Of a DNA stretch of 58,410 nt, positions 1-58,410 are shown in pieces (the stretch's first letter is position 1; every line of letters starts with the position of its first letter). The stretch is from NCBI GenBank assembly GCA_012839895.1, contig DUML01000106.1, positions 1-58,410 of the forward strand, given 5' to 3'. The stretch is from Peptococcaceae bacterium (GTDB lineage: Bacteria > Bacillota > Desulfitobacteriia > Desulfitobacteriales > Syntrophobotulaceae). The translations under genes were made by a program, and so were the position numbers. Under the pieces are notes generated by a model. The model saw only the letters and a list, made by a program, of their open reading frames with translations. It was not told where the DNA came from and made no database searches.

Positions 1-2
1 CG

Positions 3-149
3 CTCATATTAACGCGAGAAGTTTTGCCTCCCGCTACGGCTCAGTACTTGCAGACTATGCTTGAGCCTGCCACGGAGATAACGGTGCTGGGCGGCGAAAG
101 GGCGGTACCGGAAGCACTTTTGAATACAATTAAGGACATAGTTCCCTAG
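3..149 (+). CDS. C-terminal end of a cell-wall-binding repeat (CWB2) protein, 5' truncated by the window
   Basis: An open frame enters from the left edge and stops at the TAG at 147-149. The visible 48 residues contain LTREVLPPATAQYL and, later, ITVLGGERAVPEALL. This is the pattern of the cell wall binding repeat 2 family (Pfam CWB2: a 'LP..t..yl' segment followed by 'v.vvGG..aV'), which in clostridia anchors surface proteins and secreted hydrolases to the cell wall. Only the end of the last repeat is visible, so the catalytic or surface domain it carries is unknown. A hairpin follows 25 bp downstream. Confidence 0.65.
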   Translation, partial: LILTREVLPPATAQYLQTMLEPATEITVLGGERAVPEALLNTIKDIVP

Positions 150-174
150 ATAAAATTGCAGGAAAGATTCAATT

Positions 175-208
175 ACCCCCAAGCGATTTTCTTAATCGTT
201 TGGGGGTT
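175..208 (+). terminator. Terminator-like hairpin after the CWB2 gene
   Basis: ACCCCCAAGCGATT (175-188) pairs with AATCGTTTGGGGGT (194-207) around a 5-base loop, with a single G-T pair. The stem is strong, but only a weak T-rich tract follows, so it may be an imperfect intrinsic terminator. Confidence 0.6.
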
Positions 209-282
209 AAGTTTCTAGGGGGCGGAGAGCCAATTGCATCCAAAACTTAAGCATTACTAGGCAAAAAATGTTATAATTTAAT

Positions 283-332
283 TGAAACATATTATTAAAA
301 CATATTATTTTAAACATAGTATTTTGAAACAT
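283..332. repeat. Short AT-rich tandem repeat (AAACATATTATT-like)
   Basis: The hexamer AAACAT recurs at 285, 298, 312 and 327 with 13-15 bp spacing, separated by ATTATTA/ATTATTT-like fillers. It lies in the promoter region of the next gene and has no other recognised function. Confidence 0.5.
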
Positions 333-420
333 AACTTGATTTGTAAAAATCTTTTAAATTCAAGTAGATGAAGGGTCCTAAACAAAAAAATATGCTGTCA
401 GACGTTAAGGAGTGAAGCAA

Positions 421-1227
421 TTGATCAAGCTCATAGCAACAGATTTAGACGGGACTTTACTTACTGAAGACTGGAGAATATCGCCACGGAATATCCAGGC
501 TGTCCGACAAGCGCTGGCTCAGGGGATTAAGGTCACATTAGCTACCGGTAGAATGGCGGCCGCTACCAGAGGCTATGCTCGGGAGCTTGGTTTGGATGTG
601 CCTCTTATTACTTACCATGGAGCATTGATAGAACAGGCCGGCAGTGGGGAAGTTTTGTACCGAAAAGTTGTCCCGGTGGATCTGGCTGCCGAGATTGTGG
701 AATACTTGCTGCGAAAAGATATTCATAATCAAATCTTTCTTAAGGACAGGGTTTTTGTCCGCAAGGCTAATAAATATTCCGAATTCTATAGCAGGATGGC
801 CGGTCTTAAAGTGGAAGAGGCGGACTTCGCCAAACTGTTGGCCAAAGAACCGGAAGGAGTGGAGAAGATTCTTTGCATTGGGGAAAAGGAAGTGTTGCAA
901 AGGGCAAAGGAAGAATTGAAGGAAACATATGGTGAAAAACTGCATTTTACATCCTCCAGTGACCAGTTTATGGATATGCTCCATCCTGAAGTTAATAAAG
1001 GGACAGCCCTTAAAGCCCTGGCCGAACAGTGGGGAATCGAGCCCGGAGAGGTGATGGCTTTAGGCGACAGCATTAATGACAAGGAAATGCTCACCTACGC
1101 CGGGCTGGGGGTGGCCATGGGTAATGCCCACCCGGAACTAAAGAAGATAGCGGGTTACATTACCGCTCCTTATTGGGAAGACGGGGTAGCACAAGCCATA
1201 GAAAAATTCTGTTTTAAGCAGGTTTGA
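421..1227 (+). CDS. Cof-type HAD-superfamily (class IIB) phosphatase
   Basis: A soluble haloacid-dehalogenase phosphatase of the Cof/YidA group, which typically dephosphorylates sugar phosphates or flavin-type nucleotides. The substrate cannot be told here. Seen in the sequence: motif I DLDGTLL at residues 6-12 (nucleophile Asp), motif II TLATGR near residue 40, and the C-terminal GDSINDKEML motif that binds Mg2+. The length of 268 aa is normal. The frame can be extended to a GTG at 412, but AAGGAG (407-412) overlaps that codon and sits 8 nt before the TTG at 421, so 421 is the better start. It stands alone and is not obviously in an operon. Confidence 0.88.
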   Translation: MIKLIATDLDGTLLTEDWRISPRNIQAVRQALAQGIKVTLATGRMAAATRGYARELGLDVPLITYHGALIEQAGSGEVLYRKVVPVDLAAEIVEYLLRKDIHNQIFLKDRVFVRKANKYSEFYSRMAGLKVEEADFAKLLAKEPEGVEKILCIGEKEVLQRAKEELKETYGEKLHFTSSSDQFMDMLHPEVNKGTALKALAEQWGIEPGEVMALGDSINDKEMLTYAGLGVAMGNAHPELKKIAGYITAPYWEDGVAQAIEKFCFKQV

Positions 1228-1245
1228 TTCACTTTTCTATTGTTT

Positions 1246-1290
1246 ACACTCAGGACGAGATCCTTCGGGCTTTACACTCAGGATGATCAA
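1246..1290. repeat. Degenerate CAGGATGA / GATCCTTCGGGC intergenic repeat
   Basis: Contains ACTCAGGA, GATCCTTCGGGC and ACTCAGGATGATC. Related fragments occur at about 4646-4686, 9514-9606 and 29447-29488. They look like decayed copies of a dispersed intergenic sequence. No coding potential. Confidence 0.45.
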
Positions 1291-1395
1291 GTTTGAAAAT
1301 GATTAATTATGGGTTAAAAAATTATTTAATAAAATATAAAGTTACTTTTAAAAAGTTACTTTTTAAAGTTATTTTCAGAATAGGAGGCGAAAAAG

Positions 1396-2409
1396 ATGGA
1401 TCTTAAGACATTGCGTTCTAAAGCTAAGGAAAAATTAACACCTTATTGCCGGGTGTGCAGGGAGTGTAACGGTGAACAATGTGCCGGGGAAATGCCTGGA
1501 TTAGGAGGTACCGGCAGTGGCAGTTCTTTTAAGAATAATGTTAAAGCCTTAGCCGCCTTGAAACTTAACTTAAGGACTATACACTCTGCTGCCGATCCTG
1601 ATCTGGAATTTTCCTTGTTCGGAAAAACTCTCTCAGCTCCTATAATGACTGCTCCGATTACAGCGGTTGGGATGCAAACCAATAATCAATTAACGGATCG
1701 GGAATGGGCTGAGGCTGCAATCCTCGGAAGCCGGGAAGCAGGGACATTGGCCTGGACCGGGGACGGTCCGGATCCGTTGCACTTTCAAGCCGGAATTGAG
1801 GTACTGGAGAAAACAGGGATTCAAGGTATACCTGTTATTAAACCAAGAGAAAATAAAGTTATCTTGGAATACATAACAAGGGCGGAAAAGGCCGGAGCTT
1901 TGGCAGTGGCTATTGATATTGATGCCGCTGGGATTATTAATTTTAAATTAAGAGGGCAACCGGTGGGTCCGAAAACGCCGTCGGAGCTGCAGGAGATAAT
2001 TGCCGGGACTTCATTACCCGTTATCTTGAAAGGTATTATGACTGCTGAAGAGGCAGCTTTAGCGGCAGAAGTAGGGGCGGCGGGAATAGTTGTTTCCAAC
2101 CACGGCGGAAGGGTTTTGGACCATACCCCCGGCACAGCGGAAGTATTGCCGGAAATTGCTTCCCAAGTAGGCAGCAGAATGCTGGTTTTTGCTGACGGCG
2201 GAATCAGAACCGGCGAAGATATCCTTAAAATGCTGGCTTTAGGTGCGGATGCAGTGCTAATTGGCCGTCCTTTAATAATCGGTGCAGCCGGCGGGGGAGC
2301 GGAAGGGGTAGCTATGATCCTGCAGAAGCTGAAGTCTGAACTAAAAGTTGCTATGATTTTAACCGGTTGCTCATCTCTCAAAGAAATAACCAATGGGGTA
2401 CTAAGGTAA
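1396..2409 (+). CDS. FMN-dependent alpha-hydroxyacid oxidase/dehydrogenase family protein
   Basis: A 337-aa TIM-barrel flavoprotein of the lactate oxidase/glycolate oxidase/IPP isomerase 2 superfamily, which oxidises 2-hydroxyacids using FMN. Visible motifs: the Lys motif LKGIM near residue 215, the active-site SNHGGR near 235 and the phosphate-binding ADGGIR...ALGADAVLIGRP near 270-295. An N-terminal segment has four clustered Cys (CRVCREC...C, residues 18-29), a feature of anaerobe members that could bind metal. That is inference. RBS AGGAGG lies about 8 nt before the ATG. It appears monocistronic, and the long repeat tract that follows contains no obvious terminator. Family is sure, substrate is unknown. 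Confidence 0.85.
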   Translation: MDLKTLRSKAKEKLTPYCRVCRECNGEQCAGEMPGLGGTGSGSSFKNNVKALAALKLNLRTIHSAADPDLEFSLFGKTLSAPIMTAPITAVGMQTNNQLTDREWAEAAILGSREAGTLAWTGDGPDPLHFQAGIEVLEKTGIQGIPVIKPRENKVILEYITRAEKAGALAVAIDIDAAGIINFKLRGQPVGPKTPSELQEIIAGTSLPVILKGIMTAEEAALAAEVGAAGIVVSNHGGRVLDHTPGTAEVLPEIASQVGSRMLVFADGGIRTGEDILKMLALGADAVLIGRPLIIGAAGGGAEGVAMILQKLKSELKVAMILTGCSSLKEITNGVLR

Positions 2410-2431
2410 TAAGAAGTGTTTAGGTAAGAAG

Positions 2432-2612
2432 GAGCATTAAAGTTATTAAGGAATTTAAGGTAACTGCAGTAATTAAGATAATTTAAGGTAAGGAGATTAA
2501 TGTTATAGAGAGGTATTAAGTTCATTCAGAAGTAATTAAGGCAATTAAAGTAACTAAGGTAATTAAGGTTATTAAAGTTATTAAAGTTATTAAAGTGTTA
2601 AGACAATAAAAT
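2432..2612. repeat. Degenerate 9-bp tandem repeat tract (TAATTAAGG / TTATTAAAG)
   Basis: From about 2529 the sequence reads as consecutive 9-mers (TAATTAAGG, CAATTAAAG, TAACTAAGG, TAATTAAGG, then TTATTAAAG three times). A more decayed copy of the same pattern extends back to about 2432. Because 9 is a multiple of 3, the tract leaves open frames that are not genes. Similar tracts lie at 4738-4806 and 12640-12703. Confidence 0.7.
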
Positions 2613-2683
2613 TTAGTGTTTGCAAAATATTTGACTTGCAAGGATTCTTAAGAATAAGGAATTTAAGGATATTGAGGTAAAAG

Positions 2684-4618
2684 GTGAAAATTTTATTAGT
2701 AGCTCTAAACGCCAGTTATGTCCATACCAATCTGGCTATACGTTATCTCCGCACCGTCTTGGAAGAACAAGGGCAAAAGGATTGGGAGATCCGGATTCAA
2801 GAATACTCTATTAATGAACAGCTGGAAAATATTGCGGGTGAAATATATGAGGAGAAGCCTGATGTAATCGGTTTCTCCTGTTATATCTGGAATATCAGCC
2901 TGGTTTTAAAGCTAATGCGGCGGCTGCGTCCTGTATTGCCCCGGGTTTACTTTCTGGCGGGCGGGCCGGAAGTTTCTTTTGATCCTGAGGAGCTCTTAAA
3001 GAGCTGTCCGGAATTGGATGCCGTTCTGGTTGGCGAAGGGGAGCCTTCTCTTCCCAAGTTGTTTGAATGTTGGGCGGCGGGCAGTTTGCCCTGGGATATT
3101 CCTGGATTGGTTTGGCGCTTCCGGAAACCTCTGGAACATAGGAATTTAGAGGGCGTTATTCCCGCAGGCTTTTTCGGTAAGTATCTCGATACCGGAACCG
3201 ACCTTATTGTTACCAATGAAAAATGTGCTGTTTTCGTGGATTTAAACAGCCTTCCCAATCCTTACACCCAGGAGGAGAATTTGCAAGGCAGGCTGGTCTA
3301 TGTGGAAACCAGCAGGGGTTGTCCGTTTAACTGTCAATTTTGTCTTTCTTCCACTTTTCAAGGAATCAGGTATTTGCAGCCGGAGAAATTTCGACTTATC
3401 TTACGCAGCCTGTTTGAGGCCGGAGCAACCACAATCAAATTTGTGGATAGGACCTTTAATGCCCGTAAACAACATGCTTTTCAGATTCTGGACGTCTTTC
3501 GGCAAGAAGCGGAAAAAGCCAAGGTTCCTTCTCCACGGGCCCATTGTGAGATGGCCGGTGAACTGTTGGATCAAGACTGGTTGGATTACCTTGGTAAATA
3601 CCCACCGGGCATGATTCAATTGGAAATTGGGGTTCAATCTACTTATCAGCCTACTTTAGAGGCAATTCGCAGGCCCCAGAAATTCGCCCTTTGGCAGGAT
3701 AAAGTTAAAATTTTACAACATACCTATAATATACCGGTGCATCTGGACTTGATAGCCGGGCTTCCTTTCGAGGGCTGGGCTCAATTTCAGAAATCCTTTG
3801 ATGAAGTGATTGCCGTCAGGCCCAACCATTTGCAATTGGGTTTTCTTAAAGTCCTTAAAGGTTCAGGCCTTTGGCGACAAAGCGCCGCCTATGGGCTGGT
3901 GTATTCACCTGATCCTCCCTATACTATCTTGCAGACCAAGGATTTAAGCCATGAGGAGATTTTAGCCCTGGCAAGGATTGAAGACCTTGTAGAAAAATAT
4001 TATAACTCCGGCAGATTTAAGAATAGCTTGGAGTACATTTTTAAAAATTGCGCCAGCCCCTTTGCCTTTTTTTCTGCCTTTGCCCGGTATTGGCAGAAAA
4101 AGGGCTGGTTTAAAAGGAAATGGAATCCTCAGGCTTTGTTTGGCAACCTCTGGGAGTTCCTGACGCAACCGGACTGCTCCTCCTGGGAGGATTTAGAGCC
4201 AAAGGAAGGGGCTTTGGTTCGGCCCAATGACTTTCTAAGTAGTAATAATTTTCGAAGTAGTTTTAACAGCAATTATTTAGGCAGCGATTATTTAAGAGAG
4301 GCCCTGCGCTTTGATTACTATTTGTTGGAAAGACCAGGGCACCTGCCTGCTTTTCTTCTCCCTGCCCAGGACATGGATTTAGACAGGGAAAAAGAAAAAC
4401 TTAAAGAAGAAATAAGAAGTGATCCTCGTTGGCAGGAACTCATACCTCAGGCGGGGAAAATGGATAAAAGGCAGTGGGCCAGAGCTACAGCAGTGGAATA
4501 TTTTGCCGTGGATATTCCTAATTGTTTTTTGGTTCAGGATGAAGAGCCGGCAACAGAAGGAGCTTGGTATTTATTTTTTTACCAGGGGAAAGAGAGGCTT
4601 TTCATCCGGTATAATTAA
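2684..4618 (+). CDS. B12-binding domain radical SAM protein (DUF4080 type)
   Basis: A 644-aa cobalamin-binding radical SAM enzyme. The N-terminal ~140 residues form a B12-binding Rossmann domain (IGFSCYIWNISL, LAGGPEVSF, VGEGEPS). The radical SAM core follows with the [4Fe-4S] motif CPFNCQFC at about residues 211-218, and the C-terminal ~170 residues match the DUF4080 extension. Such proteins usually carry out methylation or rearrangement at unactivated carbons in anaerobes. The substrate is unknown. The start is GTG, with GAGG 6 nt upstream. It stands alone between two AT-rich repeat tracts, so there is no operon context to point to a pathway. Confidence 0.85.
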   Translation: MKILLVALNASYVHTNLAIRYLRTVLEEQGQKDWEIRIQEYSINEQLENIAGEIYEEKPDVIGFSCYIWNISLVLKLMRRLRPVLPRVYFLAGGPEVSFDPEELLKSCPELDAVLVGEGEPSLPKLFECWAAGSLPWDIPGLVWRFRKPLEHRNLEGVIPAGFFGKYLDTGTDLIVTNEKCAVFVDLNSLPNPYTQEENLQGRLVYVETSRGCPFNCQFCLSSTFQGIRYLQPEKFRLILRSLFEAGATTIKFVDRTFNARKQHAFQILDVFRQEAEKAKVPSPRAHCEMAGELLDQDWLDYLGKYPPGMIQLEIGVQSTYQPTLEAIRRPQKFALWQDKVKILQHTYNIPVHLDLIAGLPFEGWAQFQKSFDEVIAVRPNHLQLGFLKVLKGSGLWRQSAAYGLVYSPDPPYTILQTKDLSHEEILALARIEDLVEKYYNSGRFKNSLEYIFKNCASPFAFFSAFARYWQKKGWFKRKWNPQALFGNLWEFLTQPDCSSWEDLEPKEGALVRPNDFLSSNNFRSSFNSNYLGSDYLREALRFDYYLLERPGHLPAFLLPAQDMDLDREKEKLKEEIRSDPRWQELIPQAGKMDKRQWARATAVEYFAVDIPNCFLVQDEEPATEGAWYLFFYQGKERLFIRYN

Positions 4619-4737
4619 TTTCCGAATTGGAAGCGCGTCCCGCTAGATCCTTCTCTTCCTTCGGGCTAGATTTACTCTTGGGATGCCGTTTCTGCTTTTT
4701 TCTTGTCCTTCTGTCAACTCCATATGGTTAAAAATGA

Positions 4738-4806
4738 TATAATCAAGTTAAAGGCAATTAAAGATAATAAAGTTATTTAAGTAATTGAATTAAAGATAAT
4801 TAAATC
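4738..4806. repeat. Second AT-rich tandem-like tract
   Basis: Repeated AATTAAAGATAAT and AAAGTTATT units resemble the 9-bp repeat tract at 2432-2612. It lies just upstream of the lipoprotein gene and is non-coding. Confidence 0.45.
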
Positions 4807-4871
4807 CCAATTGTAGGGTGAGATTTATTTTAGGGTCAGTATTATTTAGGGCGAATTTTAAGGAGAATGGC

Positions 4872-6068
4872 ATGAAGAACAGAATTATTGTAAAAAAAAT
4901 TATTGTCTATAGCTTAGGTTTATGTTTATTTTTCAGCTTGCTTAACGGTTGCGGCCAGGAACCCAAGCGGGGCACACCGGGTGGCGTAGCTCCTGATGTG
5001 ATCTCTGTCTGGTATTCCCTTATGGGTGAAACCGAGAAGGAATTATTAAGGCAATTTGAGCGGATCAGCCAAGAGTACCCTGAGGTTATTGTTAAAGGGG
5101 AATATATCCCGGAAGGAAAGTTTCTGGAGCAAGTCTGGACCCTGCAAGCCGGGGGGGAAGGCCCGGAAATATTTATTACCAGCAGGTCGGTAATAGCTGC
5201 CCTATATGAAAAGGGGGCAATCTCCCCGGTATTGGCTGACAACTATTCTGCTTATCCGGCTGCGGAGGCTGTTTTTACTTATAATCAGCAGCCTTTTGCC
5301 GTTCCGCTCTTGACGGACGTTCCCCTACTTTATTACCGCCAAGATAAGGTCCCTGTTCCTCCCGCCAGTTTGGCGGAAATAATCGCAAAGAAGCAGCCCA
5401 TAGCGGTTAAGGCCCTGGATTTGGATTTGCTTTGCTCCTGGTGGAAAGCCGAGGGCGGTTCTTTGACCTTGGCGGGAAAACCTGCTCTTAATTCCGCAAA
5501 CAATGTAGCTTTTCTCACCAAATTGCTTTCTTTGCGCGCCGAAAGGCTACTGACCTTTGATCAAGCAATCCCTAGGTTTAACCAGGGTGAAGTCAATTAT
5601 CTTTTGGCTTGGGCCAGCGATAGTGCCGCTTTGGACAAAGCCGGGGTCAGTTGGGGCTGTCTTGCTCTTAATTCTCTGTTGTTTAACGGGAAAGCCCTGC
5701 CGGTTCAGACCATTGGAATTGCCAATTCATCCATTAAAACTATCCCTGCTTTGGAAGAGTCCATTAAGTTGGTGGAAGAAGAATTGCTTAAAGTTGAGAC
5801 TCAAACTTCTCTGCACAAAGCCAGTGGAAAAATGCCGGCACTTGAGAGTTATTATCAGGAGGCCGGAGGAGACAGTATAAAGGCCCAAACGGCTGTAAGC
5901 CTAAAAAACGCTTGGTATCTGGAGGGCTATTCTTTGGAGTGGGAACTGTTTCCAATGCTCAATCAGGCTTGGCAGAACGCGGCCGGAGGGGCTAAAATAG
6001 AAGGGGAACTTGCTAATGCTCAGCAACAAGCCTTGCTTTTAGCGGACGAAAAACGAGAGAAACATTAA
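4872..6068 (+). CDS. Extracellular solute-binding lipoprotein (ABC transporter family 1)
   Basis: Predicted lipid-anchored substrate-binding protein of 398 aa. A positively charged N-terminus (KNRIIVKK) and a hydrophobic stretch end in the lipobox LNGC at residues 24-27. The mature part begins with the family-1 pattern VISVWYSLMGETEKEL...F and has the loosely conserved FAVPLLTDVPLLYYR hinge segment. AAGGAG 6 nt before the ATG at 4872 supports this start over an upstream in-frame GTG at 4818. No permease or ATPase genes are adjacent, so its partners must be elsewhere, or it has another role. It lies about 67 bp upstream of rapZ and may be co-transcribed. Confidence 0.78.
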   Translation: MKNRIIVKKIIVYSLGLCLFFSLLNGCGQEPKRGTPGGVAPDVISVWYSLMGETEKELLRQFERISQEYPEVIVKGEYIPEGKFLEQVWTLQAGGEGPEIFITSRSVIAALYEKGAISPVLADNYSAYPAAEAVFTYNQQPFAVPLLTDVPLLYYRQDKVPVPPASLAEIIAKKQPIAVKALDLDLLCSWWKAEGGSLTLAGKPALNSANNVAFLTKLLSLRAERLLTFDQAIPRFNQGEVNYLLAWASDSAALDKAGVSWGCLALNSLLFNGKALPVQTIGIANSSIKTIPALEESIKLVEEELLKVETQTSLHKASGKMPALESYYQEAGGDSIKAQTAVSLKNAWYLEGYSLEWELFPMLNQAWQNAAGGAKIEGELANAQQQALLLADEKREKH

Positions 6069-6135
6069 AAATTACGGTCTGCTAAGTCCCAGTAAGTGTA
6101 GAGCAAGCCGAATGGGCGTTATGGGGGGTGAAGAT

Positions 6136-7002
6136 ATGCTTGGGAAAGGATTGCATCTGGTGATTATCACCGGCCTTTCCGGTTCAGGCAAAACCCAAGC
6201 TTTGCAGAGTTTGGAAGACATGGGCTTTTTCTGCGTGGATAATCTTCCTCCCGGTTTATTGGAAAAGTTTGTAGAGCTATGTTCACAGTCTCAAGGCAAG
6301 ATTAATAAGGCTGCAGTGGTCTGTGATTTAAGAGGGGGAGAATTTTTTTCCTCCCTCAACCAAGCTTTAGACGATTTGCGGCAGAACGGTTATGAGTTTG
6401 AGATTTTGTTTTTGGAAGCTTCCGACGATGTCTTGGTCAACCGGTATAAAGCGTCTCGCCGCAGGCATCCGGTTTCTCCTCAGGGCAATATTTTAGACGG
6501 AATACGCTATGAGCGGGAACACCTGAGAGAGCTAAGAGGCCGGGCTCATAAAATAATTGACACTTCCGATTTGACAACGACGCAGCTGAAAAGCAAGATT
6601 AGGGAGCTTTTTGGCCCGGAAAACGATCCGGCCAGAATGTCGATATCTGTTGTTTCCTTTGGTTTTAAATATGGGATTCCCTTGGATGCCGACAATGTCA
6701 TAGATGTGCGTTTTTTGCCAAACCCCTACTATGTAGAAGAGCTGAGAGCCTTAACAGGAAAAGATAAAAGAGTTAGCGATTATGTCTTGTCCAATCGGAT
6801 CGCAGCAGAATTTATGGATAGATTTCTTAATATGTTGGAATATGTCTTGCCTCTTTACCTCGAAGAGGGGAAAAGTCACCTGGTTATCGGCATAGGATGT
6901 ACAGGGGGGCAACATCGTTCTGTCGCTGTTGCCGAAAAAATAGCTGAATTTTTACGGCAGAAAAATTTTTTGTGTAGAGTTACGCACAGGGATATCGACT
7001 GA
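6136..7002 (+). CDS. rapZ: RNase adapter protein / nucleotide-binding protein RapZ (YvcJ)
   Basis: A 288-aa RapZ/YvcJ-family P-loop protein. The Walker A motif GLSGSGKT is at residues 13-20, followed by FCVDNLPPGLL. The C-terminal conserved domain ends with GIGCTGGQHRSV. In E. coli RapZ controls GlmS through small RNAs; in Bacillus YvcJ is linked to competence. The start is placed at ATG 6136 because GGGGGTG lies 6-7 nt upstream. An upstream in-frame ATG (6112) lacks an RBS. It is followed within 21 bp by yvcK and then whiA, the conserved Gram-positive order. Confidence 0.95.
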   Translation: MLGKGLHLVIITGLSGSGKTQALQSLEDMGFFCVDNLPPGLLEKFVELCSQSQGKINKAAVVCDLRGGEFFSSLNQALDDLRQNGYEFEILFLEASDDVLVNRYKASRRRHPVSPQGNILDGIRYEREHLRELRGRAHKIIDTSDLTTTQLKSKIRELFGPENDPARMSISVVSFGFKYGIPLDADNVIDVRFLPNPYYVEELRALTGKDKRVSDYVLSNRIAAEFMDRFLNMLEYVLPLYLEEGKSHLVIGIGCTGGQHRSVAVAEKIAEFLRQKNFLCRVTHRDID

Positions 7003-7023
7003 GAGGAAGGACGTTCCATTTAA

Positions 7024-8388
7024 ATGAAAAAAGGCCAGAAAAAGTACTTGGAGGCACTGAAGTGGCTTTATCCTAATCTAGGAATCAAAAGGTATTTCTT
7101 GTTGGCTGTTTTGGGTATTTTCCTGATAGCTGGAGGACTTGCCGTCTTGAGCTATGGTGAAATCCTCGGATTCTTAGAGGAGCGCTTCCAGGAACTTATT
7201 TATAATTTAATCGGTTATAAGCAATATAAGGTTATCCCGGCCGGAATCTTAATTTGCCTAGCCGGAGCCTTGTTGATATTTTTTGGAATCCAGAAAATGT
7301 TCAAATCGGTTCTTAATGTTTTACTTCCCGGCAATGAAGACCAGGTAGTGGATGTTATGTATGCCCGCCGCCAGCTGAAAAGGGGCCCGCGGATTGTGGT
7401 GGTCGGCGGGGGAACGGGGCTTTCCGCCTTGCTGAGAGGGCTTAAGCAATATACCAGCAATTTGACGGCAATTGTCACTGTGGCCGATGACGGAGGCAGT
7501 TCCGGGCGTTTAAGGAGAGAATTAGGTGTCCTTCCTCCTGGCGATGTACGCAATTGTATGGTAGCTTTAGCTGAAAAAGAAGATATTATGGAGGAGCTTT
7601 TTTCATACCGGTTTACAAGTGGCACTCTTGCCGGACATAATTTAGGAAACTTGTTTTTAGCCGGTTTAGCCGAGAGGTATGGTGATTTTCAAAAAGGCAT
7701 CGAGCATGTGGGCAAAGTTTTTGCCCTAAAAGGGGAGGTTTACCCTTCTACTTTAGCCCAGGTAACCCTGGAGGCTTATTTTGAGGATGGCCGGGAGATT
7801 AACGGGGAGACAGCAATCAGGACTACCCCTGGAAAAATAAAACACTTGAAAATCTCGCCGATGAATTGTAAACCATTACCAGGGGCTTTAAAAGCCATTG
7901 AAGAAGCAGACCTGATTGTTTTAGGGCCGGGGAGCCTCTATACCAGTGTTTTGCCTAATATCCTGGTTAGAGGCCTGCGGGATAAAATTGCCGCCGCTCA
8001 AGCACCCTGTGTGTATGTCTGCAATATTATGACCGAACCGGGGGAAACAGATAATTTTACGGTAGCGGACCACCTCCAGGCTATCATTGAGCACGGGGGA
8101 AATGATTTGGTTGATGTCGTGCTGGCCGCCAAAGAGGTTATCCCTCCCGAAATTTTGGAACGTTACCGAGCTGAAGGGGCGGATGTGGTCAAAGGCGATG
8201 CCGCTTCAGTAGAAAGATTGGGAGTAAGTTATTATGAAAGTACTTTTTATACCGGAGGCGAAGTTGTTCGCCATGACCCCGACAGGTTGGCTAAAGAAAT
8301 CTTACGGTTGCTTTTCCGCTTAAAGCCGATGCAGGAGAGGATAGCAATTGTGGATTCATTTCTTTTAAACAGGAAGCTTAAAGCCTGA
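7024..8388 (+). CDS. yvcK: Gluconeogenesis factor YvcK/GlmR family, membrane-anchored form
   Basis: A 454-aa YvcK (GlmR/CofD-like) protein, which binds UDP-GlcNAc and links central carbon flow to cell-wall precursor synthesis. The UPF0052 core begins at VVVGGGTGLSALLRGLK near residue 125 and includes VADDGGSSGRLR and GHNLGNL. Unlike the Bacillus protein it has an extra N-terminus of about 110 aa with two membrane segments (about 24-46 and 71-93), a form common in clostridia. It lies 21 bp after rapZ and is followed by whiA. Confidence 0.93.
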   Translation: MKKGQKKYLEALKWLYPNLGIKRYFLLAVLGIFLIAGGLAVLSYGEILGFLEERFQELIYNLIGYKQYKVIPAGILICLAGALLIFFGIQKMFKSVLNVLLPGNEDQVVDVMYARRQLKRGPRIVVVGGGTGLSALLRGLKQYTSNLTAIVTVADDGGSSGRLRRELGVLPPGDVRNCMVALAEKEDIMEELFSYRFTSGTLAGHNLGNLFLAGLAERYGDFQKGIEHVGKVFALKGEVYPSTLAQVTLEAYFEDGREINGETAIRTTPGKIKHLKISPMNCKPLPGALKAIEEADLIVLGPGSLYTSVLPNILVRGLRDKIAAAQAPCVYVCNIMTEPGETDNFTVADHLQAIIEHGGNDLVDVVLAAKEVIPPEILERYRAEGADVVKGDAASVERLGVSYYESTFYTGGEVVRHDPDRLAKEILRLLFRLKPMQERIAIVDSFLLNRKLKA

Positions 8389-8463
8389 GAAAGCAACGAA
8401 GAAGCTTACTTGGCTTTTGTTTCGGCTTTAAGGATTTAGTTTACTAAATTGGAGTTGAGTGTC

Positions 8464-9426
8464 ATGTCTTTTAGTACTACAACTAAAGAAGAACTGGCTA
8501 GATTGGAAATTACCAAGGACTGCTGTAAATTGGCCGAGTTGGCCGCGCTGGTCCGGATGGACGGAACTTTGCAGATCAGCGCAAATCAGCAGTATTCGCT
8601 AAATGTGATCACTGAAAACGCTTCGGTAGCCCGTAAAATTTATAATTTGGCCAAGGACCAGCTTGGTTTGCCTGCCAGTATTGTGGTAAGGCGGAAATTG
8701 CGCTTGAGGAAAAACAACTCCTATTTAGTCAAGATTTATCCCCAGGGTATAAGCGATTTGCAAAAACTTGGATTACTAAACCAAGAAGGGGAGATTGAAG
8801 CCGGAATAAACAAGAAGCTTATTAAGAAACGCTGTGATCAAAAGGCATATTTAAGAGGAGCCTTTCTGGGCGGTGGTTCCATCAGCAATCCGGAAGGCAA
8901 TTATCACTTGGAGATTATTACCAACGACGAAACCTTAGCCGGTGATATCTGCCGTCTTTTTCATAAATTTGAACTAAAAGCTAAAGTGAGCACCCGTAAA
9001 AACTTCCATGTTGTCTACCTCAAGGAAAGTGAGCATATTTTTGAGTTTTTGGCTTTAATTGGAGCCCATCAGGCTTTATTTGAATTTGAAAATATCCGGA
9101 TTCTCAAAGAAATGCGCAACCAGGTAAACAGGATAGTTAACTGCGAAACGGCTAACCTAAATAAAACAGTAGACGCGGCAGTCCGTCAAGTGGAGAACAT
9201 TCGCCTGATTGACGAAACCATCGGCCTTAAGAACCTTCCGGAAAACCTGAGGGAAATAGCTTACTTAAGGTTGGAACATCCGGATTATTCTCTGAAGGAG
9301 TTAGGGGAGAATCTTAATCCCAAGGTAGGCAAGTCCGGGGTTAACCACAGGTTGCGTAAAATAGAAGAAATTGCCGAGAAGATCCTGGCAGAAAAGAACA
9401 AGTCCAGGCTAAACTCTCATGGTTAG
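8464..9426 (+). CDS. whiA: DNA-binding protein WhiA
   Basis: A 320-aa WhiA homologue. It begins [15 protein letters not shown] (the family signature start), has a LAGLIDADG-like domain in the middle ([13 protein letters not shown], normally 'RGaFLagGsi') and a C-terminal helix-turn-helix with [21 protein letters not shown]. WhiA controls sporulation in Streptomyces and affects division and chromosome segregation in Bacillus. GGAG lies 9 nt before ATG 8464; an in-frame TTG at 8449 is overlapped by the RBS region and is rejected. Confidence 0.95.
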
Positions 9427-9461
9427 CTCCCTGATGGAGGGAAGCAGTCTGATAGGCGCTG

Positions 9462-9491
9462 CACATGAAGGTGTTTGCAAGCCTTCATGTG
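9462..9491 (+). terminator. Hairpin between whiA and rpoN
   Basis: CACATGAAGG (9462-9471) is a perfect 10-bp inverted match to CCTTCATGTG (9482-9491) with a 10-base loop. There is no T tract, so it may be a weak terminator or an mRNA end stabiliser. Confidence 0.5.
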
Positions 9492-9513
9492 ACAATTAGG
9501 CTTCATAAGTTTC

Positions 9514-9606
9514 TTCGCTGCGCTCAGAACATGCCTTTGGGTTTTGCCCCCAGGATGACATAACCAGGATGACATAATATAAATGGCCATCAGGTTGACA
9601 GTAAAG
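9514..9606. repeat. Degenerate CAGGATGACA repeat cluster
   Basis: CTTCGCTGCGCTCAG is followed by three related units ending in CAGGATGACA, CAGGATGACA and CAGGTTGACA. It is related to the fragments at 1246 and 29447. No coding potential. Confidence 0.5.
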
Positions 9607-9644
9607 TCAGCAGTTAATTACCGGAGGAAAGGAGGAAAAATGGA

Positions 9645-11021
9645 ATGGCTAATAATGTTGGTTTATTTCTGGAACAAAGCAATAGGCTGGTAATTTCACC
9701 TCAAATGTATCAGGCTATAGAAATGATTCAGCTTAGTTTGCCAGAACTTATAAATTACATTAATAACGAGCTGGTGGAAAATCCTTTGCTGGAAGTTGTG
9801 GAAGAACCTGAAGAGCAAGGTGAAGACAGCTGGCTGGACGGGATAATGGAGGAAGTAATGAGTAGTGACGAAAATGATCAATGGTCGGGAGACAATCCTC
9901 AGGATGCGGAACTTCCTCTCCTTGAAGGGCGCTGGTTTGACGGCGGCAGCCTCCAGGAATACCTTATGGAACAATTAAGGTTTATTAAACACAGTTCCGG
10001 TTTTTCAGAAAAAACCTATAAAACTGCCAAATACATTATTGGCAACTTGGACTCCAATGGTTATCTCACTGCTTCCCTGGAGGAAATTGCGGAAGCCTTA
10101 AAAATATCTGTAGCCGAAAGCCAGGAGGCCTTAAGAATTGTCCAAGAACTAGACCCTCCAGGGGTAGGGGCCCGGGATCTCAAAGAATGCCTTAAACTCC
10201 AATTCCATTTAATACCTGACTGTCCTCCGAAATTAACAGAACTTCTGGATTATTTGGACGATTTGGCAGCCGGCCATTTAAAAAAGATCGCTTCCGCTTT
10301 GGGGATTACTACTTCTGAAGTAAGGTCTTTAGGTGAACTTTTAAAACTACTTGACCCCAAGCCTGGAAGCCGGTTTGACCAAAATACGGATATCAGGTAT
10401 ATCATTCCGGACGCTGTGATTAAAAAAGTTGGCGATGACTATGTTGTTTTGGTCAATGAAAATGATATTCCTAAGATTTGCATTAATGAAAGCTATAAAA
10501 GAGCCCTTATGGCTCAGGATGACCAGACTATCAAAAAGTTTGTGAGGGAGAAGGTTAGTTCGGCCCTCAATTTGCTTAAAAGCATTGAGCAAAGGCGATC
10601 GACTATTCATGATGTTTTGGAGGCTATTGTTGCCAGGCAAAAGGATTTTCTGGATAAAGGGGTTTCCGCCCTCAAACCTTTGACCATGAAAGAAATTGCT
10701 GAAGAGCTGGGCTTGCATGAATCAACTGTCAGCAGAGTCTCGGCCAATAAATATGTGCAGACTCCCAGGGGGATATGTCCCATTAAATGTTTTTTTGCCG
10801 GCAGCATTGGCCAGGAAAAGGAAATTACCGCCGAAAAGATTAAAGATGAGCTTAAGAAAATTATTGCTGAAGAGGACCCCCAGAAGCCTTACTCTGATCA
10901 AGATTTGGTAAGTATTTTCCAGAAGAAAGGAATCAAAATTGCCCGGCGGACTATTGCCAAATACCGGGAAGAACTTTGGATTCCATCCTCATCTCTGAGA
11001 AAGAAAGCAAGCAGGGAGTAA
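9645..11021 (+). CDS. rpoN: RNA polymerase sigma-54 factor RpoN
   Basis: A 458-aa sigma-54. Region I (residues 8-50) shows the classic SPQMYQAIEMIQLSLPEL...ENPLLE, region II is acidic, the core-binding and HTH regions include LTMKEIAEELGLHESTVSRV, and the C-terminus carries the RpoN box ARRTIAKYREEL that contacts the -24 promoter element. GGAGG lies 9 nt before the ATG. A sigma-54 activator and a good sigma-54 promoter are within 7 kb, so the local operon is a likely client. In many Firmicutes rpoN precedes cggR-gapA; here it does not. Confidence 0.97.
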   Translation: MANNVGLFLEQSNRLVISPQMYQAIEMIQLSLPELINYINNELVENPLLEVVEEPEEQGEDSWLDGIMEEVMSSDENDQWSGDNPQDAELPLLEGRWFDGGSLQEYLMEQLRFIKHSSGFSEKTYKTAKYIIGNLDSNGYLTASLEEIAEALKISVAESQEALRIVQELDPPGVGARDLKECLKLQFHLIPDCPPKLTELLDYLDDLAAGHLKKIASALGITTSEVRSLGELLKLLDPKPGSRFDQNTDIRYIIPDAVIKKVGDDYVVLVNENDIPKICINESYKRALMAQDDQTIKKFVREKVSSALNLLKSIEQRRSTIHDVLEAIVARQKDFLDKGVSALKPLTMKEIAEELGLHESTVSRVSANKYVQTPRGICPIKCFFAGSIGQEKEITAEKIKDELKKIIAEEDPQKPYSDQDLVSIFQKKGIKIARRTIAKYREELWIPSSSLRKKASRE

Positions 11022-11024
11022 ATT

Positions 11025-11232
11025 ATGGATACCTTTTCTATGATTATGCACTTTTTAGGAGGCCTAGGCCTTTTTCTTTATGGAATTAAAACTACTTCTG
11101 CCGGCCTGCAAAGCCGATAGTTTGGCGGTTATGGCTAGGCTATGCAATAAAATATATACCGAAAAAATTGATGAGATCAACGCAAATAAGATAGACTTGA
11201 AAAAAAGTGACAGATGCTATATTGTGGAATAA
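11025..11232 (+). pseudogene. Remnant of a Na+/phosphate cotransporter (NptA/PhoU-like)
   Basis: Directly after rpoN, a 31-codon frame (11025-11120) encodes FLGGLGLFLYGIKTTSAGLQ, the unmistakable first membrane segment of Na/Pi cotransporter family proteins, then stops at TAG. A second short frame (11131-11232) encodes 33 charged residues, MARLCNKIYTEKIDEINANK onward, which may be the protein's C-terminal tail. If so, an internal deletion has removed about 500 codons. The N-terminal assignment is good; the C-terminal one is a guess. Confidence 0.6.
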
Positions 11233-11266
11233 AACTCTTTTAGCTGGAAATGTCGGGGGGATAATT

Positions 11267-12598
11267 GTGCGAGTGGTGATTGTCGGGGCTGGGAAAGTTG
11301 GCTATACCTTGGCCAAATACCTTTCCGATGAAGATCATGACGTTGTAGTTATTGAGGAAGATGAGAACCGGAGGAATACGGTGCAAAACACTTTGGATGT
11401 TATGACCATACCCGGTAACGGGGCTAGCCCTAAAGTGCTGATGAATCCGGATGTCCGCTCAGCCGACTTGATGATAGCCGTTACAGACAGTGACGAAGTC
11501 AATATGGTTGCCTGTATGGCAGCCAAGCATGTCGGGATTAAGCAAACAATTGCCAGGGTACGGAATATTGAATATGTTGGCAAAGAAGAAACAGAATTTC
11601 ATCGCTCTCTAGGTATAGACTTGACTATCAATCCCGAGCACGCCACTGCCGTGGAAATAAGTAGAATCCTTATGATTCCGGCGGCTATGGAAGTGGAAGA
11701 CTTTGCCGGCGGCAAGGTAAGAATGTTGGAAGTAAAAATGCCTAAAGACTCGCCTCTTTTGGGCAAACCTTTGGCAAAACTCAATCTTCCCCCCAAACTA
11801 TTGGTAGTAGGGATTATCCGGCATAATGGGATGATTATACCCGGCGGCTCCGATGAGTTAAAAGCCTATGATAACGTGATCTTTATCGGCGAGCCCGCTG
11901 CGCTGGAGCAGATTGAAGGGGATTACACAGAAACCTTTACTAAAATCCAGCGGGTCCTTATTATTGGGGCGGGCCGGATCGGCAGGCATTTAGCTTTACG
12001 TCTGGAGCAGAACGGTATTTCGGTGAAAATAATTGACCGGGATCCGGAACGTTGCCAGGCTTTGGCCAGCCTTTTGCGCAAAGGGAGCGTTTTCTGCGGG
12101 GACGGTACAGACGTGGATCTCTTAACCCAAGAGGGAATAAATGAAGCCGATGCAGTGGTTTGCCTGACCAGCGATGATAAGCTCAACCTTCTCTTGGCTC
12201 TCCTGGCTAAGGAATTAGGCTGTAAAAAGACTATTGTCAGGGTGGGAAGGACGGAGTACATTCCTCTCTTGGAAAAAGTAGGGGTTGACGTAATTGTCTC
12301 TCCAAGGTTAATTACTGCCGGGGTAATTTTGAGCCAGGTCCGCCGGGGCAAGTTTGTGGCTATATCCCTTCTGGAAGGAGCTAAAGCCCAGGCGATGGAA
12401 GTAATTGTCTCTGAGGAGACGACAATTAAAAATAAAAAACTTAAGCACGTTAATTTCCCCCGGGATTGCATTGTAGGTGCTGTGGTCCGTGACGGCGATG
12501 TCATTATCCCTAACGGGGAAACAATTTTACAAATCGGAGATCGGGCTATTATTTTTGCTTTAAGCACTGCTATCTCAAAAGTCGAAGATATTTTTTAA
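11267..12598 (+). CDS. trkA: Trk potassium uptake regulatory protein TrkA
   Basis: A 443-aa cytoplasmic NAD(H)-binding gating subunit of the Trk/Ktr K+ transporter. Two RCK_N/RCK_C repeats are visible: VVIVGAGKVGYTLA at residues 3-16 and VLIIGAGRIGRHLA near residues 227-240, each followed by a TrkA_C domain. The GTG start at 11267 is chosen because GGGGGG (11255-11260) sits 6 nt upstream and the Rossmann fold begins immediately. A longer frame from 11207 overlaps the preceding remnant. It is paired with trkH downstream. Confidence 0.94.
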   Translation: MRVVIVGAGKVGYTLAKYLSDEDHDVVVIEEDENRRNTVQNTLDVMTIPGNGASPKVLMNPDVRSADLMIAVTDSDEVNMVACMAAKHVGIKQTIARVRNIEYVGKEETEFHRSLGIDLTINPEHATAVEISRILMIPAAMEVEDFAGGKVRMLEVKMPKDSPLLGKPLAKLNLPPKLLVVGIIRHNGMIIPGGSDELKAYDNVIFIGEPAALEQIEGDYTETFTKIQRVLIIGAGRIGRHLALRLEQNGISVKIIDRDPERCQALASLLRKGSVFCGDGTDVDLLTQEGINEADAVVCLTSDDKLNLLLALLAKELGCKKTIVRVGRTEYIPLLEKVGVDVIVSPRLITAGVILSQVRRGKFVAISLLEGAKAQAMEVIVSEETTIKNKKLKHVNFPRDCIVGAVVRDGDVIIPNGETILQIGDRAIIFALSTAISKVEDIF

Positions 12599-12639
12599 CA
12601 GTTATTTTTGCTATCATCACAATAATTACTTATATCATT

Positions 12640-12703
12640 TAAATTGCTTAAATTACTTAAATTGCTTAAATTCTTAAATCACTTAAATCACTTAAATTAC
12701 CTA
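12640..12703. repeat. 9-bp tandem repeat (CTTAAATTR) between trkA and trkH
   Basis: Seven near-consecutive 9-mers of the form CTTAAATTG, CTTAAATTA or CTTAAATCA. It is similar in period and composition to the tract at 2432-2612. The repeat keeps a reading frame open that would encode a meaningless leucine/asparagine-rich repeat peptide, so the frame is not called as a gene. Confidence 0.7.
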
Positions 12704-12737
12704 TTGGCGCATTATTACTTTGGGAAGGTAGAGAAAA

Positions 12738-14198
12738 TTGAAAGTCTTACTGTTTCATGGAGTCCAAGGCAGGCTGGTTACCTGTTACGGTTTAATAATG
12801 CTTATTCCCATGGGACTTGCGGCTATAGATTCTGATGGCACCCTGGGGGCTTTTGCTTTAAGTTCATTGATCACCATTGTTGTTGGGTTATGTTTATTAT
12901 TGAAAAGGCGCCGTGAAGGGGTCATCCAAATCGGGGTGAGGGAAGGTTATGCTGTTGTGGCCGGAATTTGGCTATTGGCTATTACCCTGGGGGCTTTGCC
13001 TTATTTTTTTTCCGGACAATTCCCCAACTACTTGGATGCCCTTTTTGAAGCTACTTCAGGTTTAACCGCTACCGGTTCAACTGTCTTAACGGATGTTGAA
13101 AGCATGCCCAGGAGCCTGCTCTTGTGGCGGAGCCTTACCCAATGGCTGGGCGGAATTGGAATTATCGTTTTGTTTATTGTTTTACTGCCGAAAGTCGGGA
13201 TGGGAGCCGTTCATTTGATTAAGGCCGAAATTACCGGCCCGGAGAATCAAAGGCTTTCCCCTAGGATTAAGGATACAGCCCTGCTTTTGGGGGGCATTTA
13301 TACTGCTTTTACGATCATGGAAATAATTCTTTTAAAGCTGGCGGGTTTGCCTTTTTTCGAGGCTTTAAATCACGGCCTTACCGGTATGGCTACAGGCGGT
13401 TTTTCCACTAAGAACGCCAGTATTGGCGCTTATAATTCATTGGCGGTGGAGCTGATTATCATTGTCTTTATGGTTTTATCCGGAGTAAACTTTGCCCTAT
13501 ATGTCAATACTTGGCGTAAAGGAAGGGTCAATTTGATCCGTAACACTGAACTGAAAGTATACCTGGCTACCATAGCCTTGGCCACTTTGTTTGTAACGAC
13601 AGATCTTGTCCTGCAAAGACAATATGAATTAGGCTTGGCGATAAGACAGGCCGTTTTTCAGGTTGCGGCAACGGTCACCACCGCCGGTTTTACCATCGCG
13701 GATTATAATACCTGGCCGAGCTTGGCTAAAATGATAATCTTCTTGTTAATGTTTATCGGTGGCTGCGCGGCTTCAACATCCGGCGGGATCAAAATGGCTC
13801 GGATGATTCTTCTATGGAAAAGCGGATTGGAACAAATAAAACAGGCTATCCACCCTCAGCTTGTGACCAACATTTTTTCTGGGGGGCAGATAGTTGATCC
13901 CCAAATTGTCAAAAATGTTAACCGCTTCTTTTTCCTCTTTATTGCCACGTTTACCTGTGCCTCGGCTCTTTTGGCAGCCTGTGGTTTGGAACCCTTTGAT
14001 GCCATGGGAGCGGTTATAGCTGCTTTAGGCAATGTTGGACCTGGTTTTGGGGTTGTCGGGCCTGCCACAACTTTTGCCGGAGTGGCTCCCTTCGGCAAAG
14101 TTGTTCTGATTTCCTGCATGCTTTTAGGGCGTCTGGAGTTGATGACTTTTCTCGTTATAATCCAGCCGGAATTCTGGCGGGCTAAGAAGAACTGGTAA
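12738..14198 (+). CDS. trkH: Trk potassium uptake membrane protein TrkH
   Basis: A 486-aa polytopic K+ translocating subunit. It contains the four degenerate selectivity-filter loops typical of TrkH/KtrB: ATSGLTATGST, NHGLTGMATGGFST, VTTAGF and AALGNVGPGFG. The first two and the last are clearly visible. The start is TTG with GGGAAGG about 9 nt upstream. It works with the TrkA gene 140 bp upstream; the two are separated by the 9-bp repeat tract. Confidence 0.94.
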   Translation: MKVLLFHGVQGRLVTCYGLIMLIPMGLAAIDSDGTLGAFALSSLITIVVGLCLLLKRRREGVIQIGVREGYAVVAGIWLLAITLGALPYFFSGQFPNYLDALFEATSGLTATGSTVLTDVESMPRSLLLWRSLTQWLGGIGIIVLFIVLLPKVGMGAVHLIKAEITGPENQRLSPRIKDTALLLGGIYTAFTIMEIILLKLAGLPFFEALNHGLTGMATGGFSTKNASIGAYNSLAVELIIIVFMVLSGVNFALYVNTWRKGRVNLIRNTELKVYLATIALATLFVTTDLVLQRQYELGLAIRQAVFQVAATVTTAGFTIADYNTWPSLAKMIIFLLMFIGGCAASTSGGIKMARMILLWKSGLEQIKQAIHPQLVTNIFSGGQIVDPQIVKNVNRFFFLFIATFTCASALLAACGLEPFDAMGAVIAALGNVGPGFGVVGPATTFAGVAPFGKVVLISCMLLGRLELMTFLVIIQPEFWRAKKNW

Positions 14199-14214
14199 TT
14201 GCGGAGGGAAGATA

Positions 14215-16110
14215 ATGTCCGAAATCTTATTCCTGGCCACATATCCTGAACTTGCTGAGGTAGCCCAGGAGATATGCGCCGGCACAGATGATGTAACTAT
14301 AGAAGTAGCCAGAATGGATGCAGCGGTAAAACGCTCTTGGGAGGCGCAAAAAGAGGGTTATTCCGTACTGGTCAGCAGGGGAGTGACTACCTGGAAAATT
14401 CGCAGTTCAGGGATCGATCTGCCTGTAGTAGATGTTTCCATTGGCGGTTATGATATTGTACGTGCCTATTTTGAAGCAAAAAAAATAGGGAATAAGATTG
14501 GAATAGTAGATGTTGAAGAAGTGATTCTGGGGATAGATGGCTTTGAAGAGATAATCGGGGATAAAATTGAGAAATACGTTTGCAGCAATGATCTTGATGA
14601 CATTCATAAAGGAGTAGCCTACCTACGTGCCCGGGGAGTAGAAGTGGTTATGGGCAAAGTGGCTATGGCTAATGAAGCAAAGAGGCAGGGTATGGATTCA
14701 GTAGTAATTACTTCAGGAATTGATTCTGTCCGCAGAGCAATCTATGAAGCCCGCCGGGTAAATATAGTCCGAAAACAGGAGATGCGCAAAGCCGAACAAT
14801 TTAAAGCAATTTTAAACTTTACCTATGACGGGATAATCGCCTTGGATAAAGAGGGTAAAATCACGGTTTTTAACAAAACTTCGGAAAAAATATCCGGTTG
14901 GAAAGCCGAAAGGGCTATCGGAGCTCATATTACCGATGTCATTCCTAAAGCCCATTGCCATAAACTTTTGGAAACAGGGGAACCGGAGATAGGAGAGTTT
15001 CTGGAGATTGGGGATTCTCGGGTAATTGCCAACCGGGTACCGATCATCGTTGATAATAAGGTAGAAGGTGTTGTAACTACTTTTCAGGAAATAGAAAGGA
15101 TTAAAAGAATAGAGGGTAAAGTAAGGCGGCAGTTAGCGGAGAAAGGGTTTATCGCCAAGTATACTTTTAATAGTATTCTCGGGGAAAGCCCTGCCATTAA
15201 AAACGCCATTTCCCTGGCAAAAGAGTATGCCAGCGTAGACTCTACCGTAATGATCTATGGTCCAACGGGGGCAGGCAAAGAAATGTTTGCTCATGCCATC
15301 CATAACGCCAGTAAAAGAAAAAATGAACCCTTTGTAGCGGTAAATTGCGCTGCCCTACCGGAAAATCTATTGGAAAGTGAATTGTTTGGTTATGTAGAAG
15401 GAGCTTTTACGGGAGCCAGAAAAGAAGGTAAAGTGGGTATGTTTGAAATGGCCCATCGAGGCACACTGTTTTTGGATGAAGTCGGGGAGATGTCGCCGAG
15501 GCTCCAGTCTCGTCTCCTTAGGGTGATTGAGCAAGGTGAAGTGATGCGTTTAGGGGACAATAGCATTATTCCTGTAGATGTGCGCTTAATTGCCGCTACC
15601 CATCGCAATTTGAAGCAGATGATGGGAAAAAATGAATTTAGGGAAGATCTTTTCTATAGAATAAACGTACTGTCATTAAAACTCCCTTCTTTGAAAGAGA
15701 GAGGCAAAGATATTATTCAAATAGCAAAAAAATACCTGGATGAATTCTGTGCAAGAAGGGGTAAGCCGACGGGAGTGTTTTCCGAAGAGGCTGAAAAGCT
15801 TCTGCTGAACTATAATTGGCCTGGTAATTTGCGGGAACTCCGCAATGTCATGGAAAGGTTAGCTATGAGACCATGGAAAAAAATAATAAGCTCTGAAGAC
15901 ATCTCAAGTGTTTTGCTGCTTGATGAAGAGCACTCGCTAAAACAAGAGGGGACATATGGTCAAGGTCAGAGGACTGCCTTTGATAGAAATAATTTAATTG
16001 ACAAACAAACAATTAAACAAGTTTTAGAGGAGACCCGGGGCAATAAGACCGAAGCTGCCCGTCGCCTGGGAATCAGCAGGACAACACTTTGGCGGAAGCT
16101 GCGGGAATAA
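14215..16110 (+). CDS. Sigma-54-dependent transcriptional activator with PrpR_N sensor, PAS and Fis-type HTH
   Basis: A 631-aa enhancer-binding protein. Order of domains: PrpR_N ligand domain (about 1-190, with VLVSRGVTTWKIR...PVVDV), PAS (about 200-300, FDGIIALDKEGKI-like), AAA+ domain with Walker A GPTGAGKE (residues 349-356), the sigma-54 contact loop GAFTGA (396-401) and R-finger region, then a C-terminal Fis HTH (NKTEAARRLGISRTTLWRKL, about 610-630). PrpR_N members sense small carboxylic or 2-methylcitrate-like acids. It lies 16 bp after trkH but faces the catabolic operon, and is very likely that operon's activator. Confidence 0.93.
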   Translation: MSEILFLATYPELAEVAQEICAGTDDVTIEVARMDAAVKRSWEAQKEGYSVLVSRGVTTWKIRSSGIDLPVVDVSIGGYDIVRAYFEAKKIGNKIGIVDVEEVILGIDGFEEIIGDKIEKYVCSNDLDDIHKGVAYLRARGVEVVMGKVAMANEAKRQGMDSVVITSGIDSVRRAIYEARRVNIVRKQEMRKAEQFKAILNFTYDGIIALDKEGKITVFNKTSEKISGWKAERAIGAHITDVIPKAHCHKLLETGEPEIGEFLEIGDSRVIANRVPIIVDNKVEGVVTTFQEIERIKRIEGKVRRQLAEKGFIAKYTFNSILGESPAIKNAISLAKEYASVDSTVMIYGPTGAGKEMFAHAIHNASKRKNEPFVAVNCAALPENLLESELFGYVEGAFTGARKEGKVGMFEMAHRGTLFLDEVGEMSPRLQSRLLRVIEQGEVMRLGDNSIIPVDVRLIAATHRNLKQMMGKNEFREDLFYRINVLSLKLPSLKERGKDIIQIAKKYLDEFCARRGKPTGVFSEEAEKLLLNYNWPGNLRELRNVMERLAMRPWKKIISSEDISSVLLLDEEHSLKQEGTYGQGQRTAFDRNNLIDKQTIKQVLEETRGNKTEAARRLGISRTTLWRKLRE

Positions 16111-16132
16111 AAATAGATACTGTTACAGATTT

Positions 16133-16198
16133 GTTACATGAAACAGCATACGCAACACAGTGAAACACTGTGCGTAACACTATGAAACGCATGGTGTT
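16133..16198 (+). promoter_or_regulatory. Candidate enhancer (UAS): three 22-bp phased TGAAAC dyads
   Basis: TGAAAC occurs at 16139, 16161 and 16183, exactly 22 bp apart, so all three lie on the same DNA face. Each is the centre of a dyad: CATG/CATA in the first, CACAGTG-AAA-CACTGTG (16156-16172) in the second, AACACTATG...CATGGTGTT (16176-16198) in the third. The array lies 23 bp after the activator gene and about 190-240 bp upstream of the sigma-54 promoter, the usual distance for enhancers of this activator class. Confidence 0.7.
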
Positions 16199-16205
16199 TT
16201 TTTAT
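16176..16205 (+). terminator. Intrinsic terminator of the activator gene
   Basis: AACACTATG (16176-16184) pairs with CATGGTGTT (16190-16198) across a 5-base loop, with one mismatched pair, followed by seven T. It overlaps the third copy of the proposed enhancer repeat, so the same DNA may serve both roles. Confidence 0.75.
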
Positions 16206-16373
16206 TTTTGGGGATAAAAGAGAAACTTGTCGAACTGTTTGTTGGTATAAATTCCCATAAAAATTGTCATAAAATGGGTTTGAGCTGAAACAGGTTGATT
16301 TTAAAGGTATGAAAAGCTCTACAGTTTTCTTTTCAAGTTATTAATACTGTTTTTTTTTCGTCAAACATCAATT

Positions 16374-16390
16374 TTGGCATATGATTTGCT
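16374..16390 (+). promoter_or_regulatory. Sigma-54 (-24/-12) promoter
   Basis: TTGGCATATGATTTGCT. The invariant GG (16376-16377) and GC (16388-16389) are separated by exactly 10 bases, and the sequence matches TGGCAY-N5-TTGCW. Transcription would start near 16400, about 38 nt before the first gene. It is the only site of this quality noticed in the window. Confidence 0.88.
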
Positions 16391-16438
16391 ATTTTGAATA
16401 TTTAGAATTTTCGAGCAGAGCAGAAGGAGGTGTGCAGA

Positions 16439-16717
16439 ATGGCACTAAAACAATTGCCAATTGTACCTTCAGGTGATCCCGGAGGTTTGGCTGAATCGGC
16501 AAACGCTGGAGTTCAAAGGATAAATCGCCCCGTAATTTCCGATGCAACCAAAATAGACCCAATAGTTATCCTGTTTTGCCCAGATGGAGCTATTTCTCTT
16601 GATGAGAGTGGGTTTGTGATCAGCTATAAGTTCTGCAAAGGCTGTGGTATATGTGCAAAGGAAAGTGAAGGAATAGTGATGGTTCCTGAATACACAGGCC
16701 CGAAAGGCATTTTTTAA
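16439..16717 (+). CDS. 2-oxoacid:ferredoxin oxidoreductase delta (ferredoxin-like) subunit, single-cluster variant
   Basis: A 92-aa PorD-type subunit that normally carries two [4Fe-4S] clusters between the PorB active-site cluster and ferredoxin. The family frame is clear: INRPVI..., then FCPDGAI (Cys47) and FCKGCGICAKES (Cys66, Cys69, Cys72). The first three Cys of motif 1 are missing and the fourth Cys of motif 2 is Ser76. Because clusters are shared between motifs, the four remaining Cys are exactly the set for one cluster. AAGGAGG lies 8 nt before ATG 16439, which is preferred over GTG 16430. First gene of the sigma-54 operon. Confidence 0.85.
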   Translation: MALKQLPIVPSGDPGGLAESANAGVQRINRPVISDATKIDPIVILFCPDGAISLDESGFVISYKFCKGCGICAKESEGIVMVPEYTGPKGIF

Positions 16718-16736
16718 GCAAAGGAGGTTGATGTTT

Positions 16737-17885
16737 ATGAATAAAGTACTCATCACAGGAAGTGAAGCTGCAGCACTGGGAGCAAAGCTCGCCAAAATTG
16801 AAGTGCTAAGCTATTATCCTATTACTCCGGCTTTCCCGGCCATGGAAAGACTGAGCAAATATATTGATGACGGTGAACTTAACTGTAAATTTATCAGGGC
16901 GGAGTCGGACCACAGCGCCTTAGCCGCGGTGCTGGGCGGGTCACTGGCGGGTGCCCGTAGTTATACAGTCACCAACTCCCAGGGATTGCTACTGATGACT
17001 GAAGTAGTCTATCATGTGGCGGGACTGCGTCAGCCCATCGTTATGGGGGTTGCCAACAGGGCTTTGTCAGCTCCTCACAGCCGGTTCCCGGAACATGGCG
17101 ATGTTGTTTCCCAATCAGCCAGCGGCTGGATTCAACTTTTCTGTGAAAATAACCAAGATATTCTCGATAACACTATTCAAGCCTTCAGAATTGCTGAAGA
17201 GCTAAGAGTTCCCGTAATGGTTAACTATGAGGGGTATTTGCAGTCCCATACCCTGGAAGAGGTATTTGTGCCTGAACAATCTAAAGTCGACGCTTTTCTC
17301 CCGCTGAAGCGTCAGCCGGCGTTAGATATAAACAATCCGCGAGGGGTCAATACCGTAACAAGCCCGGATTTTTATCCTTATTACAAATTTAACCAGAATG
17401 AAGCAATGCTGGAGTCATTAAACCTTATTCCTAAAGTTGCTGCTGAGTATAATCAAGAATTCGGTGCCAATTCCTGCGGATTAATCGAATGCTACCAAAT
17501 GGAGGATGCTGAGCACGCCATAGTGGCTATGGGTTCTATAGTGGGCACTGCCAGAATATTAGTAGATAACTTAAGAAAAGAAGGCCGGAAAATCGGACTG
17601 ATTAAAGTAAAAGTCTGGAGGCCTTTCCCTGTAAAAGCTATTCTTGAAGCGTTGCAGAATGTCAGCTTTGTAACAGTTTTGGATAAAAACATTGTTTTCG
17701 GCGTTGGCGGTGCTCTGGCTACAGATCTGAAAGCTGCGGCTTATGGACGTGGAGAGATGGTAATTAACGGCGCAATCTTGGGACTTGGCGGAGGAAAATG
17801 CGGTGTTGAAGAAATTAACGCTGCTGTTATGGAAACTGAAAGCGCCGGTTCCGACAAGAATAAATCTGTGTGGATCGGATTGTAA
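16737..17885 (+). CDS. 2-oxoacid:ferredoxin oxidoreductase alpha subunit (PorA/VorB type)
   Basis: A 382-aa alpha subunit containing the pyrimidine-binding and transketolase-C-like domains. Family motifs: SYYPITPAFPAMERL near residue 22, the ESDHSALAAVLGGSLAGARSYT segment with the conserved Glu near residue 60, TNSQGLLLMTE, and NRALSAPHSRFPEHGD. The AENNQE region appears as CENNQD. With PorB it oxidatively decarboxylates a 2-oxoacid to an acyl-CoA. The substrate is not deducible. ATG 16737 is placed 9 nt after AAGGAGG. Co-transcribed with its neighbours (19-bp gap upstream, 15-bp downstream). Confidence 0.9.
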   Translation: MNKVLITGSEAAALGAKLAKIEVLSYYPITPAFPAMERLSKYIDDGELNCKFIRAESDHSALAAVLGGSLAGARSYTVTNSQGLLLMTEVVYHVAGLRQPIVMGVANRALSAPHSRFPEHGDVVSQSASGWIQLFCENNQDILDNTIQAFRIAEELRVPVMVNYEGYLQSHTLEEVFVPEQSKVDAFLPLKRQPALDINNPRGVNTVTSPDFYPYYKFNQNEAMLESLNLIPKVAAEYNQEFGANSCGLIECYQMEDAEHAIVAMGSIVGTARILVDNLRKEGRKIGLIKVKVWRPFPVKAILEALQNVSFVTVLDKNIVFGVGGALATDLKAAAYGRGEMVINGAILGLGGGKCGVEEINAAVMETESAGSDKNKSVWIGL

Positions 17886-17900
17886 AGGGGGGACTAAAAA

Positions 17901-18761
17901 GTGACAATAAACGTCAATAGCTTGCCGCAAGTAGAATTGTTTGGTCAAGGTAACGTGGGATGTAAAGGCTGTGGTGCCGCAATCGCCGGGAGACAGGCAA
18001 TGAAGGTCCTTGGTGAAAGAACAATAATCACTATTCCTGCTTCTTGTATGGCCACCCTTGGAGGAAGTAATACAAGGTCGGCATGGAGAGTACCGTTCTA
18101 TCATACCCTTTTTGAATGCGCACCGGCTGTTTCCTCAGGAATAAGGGCAGCTTTGGAAATACAGGGTATTAAGGATGTCAACGTAGTTTCCTGGGGCGGA
18201 GATGCAGGCAGCGCTGATATAGGTTTCCAATCTCTTACGGGAGCCGCCGAACGCCAGGAGAACATCATTCATGTGCTTTATGATAACGAGATGTATATGA
18301 ACACAGGAGGTCAGACCGGCAGCCAAACCCCAATTTATGCTATTACAAGTAACGGTTCCCTAGGGAAGAAAGTTCGCAAAAAAAACATGCTGGCCATTAT
18401 GGAGGCTCACGGTATTGATTATGTAGCCAGCGCCAATATAGCCTATCCCGAGGATCTTATGGCTAAATTCCAAAAGGCAGCCGCTAAAAAAGGATTTTCT
18501 TATATCCATATTTTGGCTCCTTGCCATCGTGGTTGGGGTATAAAACCGGAGGAAACCATTGAAGTTGCCAGGAAGGCTACGGAGTGCGGTCTTTGGGAAC
18601 TTTTTGAAGTTGACGAGGGCAAGAGAACCCGGACCTATGAACCAAAACTGATTCCTGTTGCCGATTATTTCAAGGCTCAGGGAAGATTTAAGAATCTTAC
18701 GGATGAACAAATCGCTGAATTCCAGAAATTTGTGGATGACTATTACGGGAAGGGAGAGTGA
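17901..18761 (+). CDS. 2-oxoacid:ferredoxin oxidoreductase beta subunit (thiamine pyrophosphate-binding)
   Basis: A 286-aa TPP-binding subunit. Cys21 and Cys24 (GCKGCG), Cys49 (PASCMA) and a Cys in APCHRGW near residue 213 correspond to the four ligands of the proximal [4Fe-4S] cluster. The TPP/Mg motif reads GDAGSADIGFQSL...YDNEMYMNTGGQTGSQTP, close to the usual GDGGTADIG...DNEAYMNTG. The start is GTG after a GGGGGG RBS. Together with the alpha subunit it forms the catalytic core and appears fully functional, in contrast to the unusual gamma and delta subunits. Confidence 0.92.
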   Translation: MTINVNSLPQVELFGQGNVGCKGCGAAIAGRQAMKVLGERTIITIPASCMATLGGSNTRSAWRVPFYHTLFECAPAVSSGIRAALEIQGIKDVNVVSWGGDAGSADIGFQSLTGAAERQENIIHVLYDNEMYMNTGGQTGSQTPIYAITSNGSLGKKVRKKNMLAIMEAHGIDYVASANIAYPEDLMAKFQKAAAKKGFSYIHILAPCHRGWGIKPEETIEVARKATECGLWELFEVDEGKRTRTYEPKLIPVADYFKAQGRFKNLTDEQIAEFQKFVDDYYGKGE

Positions 18762-18767
18762 GTAAAG

Positions 18768-19190
18768 TTGGTAGAGGTAAGATTTCACGGACGTTTTGGT
18801 CAGCCGGTCGGTAAGATTACCAGGGCCATGGGCAAGAAGCTAATGGCGGAAGGTAAGCACATCCAGGTCTTTGATGGTTTCGCCGCTTTCAGACCAGGAG
18901 CCCCGATGAATTCTACTATCAGAGTTTCCGAAGATGTAATCGTTGAACGCTCGGCAAACGAAACTACCCCGGATGTGGTTGTCGTCCTGGATAATAGCCT
19001 TTTCGGGGTAACGGATGTAACCAAGGGACTCAAGCCAAATGGCGTCGTCTTGGCTTTGGGTGTTAATTCCGATGTCTTAGGCCCTAAAGCCCAGAACGTA
19101 AAATTTATCCAACTGGATTCAGAGTTCGACAGAGGAGGTGAACCTGAGGAGGAATTGCTTAAAGCTTTTAAAAAATACAACATTTTGTAA
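18768..19190 (+). CDS. 2-oxoacid:ferredoxin oxidoreductase gamma subunit, short divergent form
   Basis: A 140-aa gamma subunit. The fold start (EVRFHGRFGQPVGKITRAMG) and later FRPGAPM, PDVVVVLDNSL, VTKGLKPNGVV match the family. The normal glycine loop GRGGQG reads GRFGQP, RRGAP reads RPGAP, and the usual C-terminal ~45 residues with the 'N..MLGA' motif are absent (family members are about 180-190 aa). No open frame continues past the stop, so this is not an obvious recent truncation. The start is TTG, 6 bp after the beta gene. Confidence 0.8.
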   Translation: MVEVRFHGRFGQPVGKITRAMGKKLMAEGKHIQVFDGFAAFRPGAPMNSTIRVSEDVIVERSANETTPDVVVVLDNSLFGVTDVTKGLKPNGVVLALGVNSDVLGPKAQNVKFIQLDSEFDRGGEPEEELLKAFKKYNIL

Positions 19191-19257
19191 GGCTTCCTGA
19201 CTTCGTGGTTTAGCAATTATCAATCAATGATTAATTTTATTAAAGGTGGTTGGAAGA

Positions 19258-20582
19258 ATGTTTGAATTGAACTTTTTGGCTGATACTGCTTTAGCCAAAA
19301 CCTTGGCAGCAAATATGGACGTAATATCATTGGTCGCTCTCGTAATTGCAATTATTGTCTCTATTTGGAAAAATACCAACCTCGGAACCCTGGCTCTCGG
19401 TTTAGCTTTAGTTATTGGTCATCTGATCGGCGGGGTATCGATTAAAGAACTGATTTCAGGATATCCGACTAATCTTCTCTTAATGCTGGCCGGAGTAACT
19501 TTCCTCTTTGGAATTGCTCAGACCAACGGGACTCTGGATAAAATCACCAAGTATACGGTGAAATCGGCCAAAGGCAACGTGGCAGTACTACAATTGTTTT
19601 ATTCTTTTTAGCATTTTTCCTTTCTTCGATCGGTCCGGGACAAATTTCCATATCTGCTTTAATGGCTGCTCCTGTAATGGTCCTGGCAGCGGAAGTAGGA
19701 ATTCCTCCCCTTTTGATGGCCCTGGTAGTAGGTAACGGTGCACAAGCCGGCGCCATGTCTCCCCTGTCTCCTAACGGTATTGTCGGTAACAGTGTATTAG
19801 CCGATATGGGTATCACTAATATGGCTATGACCATGTGGATAAACATGCTCATTGTCCATATTATCATTGCTGCCCTGGCTTACTTTTTATTCGGCGGTCT
19901 TAAATTATGGAAAAATCGCAATGATGCCAACAGTCCCGCCAAAGTCCTGGCCGGTATTCATGTTGAGCCTTTTACCACTGCCCAGAAGGCAACTTTAGTT
20001 GCCATAGCTATCTTAATTATCGCTGTTATCGGTTTCGGTCTCGATATCGGATTTACAGCCTTCTTGCTCGGTTCTATTCTGATTCTTGCCAAATGCGGCG
20101 ATGAGAAAGCTGCCTTCAAAGCAATGCCTTGGGGAGCTATTATGCTTGTAACCGGTGTCACAGTTATGGTAAAACTCATGCAGAACATTGGCGGTATGGA
20201 TCTCTTCGCTGAAATTATGTCTAATTTCTCTACTCCGTTAACTGCCAACCTTGTTGTAGGTTTCTTTGCCGGTATCGTATCCGCTTACGCCAGTACTTCC
20301 GGTGTTATTATGCCGGCCTTCCTGCCTATGGCGCCCCTGCTTTTAGAAAAAATCGGTGCAAGCCCGGATATGCTGCCCGGTTTAATTACTACTATCGTTG
20401 TTGCCGGACACCTTACAGACATGAGCCCACTTTCCACCACCGGTGCGGTATTTATCTCCGGAGCGCCTGACAGTATTGATTCTAAACCTCTGTTTAAAGG
20501 CATGATAATCTGGGGAATTTCGATGGCCTTTGTCGGAGCGGTAATCTGCTGGGTGCTCTATTCAATATTAAGAATTGTTTAA
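19258..20582 (+). pseudogene. MatC-like dicarboxylate permease with a single-base frameshift
   Basis: Two adjacent frames encode one polytopic carrier. The first (from ATG 19258, AAAGGTGGT upstream) ends at TAG 19612 after GYPTNLLLMLAGVTFLFGI, typical of the MatC N-terminal domain. The second continues with FFLSSIGPGQISISAL, MSPLSPNGIVG and later STSGVIMPAF in the -1 frame. Adding one T to the five-T run just before the TAG restores a single protein of about 441 aa. Either sequencing error, true mutation or -1 slippage at the T run. It lies between the oxidoreductase and hydro-lyase genes and is probably the substrate importer. Confidence 0.8.
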
Positions 20583-20610
20583 TTGTATTGCCAAAACTCT
20601 TATTACTGAA

Positions 20611-20636
20611 AACCCCCCTATGCAATATAGGGGGGT
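20611..20636 (+). terminator. Strong hairpin inside the operon
   Basis: AACCCCCCTAT pairs with ATAGGGGGGTT around a 3-4 base loop. There is no long T run after it (TTCCCCC follows). It may reduce read-through or set the relative levels of the upstream oxidoreductase/permease and the downstream enzymes. Confidence 0.55.
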
Positions 20637-20758
20637 TCCCCCAAAAACCGGATGCCAAAGCATTGTCCAGGAGACAGATTAAATTTAACGATAATCCCTG
20701 CAAGAAAGTCAATTGTACCAAGGAGAAAAATATTCGATAAGGAAAGGGGGGCTTCCCT

Positions 20759-21928
20759 TTGAACTTTTTTGCACAATCCCTAGCAAGGTCAGCATCGTTA
20801 CCTGAAGTCACCAGCGGACAAGTTATTAATCTAAAAGTTGATTTAATATTGGGTCATGATGGAACATGGTCCAAGGTATTATCGGCCTGGAAGAAAAGCG
20901 AATGTAAATTGGCTGAAGGAAACAAAGTCTTGATAACAGTTGATCATGCTTTTCCTGCCCCTTCAATTCAAGAGCGCATTTTGCAAAAAGAACTTTATAA
21001 AATAGCTTCAGATAAAAAAATTCAGTTATATAATCAAGGGGAAGGAGTCTTGCATCAGGTTGTAGCAGAAAGAATTCCCCTTCAGCCCGGCACTATCATA
21101 GTGGGAGCTGATGGACATGTAGCCACTTCCGGAGCATTCGGGGCAATTGCTTTTTCCGTATCCCCGGAGATATTGGCCTCGGTCCTGGAAACAGGGTACT
21201 ATGAGCTGAAGGTGCCTGAAGTTATTACCATTAACATTGAGAACAATCTGCCGGCCAATACAATGGCAAGGGATTTAGCCCTCTATATTATGCAGAACTT
21301 CCATCAGAATATCAAAGGCAAAGCTGTAGCCATACAAGGAAGTTTTCTGGATTCTGCCAGCATCGACAGCAAAATGGCACTTTGTAATTTCCTTCCTGAA
21401 GCAGGTGTTGTAACGGCCTTTATTCTTCCGGCTGAAGCAGAGTCAGAAGGAGAAGTGTTAAATGTAGATGCGAACTCAATTAAGCCGCTGCTCGCAATAC
21501 CCCCGGCGTCCACCAACGTCAAATCGGTAAAGGACTTGGAGGGGAAACAAATATCTGTGGCCATCATAGGTGGATGTTCTGCCGGCAGGCTTGAAGATAT
21601 GTTGGCTTGTACTAACATTTTAAAGGGAAAAAGAATCCATCCCGGGGTTACCCTTCTCATCGTGCCGGCATCTGCGGCAGTAGCAAATAAAATGGATGAA
21701 ATGGGTTTAACGTCTCTTCTACGGGAGAGTGGCGCAGTTATCCTTCCGCCGGGTTGCGGCCCGTGCCCGGGAAAACACCTTGGACTCTTATCTGCCGGTG
21801 ATGTTGCGATAACTACAACAATACGCAATACACCGGGACGCATTGGTTCCGAGGAAGCTGAAATATATTTGGCTTCACCTCTTACAGTTGCCCTTTCAGC
21901 TCTAAATGGAGCAATAACCGGCCCTTAG
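20759..21928 (+). CDS. LeuC/aconitase-family hydro-lyase large subunit, atypical, no small subunit nearby
   Basis: A 389-aa protein of the 3-isopropylmalate dehydratase large-subunit family. Visible: GHDGTW (residues 32-37), VDHAFPAP (61-68), GEGVLHQV (94-101), GADGHVATSGAFGA (116-129) and the three [4Fe-4S] ligands Cys273 (GGCSAGR), Cys333 and Cys336 (GCGPCPG). In known enzymes the fourth block is GADSHT and the first Cys is in CTNGR. Here Gly119 replaces the active-site Ser. No LeuD-like swivel domain is encoded in the window. The start is TTG with a GGGGGG RBS. It probably (de)hydrates or isomerises a hydroxy-carboxylate; the substrate is unknown. Confidence 0.85.
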   Translation: MNFFAQSLARSASLPEVTSGQVINLKVDLILGHDGTWSKVLSAWKKSECKLAEGNKVLITVDHAFPAPSIQERILQKELYKIASDKKIQLYNQGEGVLHQVVAERIPLQPGTIIVGADGHVATSGAFGAIAFSVSPEILASVLETGYYELKVPEVITINIENNLPANTMARDLALYIMQNFHQNIKGKAVAIQGSFLDSASIDSKMALCNFLPEAGVVTAFILPAEAESEGEVLNVDANSIKPLLAIPPASTNVKSVKDLEGKQISVAIIGGCSAGRLEDMLACTNILKGKRIHPGVTLLIVPASAAVANKMDEMGLTSLLRESGAVILPPGCGPCPGKHLGLLSAGDVAITTTIRNTPGRIGSEEAEIYLASPLTVALSALNGAITGP

Positions 21929-22013
21929 TCCGGCAATCACTCTGTGGATTAGCAAAGGCCCGGCATCGCCGGTCTGAAATTGGCATAATACCTCTTTTAA
22001 AGGAGATGAAATT

Positions 22014-23432
22014 ATGGTACCCAGAGAGAAGCTTGTAGCCGATATGGAAAAGATGTTCGGTCAGGGTAAAGTATTAAAAAGTGAACTGGAAAGATACACT
22101 TATACTTATGACAGTTCCTTTGCTTCTCAGTCCAATGAATATTATCCGGATGTTGTGGTATGTTTGAATAGTACTGCCGAAGTATCTCAATTAATGAAAT
22201 ATGCCTGGGAGAACGAAGTTCCGGTAACCCCCAGGGGAGCAGGCAGCGGGCAGACCGGCGGCAGCGTGGCTATAAATGGCGGTATAGTCCTGGATCTGTC
22301 CGGTTGGAAAGATATAGTCGAAGTTGATGATGCCAATATGCAGGTTGTTGTAAGGCCTGGTATTATTCATGCTGAATTAAACCAGGAGCTTGCCAAGTAT
22401 GGGTTATTTTTCCCGCCTGATCCCGGCAGCTCAGTATTCTGTACAATCGGAGGAATGGTCAGCAATAATGCCAGCGGTTTAAGGGCAGTAAAATATGGAG
22501 CGACTTTCCAATACGTTCTTGGGTTGGAAGTTGTCCTTCCTAACGGCGAGATAATAAGAACCGGCGGGTTAAAATCCAAAGCCCTAAAAAGCGTTTCCGG
22601 GCTTGATTTGACCAGGCTTTATTGCGGCTCGGAAGGAACTCTTGGCGTTATCACGGAAATACGCCTCAAGCTATTGCCAAAACCCCAGTCCAGAGGAATT
22701 ATGCTGGCTCTCTTTGAAAAGCTGGAAGACAGCGCTCTTACAGTGCTGGATGTCTTCAAAGCAGGGATCATTCCATCAGGGATTGAGATCTTGGACGATG
22801 GCGGGATACGTTGCGCCAATATGTTCAAACCCGACCTGAATATCCCGGAAGTTGAAGCGGCTATTTTCTTTGAGATTAACGGGACTAAACCCGCGGTGGA
22901 AGAAGAGGGCCGGCAAGTCTTGGCAATTGCCCAGAAAAGAGCCAAGTCCGTAGAATGGGCCACAGACGCTGAACGCATGGCAAAACTTTGGCAGGGAAGA
23001 GCGGTTATTGGCGCTGCCTCGGCAAGACTAGTGCCCGGCAAGACCAGAATTTTTGCCGGTGAAGATGTCTGCTTCCCAATCTCCAGAGTACCGGAGGCAC
23101 TAAGAAGAATTAAAGAACTTAGTAAACAATTTAATATCCCTGTTGTCATTTATGGGCATATCGGGGACGGCAATATGCACACGGCTCCTATTATGGACCC
23201 CCTTATCGAGGATGAAGTCGAAAGAACTCATAAATTGGCGGAAGCGATTCATAATCTCGCTCTGGAACTCAATGGTTCCACTACAGGGGAACATGGTGTT
23301 GGCTTTGCCCGGGCACCTTACATGGAAGCTGAGCACGGGAAAGCCTTGGATGTAATGTGGGCCATTAAAAAAGCAATTGACCCGAAAGGAATTATGAACC
23401 CCGGCAAAATTTGGGCGCTCGGGAGGGAATAA
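22014..23432 (+). CDS. FAD-binding 2-hydroxyacid dehydrogenase (GlcD/D-lactate dehydrogenase type)
   Basis: A 472-aa VAO/PCMH flavoprotein. The FAD-binding PP loop is TPRGAGSGQTGGSVAINGGIV-like near residues 72-92, followed by GGMVSNNASGLRAVKYGAT and YCGSEGTLGVITE. The FAD-oxidase C-terminal domain carries GHIGDGNMHTAPI and TTGEHGVGFAR, the usual metal/substrate His motifs. It oxidises a 2-hydroxyacid to a 2-oxoacid. Its electron acceptor is probably the adjacent GlcF-like protein (3-bp gap). The 2-oxoacid product would suit the oxidoreductase of the same operon. Confidence 0.92.
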   Translation: MVPREKLVADMEKMFGQGKVLKSELERYTYTYDSSFASQSNEYYPDVVVCLNSTAEVSQLMKYAWENEVPVTPRGAGSGQTGGSVAINGGIVLDLSGWKDIVEVDDANMQVVVRPGIIHAELNQELAKYGLFFPPDPGSSVFCTIGGMVSNNASGLRAVKYGATFQYVLGLEVVLPNGEIIRTGGLKSKALKSVSGLDLTRLYCGSEGTLGVITEIRLKLLPKPQSRGIMLALFEKLEDSALTVLDVFKAGIIPSGIEILDDGGIRCANMFKPDLNIPEVEAAIFFEINGTKPAVEEEGRQVLAIAQKRAKSVEWATDAERMAKLWQGRAVIGAASARLVPGKTRIFAGEDVCFPISRVPEALRRIKELSKQFNIPVVIYGHIGDGNMHTAPIMDPLIEDEVERTHKLAEAIHNLALELNGSTTGEHGVGFARAPYMEAEHGKALDVMWAIKKAIDPKGIMNPGKIWALGRE

Positions 23433-23435
23433 GCT

Positions 23436-24719
23436 ATGCAAGCCACTTATAGAATTGATTTTACGGAAGAATTAAAAAAATGTGTTAAATGTGGGACCTG
23501 CCGTTCGCACTGCCCCCTCTTTGTTGAAATAAAAGGAGAACCGGGATCACCAAGGGGAAGATTGGCCCTAATTAAACGGTTACATGAAGGGAAAATCAAA
23601 CCAAGCCAAGAACTCGCCAATATTGTTTATACCTGCTTGCTGTGCAAAAAATGTGCGGTTGAATGCCCTTCGGGAGTAATCAGTGATGAGATCATTATAG
23701 CTGCCAGGGATTATCTCAACGGGGCTATGAGTCAGCCCCTAATCAAAAAGGCTTTGTTGAAAGGCTTCCTGACCAGACCATCTTTGCTTTACGCCTGCAT
23801 GTCCTTGACGGCTCTTTATCAAAAAACAGGAATGCATAGTCTTTTAACCAAGTCTAAACTTATTGAGCTTCTGCCGGAGAAAATCAACGCCTGCGCTAAA
23901 ATTATGCCGGATGTTACCAAGAAACCGGCCCGTTCCAGAATTCCGGCCGTTACCTTGCCCAAAGGTGAGAAAAAGTTTAAAGTCGCTTATTTTATAGGTT
24001 GTGCTACCAACTTCATTTATCCTGAAGTCCCTGTAGCCGGGGTTAAAGTTTTAAGTCACAATGGTTGTGAAGTGGTTGCAGTAGAAGGGGTCAAATGCTG
24101 CGGGATGCCGCACATGGCTTATGGTGAAACAGAAACAGCTTCGGAATTGGCAAAACACAATATGGAGATCCTTTTGAAGGATGACTATGATGCCATTATT
24201 TGCGATTGCGCTTCCTGTTCTTCAACTTTTAAAGAAGCGTATATCCATCTATTCCAGGAAGGCACCAAAGAATATGAAATGGCTCAAAAACTGCAAGCTA
24301 AAACCTATGATATCAGTAGATTCTTGATTAGCAAAACCGGTATTAAAGCCGGTGATAAAACCGTAGAGCCCGATCAGAAAATCAAAGTTACCTACCATGA
24401 TCCCTGCCATCTGAAACGTGGTCAAAATGTCTTTAAAGAGCCCCGGGAATTATTAAAAAGCATACCTGGGATAGAATTCGCAGAGATGAAAGACGCAGAC
24501 CGCTGCTGCGGTTCAGCCGGGAGCTTTTCTATCATGCATCATGATCTTTCTATGAAAGTATTGGACAAGAAGATTGCCAATGCCCTTAAGGTAAATCCGG
24601 AATATGTAGCCACATCATGCCCAACCTGCACAATGCAGTTAAGTTACGGGTTGCGGAAAGCGGGCTCCGGGGCAAAAGTAGTTCACCCGGTCCAGATTCT
24701 GGCTGAGACATATATGTAG
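23436..24719 (+). CDS. GlcF-type iron-sulfur protein (two [4Fe-4S] and two CCG domains)
   Basis: A 427-aa electron-transfer partner of GlcD-type dehydrogenases. Two 4Fe-4S motifs are complete: CVKCGTCRSHCP (Cys16, 19, 22, 26) and CLLCKKCAVECP (about 67-77). Two cysteine-rich CCG domains follow, with CCGMPH and a DRCCGSAG ending. The gene starts 3 bp after the flavoprotein. Electrons probably pass to the membrane quinone pool or another carrier; no Etf genes are nearby, so an electron-bifurcating lactate dehydrogenase type is not indicated. Confidence 0.92.
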   Translation: MQATYRIDFTEELKKCVKCGTCRSHCPLFVEIKGEPGSPRGRLALIKRLHEGKIKPSQELANIVYTCLLCKKCAVECPSGVISDEIIIAARDYLNGAMSQPLIKKALLKGFLTRPSLLYACMSLTALYQKTGMHSLLTKSKLIELLPEKINACAKIMPDVTKKPARSRIPAVTLPKGEKKFKVAYFIGCATNFIYPEVPVAGVKVLSHNGCEVVAVEGVKCCGMPHMAYGETETASELAKHNMEILLKDDYDAIICDCASCSSTFKEAYIHLFQEGTKEYEMAQKLQAKTYDISRFLISKTGIKAGDKTVEPDQKIKVTYHDPCHLKRGQNVFKEPRELLKSIPGIEFAEMKDADRCCGSAGSFSIMHHDLSMKVLDKKIANALKVNPEYVATSCPTCTMQLSYGLRKAGSGAKVVHPVQILAETYM

Positions 24720-24789
24720 GTAAATCTGCCAAAGTCGCATGGAGTGCAGCACAACAATAAAGATAGAAAAGTATGATGGGGGGGATATT

Positions 24790-25209
24790 ATGAGTGAAGT
24801 TAAAAACACCGGCAATAAAATATATCGACCTGTCACAGTAGAGATAGCCATAAAACTCTTATTAACTTCACTGGTCTTTGGGGCTCTGGTTGCCTATTTG
24901 AGTATATCTGTTTCCCCGGACGATAAACTATTTGCTGTATATACTGACCTTATCCTTTTAAACTTGCTTTTTAACGGGTTTATAATCTATAAGATTACCC
25001 AGAATAGGAATTGGGCCAGAATATTCTTTGTTTTGTTTACCATAATGAGCATCCCGATTTTTATATCACAATTAGTCAATACTTTTATGCAACAACCCTT
25101 CCTTGATCTTTTGAAGCTGGTTAATATTTTCATTCAGATTGCGGCTGCTTATATGTTAATGAAAAAAGAATCCAAAGAATGGTTTTTGCTGGCTAAGACA
25201 AAAAGATAG
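24790..25209 (+). CDS. Small membrane protein with four predicted membrane segments
   Basis: A 139-aa protein of unknown function. Hydrophobic stretches lie at about residues 22-44, 52-73, 80-101 and 108-128, with charged ends. The start ATG 24790 has GGGGGGG 5-6 nt upstream and is preferred over an upstream in-frame ATG at 24739. It is the last gene of the sigma-54 operon (71 bp after GlcF), followed by a hairpin terminator. It might act as a membrane anchor for the GlcD/GlcF pair, but that is speculation from position alone. Confidence 0.7.
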   Translation: MSEVKNTGNKIYRPVTVEIAIKLLLTSLVFGALVAYLSISVSPDDKLFAVYTDLILLNLLFNGFIIYKITQNRNWARIFFVLFTIMSIPIFISQLVNTFMQQPFLDLLKLVNIFIQIAAAYMLMKKESKEWFLLAKTKR

Positions 25210-25294
25210 ACTACGTTTCCAAAGGTCAAAATACATTCATAATAACTTAGATATACCATGTAATTAATAAATAAGAGAGTCCTGCTTAGCAACT

Positions 25295-25315
25295 CCTGCT
25301 ATTGCAGGCTTTTTG
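25295..25315 (+). terminator. Intrinsic terminator at the end of the catabolic operon
   Basis: CCTGC-TATT-GCAGG followed by CTTTTTGTTTTG. The stem is short but a T-rich tail is present. Confidence 0.65.
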
Positions 25316-25410
25316 TTTTGCATTTCGACAAATTTCGTGATATTATTAACAAAAAACATAATAGTTTGAAAAAGATTTATTGCAATAAATATAATCGGAG
25401 GTGGCAGCAA

Positions 25411-25536
25411 ATGTATGTACTGGGTGGAGTACTCCTGATCGGTATTTCTGGAATGCTTATCGGAGTAAAGTGTAAGAGAGCTTACAGCGAGCTTGTTACA
25501 AACAGGAAAGCGGAAATTGCAAATGATTCTTTTTGA
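25411..25536 (+). CDS. Small membrane protein (41 aa), uncharacterised
   Basis: ATG 25411 with GGAGG 9 nt upstream opens a 41-residue frame. The first ~20 residues are hydrophobic (YVLGGVLLIGISGMLIGV), followed by a charged tail (KCKRAYSELVTNRKAE). The good RBS and single transmembrane helix argue for a real small protein. The family is not recognised. A terminator hairpin follows at 25607. Confidence 0.55.
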   Translation: MYVLGGVLLIGISGMLIGVKCKRAYSELVTNRKAEIANDSF

Positions 25537-25606
25537 TTAAACTTAAAAGTTACTATTTGGCTAACGTTAAAATGGCTAAGATTGTGAAAAAATTAACAGA
25601 TGTATA

Positions 25607-25650
25607 AAAGTCACAGGTTGAAAAGTCCCAGGCTGTGACTTTCTTTTTTC
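25607..25650 (+). terminator. Intrinsic terminator upstream of the glycolytic operon
   Basis: AAAGTCACAG (25607-25616) pairs perfectly with CTGTGACTTT (25633-25642) and is followed by CTTTTTTC. It separates the small membrane protein gene from the pgk promoter region. Confidence 0.8.
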
Positions 25651-25685
25651 TGGCGAAAGGAGAAGAAAAAAAATTGGCAAACCTG

Positions 25686-25699
25686 TGTTCAAATGAACA
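25686..25699. promoter_or_regulatory. Operator copy 1 (TGTTCANNTGAACA palindrome)
   Basis: TGTTCAAATGAACA, a dyad with 6-bp arms. It sits just downstream of a possible -35 element (TTGGCA at 25674). An identical copy lies 52 bp further on. The binding protein is not known. Confidence 0.65.
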
Positions 25700-25737
25700 T
25701 TAATATGCTATCATTAAGAACATAAGAACATTATTTT

Positions 25738-25751
25738 TGTTCAAATGAACA
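25738..25751. promoter_or_regulatory. Operator copy 2 (identical palindrome)
   Basis: A second exact TGTTCAAATGAACA, here flanked so that the dyad extends to TTGTTCA...TGAACAA. The centre-to-centre distance to copy 1 is 52 bp, about five helical turns. Two direct half-site-like AAGAACAT copies lie between them. Confidence 0.65.
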
Positions 25752-25762
25752 AAAAGTCTTGG

Positions 25763-25825
25763 CCGCTCCCTTTGGTTTCAAGGAATTCTGGAGATGGAAT
25801 TCCGTATAAGAACCCAAGGGAGTGG
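25763..25825 (+). promoter_or_regulatory. Structured 5' leader of pgk (nested stems)
   Basis: CCGCTCCCTTTGG (25763-25775) pairs with CCCAAGGGAGTGG (25813-25825): 12 of 13 positions counting one G-T pair. Inside it, GGAATTC (25782-25788) pairs with GAATTCC (25797-25803). No terminator T run follows. It could stabilise the mRNA 5' end or act as a control element. No known riboswitch is recognised. Confidence 0.6.
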
Positions 25826-25875
25826 AAAACTAAAGCTAATTCTTAATTAAAAAAAGGAAAAGGAGGAAAGATTTT

Positions 25876-27060
25876 ATGAACAAAGTAGGTATCGAGGAAA
25901 TAAAAGTTCAGGGAAAACGTGTTTTTGTCAGAGTGGATTTTAACGTTCCTATGGATGATAAGCAAAATATTACTGATGATACCAGGATCAGAGCTGCTCT
26001 TCCTACGATAAAACATTTGTTGGCAAACAAGGCCAAAGTGATCCTGGCTTCACACCTGGGAAGACCCAAAGGTCAAGTGAATCCCAAGTATTCCTTAGCC
26101 CCGGTGGCAGTAAGGCTCAGCGAACTCTTAGGCCAAGAAGTACAGATGGCTAAAGACTGTATCGGCCCTGAAGTGCAGGCCCAGGTGCAAAAGCTGCAAG
26201 ACGGGCAGGTAATACTGCTGGAAAACGTGCGTTTTTATGGGGAAGAAGAAAAAAATGACCCTGATTTCGCTAAGAAACTGGCTGATTTAGCGGATATTTA
26301 TGTTAATGATGCTTTTGGCACGGCACATCGGGCCCATGCATCAACTGAAGGTATCGCCCGCTACATACCTGCTTATGCCGGGTTCCTTATGAAAAAAGAA
26401 GTAGATATAATGGGCAAAGCCCTAGAGAGTCCGGCAAGGCCATTTGTTGCCATTATTGGCGGAGCAAAAGTCAGTGATAAGATTGCCGTAATTGAAAACC
26501 TGCTCCAGAAAGTGGATACTTTAATTATCGGCGGGGGAATGGCCAATACTTTTTTGAAGGCTGAAGGCAAAGAAATGGGTAAATCGTTAGTTGAAGACGA
26601 TAAGCTTGAACTTGCCAGGCAAATGTTAAAAGCAGCCCAGGGGAAAGGCGTTAATTTACTTCTCCCTGTCGACCTGGTGGTTGCCAAGGAATTCAAAGCA
26701 GACGCTCCGGCCAGGACAGTAAGCGTTGACGAATTGGAAGCTGATGACCTGGCTTTGGATATCGGTCCGCAAAGCGCTGAGAACTTTGCCTCCGCGATAG
26801 TTTCCGCCCAGACCGTGGTTTGGAACGGGCCCATGGGAGTCTTTGAAATGGAGGCTTTTGCCAAGGGAACGGAAAAGATTGCCCAGGCAATGGCTAAATG
26901 CCAGGGAACAACTATTGTTGGCGGCGGGGATTCTGTTGCTGCCGTTGAAAAAATGGGAGTGGCTGAGAAACTAACCCACATTTCCACAGGTGGCGGCGCC
27001 TCCTTGGAATTCTTAGAAGGTAAAACACTGCCTGGGGTTGCGGCGCTACAGGATAAGTAG
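25876..27060 (+). CDS. pgk: Phosphoglycerate kinase
   Basis: A 394-aa monomeric PGK catalysing 1,3-bisphosphoglycerate + ADP to 3-phosphoglycerate + ATP in the cytosol. N-terminal signature [23 protein letters not shown], then the nucleotide-binding domain with GGAKVSDKI, and a C-terminal [11 protein letters not shown]...[20 protein letters not shown] precedes ATG by about 10 nt. It heads the pgk-tpiA-gpmI-eno cluster; the gapA gene that usually precedes it in Firmicutes is missing here. Confidence 0.98.
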
Positions 27061-27116
27061 ATATAAATGCTAGGCGGTGTTAAATTTGCAGATATGTTTT
27101 AAAGGAGGTTTTCTGG

Positions 27117-27875
27117 ATGAGCAAGCGTCGGCGGCTTATTGCCGGCAATTGGAAAATGAATAAGACTACTTCGGAAGCCAGGGATTATGCCATGGCTTTT
27201 CTGGAGAAAGTAGGAGATGTTACCGACCTGGATATGGTTATTTGTGCCCCTTTTACGGCTTTAGCTGTTTTAAAGGAAGAATTGGAAGAAAGTATTGTCC
27301 ATATTGGAGCCCAAAATATGTATCATGAGGCCAAAGGAGCTTTTACCGGAGAAATATCTGCTGAGATGCTTAAGGATTTGGCCTGTACTTATGTGATCCT
27401 TGGACATTCCGAACGTCGGGAATACCTAAAGGAAGATGATGAATTAATTGCCAAGAAAGTTAAGGCTGCTTTGGAAGCCGGCCTTACACCCATCCTTTGT
27501 GTTGGGGAAAACTTGACCCTAAGGGAAGCCGGCAAAGCCTTGGCGTTTGTCCGGGGACAGGTTGAAAAAGATCTTGTGGATTTGCAACCTGCCGAACTGC
27601 GCAAGGTAGTTATAGCTTATGAGCCGATTTGGGCTATTGGTACCGGTAAAACCGCTTCTGCCGAGGATGCCCAGGAAATGTGCTCGGCAATCAGGTCTAC
27701 TTTAGCCGGGATAGCCGGTGCCGTAGCCCAGGAAATAAGAATACTGTATGGAGGCAGCGTTAAGCCCGGCAATATTGCCGAACTTGTGGCTCAGCCGGAT
27801 ATCGACGGAGCTTTGGTAGGCGGAGCCAGCCTGGAGGCCTCAGAATTTGCTCAAATAATCCAAAACGCGAGGTGA
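27117..27875 (+). CDS. tpiA: Triosephosphate isomerase
   Basis: A 252-aa TIM-barrel enzyme that interconverts dihydroxyacetone phosphate and glyceraldehyde 3-phosphate. Landmarks: AGNWKMNKT (catalytic Lys), ILGHSERRE (catalytic His), the loop-6 region AYEPIWAIGTGKTA with the catalytic Glu, and YGGSVKPGN near the end. AAAGGAGG precedes the ATG. 56 bp after pgk and 5 bp before the gpmI start. Confidence 0.98.
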   Translation: MSKRRRLIAGNWKMNKTTSEARDYAMAFLEKVGDVTDLDMVICAPFTALAVLKEELEESIVHIGAQNMYHEAKGAFTGEISAEMLKDLACTYVILGHSERREYLKEDDELIAKKVKAALEAGLTPILCVGENLTLREAGKALAFVRGQVEKDLVDLQPAELRKVVIAYEPIWAIGTGKTASAEDAQEMCSAIRSTLAGIAGAVAQEIRILYGGSVKPGNIAELVAQPDIDGALVGGASLEASEFAQIIQNAR

Positions 27876-27880
27876 ATCCC

Positions 27881-29428
27881 ATGGCAAGACAAACGGGCAA
27901 ACCGCTTTTACTAATGATCTTGGACGGATGGGGGTATAATCCGGAGAGGGAAGGCAATGCCGTTTTAAGTGCCAAGACCCCCAATATCCAGAAATATTTA
28001 ACCACTTATCCTACAACACTTTTGAAAGCTTCCGGTCTTGACGTCGGGTTGCCCGCTGGTCAGATGGGAAATTCGGAAGTAGGCCATTTAAACATTGGAG
28101 CCGGCCGAGTGGTATATCAAGAATTAACCCGTATTTTTAAAGCCATAGAAGATGGGGAACTGGAAAAGAACCAGGTCCTTCTTGAAGCTATGCAACGCTT
28201 GCAAGGAAGCGGCAATGCTTTGCACCTTATGGGGCTTATATCGGATGGCGGTGTGCATTCTCATCTAGGCCACTTATTTGCCCTCTTAGATATGGCCGCC
28301 AAGGTCGGGGTAGAAAAAGTCTTTGTTCATGCTATTCTGGATGGGCGTGACGTTCTTCCCCAGAGTGCCAAAGGCTATATTTGTGAGTTGGAAAAGAAAC
28401 TTAAGGAAATTGGCTTGGGTAAAATAGCTACTATAGGCGGGCGGTATTATTTTATGGACCGGGATAAACGCTGGGAGAGAGTCGAGCTGGCATATAAGGC
28501 CTTGGTCACAGCCGATGCGCCAACGGATAGCAGCGCCTTGTCCGCTATTGAGAATTCCTATGAAAATAAAATTGTGGATGAATTTATGAAGCCCACTGTG
28601 ATTGTGGACGAAACAGGTGAACCTGTTGGAACCATTCAGGATGGGGATTCAGTGATATTTTTCAACTTCCGGGCGGACCGCGCCAGGGAGATAACCAGGG
28701 CCTTTATTGAAGACGATTTTACAGGTTTTGCCCGTCCGGTAAGGCCTAAAGTCCATTATGTCTGCTTGACTGAATACGATGCTACTTTTAATTGCCCAGT
28801 TGCTTTTCCTCCCCAGAACCTGGAAAACACTCTGGGCGAAGTTTTGGCAGAAAAAGGGCTTAAACAATTAAGAATTGCGGAAACTGAAAAATATGCTCAT
28901 GTCACCTTCTTCTTTAACGGCGGCATTGAGGAACCGGAGGAAGGTGAAGACCGCATCCTGATCCCCTCACCGGAAGTGCCTACCTATAACCTTAAGCCGG
29001 AAATGAGCGCTTATGAAATCACCGAAACTCTGCTTAAAAAAATCCAGGAAGAAAAATATGCCGTCATAATTTTAAATTTTGCCAATCCTGATATGGTTGG
29101 CCATACCGGCTTTTTTGATGCTACAGTTAAAGCTTTGGAAGCAGTAGATGAATGTGCCGGCAGGATCGTAGATGAGGTCCAAAGAAGAGGTGGCACTGTA
29201 ATTATCACTGCGGACCACGGTAATGCGGAGTACATGTTTGATAAAGAAAACCAGTCCCCTATCACTGCCCATTCCGCGAATAAGGTCCCCTTTATCCTCG
29301 TTGGTGACCGGTACCGGGGCAGGCGGCTAAGAGAAGACGGAGCCCTCTGTGATATAGCCCCCACCATGCTGGAAATACTAAATATTGAAGTGCCGAAGGA
29401 AATGACAGGCAAGAGCCTTCTTATTTGA
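27881..29428 (+). CDS. gpmI: 2,3-bisphosphoglycerate-independent phosphoglycerate mutase
   Basis: A 515-aa Mn2+-dependent mutase converting 3- to 2-phosphoglycerate. Alkaline phosphatase-like fold: LMILDGWGYN, the phosphoserine region QMGNSEVGHLNIGAGRVVYQ-like, GRDVLP, and the metal motif TADHGNAEYM. ATG 27881 has GAGGTGA about 7 nt upstream, formed by the end of tpiA. An in-frame GTG at 27872 overlaps the tpiA stop and is less likely. In spore-formers this pH-sensitive enzyme also controls 3-PGA storage. Confidence 0.97.
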   Translation: MARQTGKPLLLMILDGWGYNPEREGNAVLSAKTPNIQKYLTTYPTTLLKASGLDVGLPAGQMGNSEVGHLNIGAGRVVYQELTRIFKAIEDGELEKNQVLLEAMQRLQGSGNALHLMGLISDGGVHSHLGHLFALLDMAAKVGVEKVFVHAILDGRDVLPQSAKGYICELEKKLKEIGLGKIATIGGRYYFMDRDKRWERVELAYKALVTADAPTDSSALSAIENSYENKIVDEFMKPTVIVDETGEPVGTIQDGDSVIFFNFRADRAREITRAFIEDDFTGFARPVRPKVHYVCLTEYDATFNCPVAFPPQNLENTLGEVLAEKGLKQLRIAETEKYAHVTFFFNGGIEEPEEGEDRILIPSPEVPTYNLKPEMSAYEITETLLKKIQEEKYAVIILNFANPDMVGHTGFFDATVKALEAVDECAGRIVDEVQRRGGTVIITADHGNAEYMFDKENQSPITAHSANKVPFILVGDRYRGRRLREDGALCDIAPTMLEILNIEVPKEMTGKSLLI

Positions 29429-29446
29429 TTCTTTCACGCCATTGCA

Positions 29447-29488
29447 AATGTCATCCTGAGTGCAACGAGGGATCTTAGTGTAACGAAG
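29447..29488. repeat. Degenerate TCATCCTGAGTGCAACGAGGGATCT-type repeat
   Basis: Contains GTCATCCTGAGTGCAACGA and GGGATCTTAG. This is the opposite orientation of the CAGGATGAC fragments at 1246 and 9514. Non-coding. Confidence 0.45.
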
Positions 29489-29597
29489 AATTTTATAACG
29501 GAAAAAAGTATTAATGATAAATTTAAGAAACAATTTAATTAGTTTAATATTTAATGGGATTTAATAATTTATATGAAATAATAAGCTAAAGGAGTGA

Positions 29598-30881
<1,284 letters not shown>

Positions 30882-30890
30882 CAATAAAAA

Positions 30891-30931
30891 GGGGGTATGT
30901 AATGAAACTTAGTTTCGTTACATACCCTCTC
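30891..30931 (+). terminator. Long hairpin after eno
   Basis: GGGTATGTAATGAAACT pairs with AGTTTCGTTACATACCC, an almost unbroken stem of about 17-18 bp with one G-T pair and a very short loop. There is no T run, so it could be a terminator or RNase barrier. Its sequence resembles the first hairpin of the repeat at 44630. Confidence 0.65.
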
Positions 30932-31039
30932 AGCAAATGTCTCAAATTTTACTCTAAGACATCTTCACCCCCTTAACAAGCAGCTATATAAAAAAACAAT
31001 AATAAAAATTAAGATGATTCAGTCAATGTATTACAAATC

Positions 31040-31068
31040 TTGCGTCACATAAACTGCTATGCTACAAT
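31040..31068 (+). promoter_or_regulatory. Sigma-A-type promoter of secG
   Basis: -35 TTGCGT (31040-31045) and -10 TACAAT (31063-31068) with a 17-bp spacer, about 70 bp upstream of the secG start. Confidence 0.6.
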
Positions 31069-31139
31069 AGGCATGTTGACTATAATCGCAGAAAGACTAT
31101 AAGCACAGCAGTTTTAATCCCTTAAGGGAGGTGAAATAC

Positions 31140-31370
31140 ATGACAATCTTATTTACTATCGTCCTAATCATTAGTTCGCTGGGCCTAATTGCCACGGTTC
31201 TGTTGCAGTCTGGGAAAAGTGCGGGCTTATCCGGCTCGATTACCGGAGCGGGTGAGCAGTTTTTTGGCAAAGCCGCCAAGGGCATGGATTCCTTATTTTC
31301 GAAATTAAGTATCGCTTTCGCAGTTCTATTCCTTTTAAGTTCCTTAGGTCTAACAATATTCTTTAAATAA
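31140..31370 (+). CDS. secG: Preprotein translocase subunit SecG
   Basis: A 76-aa SecG. Two membrane segments (about 2-22 and 55-75) enclose the conserved cytoplasmic loop LLQSGKSAGLSGSITGAGEQ. GGGAGG lies 8 nt before ATG 31140, preferred over the upstream GTG 31131. It increases the efficiency of SecYEA-driven export. Its position after eno is typical for Firmicutes. Confidence 0.94.
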   Translation: MTILFTIVLIISSLGLIATVLLQSGKSAGLSGSITGAGEQFFGKAAKGMDSLFSKLSIAFAVLFLLSSLGLTIFFK

Positions 31371-31392
31371 AAATAAAATACAGCACATAAAT

Positions 31393-31418
31393 CCCGCTTA
31401 ACTTCAAGCGGGGTTGTT
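31393..31418 (+). terminator. Intrinsic terminator after secG
   Basis: CCCGCTT and AAGCGGG form a 7-bp stem around an ACTTC-type loop, followed by GTTGTTTTG. Confidence 0.75.
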
Positions 31419-31473
31419 TTGCATGCTGTCTGGAAAATGCCAGGTAGTATGGATTAATAGGAGGTAACAAAAT

Positions 31474-33480
31474 ATGGATCACTCGACAATGGCCCTTTTG
31501 GGAGTTGCGGCAGGGCTTATAGGTTTGTTGGTTGCTTTGTATTTTGCTCGTAGCGTACTTAAAGAAAGTCCCGGTAACGCCAGAATGCAGGAAATATCAA
31601 AGGCTATCCAAGAAGGGGCTATGGCGTATTTAAACCGCCAGTACAAAACATTAATTCCTTTTACTGCTATTATATTTGTCGCCTTATTAATTTTTAAAAG
31701 CTGGCCGTCGGCTGTTTCCTTCCTGGTCGGGGCCGTTGCTTCCGGGATTGCCGGTTATGTAGGAATGAGTATTACCACCAGAGCCAATGCCCGGACAACA
31801 GAAGCTGCCCGTACCAGCCTAAACAAAGCTTTAGGTGTATCCTTCCGGGCCGGAGCCGTCATGGGCTTATCCGTTGCCGGCTTGGGTCTTTTCGGAGTCG
31901 CCGGGCTCTTTATGGTATTTGGTGATGCCGAAACCATTAACTCTTTTGCTTTCGGCGCCAGCGCCATCGCACTCTTTGCCCGTGTCGGCGGTGGGATTTA
32001 TACCAAGGCTGCCGACGTGGGTGCGGACTTGGTAGGTAAAGTTGAAGCCGGTATTCCGGAAGATGACCCCCGTAACCCGGCAGTTATTGCCGATAACGTT
32101 GGTGATAACGTCGGCGATACGGCAGGAATGGGTGCCGACCTCTTTGAATCCTATGCCGCTACTACTATCGCCGGGATGCTCATTGGCTTCTCCGTTTTCG
32201 GCGGCCATGGCTCAGGGGAAATGCTTTTCATCTTAATTGGCGTAGCCGGTATTTTAAGTTCCATTATCGCCAGTTTCTTTGTGCGCACCGGCGAAGATGC
32301 CAACCCGCAGGCTGCTTTGAACAAAGGACTTTGGGGCACAAACATTTTGACGGCGGCCGCAGCTTATGCGCTGGTTCATCTTATTCTGCCTACTTCCTAT
32401 ACAACTGCCAACGGAATAGTTATTACACCCAACAGGGTTTTTGTGGCTGTTATCTGCGGTTTGGTGGTTAATGTACTTATCGGTCTTATTACCGAATACT
32501 TCACTTCTAATCAGAAAAAACCTGCTCAGAACATTGCCAAGTCTTCGGAAACCGGAGCTGCTACCAACTTAATTGCCGGCCTTTCTGTAGGCCTTAAAAG
32601 TACAACTTTACCGGTGCTGACCATTTGTGCCGCTACAATTATTGCTTATCAGGCCGCAGGTATTTACGGCATTGCCATAGCCGCTATGTCCATGCTTTCT
32701 ACGGCCGGAATCATTGTCGCTATCGATTCCTTCGGGCCTGTTGCCGATAATGCCGGTGGAATTGCCGAAATGTCTGAGCTTGATCCCAGTGTCCGCAAAA
32801 CTACCGATAAACTTGACGCTGTAGGCAACACTACCGCTGCCGTTGCTAAAGGTTTTGCCATTGGTTCAGCGGCTCTAACCGCGTTGGCTTTGTTTAATGC
32901 CTTCTCCGAACTGGCTAATCTGCAGGCTATCGATATCCTAGTTCCTACCACCATTGTCGGCCTCTTTATCGGGGCTGGGCTGCCTTTCCTCTTCTCCGCC
33001 TATGCCATGGAAGCTGTCGGCAAGGCCGCTTTTGATATGATTGGCGAAGTTCGCCGTCAGTTCAGGGAAATCCCTGGACTTATGGAAGGCAAAGCCAAAC
33101 CTGATTATGCTGCTTGTGTTGATATCTCCACCAGAGCTGCTATCAGACAAATGATCATACCCGGCCTCTTAGCTGTCGGTACTCCTGTGCTGGTCGGCTT
33201 TATCCTGGGCAAAGGCGCGATGGGCGGCATGTTGGCCGGCGGTACGGTAAGCGGTTTCCTGATGGCTCTCTTTATGTGTAACTCCGGCGGAGCCTGGGAT
33301 AACGCCAAGAAGTATATTGAAGAAGGCCACCATGGCGGCAAAGGGACTCCTACCCACGCTGCCGCAGTTATAGGGGATACCGTTGGTGACCCCTTTAAAG
33401 ATACTTCCGGTCCTTCCCTTAATGCCTTGATTAAAGTTATGGGTACCATATCCCTCATCATTGCTCCGTTCCTACACTAA
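31474..33480 (+). CDS. hppA: Membrane-bound ion-pumping pyrophosphatase (K+-dependent type)
   Basis: A 668-aa protein with about 16 membrane helices that hydrolyses PPi and pumps H+ or Na+ outward. Substrate-binding motifs are intact: [29 protein letters not shown], and the C-terminal [15 protein letters not shown]. The segment [10 protein letters not shown] carries Ala where K+-independent enzymes have Lys, so it is a K+-dependent type. Many members of that class pump Na+, but which ion cannot be read here. It conserves energy from biosynthetic PPi, useful in an anaerobe living on low-energy acids. Confidence 0.96.
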
Positions 33481-33601
33481 ACAGAGCCTTTTCCTAAAGG
33501 GGCAAGAGACTGCTGTTTGGGTGAGAATTGTTAGCAGTTACTGCCTGCGTGCAAATAGGTAGAAAATAAGCAAAAAGCAAGCATAAAGCAAGTAGAAAGC
33601 C

Positions 33602-33646
33602 AGGCTGTCCTGAGCACTTAACCCAGCGCTCAGACAGCCTTTTTGC
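33602..33646 (+). terminator. Intrinsic terminator after hppA
   Basis: AGGCTGTCCTGAGC pairs with GCTCAGACAGCCT (one bulged base), with a loop of about 12, followed by TTTTTG. Confidence 0.8.
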
Positions 33647-33775
33647 TATCCAACTGAATTGCATTTCTTGGCATTATTTGATTAAATATTAGATGTGAGT
33701 AAGAAAGTATTTGGTATGAGTATGAAAAGCAGGAACCTTATGGCTTTAATCTATTAAAGAAAGGTTATTTAAGTA

Positions 33776-34555
33776 ATGTATACAAAAGAAGAACTAGTCA
33801 AACCATTTTGCTTGCAGGGCGGTAACATTGGCATCCTGCTTATCCATGGCTTTACAGCCTGTCCCATAGATTTAAAACCCTTGGGAGAAATATTGAACAG
33901 CTTTGGCTATACGGTATATGCCCCGCTTTTGGCCGGCCACGGGCGGACACCGGAAGAACTCAAGGAGACTTCCTGGCAGGATTGGCTGGCAAGTGCCGAA
34001 GAAGGAGTAACCTTTTTGCGCGGAAATTGCCTTAAGGTCGTTGCTGTCGGTCATTCTATGGGTGGGTTGCTGGCCTTGGCCTTAGCCGCCCAGGGAAAAC
34101 TGGACGGAGTAATTTCTATTAATTGCCCTGTTATTTTCCGGGACCGCAATTGGCATTTTGTTGACAAGCTGCTTGGAAAACAGGAATATACCGCCAAGCC
34201 CTATAAGGAAAATGAAATAGGTATAACTGATGAGGGGCTGCCCCATTACTCGTATACTCAAGTGCCTATAAAATCTTTTGTTTCTCTTAATAAAGCCATT
34301 CACCGAGTGCAAAGAGAATTAGGCAAAATACAGTGCCCCTCTTTGATAATCCAAGGTTTAGAAGACCGGACAGTGCATCCCCGCAGCGCCCGGATGATTG
34401 AAAAAAGCATAAAAAACCGCCAAAAGGATGTTATTTACTGGGCCAAGGAAGACCATTACATTATTCTGGGAAGCCAACGCCATAAACTGGCGGAAAAAAT
34501 CAGTCAGTTTTTAAGCAAATATGGGCTTGGTGTCCAACTGCTCCATAATAGATAG
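33776..34555 (+). CDS. Carboxylesterase, alpha/beta hydrolase (Est30-like)
   Basis: A 259-aa serine hydrolase of the thermostable carboxylesterase Est30 group. ILLIHGFTACP begins the fold (oxyanion region), the nucleophile is Ser94 in GHSMGG, the acid is Asp in GLEDRTVHP and the catalytic His is in KEDHYIIL. It hydrolyses short-chain esters; the in vivo substrate is unknown. Found between secG/hppA and smpB, where Firmicutes often carry est-rnr-smpB. The rnr gene is missing here. Confidence 0.88.
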   Translation: MYTKEELVKPFCLQGGNIGILLIHGFTACPIDLKPLGEILNSFGYTVYAPLLAGHGRTPEELKETSWQDWLASAEEGVTFLRGNCLKVVAVGHSMGGLLALALAAQGKLDGVISINCPVIFRDRNWHFVDKLLGKQEYTAKPYKENEIGITDEGLPHYSYTQVPIKSFVSLNKAIHRVQRELGKIQCPSLIIQGLEDRTVHPRSARMIEKSIKNRQKDVIYWAKEDHYIILGSQRHKLAEKISQFLSKYGLGVQLLHNR

Positions 34556-34717
34556 TATAATGATGATAAACTCTTTAAGAAAAACTATTTGTAAATCTAT
34601 GGCGCAGGCGCTCTCCTTAATGTAAGGATAGATACTTTGTTCAATTTATAGCGTATAATACTCCTAAGAATTAATAAATCAAGCTAATAGCGGTTATTAT
34701 AACGAGGAGGTGAGGGA

Positions 34718-35182
34718 ATGCCCGGCGAGATAAAAGTGATTGCCGAAAACCGTAAAGCCCGCCATGATTATTTTGTGGAAGAAAAATATGAAGCAGGAAT
34801 AATCCTGACCGGAACAGAAATAAAGTCTATCCGGGCTGGTCGTGTCAACCTTAAGGACAGTTATGCCGAGATCGTCAACGGGGAAGTCTGGCTTAACCAG
34901 ATGCACATCAGCCCTTATGAACAGGGCAACCGGTTTAACCATGATCCCTTAAGAAAAAGAAAACTGCTCTTGCACCGCTCTGAGATTGCCAAGCTCCACG
35001 GCAAGGTGCAGCAGCAGGGTATGACCCTTATCCCTCTTAAGATATATCTGAAACAAGGCCTGGCGAAAATTGAACTGGGCCTCTGTAAAGGCAAAAAGAG
35101 CTACGACAAACGAGAGGAAATAGCAAAACGCGACGCCAAACGGCAAATGGAAAGAGAACTGAGGGACAGGTATAAAGGTTAA
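34718..35182 (+). CDS. smpB: SsrA-binding protein SmpB
   Basis: A 154-aa SmpB, the obligatory partner of tmRNA in rescuing stalled ribosomes. Visible: [38 protein letters not shown], and the C-terminal basic tail [20 protein letters not shown] that reads the empty mRNA channel. GGAGGTGAGG precedes the ATG. The tmRNA gene lies about 1.5 kb downstream, with one DUF4003 gene in between. Confidence 0.97.
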
Positions 35183-35353
35183 GCACTCCTGATAAGCTAT
35201 AGAAACACATAAATAGGAATATAAACTAGCATAATTAATTTAAAGTAAATTAAAGTGCTTATCGCCAAGTCTTGAACTAAATCCTTTTCAAGCAAAACAT
35301 ACCATGGAGACTAAAGCGGGAGTTAACAAGGGGTAAAAAAAGAGGGCGAACTG

Positions 35354-36343
35354 ATGGAACAAATACTAAGGTCAAGAGCCGACAAGTTGATTAGTATTTA
35401 TGACCAGGTCAGTAAGGACTATCGCTGGAAAAACTCCAATAATATGAATAATCTTATTGCTTTGTCCTATGTGATGAAAGATAAGGTTTACAAGCGCAGC
35501 GATATTGACAGGGTTAATGAGTATATCAAGAGAAACACCAGCCCGTTTTCCTGCTACCGTCAAAAATCCATTCTTTTTTCAGCCTTGCTTTATTTAAATT
35601 TCCCCGACCCCGAAGCAAAGTTCGATATTCTCCTGGATTACGAAAAAAAGCTAAAAGAATATGGCTTTAAAACTTATACCTATCGACCAATTACCGCCTA
35701 CACTTTACTGTTAACCAGCAAGCCAACGGAAGTTGAGAAAAAGTTAGCTAAAGCCTATGAGATTTTCCGGGAAATGCGCAAAAACCACCCCTGGCTAACC
35801 TCCGGGGATGATTATCCTCTCTCCATTCTCTTGGCAGATACGGCAGAACCTGTCTCCAGCATTATGGCTAAAACGGAAGACCTGTATCGAAGCCTGCATG
35901 AAGCAGGTTTTAGAAAGAGTAATGGCCTGCAGTTCCTCTCTCATATCTTAAGCCTGAGTACAGAGAATAACTGGAGCAAGGCAGCCAGGTGTTGGGACCT
36001 TTACCAGTATTTCAAAGAGAATAAACTAAAAGTATACTCCAGCAATTATGGCTCGCTGGGGCTCTTAACCCTGCTGGAAGGCCGCAGTACCAAGGTGGCC
36101 CGGAATGTCAAAGAAGTTAGCGAATACTTGGCCGAAAATCGCCGTTTCCGTTGGTTGGGCAAAGATATTTTATTTTTGACAGCTGCTACCTTAGTTTCTT
36201 TCTCCATGCTGGAAAACATGAAAAGCGGCAACGAATTAATCCAAACCAATGCTTTTATCACCATTGAAGCTTTAATGGCGGCCCAAAATGCCGCCATGCT
36301 CGGCGCCGCCTGTGCTGCTACCGCCGCATCCTCCGGTAGTTAA
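35354..36343 (+). CDS. DUF4003 family protein
   Basis: A 329-aa mostly helical protein of a Firmicutes family without known function. The N-terminal half has RSRADKLISIYDQVSKDYRWKN-like sequence. The C-terminus contains an Ala-rich hydrophobic helix pair (ITIEALMAAQNAAMLGAACA, about 300-325) that could enter a membrane. RBS GAGGGCGAACTG precedes the ATG. It sits between smpB and ssrA, but nothing shows a role in ribosome rescue. Followed by an AT-rich region (36344-36609) in which no gene is seen. Confidence 0.72.
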   Translation: MEQILRSRADKLISIYDQVSKDYRWKNSNNMNNLIALSYVMKDKVYKRSDIDRVNEYIKRNTSPFSCYRQKSILFSALLYLNFPDPEAKFDILLDYEKKLKEYGFKTYTYRPITAYTLLLTSKPTEVEKKLAKAYEIFREMRKNHPWLTSGDDYPLSILLADTAEPVSSIMAKTEDLYRSLHEAGFRKSNGLQFLSHILSLSTENNWSKAARCWDLYQYFKENKLKVYSSNYGSLGLLTLLEGRSTKVARNVKEVSEYLAENRRFRWLGKDILFLTAATLVSFSMLENMKSGNELIQTNAFITIEALMAAQNAAMLGAACAATAASSGS

Positions 36344-36609
36344 AGACGGTTATAAGTGACTCCTAAACTTAGATAAATTTCTAAAGATTGCTAAATAAAG
36401 CATCTCAGAATAAAAATGAAATAATAAAAACCATTAATATAAACACTTAATAAAACACGAAATAATATACAATACGATTAACAATTGAGAGCATACTAAA
36501 TAATATAAAATAGGGTGAAATAATAAAAAAAGAAAAAATTTGCTTGAATAGTACAAAAATATGGTAAAATTTTAAATAAAAGAACTCTAGCAATTCTTTA
36601 ATAATGTGT

Positions 36610-36615
36610 TATACT
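36610..36615 (+). promoter_or_regulatory. -10 element of ssrA
   Basis: TATACT about 24 nt before the mature tmRNA 5' end. The -35 is poor (TAGCAA at 36588). The precursor 5' end would be trimmed by RNase P. Confidence 0.45.
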
Positions 36616-36638
36616 AGTATAGCCAACAACTCCTATAC

Positions 36639-36997
36639 GGGGGCGTTATAGATTCGCTCGGGGGAGCAATGGCAAGAGTGGCGTGTCGAGATCCCGCTTG
36701 TCTCGTTAAACAGCGGACAATCAATAATTGCCAAAGAAAACAATTACGCTTTAGCTGCTTAATCCCAGCTAACATCCTCCCTTCACGGTCTGCAGTGAAG
36801 GATCAGGGTGTCACAATTAGCAGACTGTCTTGGAAGACCGCCGTCTGAGGTCAATCAAGGAAACCAATCAGACTGGCTTCAACGGAATCCCGCTTTCAGG
36901 AGTCCCGCGGAGCGAGAAAACAAAATGAAAGCTACACACGTAGAAGCTCTTGTGGTTGTCTTTCGATACAGGGGTGCAAGTCCCCTCGCCTCCACCA
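36639..36997 (+). ncRNA. ssrA: tmRNA (SsrA)
   Basis: The 5' end GGGGGCG (36639-36645) pairs with CGCCTCC (36987-36993), followed by A and an encoded CCA (36995-36997), forming the alanine-tRNA-like acceptor. The T-arm reads GGGG...TTCGATA...CCCC-like near 36965-36985. The tag frame at 36730-36762 reads GCC AAA GAA AAC AAT TAC GCT TTA GCT GCT TAA, giving AKENNYALAA, with the universal proteolysis end ALAA. Length 359 nt. It is the client of the SmpB encoded upstream. Confidence 0.97.
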
Positions 36998-37032
36998 TAA
37001 TCAGAACTCAAACTTTGATACAATAAAAGAAC

Positions 37033-37095
37033 ATAAAAAGTCCGGTAATACCGGGCTTTTCGGCTATCTAGAGGAGATTAAACACCGTATTTTGG
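37033..37095 (+). repeat. Double-hairpin repeat element, copy A (also ssrA terminator)
   Basis: AAAAGTCCGGTAATACCGGGCTTTT hairpin arms (AGTCCGG/CCGGGCT) followed by CGGCTATCTAGAGGAG and the degenerate second module ACACCGTATTTTGG. Related to copies at 41061, 44630 and 50625. The first hairpin plus T tail probably terminates tmRNA transcription. Confidence 0.7.
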
Positions 37096-37213
37096 TTAAT
37101 TTCAAAAGAAAAGTAGAAGCCATACAAAATTGGGCTAAAAATTATATTATAATATGAAGAGTAGACTTTGAATATCATGAACATAATTTTTATATTGCAG
37201 GAAGGGGTCTGTT

Positions 37214-37570
37214 ATGAAAGACATTATAAAGGAACAAGTACATGCACATAAATCACAAGACGGTACAGAGTATGTACATAGCCATGACAATGAACATAAA
37301 CATAGTCATCAGAATACAAAAATGGTTTTAAACCGGTTATCCCGTGCAAGCGGCCATTTAGAATCGGTAAAACGAATGGTAGAAGACGGAAGAGATTGTA
37401 GCGAAGTACTAATCCAATTATCTGCAGTTATTTCTGCACTGAAAAATACAGGCAAGATTATATTAAAGGATCATATGGAACATTGTATAGTGGACGCATT
37501 TGAATCGGGGGATAAAAATGCAATTGAAGACCTGACAAAAGCTATTGACAGTTTCATTTTTATTAAATAG
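37214..37570 (+). CDS. CsoR/RcnR/InrS-family metal-sensing repressor, His-rich N-terminus
   Basis: A 118-aa all-helical repressor (DUF156). Ligand positions are Cys62, His87 and Cys91, with spacings of 25 and 4 residues. This equals the Cys-His-Cys set of copper sensor CsoR and nickel sensor InrS. The first 32 residues are unusually rich in His (HAH, HSH, HKHSH), which supports Ni/Co sensing over Cu. The neighbouring Ni/Co importer makes nickel or cobalt the likely effector. G/C-tract palindromes of CsoR-type lie between this gene and the importer. Confidence 0.87.
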   Translation: MKDIIKEQVHAHKSQDGTEYVHSHDNEHKHSHQNTKMVLNRLSRASGHLESVKRMVEDGRDCSEVLIQLSAVISALKNTGKIILKDHMEHCIVDAFESGDKNAIEDLTKAIDSFIFIK

Positions 37571-37599
37571 ACAAGGGTTTCGGTAACAAAATGAATTGT

Positions 37600-37621
37600 A
37601 TAACCCTATCCGGGGGATATG
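37600..37621. promoter_or_regulatory. CsoR-family operator candidate 1
   Basis: ATAACCCTATCCGGGGGATATG: a C3/G5 tract dyad flanked by ATA/TAT, very similar in layout to the CsoR operator form TACCCTACGGGGGTA. It lies between the sensor gene and the importer gene. Confidence 0.6.
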
Positions 37622-37701
37622 TTCCAGAAATAATATACAATGCATCATACCTTCAGCTTGAATAAATACGTAATCTTATAAAAAGGAGATAGTATATTTA
37701 T

Positions 37702-37717
37702 TATCCCCCTAAGGGGC
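37702..37717. promoter_or_regulatory. CsoR-family operator candidate 2
   Basis: ATCCCCCTAAGGGG-type dyad 64 bp before the importer start. It has the same C-tract/G-tract layout as candidate 1. It could instead be a small hairpin. Confidence 0.5.
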
Positions 37718-37781
37718 TTGTGCCATTTTTAAACATAATGTAACCTTAATTCGGTAATAATTTTCACTGGAGGAAATCATT

Positions 37782-38807
37782 ATGCACATGGCAGATGCCC
37801 TAATATCACCGGCTGTGGGAGGAACAATGATGGCTGCCACCGCTTGTGTGGCTGCTTACTCGATAAAAAAAGTTCGGGACGATTTAGATGATAAAAAAGT
37901 TCCTTTGATGGGGGTCATGGGTGCCTTCGTTTTTGCATCCCAGATGATTAATTTTTCGATACCTGCAACAGGATCAAGCGGCCATCTTGGCGGTGGGATG
38001 CTGCTGGCAATTTTGCTTGGCCCATATGCGGGATTTCTGACGATGGCTTCTATTTTGCTGATTCAGGCGCTGTTCTTCGGAGATGGAGGATTGCTTGCAT
38101 ATGGATGCAATGTATTTAATCTGGGATTTTATACATGTTTTATCGCCTATCCCCTAATTTACAAATGGATAACAAGAAAAGGACTTACTTCGGGGAGGAT
38201 ATTTGGAGCTTCGATGGTTTCGGCTATCCTTGGTTTGCAAATGGGGTCCTTCAGTGTTGTGTTAGAAACCTTGTTCTCCGGGAAGACAGAATTACCTTTT
38301 AATACTTTTGTTCTGCTGATGCAGCCAATTCATTTGGCAATTGGTATTGTTGAGGGACTTATAACAGCCGCGGTAGTAACCTTTGTCTGGAAAGCAAGAC
38401 CGGAAATGCTTGAATGTACTGCAACCGGAAAAACACTTGGCAGTATTTCAATAAAAAAAGTGCTTACTGGGATTTTAGTTGCTGCAATAGTCATTGGTGG
38501 ATTTGTATCTTGGTTTGCATCTTCAAACCCTGATGGACTTGAATGGTCAATAGAACGAACTGCTGGAACTACTGAATTAGAAGCATCAGGCAGCGTACAT
38601 GATCTGCTGGCAAATATACAAAGTAAAACGGCATTTTTACCGGATTATAGCTTTAAAACGGCAACTGAAAATGAGACTAACAGCTACGCGGGAACCAGTG
38701 TTTCCGGAATTGTGGGTGGAGCTTTGACTCTTGGCCTGGCGGGATTAACTGGTTTGATTATAAGTATGTTTAAAAAGAAAAAAACTAAGATAGCTGAGCA
38801 ACAATAA
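37782..38807 (+). CDS. cbiM: Ni/Co ECF transporter S-component: CbiM fused to PDGLE (CbiN-like) domain
   Basis: A 341-aa membrane protein. It starts MHMADALISPAVGG; the N-terminal Met-His is the metal-binding end typical of NikM/CbiM. About six helices form the CbiM domain (to ~215), and a C-terminal extension contains SSNPDGLEWSIER, the PDGLE motif of NikN/CbiN, then a last helix. The fusion corresponds to NikMN. It captures Ni2+ or Co2+ from outside and works with CbiQ and CbiO encoded next. Which metal cannot be decided from sequence. Confidence 0.9.
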   Translation: MHMADALISPAVGGTMMAATACVAAYSIKKVRDDLDDKKVPLMGVMGAFVFASQMINFSIPATGSSGHLGGGMLLAILLGPYAGFLTMASILLIQALFFGDGGLLAYGCNVFNLGFYTCFIAYPLIYKWITRKGLTSGRIFGASMVSAILGLQMGSFSVVLETLFSGKTELPFNTFVLLMQPIHLAIGIVEGLITAAVVTFVWKARPEMLECTATGKTLGSISIKKVLTGILVAAIVIGGFVSWFASSNPDGLEWSIERTAGTTELEASGSVHDLLANIQSKTAFLPDYSFKTATENETNSYAGTSVSGIVGGALTLGLAGLTGLIISMFKKKKTKIAEQQ

Positions 38808-38810
38808 TTT

Positions 38811-38843
38811 AAAAGGGGTAGGCGGAGTGCCCGCCCCTTTTAT
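38811..38843 (+). terminator. Hairpin between cbiM and cbiQ
   Basis: AAAAGG...GGCGG (38811-38825) pairs with CCGCC...CCTTTT (38831-38841), with a small bulge and a T-rich end. It may attenuate expression of cbiQO relative to cbiM. Confidence 0.6.
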
Positions 38844-38862
38844 TACGATAAGGATAGATGAT

Positions 38863-39639
38863 ATGTCAAAAATTGTGGATTCAATATACAATATTAGGCT
38901 GTTAGATGACTTGGCTCGGAAGGACACTGCCATACACAGATTACATCCTGTAGCAAAACTTCTAACTACAATCGTTTATTTGATTGTAGTTGTGTCGTTT
39001 AATAGATACGAAATAAGTGGACTTTTGCCGTTTGTCTTTTTTCCGATGGTTCTAATTCTTCTGGCCGAATTACCGGTCATGCCGATCTTTAAAAGGCTGC
39101 TTATGGTAGAGCCGCTGATCATCGGAATCGGAATATTAAACCCTTTATTTGATCCAAGAGGATGGATCAGTTTTGCTTCAATTATGATTAAAAGCGGATT
39201 GACTGTAACGGCTTGCCTTGTTCTGGTGGCAACCACGGGCCTGGATAAAATTGCTCAAGCCTTAAGAACATTGAAAGTACCGAGTATATTTGTTTTGCAG
39301 CTGCTTCTGACCTTTCGCTACATTTCTGTACTGATTGAGGAACTCGCAAGAATGGTGAGGGCATATGCCCTGCGTGCACCACAGCAGAAAGGCGTTAGGC
39401 TGAAAGATGGCGGATCTTTTGTCGGACAGTTGCTGCTCCGTACATTTGATAGAGCTCAACGTGTTTACGACTCTATGAGGCTGAGAGGTTTCAACGGGGA
39501 GTATCACTCTTATGGCAAAACAAATATCAAGTGGACGGATATCCTTTTTTTTGTAGTCTGGAGCATATTTTTTATTACTGCAAGAATTTATGATCTACCT
39601 GCATTCTTAGGTTTGTTGTTTGAGGGGGTGAGCAATTAA
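38863..39639 (+). CDS. cbiQ: Ni/Co ECF transporter transmembrane component CbiQ
   Basis: A 258-aa T-component with about five membrane helices. The coupling-helix signature is present as ELARMVRAYALR and later AQRVYDSMRLRGFNG (the two Ala-Arg-Gly type motifs that contact the ATPase). ATG 38863 has AAGGA about 8 nt upstream; the longer frame from 38827 runs back into the hairpin and is rejected. It ends overlapping the cbiO start by one base. Confidence 0.9.
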   Translation: MSKIVDSIYNIRLLDDLARKDTAIHRLHPVAKLLTTIVYLIVVVSFNRYEISGLLPFVFFPMVLILLAELPVMPIFKRLLMVEPLIIGIGILNPLFDPRGWISFASIMIKSGLTVTACLVLVATTGLDKIAQALRTLKVPSIFVLQLLLTFRYISVLIEELARMVRAYALRAPQQKGVRLKDGGSFVGQLLLRTFDRAQRVYDSMRLRGFNGEYHSYGKTNIKWTDILFFVVWSIFFITARIYDLPAFLGLLFEGVSN

Positions 39640-40394
39640 TGAGTCATCATAAAATAGAAGTAAGTAACCTTCATTTTTCGTATCCGGACGGACATGAAGC
39701 CATAAAAGATATTTCCTTTACGATATATCATGGTGAATCGGTTGGGATCATAGGTGCAAACGGATCAGGCAAGTCAACTCTCTTGTCATTAATTATGGGT
39801 ATTCTTTTTCCCGACAGGGGTGAAGTGAAAGTTGGAGAAGTTACTGTAACCAAAAAAACTTTGGCGATGATTAGACAGAGGCTCGGAATGGTATTTCAAG
39901 ACCCTGATGATCAGCTTTTCATGCCAACTGTATTTGATGATGTAGCCTTCGGACCGCGGAATTATAATCTGGACGAAAATGAAGTAAAGACTAGAGTTGA
40001 GGAAGCGTTGGAAATGGTCGGTATACCTCATTTAATAGATAGAGCACCATTTAAACTTTCGGGTGGGGAAAAACGGGCTGCCGCAATCGCTACTGTTCTC
40101 TCGATGAAGCCGGATGTGTTAATCATGGATGAACCTACTTCAGGGTTGGACCCGAAATCAAGACGCAAATTAATCAACATCTTAAAAGGCTTTAGTCATA
40201 CAAAAATCATAACAAGCCATGATTTGGATATGGTTTTGGAAACATGTGATCGTGTTATAGTTTTAAAAGATGGGGAAATTGCTGCAGACGGAACAACTCA
40301 AGAAGTTTTAACAAATGGGAAATTGTTAGATAGTTGTGGATTGGAAATCCCTCTTTCCATGCAGAAATGTCCAGTGTGTGGAATGATTAAATAG
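39639..40394 (+). CDS. cbiO: Ni/Co ECF transporter ATPase CbiO
   Basis: A 251-aa ABC ATPase. Walker A GANGSGKST near residue 40, Q-loop FQDPDDQLF, signature KLSGGEKRAAAIA, Walker B VLIMDEPTSGLD and switch His in ITSHDLDM. It powers the CbiMQO importer. The C-terminal KCPVCGMI adds two Cys that could bind metal. It overlaps cbiQ by 1 bp (TAATG). Confidence 0.94.
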   Translation: MSHHKIEVSNLHFSYPDGHEAIKDISFTIYHGESVGIIGANGSGKSTLLSLIMGILFPDRGEVKVGEVTVTKKTLAMIRQRLGMVFQDPDDQLFMPTVFDDVAFGPRNYNLDENEVKTRVEEALEMVGIPHLIDRAPFKLSGGEKRAAAIATVLSMKPDVLIMDEPTSGLDPKSRRKLINILKGFSHTKIITSHDLDMVLETCDRVIVLKDGEIAADGTTQEVLTNGKLLDSCGLEIPLSMQKCPVCGMIK

Positions 40395-40554
40395 CGTCAT
40401 CATTTGGGGCAACTCAGGCCACGCTATAAAAAAAACATAAACGCAACTGCTCAGTAAGATAAGGTTACCACACATAAATTTACCAAGGAGGAGTTGCGAA
40501 TATGTCTGAGTAAATATAAATCTAAATGCGGGAGCAATAAAGCAGGAGCTAAAA

Positions 40555-40812
40555 GAATTGCTTGAATCCACCGGTGAAATTATTAACACAATAATATTTA
40601 CGGTGATTGCTTCTGGTATCATATATTGGAATCCGGCAAAAGGAAGGATGCTCAATGAAAGGACGCTTAATGGAACAGACGGCCAGTCCAGGGGGCACTC
40701 TTCCACAGATGCAGTTTTCTCCATGGTTTATCCCTATCGCTTTTGTGTACATTCTTATTTTTATGGGGCCACTGGGTGAAGAGGCTGGATGGCGGGGATT
40801 TTGCGCTTGAGA
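40555..40812 (+). pseudogene. Remnant of a CPBP-family intramembrane protease
   Basis: The frame at 40607-40810 ends with FIPIAFVYILIFMGPLGEEAGWRGF, the EExxxR motif and preceding helix of CPBP (CAAX/Abi) proteases, then stops. An overlapping frame holds the upstream part. A good RBS at 40489-40496 leads into ATGTCTGAGTAA, a frame that stops at codon 4. The gene is decayed by stops and frame changes. Between 40855 and 41055 no gene or other structure is seen. Confidence 0.6.
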
Positions 40813-41060
40813 AGATGCTAGGAAATCTATCTCCATTGAAAGCCGCGGGTTCCACAAAATATAACTGGGAAAAACGTCGGCGACACGAAATGCGTTTTTT
40901 TTGACCTGAAATGTAGATTACACAGCAACGAACTACTCCCCGAAGATTTTAAATACACGTTCTTACGAAACTTTGTATAGTGGGAATCTAAAGAAGAAAA
41001 ATGATCCGAAGTATTTAACAGTCCAAAGGCTGCGTCAGACTTGGGGTGATAAAATTCAAA

Positions 41061-41136
41061 AACAATAAAAAGTCAGGAATGCTGGGTTTGCGACTATAGA
41101 GAGAGACTAAAGCACCGTTTAGAACGGTGCTTTAGC
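41061..41136 (+). repeat. Double-hairpin repeat element, copy B
   Basis: AAAAAGTCAGGAATGCTGGG hairpin, then CGACTATAGAGAGAGACTAAA, then the perfect hairpin AAAGCACCGTT-TAG-AACGGTGCTTT. It shares order and sequence with copies A, C and D. Confidence 0.7.
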
Positions 41137-41271
41137 CCACTTAACAGCCAAATTGAAATTATATATAATAAAAATCAAAAAAATCGAAACATAAGATTAT
41201 CAAAAGTTTCGATAGAGCTAATTATAAAGAAGTTTTTTAAAAATGCCGGAGCTGGCTATAGGAGGATTTTA

Positions 41272-42452
41272 ATGCAGGATGAAATGAATACTTCTCTAAG
41301 GTATAGGATATTTAAAGCGGTTATTTTGGTAGGAATTTTTGTGTCGTTTTCCAGCGGCTTATTGAATTTTATTCTGGGTTTGGACCCAGTAGTCACATTA
41401 ACTTCCTTTGCTTGCGGCATTTTAACTATCGTATTGTATATCGCTTTTAGAATAAGCAATAATTATGACTTGCTTTCGATGATAGGTGTTATTTTTACAA
41501 GTTTTGTTCTTTTTCCAGCCATGTGGCTTGTTGCTGGGGGGACTCACGGCAGTATTCCCTATTATATAATTCTAAATGCCGGAATAATTGCCTTATTGCT
41601 TGATGGACTAAAGAGAAAGATAATCTTTTTCCTTTACGCTTTGGTTATTGGTAGTCTGATAGTTATTGAAAATAATATGCCGGTCCCAGGATATAATTCT
41701 GGGTTAATCAGATCTATTGATTTTGCTTTTGGTTTGTTTCTTTGTCTTTTTTCCATTGTAGTTTTGATTGCTGTTCTTATAGACAGTTATATGAACGAAT
41801 TAAAAAAATCCAAGCAATACCTTGCCGCCCTTCAGGAACAGAATAAGGAAATAGAAGCTAAAAACAGGTTATTGGAAAAAAGCAACTCTGAGCTAATAAA
41901 GGCTAATGAAAACGCGGAAAAACTGAACAGGCTGCTGTACGAAGAAAAACAAAAGCTGCAAAAGCTCTCTATAACAGATTATTTGACAGGAACTTATAAT
42001 AAACGGTTTATTACCACTTGTTTAAATGAAGAGATTGAAGCTTCGCGAAAAAACGGAAAAAGCTAACCGTAGCCTTGATAGATATAGATAACTTTAAAAC
42101 TATAAATGATACCTATGGGCACTTATATGGAGATTATGTCTTGGAGAGGATAAGCAAGACAATAATAAATAGCCTGAGGCAAAATGATATAGTAGGGCGT
42201 TTTGGGGGAGACGAGTTTTTAATTATTCTGCCTGACACCGGCAAAGAAGAAGGGCATGCCGTAATGGGACGTGTTCGTCAAAAGGTTATGGACTTAAAAT
42301 GGGAAATTGACCTGGTGGTAACGATAAGTGGTGGGGTCATGGAAATTGAGGATGATGAATCGACTAGCTTGTTAAAGAAACTTGATCAGCTACTATACAG
42401 TGCTAAACGTAAAGGCAAAAACCTGATAGAATACAAAGAGAACAGCGGTTGA
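41272..42452 (+). pseudogene. Membrane-bound diguanylate cyclase, single-base frameshift
   Basis: From ATG 41272, about six membrane segments (to ~185) are followed by a coiled coil (~190-235) and the start of a GGDEF domain (SITDYLTGTYNKRF). The frame stops at TAA 42064. The -1 frame continues with LTVALIDIDNFK, the inhibitory-site RQND and intact RFGGDEF five residues later. Adding one A to the AAAAA run at 42057-42061 restores one protein of about 393 aa. Sequencing error is possible. If real, c-di-GMP synthesis by this gene is lost. Confidence 0.82.
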
Positions 42453-42600
42453 CGGAGGCCTATGTTTAGCCTAGGATAAATTTGTTTTGCCTCGCATGCG
42501 ATTGTTTATTAGCGGGAAATATATGTTTAATAATAACTGAAGAGCGCTATTTCTGGCGTTTTTTATTTTCCGGTAATCAATCTTATGGGGGGATCGCGCT

Positions 42601-44505
42601 ATGCAAAAACTGTTCACACCGATCAAAATCGGGAATTTGGAAGTGAAAAACAGATTTATGATGGCGCCCATGGAAAATGGGCTGGCACACTTCGGTGGAG
42701 AAGTGAGCGACCGGTTGATCAACTTTTTTGTGGACAGAACGAAAAGAGGAATAGGGATCAGCATTTCCGGTTCCATTTCTGTTTCACCTGAAGGCAGCGG
42801 GCTGCCGACTCAGTTGGCCATCTATGACGAGAAATTTATGCCGGGTTTGAAAAGGCTCTGCGCTGCGGTTCACGAAGCGGGCGGTAAAATCGGGGCGCAG
42901 CTTTACCATGCCGGAAGGCAGGCTACCGCCGCAGTTACGGGTATTCAGCCCATTGCTCCCTCGGCCATACCCTGCGGCATATTGGGGAACGATCCCAGGG
43001 AAATGACTTTGGAGGACATCAAAGAGATTGATGAGAAATTCGTCATTGCCGCCAAACGGGCCGTGGAAGCAGGTTTTGACTTGATCGAGGTTCACTTTGC
43101 CCATGGATACCTGCTGCACAGCTTTTTCTCGCCTCACAGCAACAAACGCACTGACGAATATGGCGGGAGCTTTGAAAACAGATGCCGCTTCCCCATGATG
43201 GTTTTCAATCATGTGCTGGAGGCCGTCGCCGGGAGAGTTCCGGTTACAATTAGGATCTCGGCGGACGAATATTTGGAGGACGGGCTTAAATTTGAAGAAG
43301 TTAAAAAAATATGCAAATTGGTGGAAAAGGCCGGGGGTGCGGCCATTAGCCTGAGCGCGGGCAGTTACGACTCTATCGAGTACTGTATCCAGCCCATGTT
43401 TATCGAACAAGGATTTTTAGTGCCTTATAGTGAAGAAATCAAAAAAGAAGTTTCTATCCCCGTTATTGTGGCTGGAAGGTTGAACGATGCCCACCTTATT
43501 GAACGCATTGTGGAAGAGGGCAAAGCGGACATGGTGGCGATCGGGCGCGGACTGATTGCCGACGAGGACCTGGTGTTAAAGATCCAAGAAAAAAGATATG
43601 AGGATATTAGGTATTGTATCGCCTGCAACCAGGGCTGTATCGACAACGTCCTGAAGGGCGAAGGAATTAATTGCATTGGCAATGCCCGGACCTCTTATGA
43701 AGCGGAAAGAAATATTTCCAAGACGGACAATCCTAAACATGTTGTGATTATCGGGGCCGGTCCGGCGGGACTGGAAGCCGCAAGGGTTTCTGCGCTGAGG
43801 GGGCACAAAGTAACCCTGATCGAAAAGGAAGAAAACCTGGGCGCAAAATTCCTGACCATAGCAACACCGCCGGATAAGGAAACCTTCCTTTTATACCGGC
43901 AGTATTTGTTAAGGCAGATTGAAAAGCTGCCGGTGAAAGTCGTCAGGAAAGAAGTCAAGAATCCTTCGGACCTCCGGGAATTTGCGCCGGACTATGTGAT
44001 TGTGGCCACCGGCTCCGTTCAAACCAAGCCGCCAATCCCGGGAATCGACGGGCCGCAGGTTGTCCTGGCGGAGGATATTTTGAACAAAAAGGTTGCGCCC
44101 AAGGAACGGATTGCCATTATCGGCGGAGGGCTTGTAGGGACCGAAACCGCAAAATATCTGGCCAAACAGGGCAAAAAGGTCCATATCATTGAGATGCTGG
44201 ACGGAATTGCCAAAGACATCGGAGCTACCTTTGTGGGTCATTTATTCAGGGAGTTGCAGGAATACCAGGTGGGCATTCATGTCAATGCCACGGTGAAAGA
44301 AATAACCCCAACCCAAATCAAATTTAACGACCAAGCACTGGATGTGGACCAGGTGGTTATCGCCACCGGATACGAGCCCAGAGCGGAGATAGTCGAGGCC
44401 TTGAAGAAAGAGTACCAAAATGTTCTGGTTATCGGCGATGCCAGCAGTCCGCGGGGAATCTTGGAGGCAACCAGAGAAGCCTACCTCGCAACTTATCAGT
44501 TGTAA
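42601..44505 (+). CDS. NADH:flavin oxidoreductase / enoate (2,4-dienoyl-CoA) reductase family
   Basis: A 634-aa three-domain flavoenzyme. An Old Yellow Enzyme-type FMN TIM barrel (1-~330; LYHAGRQ, HFAHGYLLHSFFSPHSNKRTD-like catalytic segment), a [4Fe-4S] motif CIACNQGC followed by a distal Cys in NCIGN (~340-360), then FAD and NAD(P) Rossmann folds (VVIIGAGPAGLEAARV; IAIIGGGLVGTE). Such enzymes reduce alpha/beta-unsaturated acids or CoA esters, or dehydrogenate steroids or amines. It stands alone, with its own RBS (GGGGGG). Family certain, substrate unknown. Confidence 0.9.
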   Translation: MQKLFTPIKIGNLEVKNRFMMAPMENGLAHFGGEVSDRLINFFVDRTKRGIGISISGSISVSPEGSGLPTQLAIYDEKFMPGLKRLCAAVHEAGGKIGAQLYHAGRQATAAVTGIQPIAPSAIPCGILGNDPREMTLEDIKEIDEKFVIAAKRAVEAGFDLIEVHFAHGYLLHSFFSPHSNKRTDEYGGSFENRCRFPMMVFNHVLEAVAGRVPVTIRISADEYLEDGLKFEEVKKICKLVEKAGGAAISLSAGSYDSIEYCIQPMFIEQGFLVPYSEEIKKEVSIPVIVAGRLNDAHLIERIVEEGKADMVAIGRGLIADEDLVLKIQEKRYEDIRYCIACNQGCIDNVLKGEGINCIGNARTSYEAERNISKTDNPKHVVIIGAGPAGLEAARVSALRGHKVTLIEKEENLGAKFLTIATPPDKETFLLYRQYLLRQIEKLPVKVVRKEVKNPSDLREFAPDYVIVATGSVQTKPPIPGIDGPQVVLAEDILNKKVAPKERIAIIGGGLVGTETAKYLAKQGKKVHIIEMLDGIAKDIGATFVGHLFRELQEYQVGIHVNATVKEITPTQIKFNDQALDVDQVVIATGYEPRAEIVEALKKEYQNVLVIGDASSPRGILEATREAYLATYQL

Positions 44506-44629
44506 TAACAAAACGTAAAAAAGCACATAATTTTAAAATGATTAAATAGTTACCTGTATTTATTCCAAAGACTGGAACAGAAATGTGGAGCTTAAAAATA
44601 AGATACAATTTAAGATTTGCCAATTTACA

Positions 44630-44727
44630 TTAAAAGGGGGAAGTAACGGGATGAAAGTTTCGTTACTTCCCTACTTTATAAGCTATATAGAAGGAAGAAG
44701 GCACCGTTTCAGGCGGTGCTTTTTGTT
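44630..44727 (+). repeat. Double-hairpin repeat element, copy D
   Basis: First module: GGGGAAGTAACG...CGTTACTTCCC. Then AAGCTATATAGAAGGAAGAA and the second hairpin GCACCGTTTCAGGCGGTGCTTTTT. The spacer and second module match copies B and C. The first module instead resembles the hairpin after eno (30891). Confidence 0.7.
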
Positions 44728-44734
44728 TTTCAAA

Positions 44735-45490
44735 TTAAAAATGTGGTTTGCGGATGACAGTAAACTTATATTTGTCGCCGCGATAAACGGCAGTCTTCAT
44801 TTCTATGGGTTCATCTTTATCTGTATAGATAATTGACTCAACAATGAAAATCGGGCTGCCTTTTTTGATTGCCAGGATGTTCGCAATATAACTGTCAGCA
44901 ATCGAGGCTTCGATGGTCTGGCTTATTGTGCCTAACTTAAGTTCAGGGATTTTTTTATAAAGGTCTAAAGCAGTAAAGGATTCACCTTCAGAGGAAGCCT
45001 GTTCAGCCAGCTTTTGCATTTTTAAACCCAAGTCTAAAGGAAAATAGGAATTGTAGTATGCCATTGGTGTTTCTTCATCTAACCCCAAAAGCTTTAACTG
45101 TACAATCTGCTCTACTAAAGGAATATTGAGGGTTTTACTAATTCTGTAGGAATTGGGAATAACCTGGTATTCAAGCAGCTTGGTTCTAGGCTTAAAACCT
45201 TTTTTTAAAAGCGAATTCTGAAATGGGGTAATCGTAAAAAGTTCTTGTTCAACCTTGGGTTGGGCCACGAATGTTCCTTTACCATGGGTGCGGTAGATTA
45301 AACCCTCTTTATCAAGATCATTCAAAGCTTGCCTTACAGTAATACGACTTACGCCATAACGTTCACAAAGTTCCCTTTCAGAACTCAATTTTTCACCAGG
45401 GCGTAAAATACCTTCCTTAATTTGCTTAGCTATTAATTCTTTTAATTGTAAGTATAACGGGAGAGGATTCTCAGGCATAATGCTTGACAT
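44735..45490 (-). CDS. GntR-family (HutC/UTRA) transcriptional regulator
   Basis: A 251-aa regulator. The winged helix occupies residues ~9-75 (LYLQLKELIAKQIKEG, GEKLSSERELCERYGVSRITVRQAL, THGKGTFVA), the UTRA effector domain the remainder. It is transcribed away from the AtuA-like gene, so it probably controls that cluster in response to its carboxylate substrate. The complementary strand has GGTGG about 7 nt before the start ATG. The intergenic region of 381 bp holds overlapping palindromes. Confidence 0.9.
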   Translation of the reverse strand: MSSIMPENPLPLYLQLKELIAKQIKEGILRPGEKLSSERELCERYGVSRITVRQALNDLDKEGLIYRTHGKGTFVAQPKVEQELFTITPFQNSLLKKGFKPRTKLLEYQVIPNSYRISKTLNIPLVEQIVQLKLLGLDEETPMAYYNSYFPLDLGLKMQKLAEQASSEGESFTALDLYKKIPELKLGTISQTIEASIADSYIANILAIKKGSPIFIVESIIYTDKDEPIEMKTAVYRGDKYKFTVIRKPHF

Positions 45491-45745
45491 TTTACCACCA
45501 ACCTACGGGAGCAAATTGTTATGTCAAGTAATATTAACATTTTTTGCGGGGAGAAGCAAGACAAAAATAGAAAGTTTTCTAAGCTTGTAATTAGTTTTTA
45601 GTTAGCCCTGTAATCAGTGGTTATAATAAGCTATTATAACTTGATACTATATATTTGATTTTGACTAATCCTTATTTTTCGAGGAAAAACAAAATTTTTT
45701 ATTTCCTTTAATTCCCGGAAGGAATTTAAAAGTTTAAGTAGAATA

Positions 45746-45774
45746 TATCCAATACATAACTGGATATTACCAGT
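45746..45774. promoter_or_regulatory. Overlapping palindromes in the GntR/AtuA divergent region
   Basis: TATCCA (45746-45751) mirrors TGGATA (45761-45766), and ACTGG (45759-45763) mirrors CCAGT (45770-45774). The remainder of 45491-45871 is AT-rich, with nothing else recognised. Confidence 0.4.
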
Positions 45775-45871
45775 AATAACACAAGGTGTGTAAGTTCATA
45801 AGTTTATTTTTCACACAGTGTTGCTTCTGATAGTATCCAGAAAAATATCTAACTACACGGAGGTATGCATC

Positions 45872-47239
45872 ATGAAGAAAGAAGTCAAATTTCTTTGTCC
45901 TAACGGACACCTTGGGTTCGCCCCAACAAAAGAAGGCAGCTTTTATCTTGGGGTCAAGGAAAAACCCGACTACATCTTGTGTGATTCGGGCAGTGATGAT
46001 ATCGGTCCCGGTCCTCTTGGAGCTGATATTTGTACAAGCCTGAAATCAACGCAAATTCACGATCTCGAGCTTATGTTAGTAGAAGCCCGCAAACTCGGAG
46101 TCCCTATGCTTGTTGGTTCTGCAGGCGATACCGGAACAAACAAACAAGTGGACAAATATGTTCAAATTATTAAAGACCTGGCCGAAAAACACAATATTCC
46201 AAAATTCAAACTGGGATATTTTTATTCAGAAGTTGATAAAGAATATCTTATGGAAAAATTGAATAAGGGAGAAGCTATTGAGGGGCTCGACGGACGTTCT
46301 AACCTGACAAAAGAAGATCTCGCCAAAACCGACCGGATTGTTGCGGTAGCAGGCGTTCATCCCTATATCAAATTGCTGGAAATGGGCGCAGACGTAATTA
46401 TCGGCGGAAGATCCAGCGACTGTGTAATATTTGCTGCTCCGGCGATTAAAGAAGGATTCCCGGAAGACTTGGCTTATTATCTGGGTAAAGTGTTGGAATG
46501 CGCCTCTTTCTGTGCAGAACCCTATGCAGGTAAAGAGTCAGTCATGGGCATAATTAGCGAAAATGACGTAAAAGTAAAAGCTATGCATCCGGATCAAATG
46601 TGTACAGTAGCTTCGGTAGCCGGCCATGCCATGTATGAAAGAAGTAACCCCTATTATGAATATGTTGCCGGCGGAATGCTGGATATGAGCAAATGTGTCT
46701 ATGAGCAATACGACAAAAAGACCTGTCGCATCACCGGATCTAAATTTATACCTATCGAAGGAAAAATCAAGGTCAAACTTGAGGGCGCAGGCAAAGTCGG
46801 CGAGAGATTCATTGGAATAGCAGGAATCCGCGATCCTTACTCCGTTAAAAATGTGGATAAAATGATTGAATGGGCAAGGAGCCAGGTTGTAGATAAATTT
46901 GGCGAGACCGGCTATGAGCTGTATTATCATGTCTACGGTAAAAACGGTGTTATGGGCGACTTGGAGCCAATCAAAGAAACTAAATCTCATGAGCTTTGCG
47001 TTGTTGTTCAGGGCGTTGCTCCGACCAAAGAAATGGCAGAAGAAGTGACTATGACAGGTTGCCGCCAGTTATTCTATGCCCGTCTGCCTGAGGTCAAAGG
47101 TACTGCCGGATCAGTTGCTTTTGTATTAGATGAAGTAATTCAAGCAACCCCTGCTTATATGTGGACAATGAATCACACTGTTGCAGTTGATGATCCCATG
47201 GAACTTTTTAAAGTCAATATGATTGAAGTAGGCAAATAA
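45872..47239 (+). CDS. AtuA-family (DUF1446) acyclic terpene utilisation-like protein
   Basis: A 455-aa protein of the AtuA/DUF1446 family. The family is named from Pseudomonas terpene catabolism, but its reaction is not established in my knowledge. Conserved features: an N-terminal DSGSDDIGPGPLGAD motif (about 38-52), LVGSAGDTGTN (~80-90), VIIGGRSSD, and a Cys-containing MTGCRQLFYARLP. ATG 45872 with GGAGG 8 nt upstream is chosen over an in-frame upstream codon at 45818. It is followed by a DUF4387 gene, a common pairing, and a carboxylate transporter. Confidence 0.82.
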   Translation: MKKEVKFLCPNGHLGFAPTKEGSFYLGVKEKPDYILCDSGSDDIGPGPLGADICTSLKSTQIHDLELMLVEARKLGVPMLVGSAGDTGTNKQVDKYVQIIKDLAEKHNIPKFKLGYFYSEVDKEYLMEKLNKGEAIEGLDGRSNLTKEDLAKTDRIVAVAGVHPYIKLLEMGADVIIGGRSSDCVIFAAPAIKEGFPEDLAYYLGKVLECASFCAEPYAGKESVMGIISENDVKVKAMHPDQMCTVASVAGHAMYERSNPYYEYVAGGMLDMSKCVYEQYDKKTCRITGSKFIPIEGKIKVKLEGAGKVGERFIGIAGIRDPYSVKNVDKMIEWARSQVVDKFGETGYELYYHVYGKNGVMGDLEPIKETKSHELCVVVQGVAPTKEMAEEVTMTGCRQLFYARLPEVKGTAGSVAFVLDEVIQATPAYMWTMNHTVAVDDPMELFKVNMIEVGK

Positions 47240-47266
47240 AGATACTCAAAAAAGGAGATGGCCGTT

Positions 47267-47587
47267 ATGAAGACAAAAAAACTATCCGAATTAGCAAAAA
47301 CAATCCGTAGCAAAAACGCGGGTACTGACCGGATTACTTTTGACATCATCTTTAGGGAAAAAGAAAACTATGAATTAGTTAAAAAAAGCGGTGTATTAAA
47401 TAGGGAACTCATCAAAAAAATATATGGACTTACCGATAAAGACATTGCTGATTTTGTTGAATTTGATCCAGGTTACGCTATTAAATTTACAATTAATCGC
47501 AAAAAACCAAGCGGAAGCGCAGGGGATTCTGATGTTTTCGGCTGCCAGCAATATCCTCCCCTTCTTGATATCGAAATCCCTGTTTAA
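47267..47587 (+). CDS. DUF4387 family protein (partner of AtuA-like protein)
   Basis: A 106-aa soluble protein of DUF4387, recognised by the start KLSELAKTIRSKNAGTDRITFDI and the motif SGDSDVFGCQQYPPLLDIEIP-like end. Function is unknown. The regular pairing with AtuA-family proteins suggests a two-subunit enzyme. AAAGGAG lies about 10 nt before ATG 47267; the ATG at 47258 is too close to it. 27 bp after the AtuA-like gene. Confidence 0.8.
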   Translation: MKTKKLSELAKTIRSKNAGTDRITFDIIFREKENYELVKKSGVLNRELIKKIYGLTDKDIADFVEFDPGYAIKFTINRKKPSGSAGDSDVFGCQQYPPLLDIEIPV

Positions 47588-47606
47588 TTCTTCGGTTACA
47601 CCTTAA

Positions 47607-47642
47607 CCTGTAGATCCCGCTTTCTTAAAGTGGGATCACAGG
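47607..47642 (+). terminator. Strong hairpin between DUF4387 and the transporter gene
   Basis: CCTGTAGATCCCGCTTT pairs with AAAGTGGGATCACAGG around a short loop, giving about 16 bp with one bulge and one G-T pair. No T run follows. It could tune transporter expression or mark an RNA processing site. Confidence 0.55.
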
Positions 47643-47688
47643 ATCAATACCAAGATTCAATAGAATTTATTGAAAAGAGGTACGTTAT

Positions 47689-49161
47689 ATGAGAGATGCT
47701 CAAACCGGAAAAAAGGGCGAATTAAAAAGATCTACACTGTTACAGGTATTAATTCCCATTATCATTGGGTTAATTATTGCGTTCGTTATTCCCAATCCCG
47801 CTAACCTGCCTCTAAACGCTTGGTACTATTTTGCGATATTTGTAACTATTATCTTAAGCGTAGCTTTAGAAGCTTTGCCAATGGGTGCCATCGGAATAAT
47901 TGGAATCTCGGGCATTGCCTTATTGGGTATTCTGGACAAACCGGGGAAAGATGTTCTGACCTGGGCACTGTCGGGTTTTTCTAATAGCGTAGTTTGGCTT
48001 GTGTTTGCAGCCATGATCTTCGCGGTAGCGTTAAAAAACACAGGAATTGGCCGACGTATCGCGTTATTCTTCATTAAAGTAATGGGTAAGACTGCACTTG
48101 GGTTAGGTTATGCAATATCTCTGGCTGACTTCTGTTTGGGCCCGTTTATGCCCTCAAACACTGCCAGGAGTTTCGGAACAATGTACCCAATAGCAAGGGC
48201 AACAGCAGAAGCATTGGATTCTCATCCCGGTGAATCAGCAGGTAAGATTGGATCATTCCTACTTTTCACATCTTTCACAGCTACATTTATTTCCAGTTCG
48301 ACTTTTTTGACGGCAGCTGCTATGACAGTCCTTGGAATTCAATATATTGCCGATGCAACAGGGTTACCTGCTATTACCTGGATGCAATATCTATATGGTT
48401 TTATTCCCCAAGCAATCATAGTTTTGATTATCACACCGTTAATTGCCTATAAATTTTTCCCTCCGGAAATAAAGAAATTTCCTGAAGCTCCCGTCTGGGC
48501 TAAGGAACAATTAAAGGAGATGGGAAAATTAACTCGCAATGAAATCTTAACATTAATTATCTTCTTATGTGCCTTATTCGCCTGGATCTTTATGCATGAC
48601 ACTATGCCCCCTGCCATGGTTGCCATTATGGCCGTAGGTGGAATGCTGCTCACAGGAGTTATCAATTGGGAGCAAATCCTTGAAGAAAAATCCGCTTGGA
48701 ACATCGTTATAGTTCTCGGGACGTTGATTACCTTAGCAAATGGATTAAAAGATGTTGGATTTCTCGCCTGGGTTTCCGAAGCGTCAGCAGCTTATCTGGT
48801 AGGCCTTGCACTTTCTCCCGTTGTCATTATCATACTTTTGGCTCTGATTGACTATCTTTTGCACTATCTCTATGTCAGCATTACCGCTCATGTTACAACA
48901 TTAATGCCTCTCTGGCTGGCCGTTGTATCAGCGATTCCCGGCTTTCCGGTACAGCTGTTTGGCATGGTGCTAATTCATACCAAAGAAGGCTTTGGTGCCA
49001 TGACACCCTATGGTGCCGGTCATGGTGTAGGATATCTCTTGAGCGGATATTTTCCGGATCACAAAAAGTTCTGGGTTGCAGAAAGTGCCTGGGCTTATAC
49101 CTACCTCGCTCTTATGTTCCTAAGTATTCCTTATTGGATCTGGCTTTATGGTTGGCAGTAA
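47689..49161 (+). CDS. DASS-family (SLC13/CitT-like) anion:sodium symporter
   Basis: A 490-aa carrier with about 12-14 membrane segments. The DASS signature with the paired loops is visible: FMPSNTARSFGTMYPIA (~155-170) and the repeat-related TAHVTTLMPLW (~403). It imports di- or tricarboxylates such as citrate, tartrate or succinate. It lies 101 bp after DUF4387 and probably supplies the substrate of the AtuA/DUF4387 pair. Followed by a clear terminator. Confidence 0.9.
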   Translation: MRDAQTGKKGELKRSTLLQVLIPIIIGLIIAFVIPNPANLPLNAWYYFAIFVTIILSVALEALPMGAIGIIGISGIALLGILDKPGKDVLTWALSGFSNSVVWLVFAAMIFAVALKNTGIGRRIALFFIKVMGKTALGLGYAISLADFCLGPFMPSNTARSFGTMYPIARATAEALDSHPGESAGKIGSFLLFTSFTATFISSSTFLTAAAMTVLGIQYIADATGLPAITWMQYLYGFIPQAIIVLIITPLIAYKFFPPEIKKFPEAPVWAKEQLKEMGKLTRNEILTLIIFLCALFAWIFMHDTMPPAMVAIMAVGGMLLTGVINWEQILEEKSAWNIVIVLGTLITLANGLKDVGFLAWVSEASAAYLVGLALSPVVIIILLALIDYLLHYLYVSITAHVTTLMPLWLAVVSAIPGFPVQLFGMVLIHTKEGFGAMTPYGAGHGVGYLLSGYFPDHKKFWVAESAWAYTYLALMFLSIPYWIWLYGWQ

Positions 49162-49182
49162 TCAAGAAAACGAATTTTCGCT

Positions 49183-49215
49183 TCTCGGTGAGGTTTTTCA
49201 CCGAGAGGCTTTCTT
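49183..49215 (+). terminator. Intrinsic terminator after the DASS gene
   Basis: CTCGGTGA (49184-49191) pairs with TCACCGAG (49198-49205), followed by AGGCTTTCTTC. Confidence 0.75.
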
Positions 49216-49338
49216 CATTTAATTTGGCATAGCGAATTATTATTAAGCGCATTCATATTTTGTTTTTCAGTACTGTTATTGTTTTTTACCCATAGACCAT
49301 TGACTCATAACTTCATCTTCTATTAGGGAGCGATATCT

Positions 49339-50568
49339 ATGAAAAAAAAGATGTCCCTTACTCTCAAGATATTCTTAGGCATGGCTTTGGGAATTATTTT
49401 CGGTTGGTTATTCGGTCAACAGATTAGCAGTATAAAAATTGTTGGGGATATTTTTCTCCGCTTAATCCAAATGGCTATTATTCCATTAATTTTTACCGGT
49501 GTCTCCTGTGCTATCGGAGGATTAGGCGGAGACCTAAAAAAGTTGGGAAGTATCGGGTATAAGGTTATTCTGTTTTATGTAGGAACGACGCTTATCGCCA
49601 TTTCGATTGGTTTATTTATCGGGAATATTTTTGTACCTGGAGTTGGGGTTTCTGCACCCACGGAGCTTCTTTCCGCACCCATTACTGAAGTGAAAACACC
49701 TAAAGTGGCAGATGTTATTTTAGCCATGGTACCTAAAAATCCTGTAGATGCCATGGCGCGTCAAGATATGTTTCAGATCGTTGTTTTTTCCGGATTTTTC
49801 GGCTTAGCTCTTTCCATGCTGGGGAAACAGGGAGAAAAAGTATTATCTGTTTTCAGTATAATCAATAACGCAGCAATTAAAATGATTACTATGATCATGA
49901 AGTTGGCGCCTTATGCAGTTTTTGCCCTTATGGCCTGGGTTACTGGTACAGTGGGGATTACAATTCTGCTCCCTTTGGCAAAATACTTAGGTACACTTAT
50001 TGTCGCTTTAATTTTACAAACATTTATTGTTTGCGGACTTGTTGTCTGGGGATTTGCCAGGGTCAGTCCAATTCAATTTTACCGCAAGATCCTTGATGCA
50101 ATCATTGTGGCCTTTACCACATGCTCTTCTGCAGCAAGCTTGCCTATTGCCATTGAAACAGCTCAAGAGAAACTGGGTATCGGCAAAACTGTAAGCCAGT
50201 TTGCCCTACCACTTGGGGCTACAATGAACTCCGATGGAACTGCAATGTACCATGCAGTCGCCAGCATAATGATTGCTCAATTTTTTGGAATATCTATGAG
50301 CTTCTCCCAACAGGTGATGCTTGTAATTTTTGCTGTTTTAATCGGGCTTGGAGGGACGGCAGTACCTGGAGGTGGCATGGTTACTTTAGCAATAGTGCTA
50401 AATGCAATGGGTCTGCCTATTGAAGGAATTGCATTGATCGCCGGGGTTGATCGGATTGCAGAAATGTTCCGTGCTGTATTGAATGTTGCCGATGATTTAT
50501 CCGGGGCAGTGGCAATAGCTGCTTGGGAAAAAGACTTCAATAGGGATATTTTCTATGAAAATGTATAA
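49339..50568 (+). CDS. Dicarboxylate/amino acid:cation symporter (DAACS/GltP family)
   Basis: A 409-aa glutamate-transporter-fold carrier. The hairpin-1 serine motif reads TTCSSAASLPIAIE, helix 7 NSDGTAMYH (normally NMDGT), hairpin 2 LGGTAVPGGG and helix 8 DRIAEMFRAVLNVADD (normally DR.RTM.NV.GD). The Asp and Asn that bind substrate and Na+ are mostly kept; Met of NMDGT is Ser. It takes up C4-dicarboxylates or acidic amino acids. It has its own RBS and sits 177 bp after the DASS gene. Confidence 0.92.
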   Translation: MKKKMSLTLKIFLGMALGIIFGWLFGQQISSIKIVGDIFLRLIQMAIIPLIFTGVSCAIGGLGGDLKKLGSIGYKVILFYVGTTLIAISIGLFIGNIFVPGVGVSAPTELLSAPITEVKTPKVADVILAMVPKNPVDAMARQDMFQIVVFSGFFGLALSMLGKQGEKVLSVFSIINNAAIKMITMIMKLAPYAVFALMAWVTGTVGITILLPLAKYLGTLIVALILQTFIVCGLVVWGFARVSPIQFYRKILDAIIVAFTTCSSAASLPIAIETAQEKLGIGKTVSQFALPLGATMNSDGTAMYHAVASIMIAQFFGISMSFSQQVMLVIFAVLIGLGGTAVPGGGMVTLAIVLNAMGLPIEGIALIAGVDRIAEMFRAVLNVADDLSGAVAIAAWEKDFNRDIFYENV

Positions 50569-50624
50569 GGAAAGACACAGAAAATAATATCTAATACGGA
50601 AAATAATATTTATTAGGAAAGAAT

Positions 50625-50696
50625 ATAAAAAGCCCAGGAATGCTGGGCTTTTTGGTTATAGGGAAATTTCTGCATCGTTTTAGGCGGTGCTTTTAT
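50625..50696 (+). repeat. Double-hairpin repeat element, copy C
   Basis: AAAAAGCCCAG-GAATG-CTGGGCTTTTT, a perfect terminator-like hairpin, then GGTTATAGGGAAATTTCT and the second module GCATCGTTTTAGGCGGTGCTTTT. It terminates the symporter gene. Confidence 0.75.
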
Positions 50697-50779
50697 GTTT
50701 CCAAAAAACTTTAGAGCCTACCAAATTTTTGCTATACTGTTCTCATAGACTGCTGTAAAAAAGAGGAGGGAGAAATACT

Positions 50780-51214
50780 ATGCGTACATATCAGAATCAG
50801 GATCTAATTGTCTACTGGGAACCGGAAAACTGCATTCACGTTGGCTATTGCATTCGCGAACTGCCGTCGGTTTTCAATAAAAAGAATCGTCCCTGGATTG
50901 ATATTAACGGCGCTCCGCCGGAAGAAATCATCAAACTGATTGATACCTGTCCCTCAGGAGCCCTGCGTTATTCCCTGCCGGAAGGATCCCGGGTTGATCC
51001 CAACCTGGCCAAAGGACCAGGCTCTCTTCACTACCGTAGCGAGGCACCCCGAGTGGAAGTCCGCCTGGTGGCAAGCGGGCCAATCCTGATCAAGGGACCA
51101 AGTGCGTTATACGATGAGTCCGGTGAGTTACTAAAAACCGGCGATGCTTTATCATTGTGCCGTTGTGGCAAAACAAAAAACCCGCCGTTTTGTGACGGGT
51201 CTCACCGCTTTTAA
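50780..51214 (+). CDS. Divergent [4Fe-4S] (YjdI-like) and CDGSH iron-sulfur domain protein
   Basis: A 144-aa small Fe-S protein. The N-terminal half (~1-65) is the Fer4_19/YjdI type with CIHVGYCIRELPSVF and CPSGAL. The C-terminal end is a CDGSH domain, CRCGKTKNPPFCDGSH, whose three Cys and one His bind a [2Fe-2S] cluster. Such fusions are probably redox or Fe-S transfer proteins; the role is unproven. Its stop codon overlaps by three bases with that of the next, opposite-strand gene. Confidence 0.88.
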   Translation: MRTYQNQDLIVYWEPENCIHVGYCIRELPSVFNKKNRPWIDINGAPPEEIIKLIDTCPSGALRYSLPEGSRVDPNLAKGPGSLHYRSEAPRVEVRLVASGPILIKGPSALYDESGELLKTGDALSLCRCGKTKNPPFCDGSHRF

Positions 51215-51951
51215 TCTTTGATAATAATTTCCGCTTCCTGGTTTAGAGGGTTTCGGCGCATCTCGAGAGAAAATAAATATGGGTAGTTAGTTTTAATATG
51301 CTGCATATAGCCGATCCAATGAATAAGAATGGCACGAAGAGCCCTCCTAATGTCATGATTTAGGTGACTGATATCTGCATCTGGTAGTTCGTCAAATCTA
51401 TCTCTGGCAAGTAACTCATCCTAAAGGTGGAATACTGCCCAAACCATATCCGTAAATGCCTCTTGTTCTAATAATGCGGGATTAGATAAAATAACCATCA
51501 ATGTCTCGCGCATTTTTTTCAATATTTCTTTTAATTCCACTAAACACATCGACTTGCTTTCAACAACTATTTTAAACGTTTTTAATACATTTGAGGCTGT
51601 AGTAAAATTCCTTGCTAACCATTCTTCTTTAACATTAAGATAGGGAGCAATCTCTTCTATGTTTTTAACGCATAGAATCATTTTTTTCATTAAATCTATG
51701 CCATACTCGCTAAAAAAAGCACTTATTAACATATTCGTTTTATTCAATCGTTCACGCTTTTCGCGTACTTCAATCATTTTGCTTAAGGCAACAGTTACCA
51801 AAGCAACTGAAATAGGCAAAAAGGCTAGATCCTGTATTAAGCCAAAAAAAGTGTCTCTCGGGGAATTAAACAGGATAAGTTGTATCAAATAAATGATTGC
51901 TGATAACGCGAGCAGAATAATAATGGTTATCATTGTAGAGTACTTTTTCAT
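51211..51951 (-). pseudogene. Membrane-anchored helical protein interrupted by an in-frame TAG
   Basis: From the ATG at 51951 (complement; GGTGGGG 5 nt upstream), two membrane helices (about residues 6-27 and 40-60) are followed by a charged helical domain. The frame meets TAG at 51423-51421, then stays open in the same frame for another 69 codons to TAA at 51211-51213, giving sequence such as HWIGYMQHIKTNYPYLFSL that clearly looks like protein. Either a nonsense mutation, a sequencing error or amber read-through. Family and function not recognised. Confidence 0.75.
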
Positions 51952-52244
51952 AAAACCCCACCGCATAACGCATAAATTTTAATATAGCGTAATTCAAGTT
52001 CCAAGGTTAATACCATTCTGAGACTGATAATGCATTTCTTGGATTTAATATTTTTTTAAAATTTTATTTGAATAGCATTGCATTTGTCAACCAAATAATG
52101 TAAGGATCTTTTTGCGATCATTTTTATTTTTACACTATTGCATTACTATTACAGTTTTGAAATTGATTGGATCCATATTGCAAAATTTAAAACTTTATTA
52201 ACAAGTATTTTTAGCAAGCATTTAATCAAAAGGAGTAGGAATAA

Positions 52245-53570
52245 ATGATGACTTGGGTTGCGCCGTTAGGAGTATTAATAGCGCTGGTACTAATTATCTT
52301 CCTGGCAATGAAAGGGTTTAATATTTTGGTTATTGGCCCTTTGTGTTCGCTAATCGTAATCTTAACAAATCAAATGGATGTCTTTGGAGCGTTATTTACA
52401 GGGCCAAGTTCCTACATGGCTGGCACAGCTAACTTTATAGCTTCCTATTTTATTATTTTTTTATTGGGATCAATCCTGGGAAAGTATATGGAAGAAAGTG
52501 GGGCAGCTCGTGCCATTGCTAACTATTTTTTGAAATTGACAGGGAAAGAGAAACCCTTTGCGGTCTTAATAGCTATCTATTTTATTTGTGTTTTTATGAC
52601 TTATGGCGGTATATCTTGTTTTGTTGTCTTCTTTGTAGTTATTCCTTTAGTCAGGCCAATTTTCAAGGAACTAAATATTTCCTGGAAACTGTTATCAATT
52701 CCGGCAATGCTAGGAACGGGGACAGTTACAATGACAATGTTACCTGGCACTCCTTCCTTACAAAATGTAGTCCCTACGCAAACTTTAGGGACTACATTAA
52801 CAGCAGCGCCTTTAGTAGGAATTGTAGCCTCCTTGGCAGCTTTTTTCTATGGACTATGGTATATGAAAAGAGAGCTTAAGAAGTCATTTGCTAACAATGA
52901 GGGTTATGACGAGCCGGACAAAAATGAGCAAATTGTCGTTGGCGAGGGGTGCCAAGGCCCTGGCAGTGGGATAAGCCTTGCGCCGCTCTTAACACTGATC
53001 TTTCTAATTATTGTGGGCAGCATTTTGAAAGTCACTAATATTATCATCATTGGTCTCCTTGCTTCGGTTTTAGTCGTCGCCTTATTACTCAGGCGCTATA
53101 TAAAGGATCACAAAGCAGTAATAAACAGCGGTGCGCAAGGTTCAATAGGGCCGGTATTTTTTACTGCGGCTACCGTAGGCTTTGGTGTCGTTGTTACTGC
53201 GGCGCCGGGATTTAAAGTGATTTCTGATTATATTTTAAATATGCCGGGAAACCCTTTGATAAGCCTTTCAGTAGCTACAAGTTTAATGGCGCTCATCACG
53301 GGCTCGGCTACAGGTTCTATAGGCATAATTATTCCAACTTTTGCTGATGTTTATCTAAGCATGGGAATTAGCCCGGAAGCTATCCATCGTGTGGCTGCCA
53401 TTGCTTCCGGAACCTTAGGTGCAATGCCCCATTGCGGAGTAGTGTTAACTTACTTTGCACTTACGGGACTAAACCATAAAAATAGTTATAAACATATTTT
53501 TATGACCATGGTAGTAGGTAACACCATAGCTTTAATTGCCGCTTTAGTTACTGCTATAGCAATATATTAA
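52245..53570 (+). CDS. GntP-family permease
   Basis: A 441-aa carrier with about 12 membrane helices, related to gluconate/hydroxybutyrate GntP proteins. Typical pieces: YFIIFLLGSILGKYMEESGAA, TYGGISCFVVFFVVIPL, LPGTPSLQNVVPT, GSATGSIGI, and ASGTLGAMPHCGVV. Takes up a monocarboxylate (hydroxy acid or sugar acid). AAAAGGAGTAGG precedes the ATG. The 278-bp gap before it (51967-52244) is AT-rich with nothing recognised. It appears monocistronic. Confidence 0.88.
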   Translation: MMTWVAPLGVLIALVLIIFLAMKGFNILVIGPLCSLIVILTNQMDVFGALFTGPSSYMAGTANFIASYFIIFLLGSILGKYMEESGAARAIANYFLKLTGKEKPFAVLIAIYFICVFMTYGGISCFVVFFVVIPLVRPIFKELNISWKLLSIPAMLGTGTVTMTMLPGTPSLQNVVPTQTLGTTLTAAPLVGIVASLAAFFYGLWYMKRELKKSFANNEGYDEPDKNEQIVVGEGCQGPGSGISLAPLLTLIFLIIVGSILKVTNIIIIGLLASVLVVALLLRRYIKDHKAVINSGAQGSIGPVFFTAATVGFGVVVTAAPGFKVISDYILNMPGNPLISLSVATSLMALITGSATGSIGIIIPTFADVYLSMGISPEAIHRVAAIASGTLGAMPHCGVVLTYFALTGLNHKNSYKHIFMTMVVGNTIALIAALVTAIAIY

Positions 53571-53578
53571 TGCTTTAG

Positions 53579-53812
53579 TTGAGCAACGCTTGCTTTTTAA
53601 TGGTTAGTGAACATCTTCTTTCCCCCAGGTGCAAGCTCGCTGCTTATGGCAGACAGAGTCACTATATCAATCTGCCGGAAGTAAAACTTCAACATCTTTA
53701 TCGTGCCTTGGTCAAGCTGGATCTGTATAATGAAACACTGGAAGACAATTCACAATACAATGTTCTTGTCTTGAGCGGTTTTTTATTTCGATCCTATTAT
53801 TTTAGATCTTAG
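53579..53812 (+). pseudogene. Transposase remnant (IS1634/IS1380-like)
   Basis: A 77-codon frame encodes MVSEHLLSPRCKLAAYGRQ and LPEVKLQHLYRALVKLD, the N-terminal region typical of IS1634-type transposases, then becomes nonsense (the expected VVFYDVTT segment appears scrambled). The rest of the element, including its catalytic domain and inverted repeats, is missing. It lies immediately upstream of hsdR and may mark where that gene's 5' end was cut. Confidence 0.55.
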
Positions 53813-53869
53813 TTTATATAAAGGTCGGCCTGTTATTATCGACTGAAGAAAACAGCCAATCGTATTTTA

Positions 53870-56800
53870 GTGAGCTGGAGAAATAAAATATTGAAAACAC
53901 TTCACATAAACCCCCCAAAACCCTCTCCGGCCATGTCTGCCGTTGGCAGCCGTAAGGCCTTGGAGCTTGCTGTGAAGTGGGTATATTCCGCAGATAACAC
54001 TATTTCCATGCCTTATAAGGATAATTTGCAGGCCTTGGTTCACGAACCATCCTTTAAATACGCAGTGGATAGCCAGACTTGGAGCAAGCTGCCTTATATT
54101 ATCAAACTGGGCAACTTGGCAGTCCACACCGATAAAGCCATCAGCCGGAACGAAGCCGTGCTTTCTCTTGCCGCACTCTTTGAGTTTATCCAATGGCTTG
54201 ACTATTGTTATGGCCCAAATTATCAAGAACGGTTTTTCGATGAGGCTAAAATCCCATCTGAGCAGGTCTTCCTGGATGTGGAGAGGATCAAAGAAAAAGA
54301 AAGCCTCCTGGAGCAAAAGGAAGCCGAGATTCAAGCCTTACTGGCGAAAGTCGAGGCCATAAGCAAGCGCCTGACGGCGGAAAAAGAGCAGCATAGGGAA
54401 GAACGACAATTTACGGCCCAAGATATTTCCGAATTTCAAACCCGCAAGCGGTACATTGATGTGGATTTGAAGCTTCTCGGATGGGTGTTTGGCGATGATG
54501 TTCTGGAAGAAGTGGAGCTTTTCGGCATGCCTAATCCTGAGGGAAAAGGCTATGCCGATTATGTCTTATATGGCAAGGATGGTTTACCCCTTGCTGTAAT
54601 TGAAGCCAAACGGACTTCCAAGGACCCCAAAATAGGAACTCAACAAGCCAAACTCTATGCTGACTGTCTGGAAAAAATGACAGGCCGGCGTCCCATCATG
54701 TTCATTACCAACGGTTTCGAGACCTACATTTGGGATGATCTGACTTCGCCCCAACGTCGAGTGAGCGGAATCTTCTCTAAAGAAGATCTTCAAAAGCTGA
54801 TAAATCGCCGTACGGAGCGCAAGCCTTTGAATGAAATACCTATCGATGATAAAATTACCAACCGTTACTATCAAAAGGAAGCTATCCGGGCTGTCTGCGA
54901 AGCCATTGAACAAGGCCAGCGGAAAGCTCTCTTGGTTATGGCTACAGGAACCGGCAAAACTAGGACGGCATCCAGCCTGACCGATGTGCTGTCCCGGGGC
55001 GGTTATATCACAAATGTCCTCTTTTTAGCGGATCGCACAGCCCTGGTGGCTCAAGCCAAAGATGCCTTTAAGACCCATCTTCCGGATATGTCCTTATGCA
55101 ATCTTCTGAGCAACAAAGAGGACCGCAATGCCCGCATTGTCTTTTCCACCTATCCCACCATGCTTAATGCTATCGATACCACTAAAAGTGATGATGGACA
55201 GCGGCTATTTACCCCTGCTCATTTCGACTTAATTATTGTCGATGAAGCCCACCGGAGCATTTTCAAAAAATATAGGGCTATCTTTGAGTATTTTGACGCC
55301 ATTTTAGTGGGCTTAACGGCCACTCCCAAGACGGATGTGGACCGCAATACTTATGAATTCTTCGAAATGGAGCATGGTGTCCCTACTTTTGCCTATGATT
55401 ATGAAACAGCGGTAAATGTTGATCATGTATTAGTGCCTTATCATAACATCGAGGTCACAACCAAGTTCTTGCAGGAAGGAATCACTTACGATGAGCTGTC
55501 TGAAGAGGATAAAGCCCGCTTTGAGGAAGATTTCATAGATGAAGACGGCAATATACCTGAATCAATTCCGCCGGCAGAAATTAATAAGTTTATTTTCAAC
55601 CAAAACACTGTGGATATGGTTTTACAGGATTTAATGACCAAAGGAATTAAAGTCGCCGGTGGGGACAGGCTGGGCAAAACCATAATCTTTGCCCAAAACA
55701 AACGCCATGCGGAATACATTGTGGAACGTTTTAACAAGCTCTATCCCCAATATAAAGGTAGTTTTGCCAAACGGGTGGTTTGTGACGATGCCTATGCCCA
55801 AACCATCATTCAAGATTTTAAAGTTCCCGATAAAGAACCCCATATCGCAGTTTCTGTAGACATGCTGGAGACGGGAATCGATGTGCCGGAGGTTGTCAAT
55901 CTGGTTTTCTTTAAATATGTCCGCTCCAAAACCAAGTTTTGGCAAATGATCGGCCGGGGAACCCGCCTTTGTCCCAATCTTTTTGGGGAAGGGCAGCATA
56001 AAACCCATTTCCTTATTTTTGACTATCTGGGGAACTTTGAGTTCTTCCGGGTCAATAAGGACGGCATTGAACCCTCGGTAACCCAGAGCCTTACCGAAGC
56101 AATCTTTTCTAAACGTGTGCGCTTAATTCAAGCCCTCCAAGAAGCCGCTTATATGGATGAACCCTATCAAAAGATGCGCACAGAATTAATTGACACGGTA
56201 GTGGGGCAAATAAATGCTTTGAATACAGAACTTATAGCTGTGAAACTAAAATTGCAGTACATTTTAAAGTTTAAAGATAAGAGTTCATTCGTATACTTAA
56301 GCAGCTCTGATGTTCATGACCTTAATACCAACCTAGCTCCATTAGTATATATGGAGGAGACCGATGAACAGGCCAAGAGTTTTGATAATTTTATGTACGG
56401 ACTAATGCTTGCTCAAATCGAGGCTAAGAAGGCTCAGTTCAAGAGAAGTAAAAGTCAATTGGAAAAAACATGCCTTGAACTTTCTAAGAGGACCACTATT
56501 CCGCAAGTTCGGGACAAAATAGCCTTAATTAATGATATCGGGACAGATGAATTCTGGGAAAGTGCCGGTATTCTGGATTTCGAAAGAATTCGTTTGGAGC
56601 TTCGGGATCTAATGAAGTTTATTGTGGATGACGGCAGTAGCAGGACTATATATACCAACCTTACAGATGAAGTTCTAACGGTCAAAGAAGGAGATGAATT
56701 AGGCCCTGCTTATGACTTTGAGGATTATAGACAAAAGGTTAACCGCTATATTGAGAATAATCGTGACCAGGTTGCTATTTATAAACTGCGCCATAATATT

Positions 56801-57184
56801 CCTCTAACAGCAATGGACTACCAAACCTTAGAGCATATTTTCACCGGCGAGCTGGGCACCAAAGAAGACTATCAACGTGAATTTCAGGATACGCCTTTTG
56901 GCTTGCTTGTCCGGAAAATTGCCAAGATGGAGTCTGAGGCGGCATGTGAGGCCTTTTCGGAGTTTATTAATGACCAGTCCCTTAACCAAGCGCAGATTGT
57001 CTTTGTAAAGAAAGTTATCGATTACATTGTTCAGAACGGTTATATCGATAATCCTGCCGACCTGATGAAACCGCCCTTTGATAAACCCAAAAGTCTCATA
57101 AAGTTATTTGATAGCTCCAAACAAAAGAAAATCATCGACACGATTAATAAAATTAAAGAGAACGCTATAAGAATAGTTGGATAA
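53870..57184 (+). CDS. hsdR: Type I restriction enzyme R subunit HsdR (EcoEI-like), orphan
   Basis: A 1104-aa restriction/translocation subunit. A DUF4145-like N-terminal domain (~20-130), coiled coil (~140-180), PD-(D/E)xK nuclease with Asp230, Glu245 and Lys247 (VIEAK), Walker A ATGTGKT (358-364), DEAH (458-461), LTATP and QMIGRGTRL motif VI, then the EcoEI_R C-terminal domain (~930-1080). All catalytic residues are present. No HsdM or HsdS gene is in the window. The N-terminus begins abruptly within the DUF4145 region, with a GTG/ATG-poor start and no good RBS, so it may be 5' truncated by the adjacent transposase remnant. Confidence 0.92.
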   Translation: MSWRNKILKTLHINPPKPSPAMSAVGSRKALELAVKWVYSADNTISMPYKDNLQALVHEPSFKYAVDSQTWSKLPYIIKLGNLAVHTDKAISRNEAVLSLAALFEFIQWLDYCYGPNYQERFFDEAKIPSEQVFLDVERIKEKESLLEQKEAEIQALLAKVEAISKRLTAEKEQHREERQFTAQDISEFQTRKRYIDVDLKLLGWVFGDDVLEEVELFGMPNPEGKGYADYVLYGKDGLPLAVIEAKRTSKDPKIGTQQAKLYADCLEKMTGRRPIMFITNGFETYIWDDLTSPQRRVSGIFSKEDLQKLINRRTERKPLNEIPIDDKITNRYYQKEAIRAVCEAIEQGQRKALLVMATGTGKTRTASSLTDVLSRGGYITNVLFLADRTALVAQAKDAFKTHLPDMSLCNLLSNKEDRNARIVFSTYPTMLNAIDTTKSDDGQRLFTPAHFDLIIVDEAHRSIFKKYRAIFEYFDAILVGLTATPKTDVDRNTYEFFEMEHGVPTFAYDYETAVNVDHVLVPYHNIEVTTKFLQEGITYDELSEEDKARFEEDFIDEDGNIPESIPPAEINKFIFNQNTVDMVLQDLMTKGIKVAGGDRLGKTIIFAQNKRHAEYIVERFNKLYPQYKGSFAKRVVCDDAYAQTIIQDFKVPDKEPHIAVSVDMLETGIDVPEVVNLVFFKYVRSKTKFWQMIGRGTRLCPNLFGEGQHKTHFLIFDYLGNFEFFRVNKDGIEPSVTQSLTEAIFSKRVRLIQALQEAAYMDEPYQKMRTELIDTVVGQINALNTELIAVKLKLQYILKFKDKSSFVYLSSSDVHDLNTNLAPLVYMEETDEQAKSFDNFMYGLMLAQIEAKKAQFKRSKSQLEKTCLELSKRTTIPQVRDKIALINDIGTDEFWESAGILDFERIRLELRDLMKFIVDDGSSRTIYTNLTDEVLTVKEGDELGPAYDFEDYRQKVNRYIENNRDQVAIYKLRHNIPLTAMDYQTLEHIFTGELGTKEDYQREFQDTPFGLLVRKIAKMESEAACEAFSEFINDQSLNQAQIVFVKKVIDYIVQNGYIDNPADLMKPPFDKPKSLIKLFDSSKQKKIIDTINKIKENAIRIVG

Positions 57185-57467
57185 CACTATTTGGTATCCT
57201 CCGCGGTAATTAGATAATATAAGCAGTAAAAAAGTGATGTTTTGTACTTAACATTACTCTCTTACTTCCGGAAGATGATTTGGAGAGGCTGAGAGCATAC
57301 CTTATAAAGGAAATAATGAAATAACATTTGGATCCAATTGCCTGGTTGGCGAAAAGTTAATTGAGAATGCGGCCGGGGTCTATATAGAAGCATTCGAAAA
57401 AGTTGAAAATATGGGTTTCTCATGTGTATATAGAAAAACAAGGGAACATTAAATAGGTGATTAATAT
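57185..57467 (+). other. Intergenic region with small decayed reading frames
   Basis: Two fragments are open but have no clear start: one ending LPEDDLERLRAYLIKEIMK, and one ending VYIEAFEKVENMGFSCVY with a KTREH tail. Neither is recognised; they look like remains of accessory genes. Confidence 0.35.
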
Positions 57468-57857
57468 ATGGAGATTAAAAGATACAGCAAAGCCTATGAA
57501 TCTTTACTCTTTGACCTGCTTGTCGATGAAGGGGACGAGTGGAGTGCTTACCATGGACCGGCCGGTCGTGATAAGTACATTAAAGCACTTGAATCGAGCA
57601 TTACTTATATAGCTTGCGATGAAAATCTTGTGTGCGGGTACGCCCGTTGCCGAGAAGATGACGGTTTTGGGGTCTATGTGTTTGATTTGCTTGTAAGAAA
57701 ATCCTATCGAGGAAAGAAGATTGGTAAAAGCCTAATAGAACGGGTGTGTCAAGACCTTCCGGATCAGCCAGTCTATGTTATGAGTGATATAGACTCATTT
57801 TACGAAAAACTCGGATACCGAAGAGAAGGTTCAATATTCGAGGTTAAATCATGCTGA
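57468..57857 (+). CDS. GNAT-family N-acetyltransferase
   Basis: A 129-aa acetyltransferase. Motif A with the acetyl-CoA pyrophosphate loop reads VRKSYRGKKIGKSLIE (about 77-92, the R-x-x-G-x-G/A type), and the C-terminal motif FYEKLGYRREG is typical. It transfers an acetyl group to an unknown amine. RBS AGGTGA before the ATG. It stands alone in an accessory region of remnants; it may be a mobile or resistance-like gene, but that is not shown. Confidence 0.85.
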   Translation: MEIKRYSKAYESLLFDLLVDEGDEWSAYHGPAGRDKYIKALESSITYIACDENLVCGYARCREDDGFGVYVFDLLVRKSYRGKKIGKSLIERVCQDLPDQPVYVMSDIDSFYEKLGYRREGSIFEVKSC

Positions 57858-57930
57858 TCTAGTAACTGGGATTGATAATATGAGTTTGAAACCCAAAAAA
57901 TAAGAGTAATTAAACGAGAGTAATTGATAT

Positions 57931-58350
57931 GACTGTATTTGAAAAGATCAAACAAGAAATAATAGCAGACCTAAATTCGCAAACGCTTGCAAATATGACC
58001 TTATCTGACTTATAGTTAAGCTCTTATACCCTTGGAACTCCGGATGCAGAACGAGATCAGTTGATCCTGGAACTAAAACCCTTTACAGAAAGCAGAAGAA
58101 ATAGGTGTGGATCCCACCCATTTCACTAGCCTGGGAGGCATTTGGAAGAAAAAACGGCACAAAAAATTATACTGAGTTTGCGGAAAGATTGAGGAGATAT
58201 AGAGAAAAAAATAACATAGATATTTCATATCCCTATGTAGCGTGTATTATTTTGACGGAACCTTTCTTCTTTGAGCAAAAAGATTGGATAGCGCCGCCGG
58301 ATAATGGTACTGTCAATAATCTTTCGCAAATTTGTTTTTCTGCTTGGTAA
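57931..58350 (+). pseudogene. Decayed accessory gene, possibly an HNH-endonuclease-like protein end
   Basis: A 28-codon frame from ATG 57931 stops at TAG. From about 58105 another frame encodes YTEFAERLRRYREKNNIDI and PYVACIILTEPFFFEQKDWI, resembling the end of a family I recall as HNH-type proteins ('FFF..eDWIP'), then ends abnormally. The upstream start is not found. Family assignment is weak. Confidence 0.35.
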
Positions 58351-58376
58351 TTTTTCTTGTATATCTTTATCTCTTA

Positions 58377-58410
58377 GTAGACTGGCCATGGGGCCCCATG
58401 GCCAGTCTAC
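58377..58410. repeat. Perfect 34-bp palindrome at the end of the window
   Basis: GTAGACTGGCCATGGGG (58377-58393) is followed directly by its exact reverse complement to the last base, with no loop. This may be an assembly fold-back, a contig end in a repeat, or the edge of a mobile element. Confidence 0.8.

Follow-up and report, generated by a model that had tools for sequence, protein, structure and literature searches.

A PorD-type subunit with the ligands of a single [4Fe-4S] cluster in a porDABC operon of a Peptococcaceae bacterium

The electron wire of PFOR consists of three clusters which, ordered from TPP to the surface, are the proximal cluster in domain VI (β-subunit) and the medial and distal clusters in domain V (δ-subunit; PMC5020499). 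In two-cluster ferredoxins, site I is built from Cys1–3 of motif 1 together with Cys4 of motif 2, and site II from the reverse combination. The cysteine ligands of domain V form two such sets, C689/692/695/755 for one site and C745/748/751/699 for the other (PMC1459171). The separate δ-subunits of the PorD/KorD type (TIGR02179; solved as chain G of 9BT4, the Methanosarcina acetivorans PFOR) are recognized by two CxxCxxCxxxC motifs with eight cysteines. Monocluster bacterial-type ferredoxins have lost one cluster from the two-cluster fold and kept the other; they are free ferredoxins and usually retain site I. Fewer clusters than in PFOR are also found in the two-subunit OFORs of Sulfolobus tokodaii (StOFOR1/2), which work in spite of having no domain V at all. 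The PorD described here differs from both, being an enzyme subunit that retains site II, in a system where the δ-subunit is kept with one cluster. No usable description of a single-cluster PorD or of this operon was found in the open-access literature, an absence that carries little weight.

Identity and cysteine pattern of PorD

The window, by which we mean the whole 58,410-nucleotide stretch analysed (contig DUML01000106.1), carries adjacent porD, porA, porB and porC genes in an arrangement that is syntenic in relatives (Table 1). An earlier note made from these letters had taken the product of the first gene for a PorD-type subunit, and its porABC neighbours and its fold bear this out. The nearest solved relatives by sequence are the δ-chains of oxalate oxidoreductase and of M. 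acetivorans PFOR. The best match in the protein data bank, for sequence and fold alike, is the oxalate oxidoreductase δ of Moorella thermoacetica (5C4I chain B), which, unlike window PorD, is a fused γ–δ chain with two clusters. The fold model, of moderate quality (mean pLDDT 69.6), adopts a bacterial ferredoxin fold and matches chains G and H of 9BT4 (TM 0.58–0.59 by target) as well as the oxalate oxidoreductase δ. Size, fold, porABC gene order, site II and the CKGCGICA motif are common to window PorD and the PorD/KorD δ-subunits. However, the other PorD-like sequences compared have eight cysteines and two sites, whereas the clade to which window PorD belongs lacks all site I ligands and, in 9/9 members, is two residues shorter than the eight-Cys orthologues in the loop that follows Ser76 in motif 2. 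Against TIGR02179, window PorD scores 48.0 bits (E 1e-12), below the curated cut-off of 60.05. Since it has four cysteines instead of the eight of the two canonical motifs, and no site I, it is best described as a PorD-derived single-cluster variant and not as a regular member of the family.

The cysteines of window PorD number exactly four (C47, C66, C69 and C72). Spacing and alignment agree with the earlier proposal that the site I ligands are gone and all four site II ligands are kept, and the chance that four random losses among eight cysteines would make up exactly one cluster's set is small (p = 0.029). What was once motif 1 mostly reads K-V/I-N/D-P-I-V in the four-Cys members, with aspartate or asparagine at the Cys2 place in 9/9. 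At the motif-2 Cys4 place, the aligner may set a deletion over the column instead of a Cys-to-Ser replacement, and no cysteine is present either way. An altered site involving Ser76 and the conserved Asp/Asn at position 40 is conceivable.

Table 1. Features of the porDABC locus in the window
Feature	Positions	Strand	Basis
porD, single-cluster δ-subunit, 92 aa	16439..16717	+	ATG start at 16439, stop ending 16717; nine same-pattern orthologues
porD ribosome-binding site AGGAGGT	16425..16431	+	sequence
Former motif 1: T37, D40 and V43 at the site I Cys1–3 places of eight-Cys orthologues	16547..16567	+	alignment
Cys47, site II ligand contributed by motif 1	16577..16579	+	conserved in 28/28 operon members
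Cys66, Cys69, Cys72 (CKGCGIC), site II ligands contributed by motif 2	16634..16654	+	conserved in 28/28 operon members
Ser76 (AGT), at the spacing of the site I ligand motif-2 Cys4	16664..16666	+	Ser in 9/9 clade members
porA, α-subunit (POR_N, PFOR_II), keeps YPITP and NRALSAP	16737..17885	+	
porB, β-subunit (TPP), with GCKGC, ASCMAT and APC holding the Cys of the proximal cluster	17901..18761	+	
porC, short γ-subunit (140 aa) with GRFGQPVG	18768..19190	+	
PrpR_N/sigma-54 activator, likely operon regulator	14215..16110	+	syntenic in relatives
Sigma-54 (-24/-12) type promoter match TGGCATATGATTTGCT upstream of porD	16375..16390	+	consensus match only

Distribution and origin of the site I loss

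A search of 83 genomes of the class returned 18 PorD sequences belonging to this type of operon (E below 1e-37), of which eight, that of the window included, have four cysteines, two have seven and eight have eight. A Clostridia MAG (L037) contributes a ninth four-Cys copy, bringing the four-Cys sequences in the alignment to nine. A 398-genome sample of the phylum yielded eight-Cys members in two other families and, among the loci inspected, no further four-Cys ones. The four-Cys members come from at least seven genera (g1, g2, g5, g9, g10, g14 and g16) in two families (f1 and f2). In the alignment of 28 operon PorD sequences the site II cysteines are invariant, while site I is intact in 17 sequences, disrupted in two and missing from nine. 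Alignment to homologues, which the earlier note had put forward as a check, thus recovers a clade with the same pattern, made up of nine orthologues including that of the window; eight cysteines are confined to its sister branch and to more distant operons instead of being common to all close relatives.

Since all eight cysteines are present in this operon elsewhere (17 sequences), the loss of site I is derived. In a tree of PorA and PorB, the nine four-Cys members form a single clade (support 100/99), and the seven-Cys pair, from two genera (L054:9792-10058 and L120:4817-5083), falls among eight-Cys forms in the sister branch. This free tree suggests that the four-Cys and seven-Cys losses were separate; the AU test does not reject a topology that unites the two (p 0.40). 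In the seven-Cys pair, motif 1 is rearranged to C-x-C-x-x-V, with valine in place of Cys3 and a loop two residues shorter (N-C-T-C-L-E-V in L054), and the motif-2 Cys4 is kept, so that these forms look like a half-way state of a stepwise loss. The view that a coordinated loss across two motifs is hard to explain by random decay is not supported in that form, since a stepwise path suffices: loss of the first site I ligand frees the other three from constraint while site II stays constrained, and no coordination is needed. The mechanism by which the cluster was lost is ordinary and its outcome unusual.

Local decay or an assembly error can be set aside as the source of the pattern, on which nine orthologues agree. 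The porD reading frames are intact across the nine four-Cys genomes, and dN/dS is 0.10 (L048/L050) and 0.21 (L049/L037) for the two clearly unsaturated pairs, most others being saturated at synonymous sites, which leaves the ratio usable for few pairs. Intact frames and low dN/dS argue against decay and support purifying selection on the four-Cys PorD clade.

Partner subunits and operon context

PorA and PorB are both closest to M. acetivorans PFOR. Every PorB of the operon retains all four cysteine columns of the proximal cluster, and window PorB matches TPP_enzyme_C, as is expected of the β-subunit of a 2-oxoacid:acceptor oxidoreductase. The YPIRP motif of the α-subunit, which includes Arg31, is the hallmark of oxalate oxidoreductase (PMC5020499); window PorA and the relatives inspected carry YPITP instead, and an identity as oxalate oxidoreductase is rejected for this reason. 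No compensating cysteine, one both conserved through the four-Cys clade and absent elsewhere, was found in the alignments of PorA, PorB and PorC. Across the operon family PorC measures 134–146 aa, compared with about 177–185 in usual γ-subunits, and mostly carries GR[FY]GQPV where the latter have GRGGQG. The short γ-subunit was considered as a correlate of the cluster loss and dismissed, all PorC of the operon being short, those of eight-Cys members as well.

The operon is broadly syntenic, with variations, in the order sigma-54 activator, porDABC, transporter, aconitase-like gene, GlcD and GlcF. Most of the 28 operon members have a -24/-12 match in the 400 b that precede porD, and this conserved promoter type, together with the neighbouring PrpR_N activator gene, suggests induction by an organic acid. 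In the window a frameshift, which may be a sequencing error or a break of recent date, divides the CitMHS-like transporter gene (19246-20582; Pfam PF03600); three relatives (L047, L048 and L050) keep both halves in one frame. The transporter gene is followed by a gene for a 389-aa LeuC/aconitase-like protein (20759-21928; PF00330), beside which no LeuD-type partner was seen and which is conserved alongside porDABC and GlcD/GlcF even in distant families. The gene content of the operon (sigma-54 activator, transporter, aconitase-like protein, GlcD/GlcF) resembles that of an inducible pathway for organic acids. The genome holds two further PorA-like genes as parts of ORFs 1192 and 1219 aa long, the size of a single-chain PFOR, so that the porDABC enzyme need not carry bulk pyruvate oxidation.

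Electron path and competing readings

Which cluster was lost can be judged from a published docking model, in which the S. tokodaii ferredoxin superimposed on PFOR domain V has its cluster I 14 Å from the proximal cluster, with contacts at Ile46 and Pro94 (PMC5020499). The ligands of that cluster include Cys45, Cys51 and Cys93 (PMC2946596), which correspond to motif 1 and motif-2 Cys4 and adjoin the two contact residues. Because the modelled cluster I faces the proximal cluster and its ligands adjoin the contacts, site I would occupy the medial place; the lost cluster is thus probably the medial one and the kept cluster the distal one, an assignment that draws on a single docking model of a ferredoxin fold with pseudo-two-fold symmetry.

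The reading that we prefer, at a probability of about one half, is a working PorDABC-type 2-oxoacid:acceptor oxidoreductase whose δ-subunit holds just one [4Fe-4S] cluster, in site II, site I having been abandoned in the ancestor of the nine-member clade with the loss of four ligands and the shortening of one loop. The δ-subunit would be docked at its usual place, with the remaining cluster holding its fold together, and the enzyme would retain the proximal cluster in β and the distal cluster in δ without the medial relay between them. Electrons would then reach site II from the proximal cluster in one long hop and continue to the acceptor. At assumed edge-to-edge distances of 18–20 Å, the Moser–Dutton estimate is about 150 to 10 per s, a slow rate and perhaps a sufficient one. 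A slower, specialized enzyme would be tolerable because the pathway looks inducible and the genome has two other PFOR-like genes. The rewired electron path that the earlier note had read from the cysteine pattern is plausible. More tentatively, the enzyme may be described as a 2-oxoacid oxidoreductase without the middle cluster of its three-cluster wire and with the outer one kept, its electrons either crossing an unusually long gap or using a new exit.

A serious rival, which we nevertheless think unlikely, is that the retained cluster is purely structural and that electrons exit PorABC at the proximal cluster, straight to an external ferredoxin or some other partner, with PorD as a shaping subunit, in a manner likened to the two-subunit OFORs without domain V. 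The S. tokodaii OFOR indeed works on its proximal cluster alone, and cluster II of its ferredoxin is termed structural (PMC5020499); the lack of replacement ligands in the partner subunits points the same way. However, PorD would still occupy the pocket where the external ferredoxin docks in two-subunit enzymes, and the strict conservation of site II would be expected equally of a redox role. Simplest as an electron path, and rather improbable in our estimate, is loss of the distal cluster, with the wire merely shortened to the proximal cluster, one relay and the acceptor. Its appeal is that the ferredoxin fold is pseudo-symmetric, for which reason a medial and distal assignment based on superposition could be inverted; yet the published superposition sets cluster I, not cluster II, by the proximal cluster, and the contact residues flank Cys45 and Cys93 (PMC5020499, PMC2946596).

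The same internal symmetry, described in PMC1459171, would geometrically permit PorD to have re-docked around the pseudo-two-fold axis, bringing cluster II into the medial place. Such a change of interface might be expected to mark PorB, where strictly fixed clade-specific changes fall in 0 columns (1 in the sister clade); PorB is highly conserved anyway, so this count says little about docking, and we regard the re-docking as very improbable. Least credible of all is decay of PorD, in an enzyme on its way to losing the δ-subunit or its function. The absence of half the ligands and the frameshift in the neighbouring transporter gene of the window speak for it, but the same pattern is fixed in nine genomes with intact reading frames and conserved gene order, dN/dS lies at 0.1–0.2 and the site II cysteines are never lost.

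Whether a PFOR-type enzyme needs both its medial and its distal cluster is hard to test, since removal of ligands usually damages the protein. Here, in several lineages of a group of anaerobic bacteria, evolution has deleted one whole site while the remainder has stayed under selection. Operons with eight, seven and four cysteines would make up an evolutionary series, already at hand, for the cluster change, in which relay length, cluster order and choice of acceptor become directly comparable between natural orthologues, and they offer a natural test of how short or how gapped such an electron wire can be.
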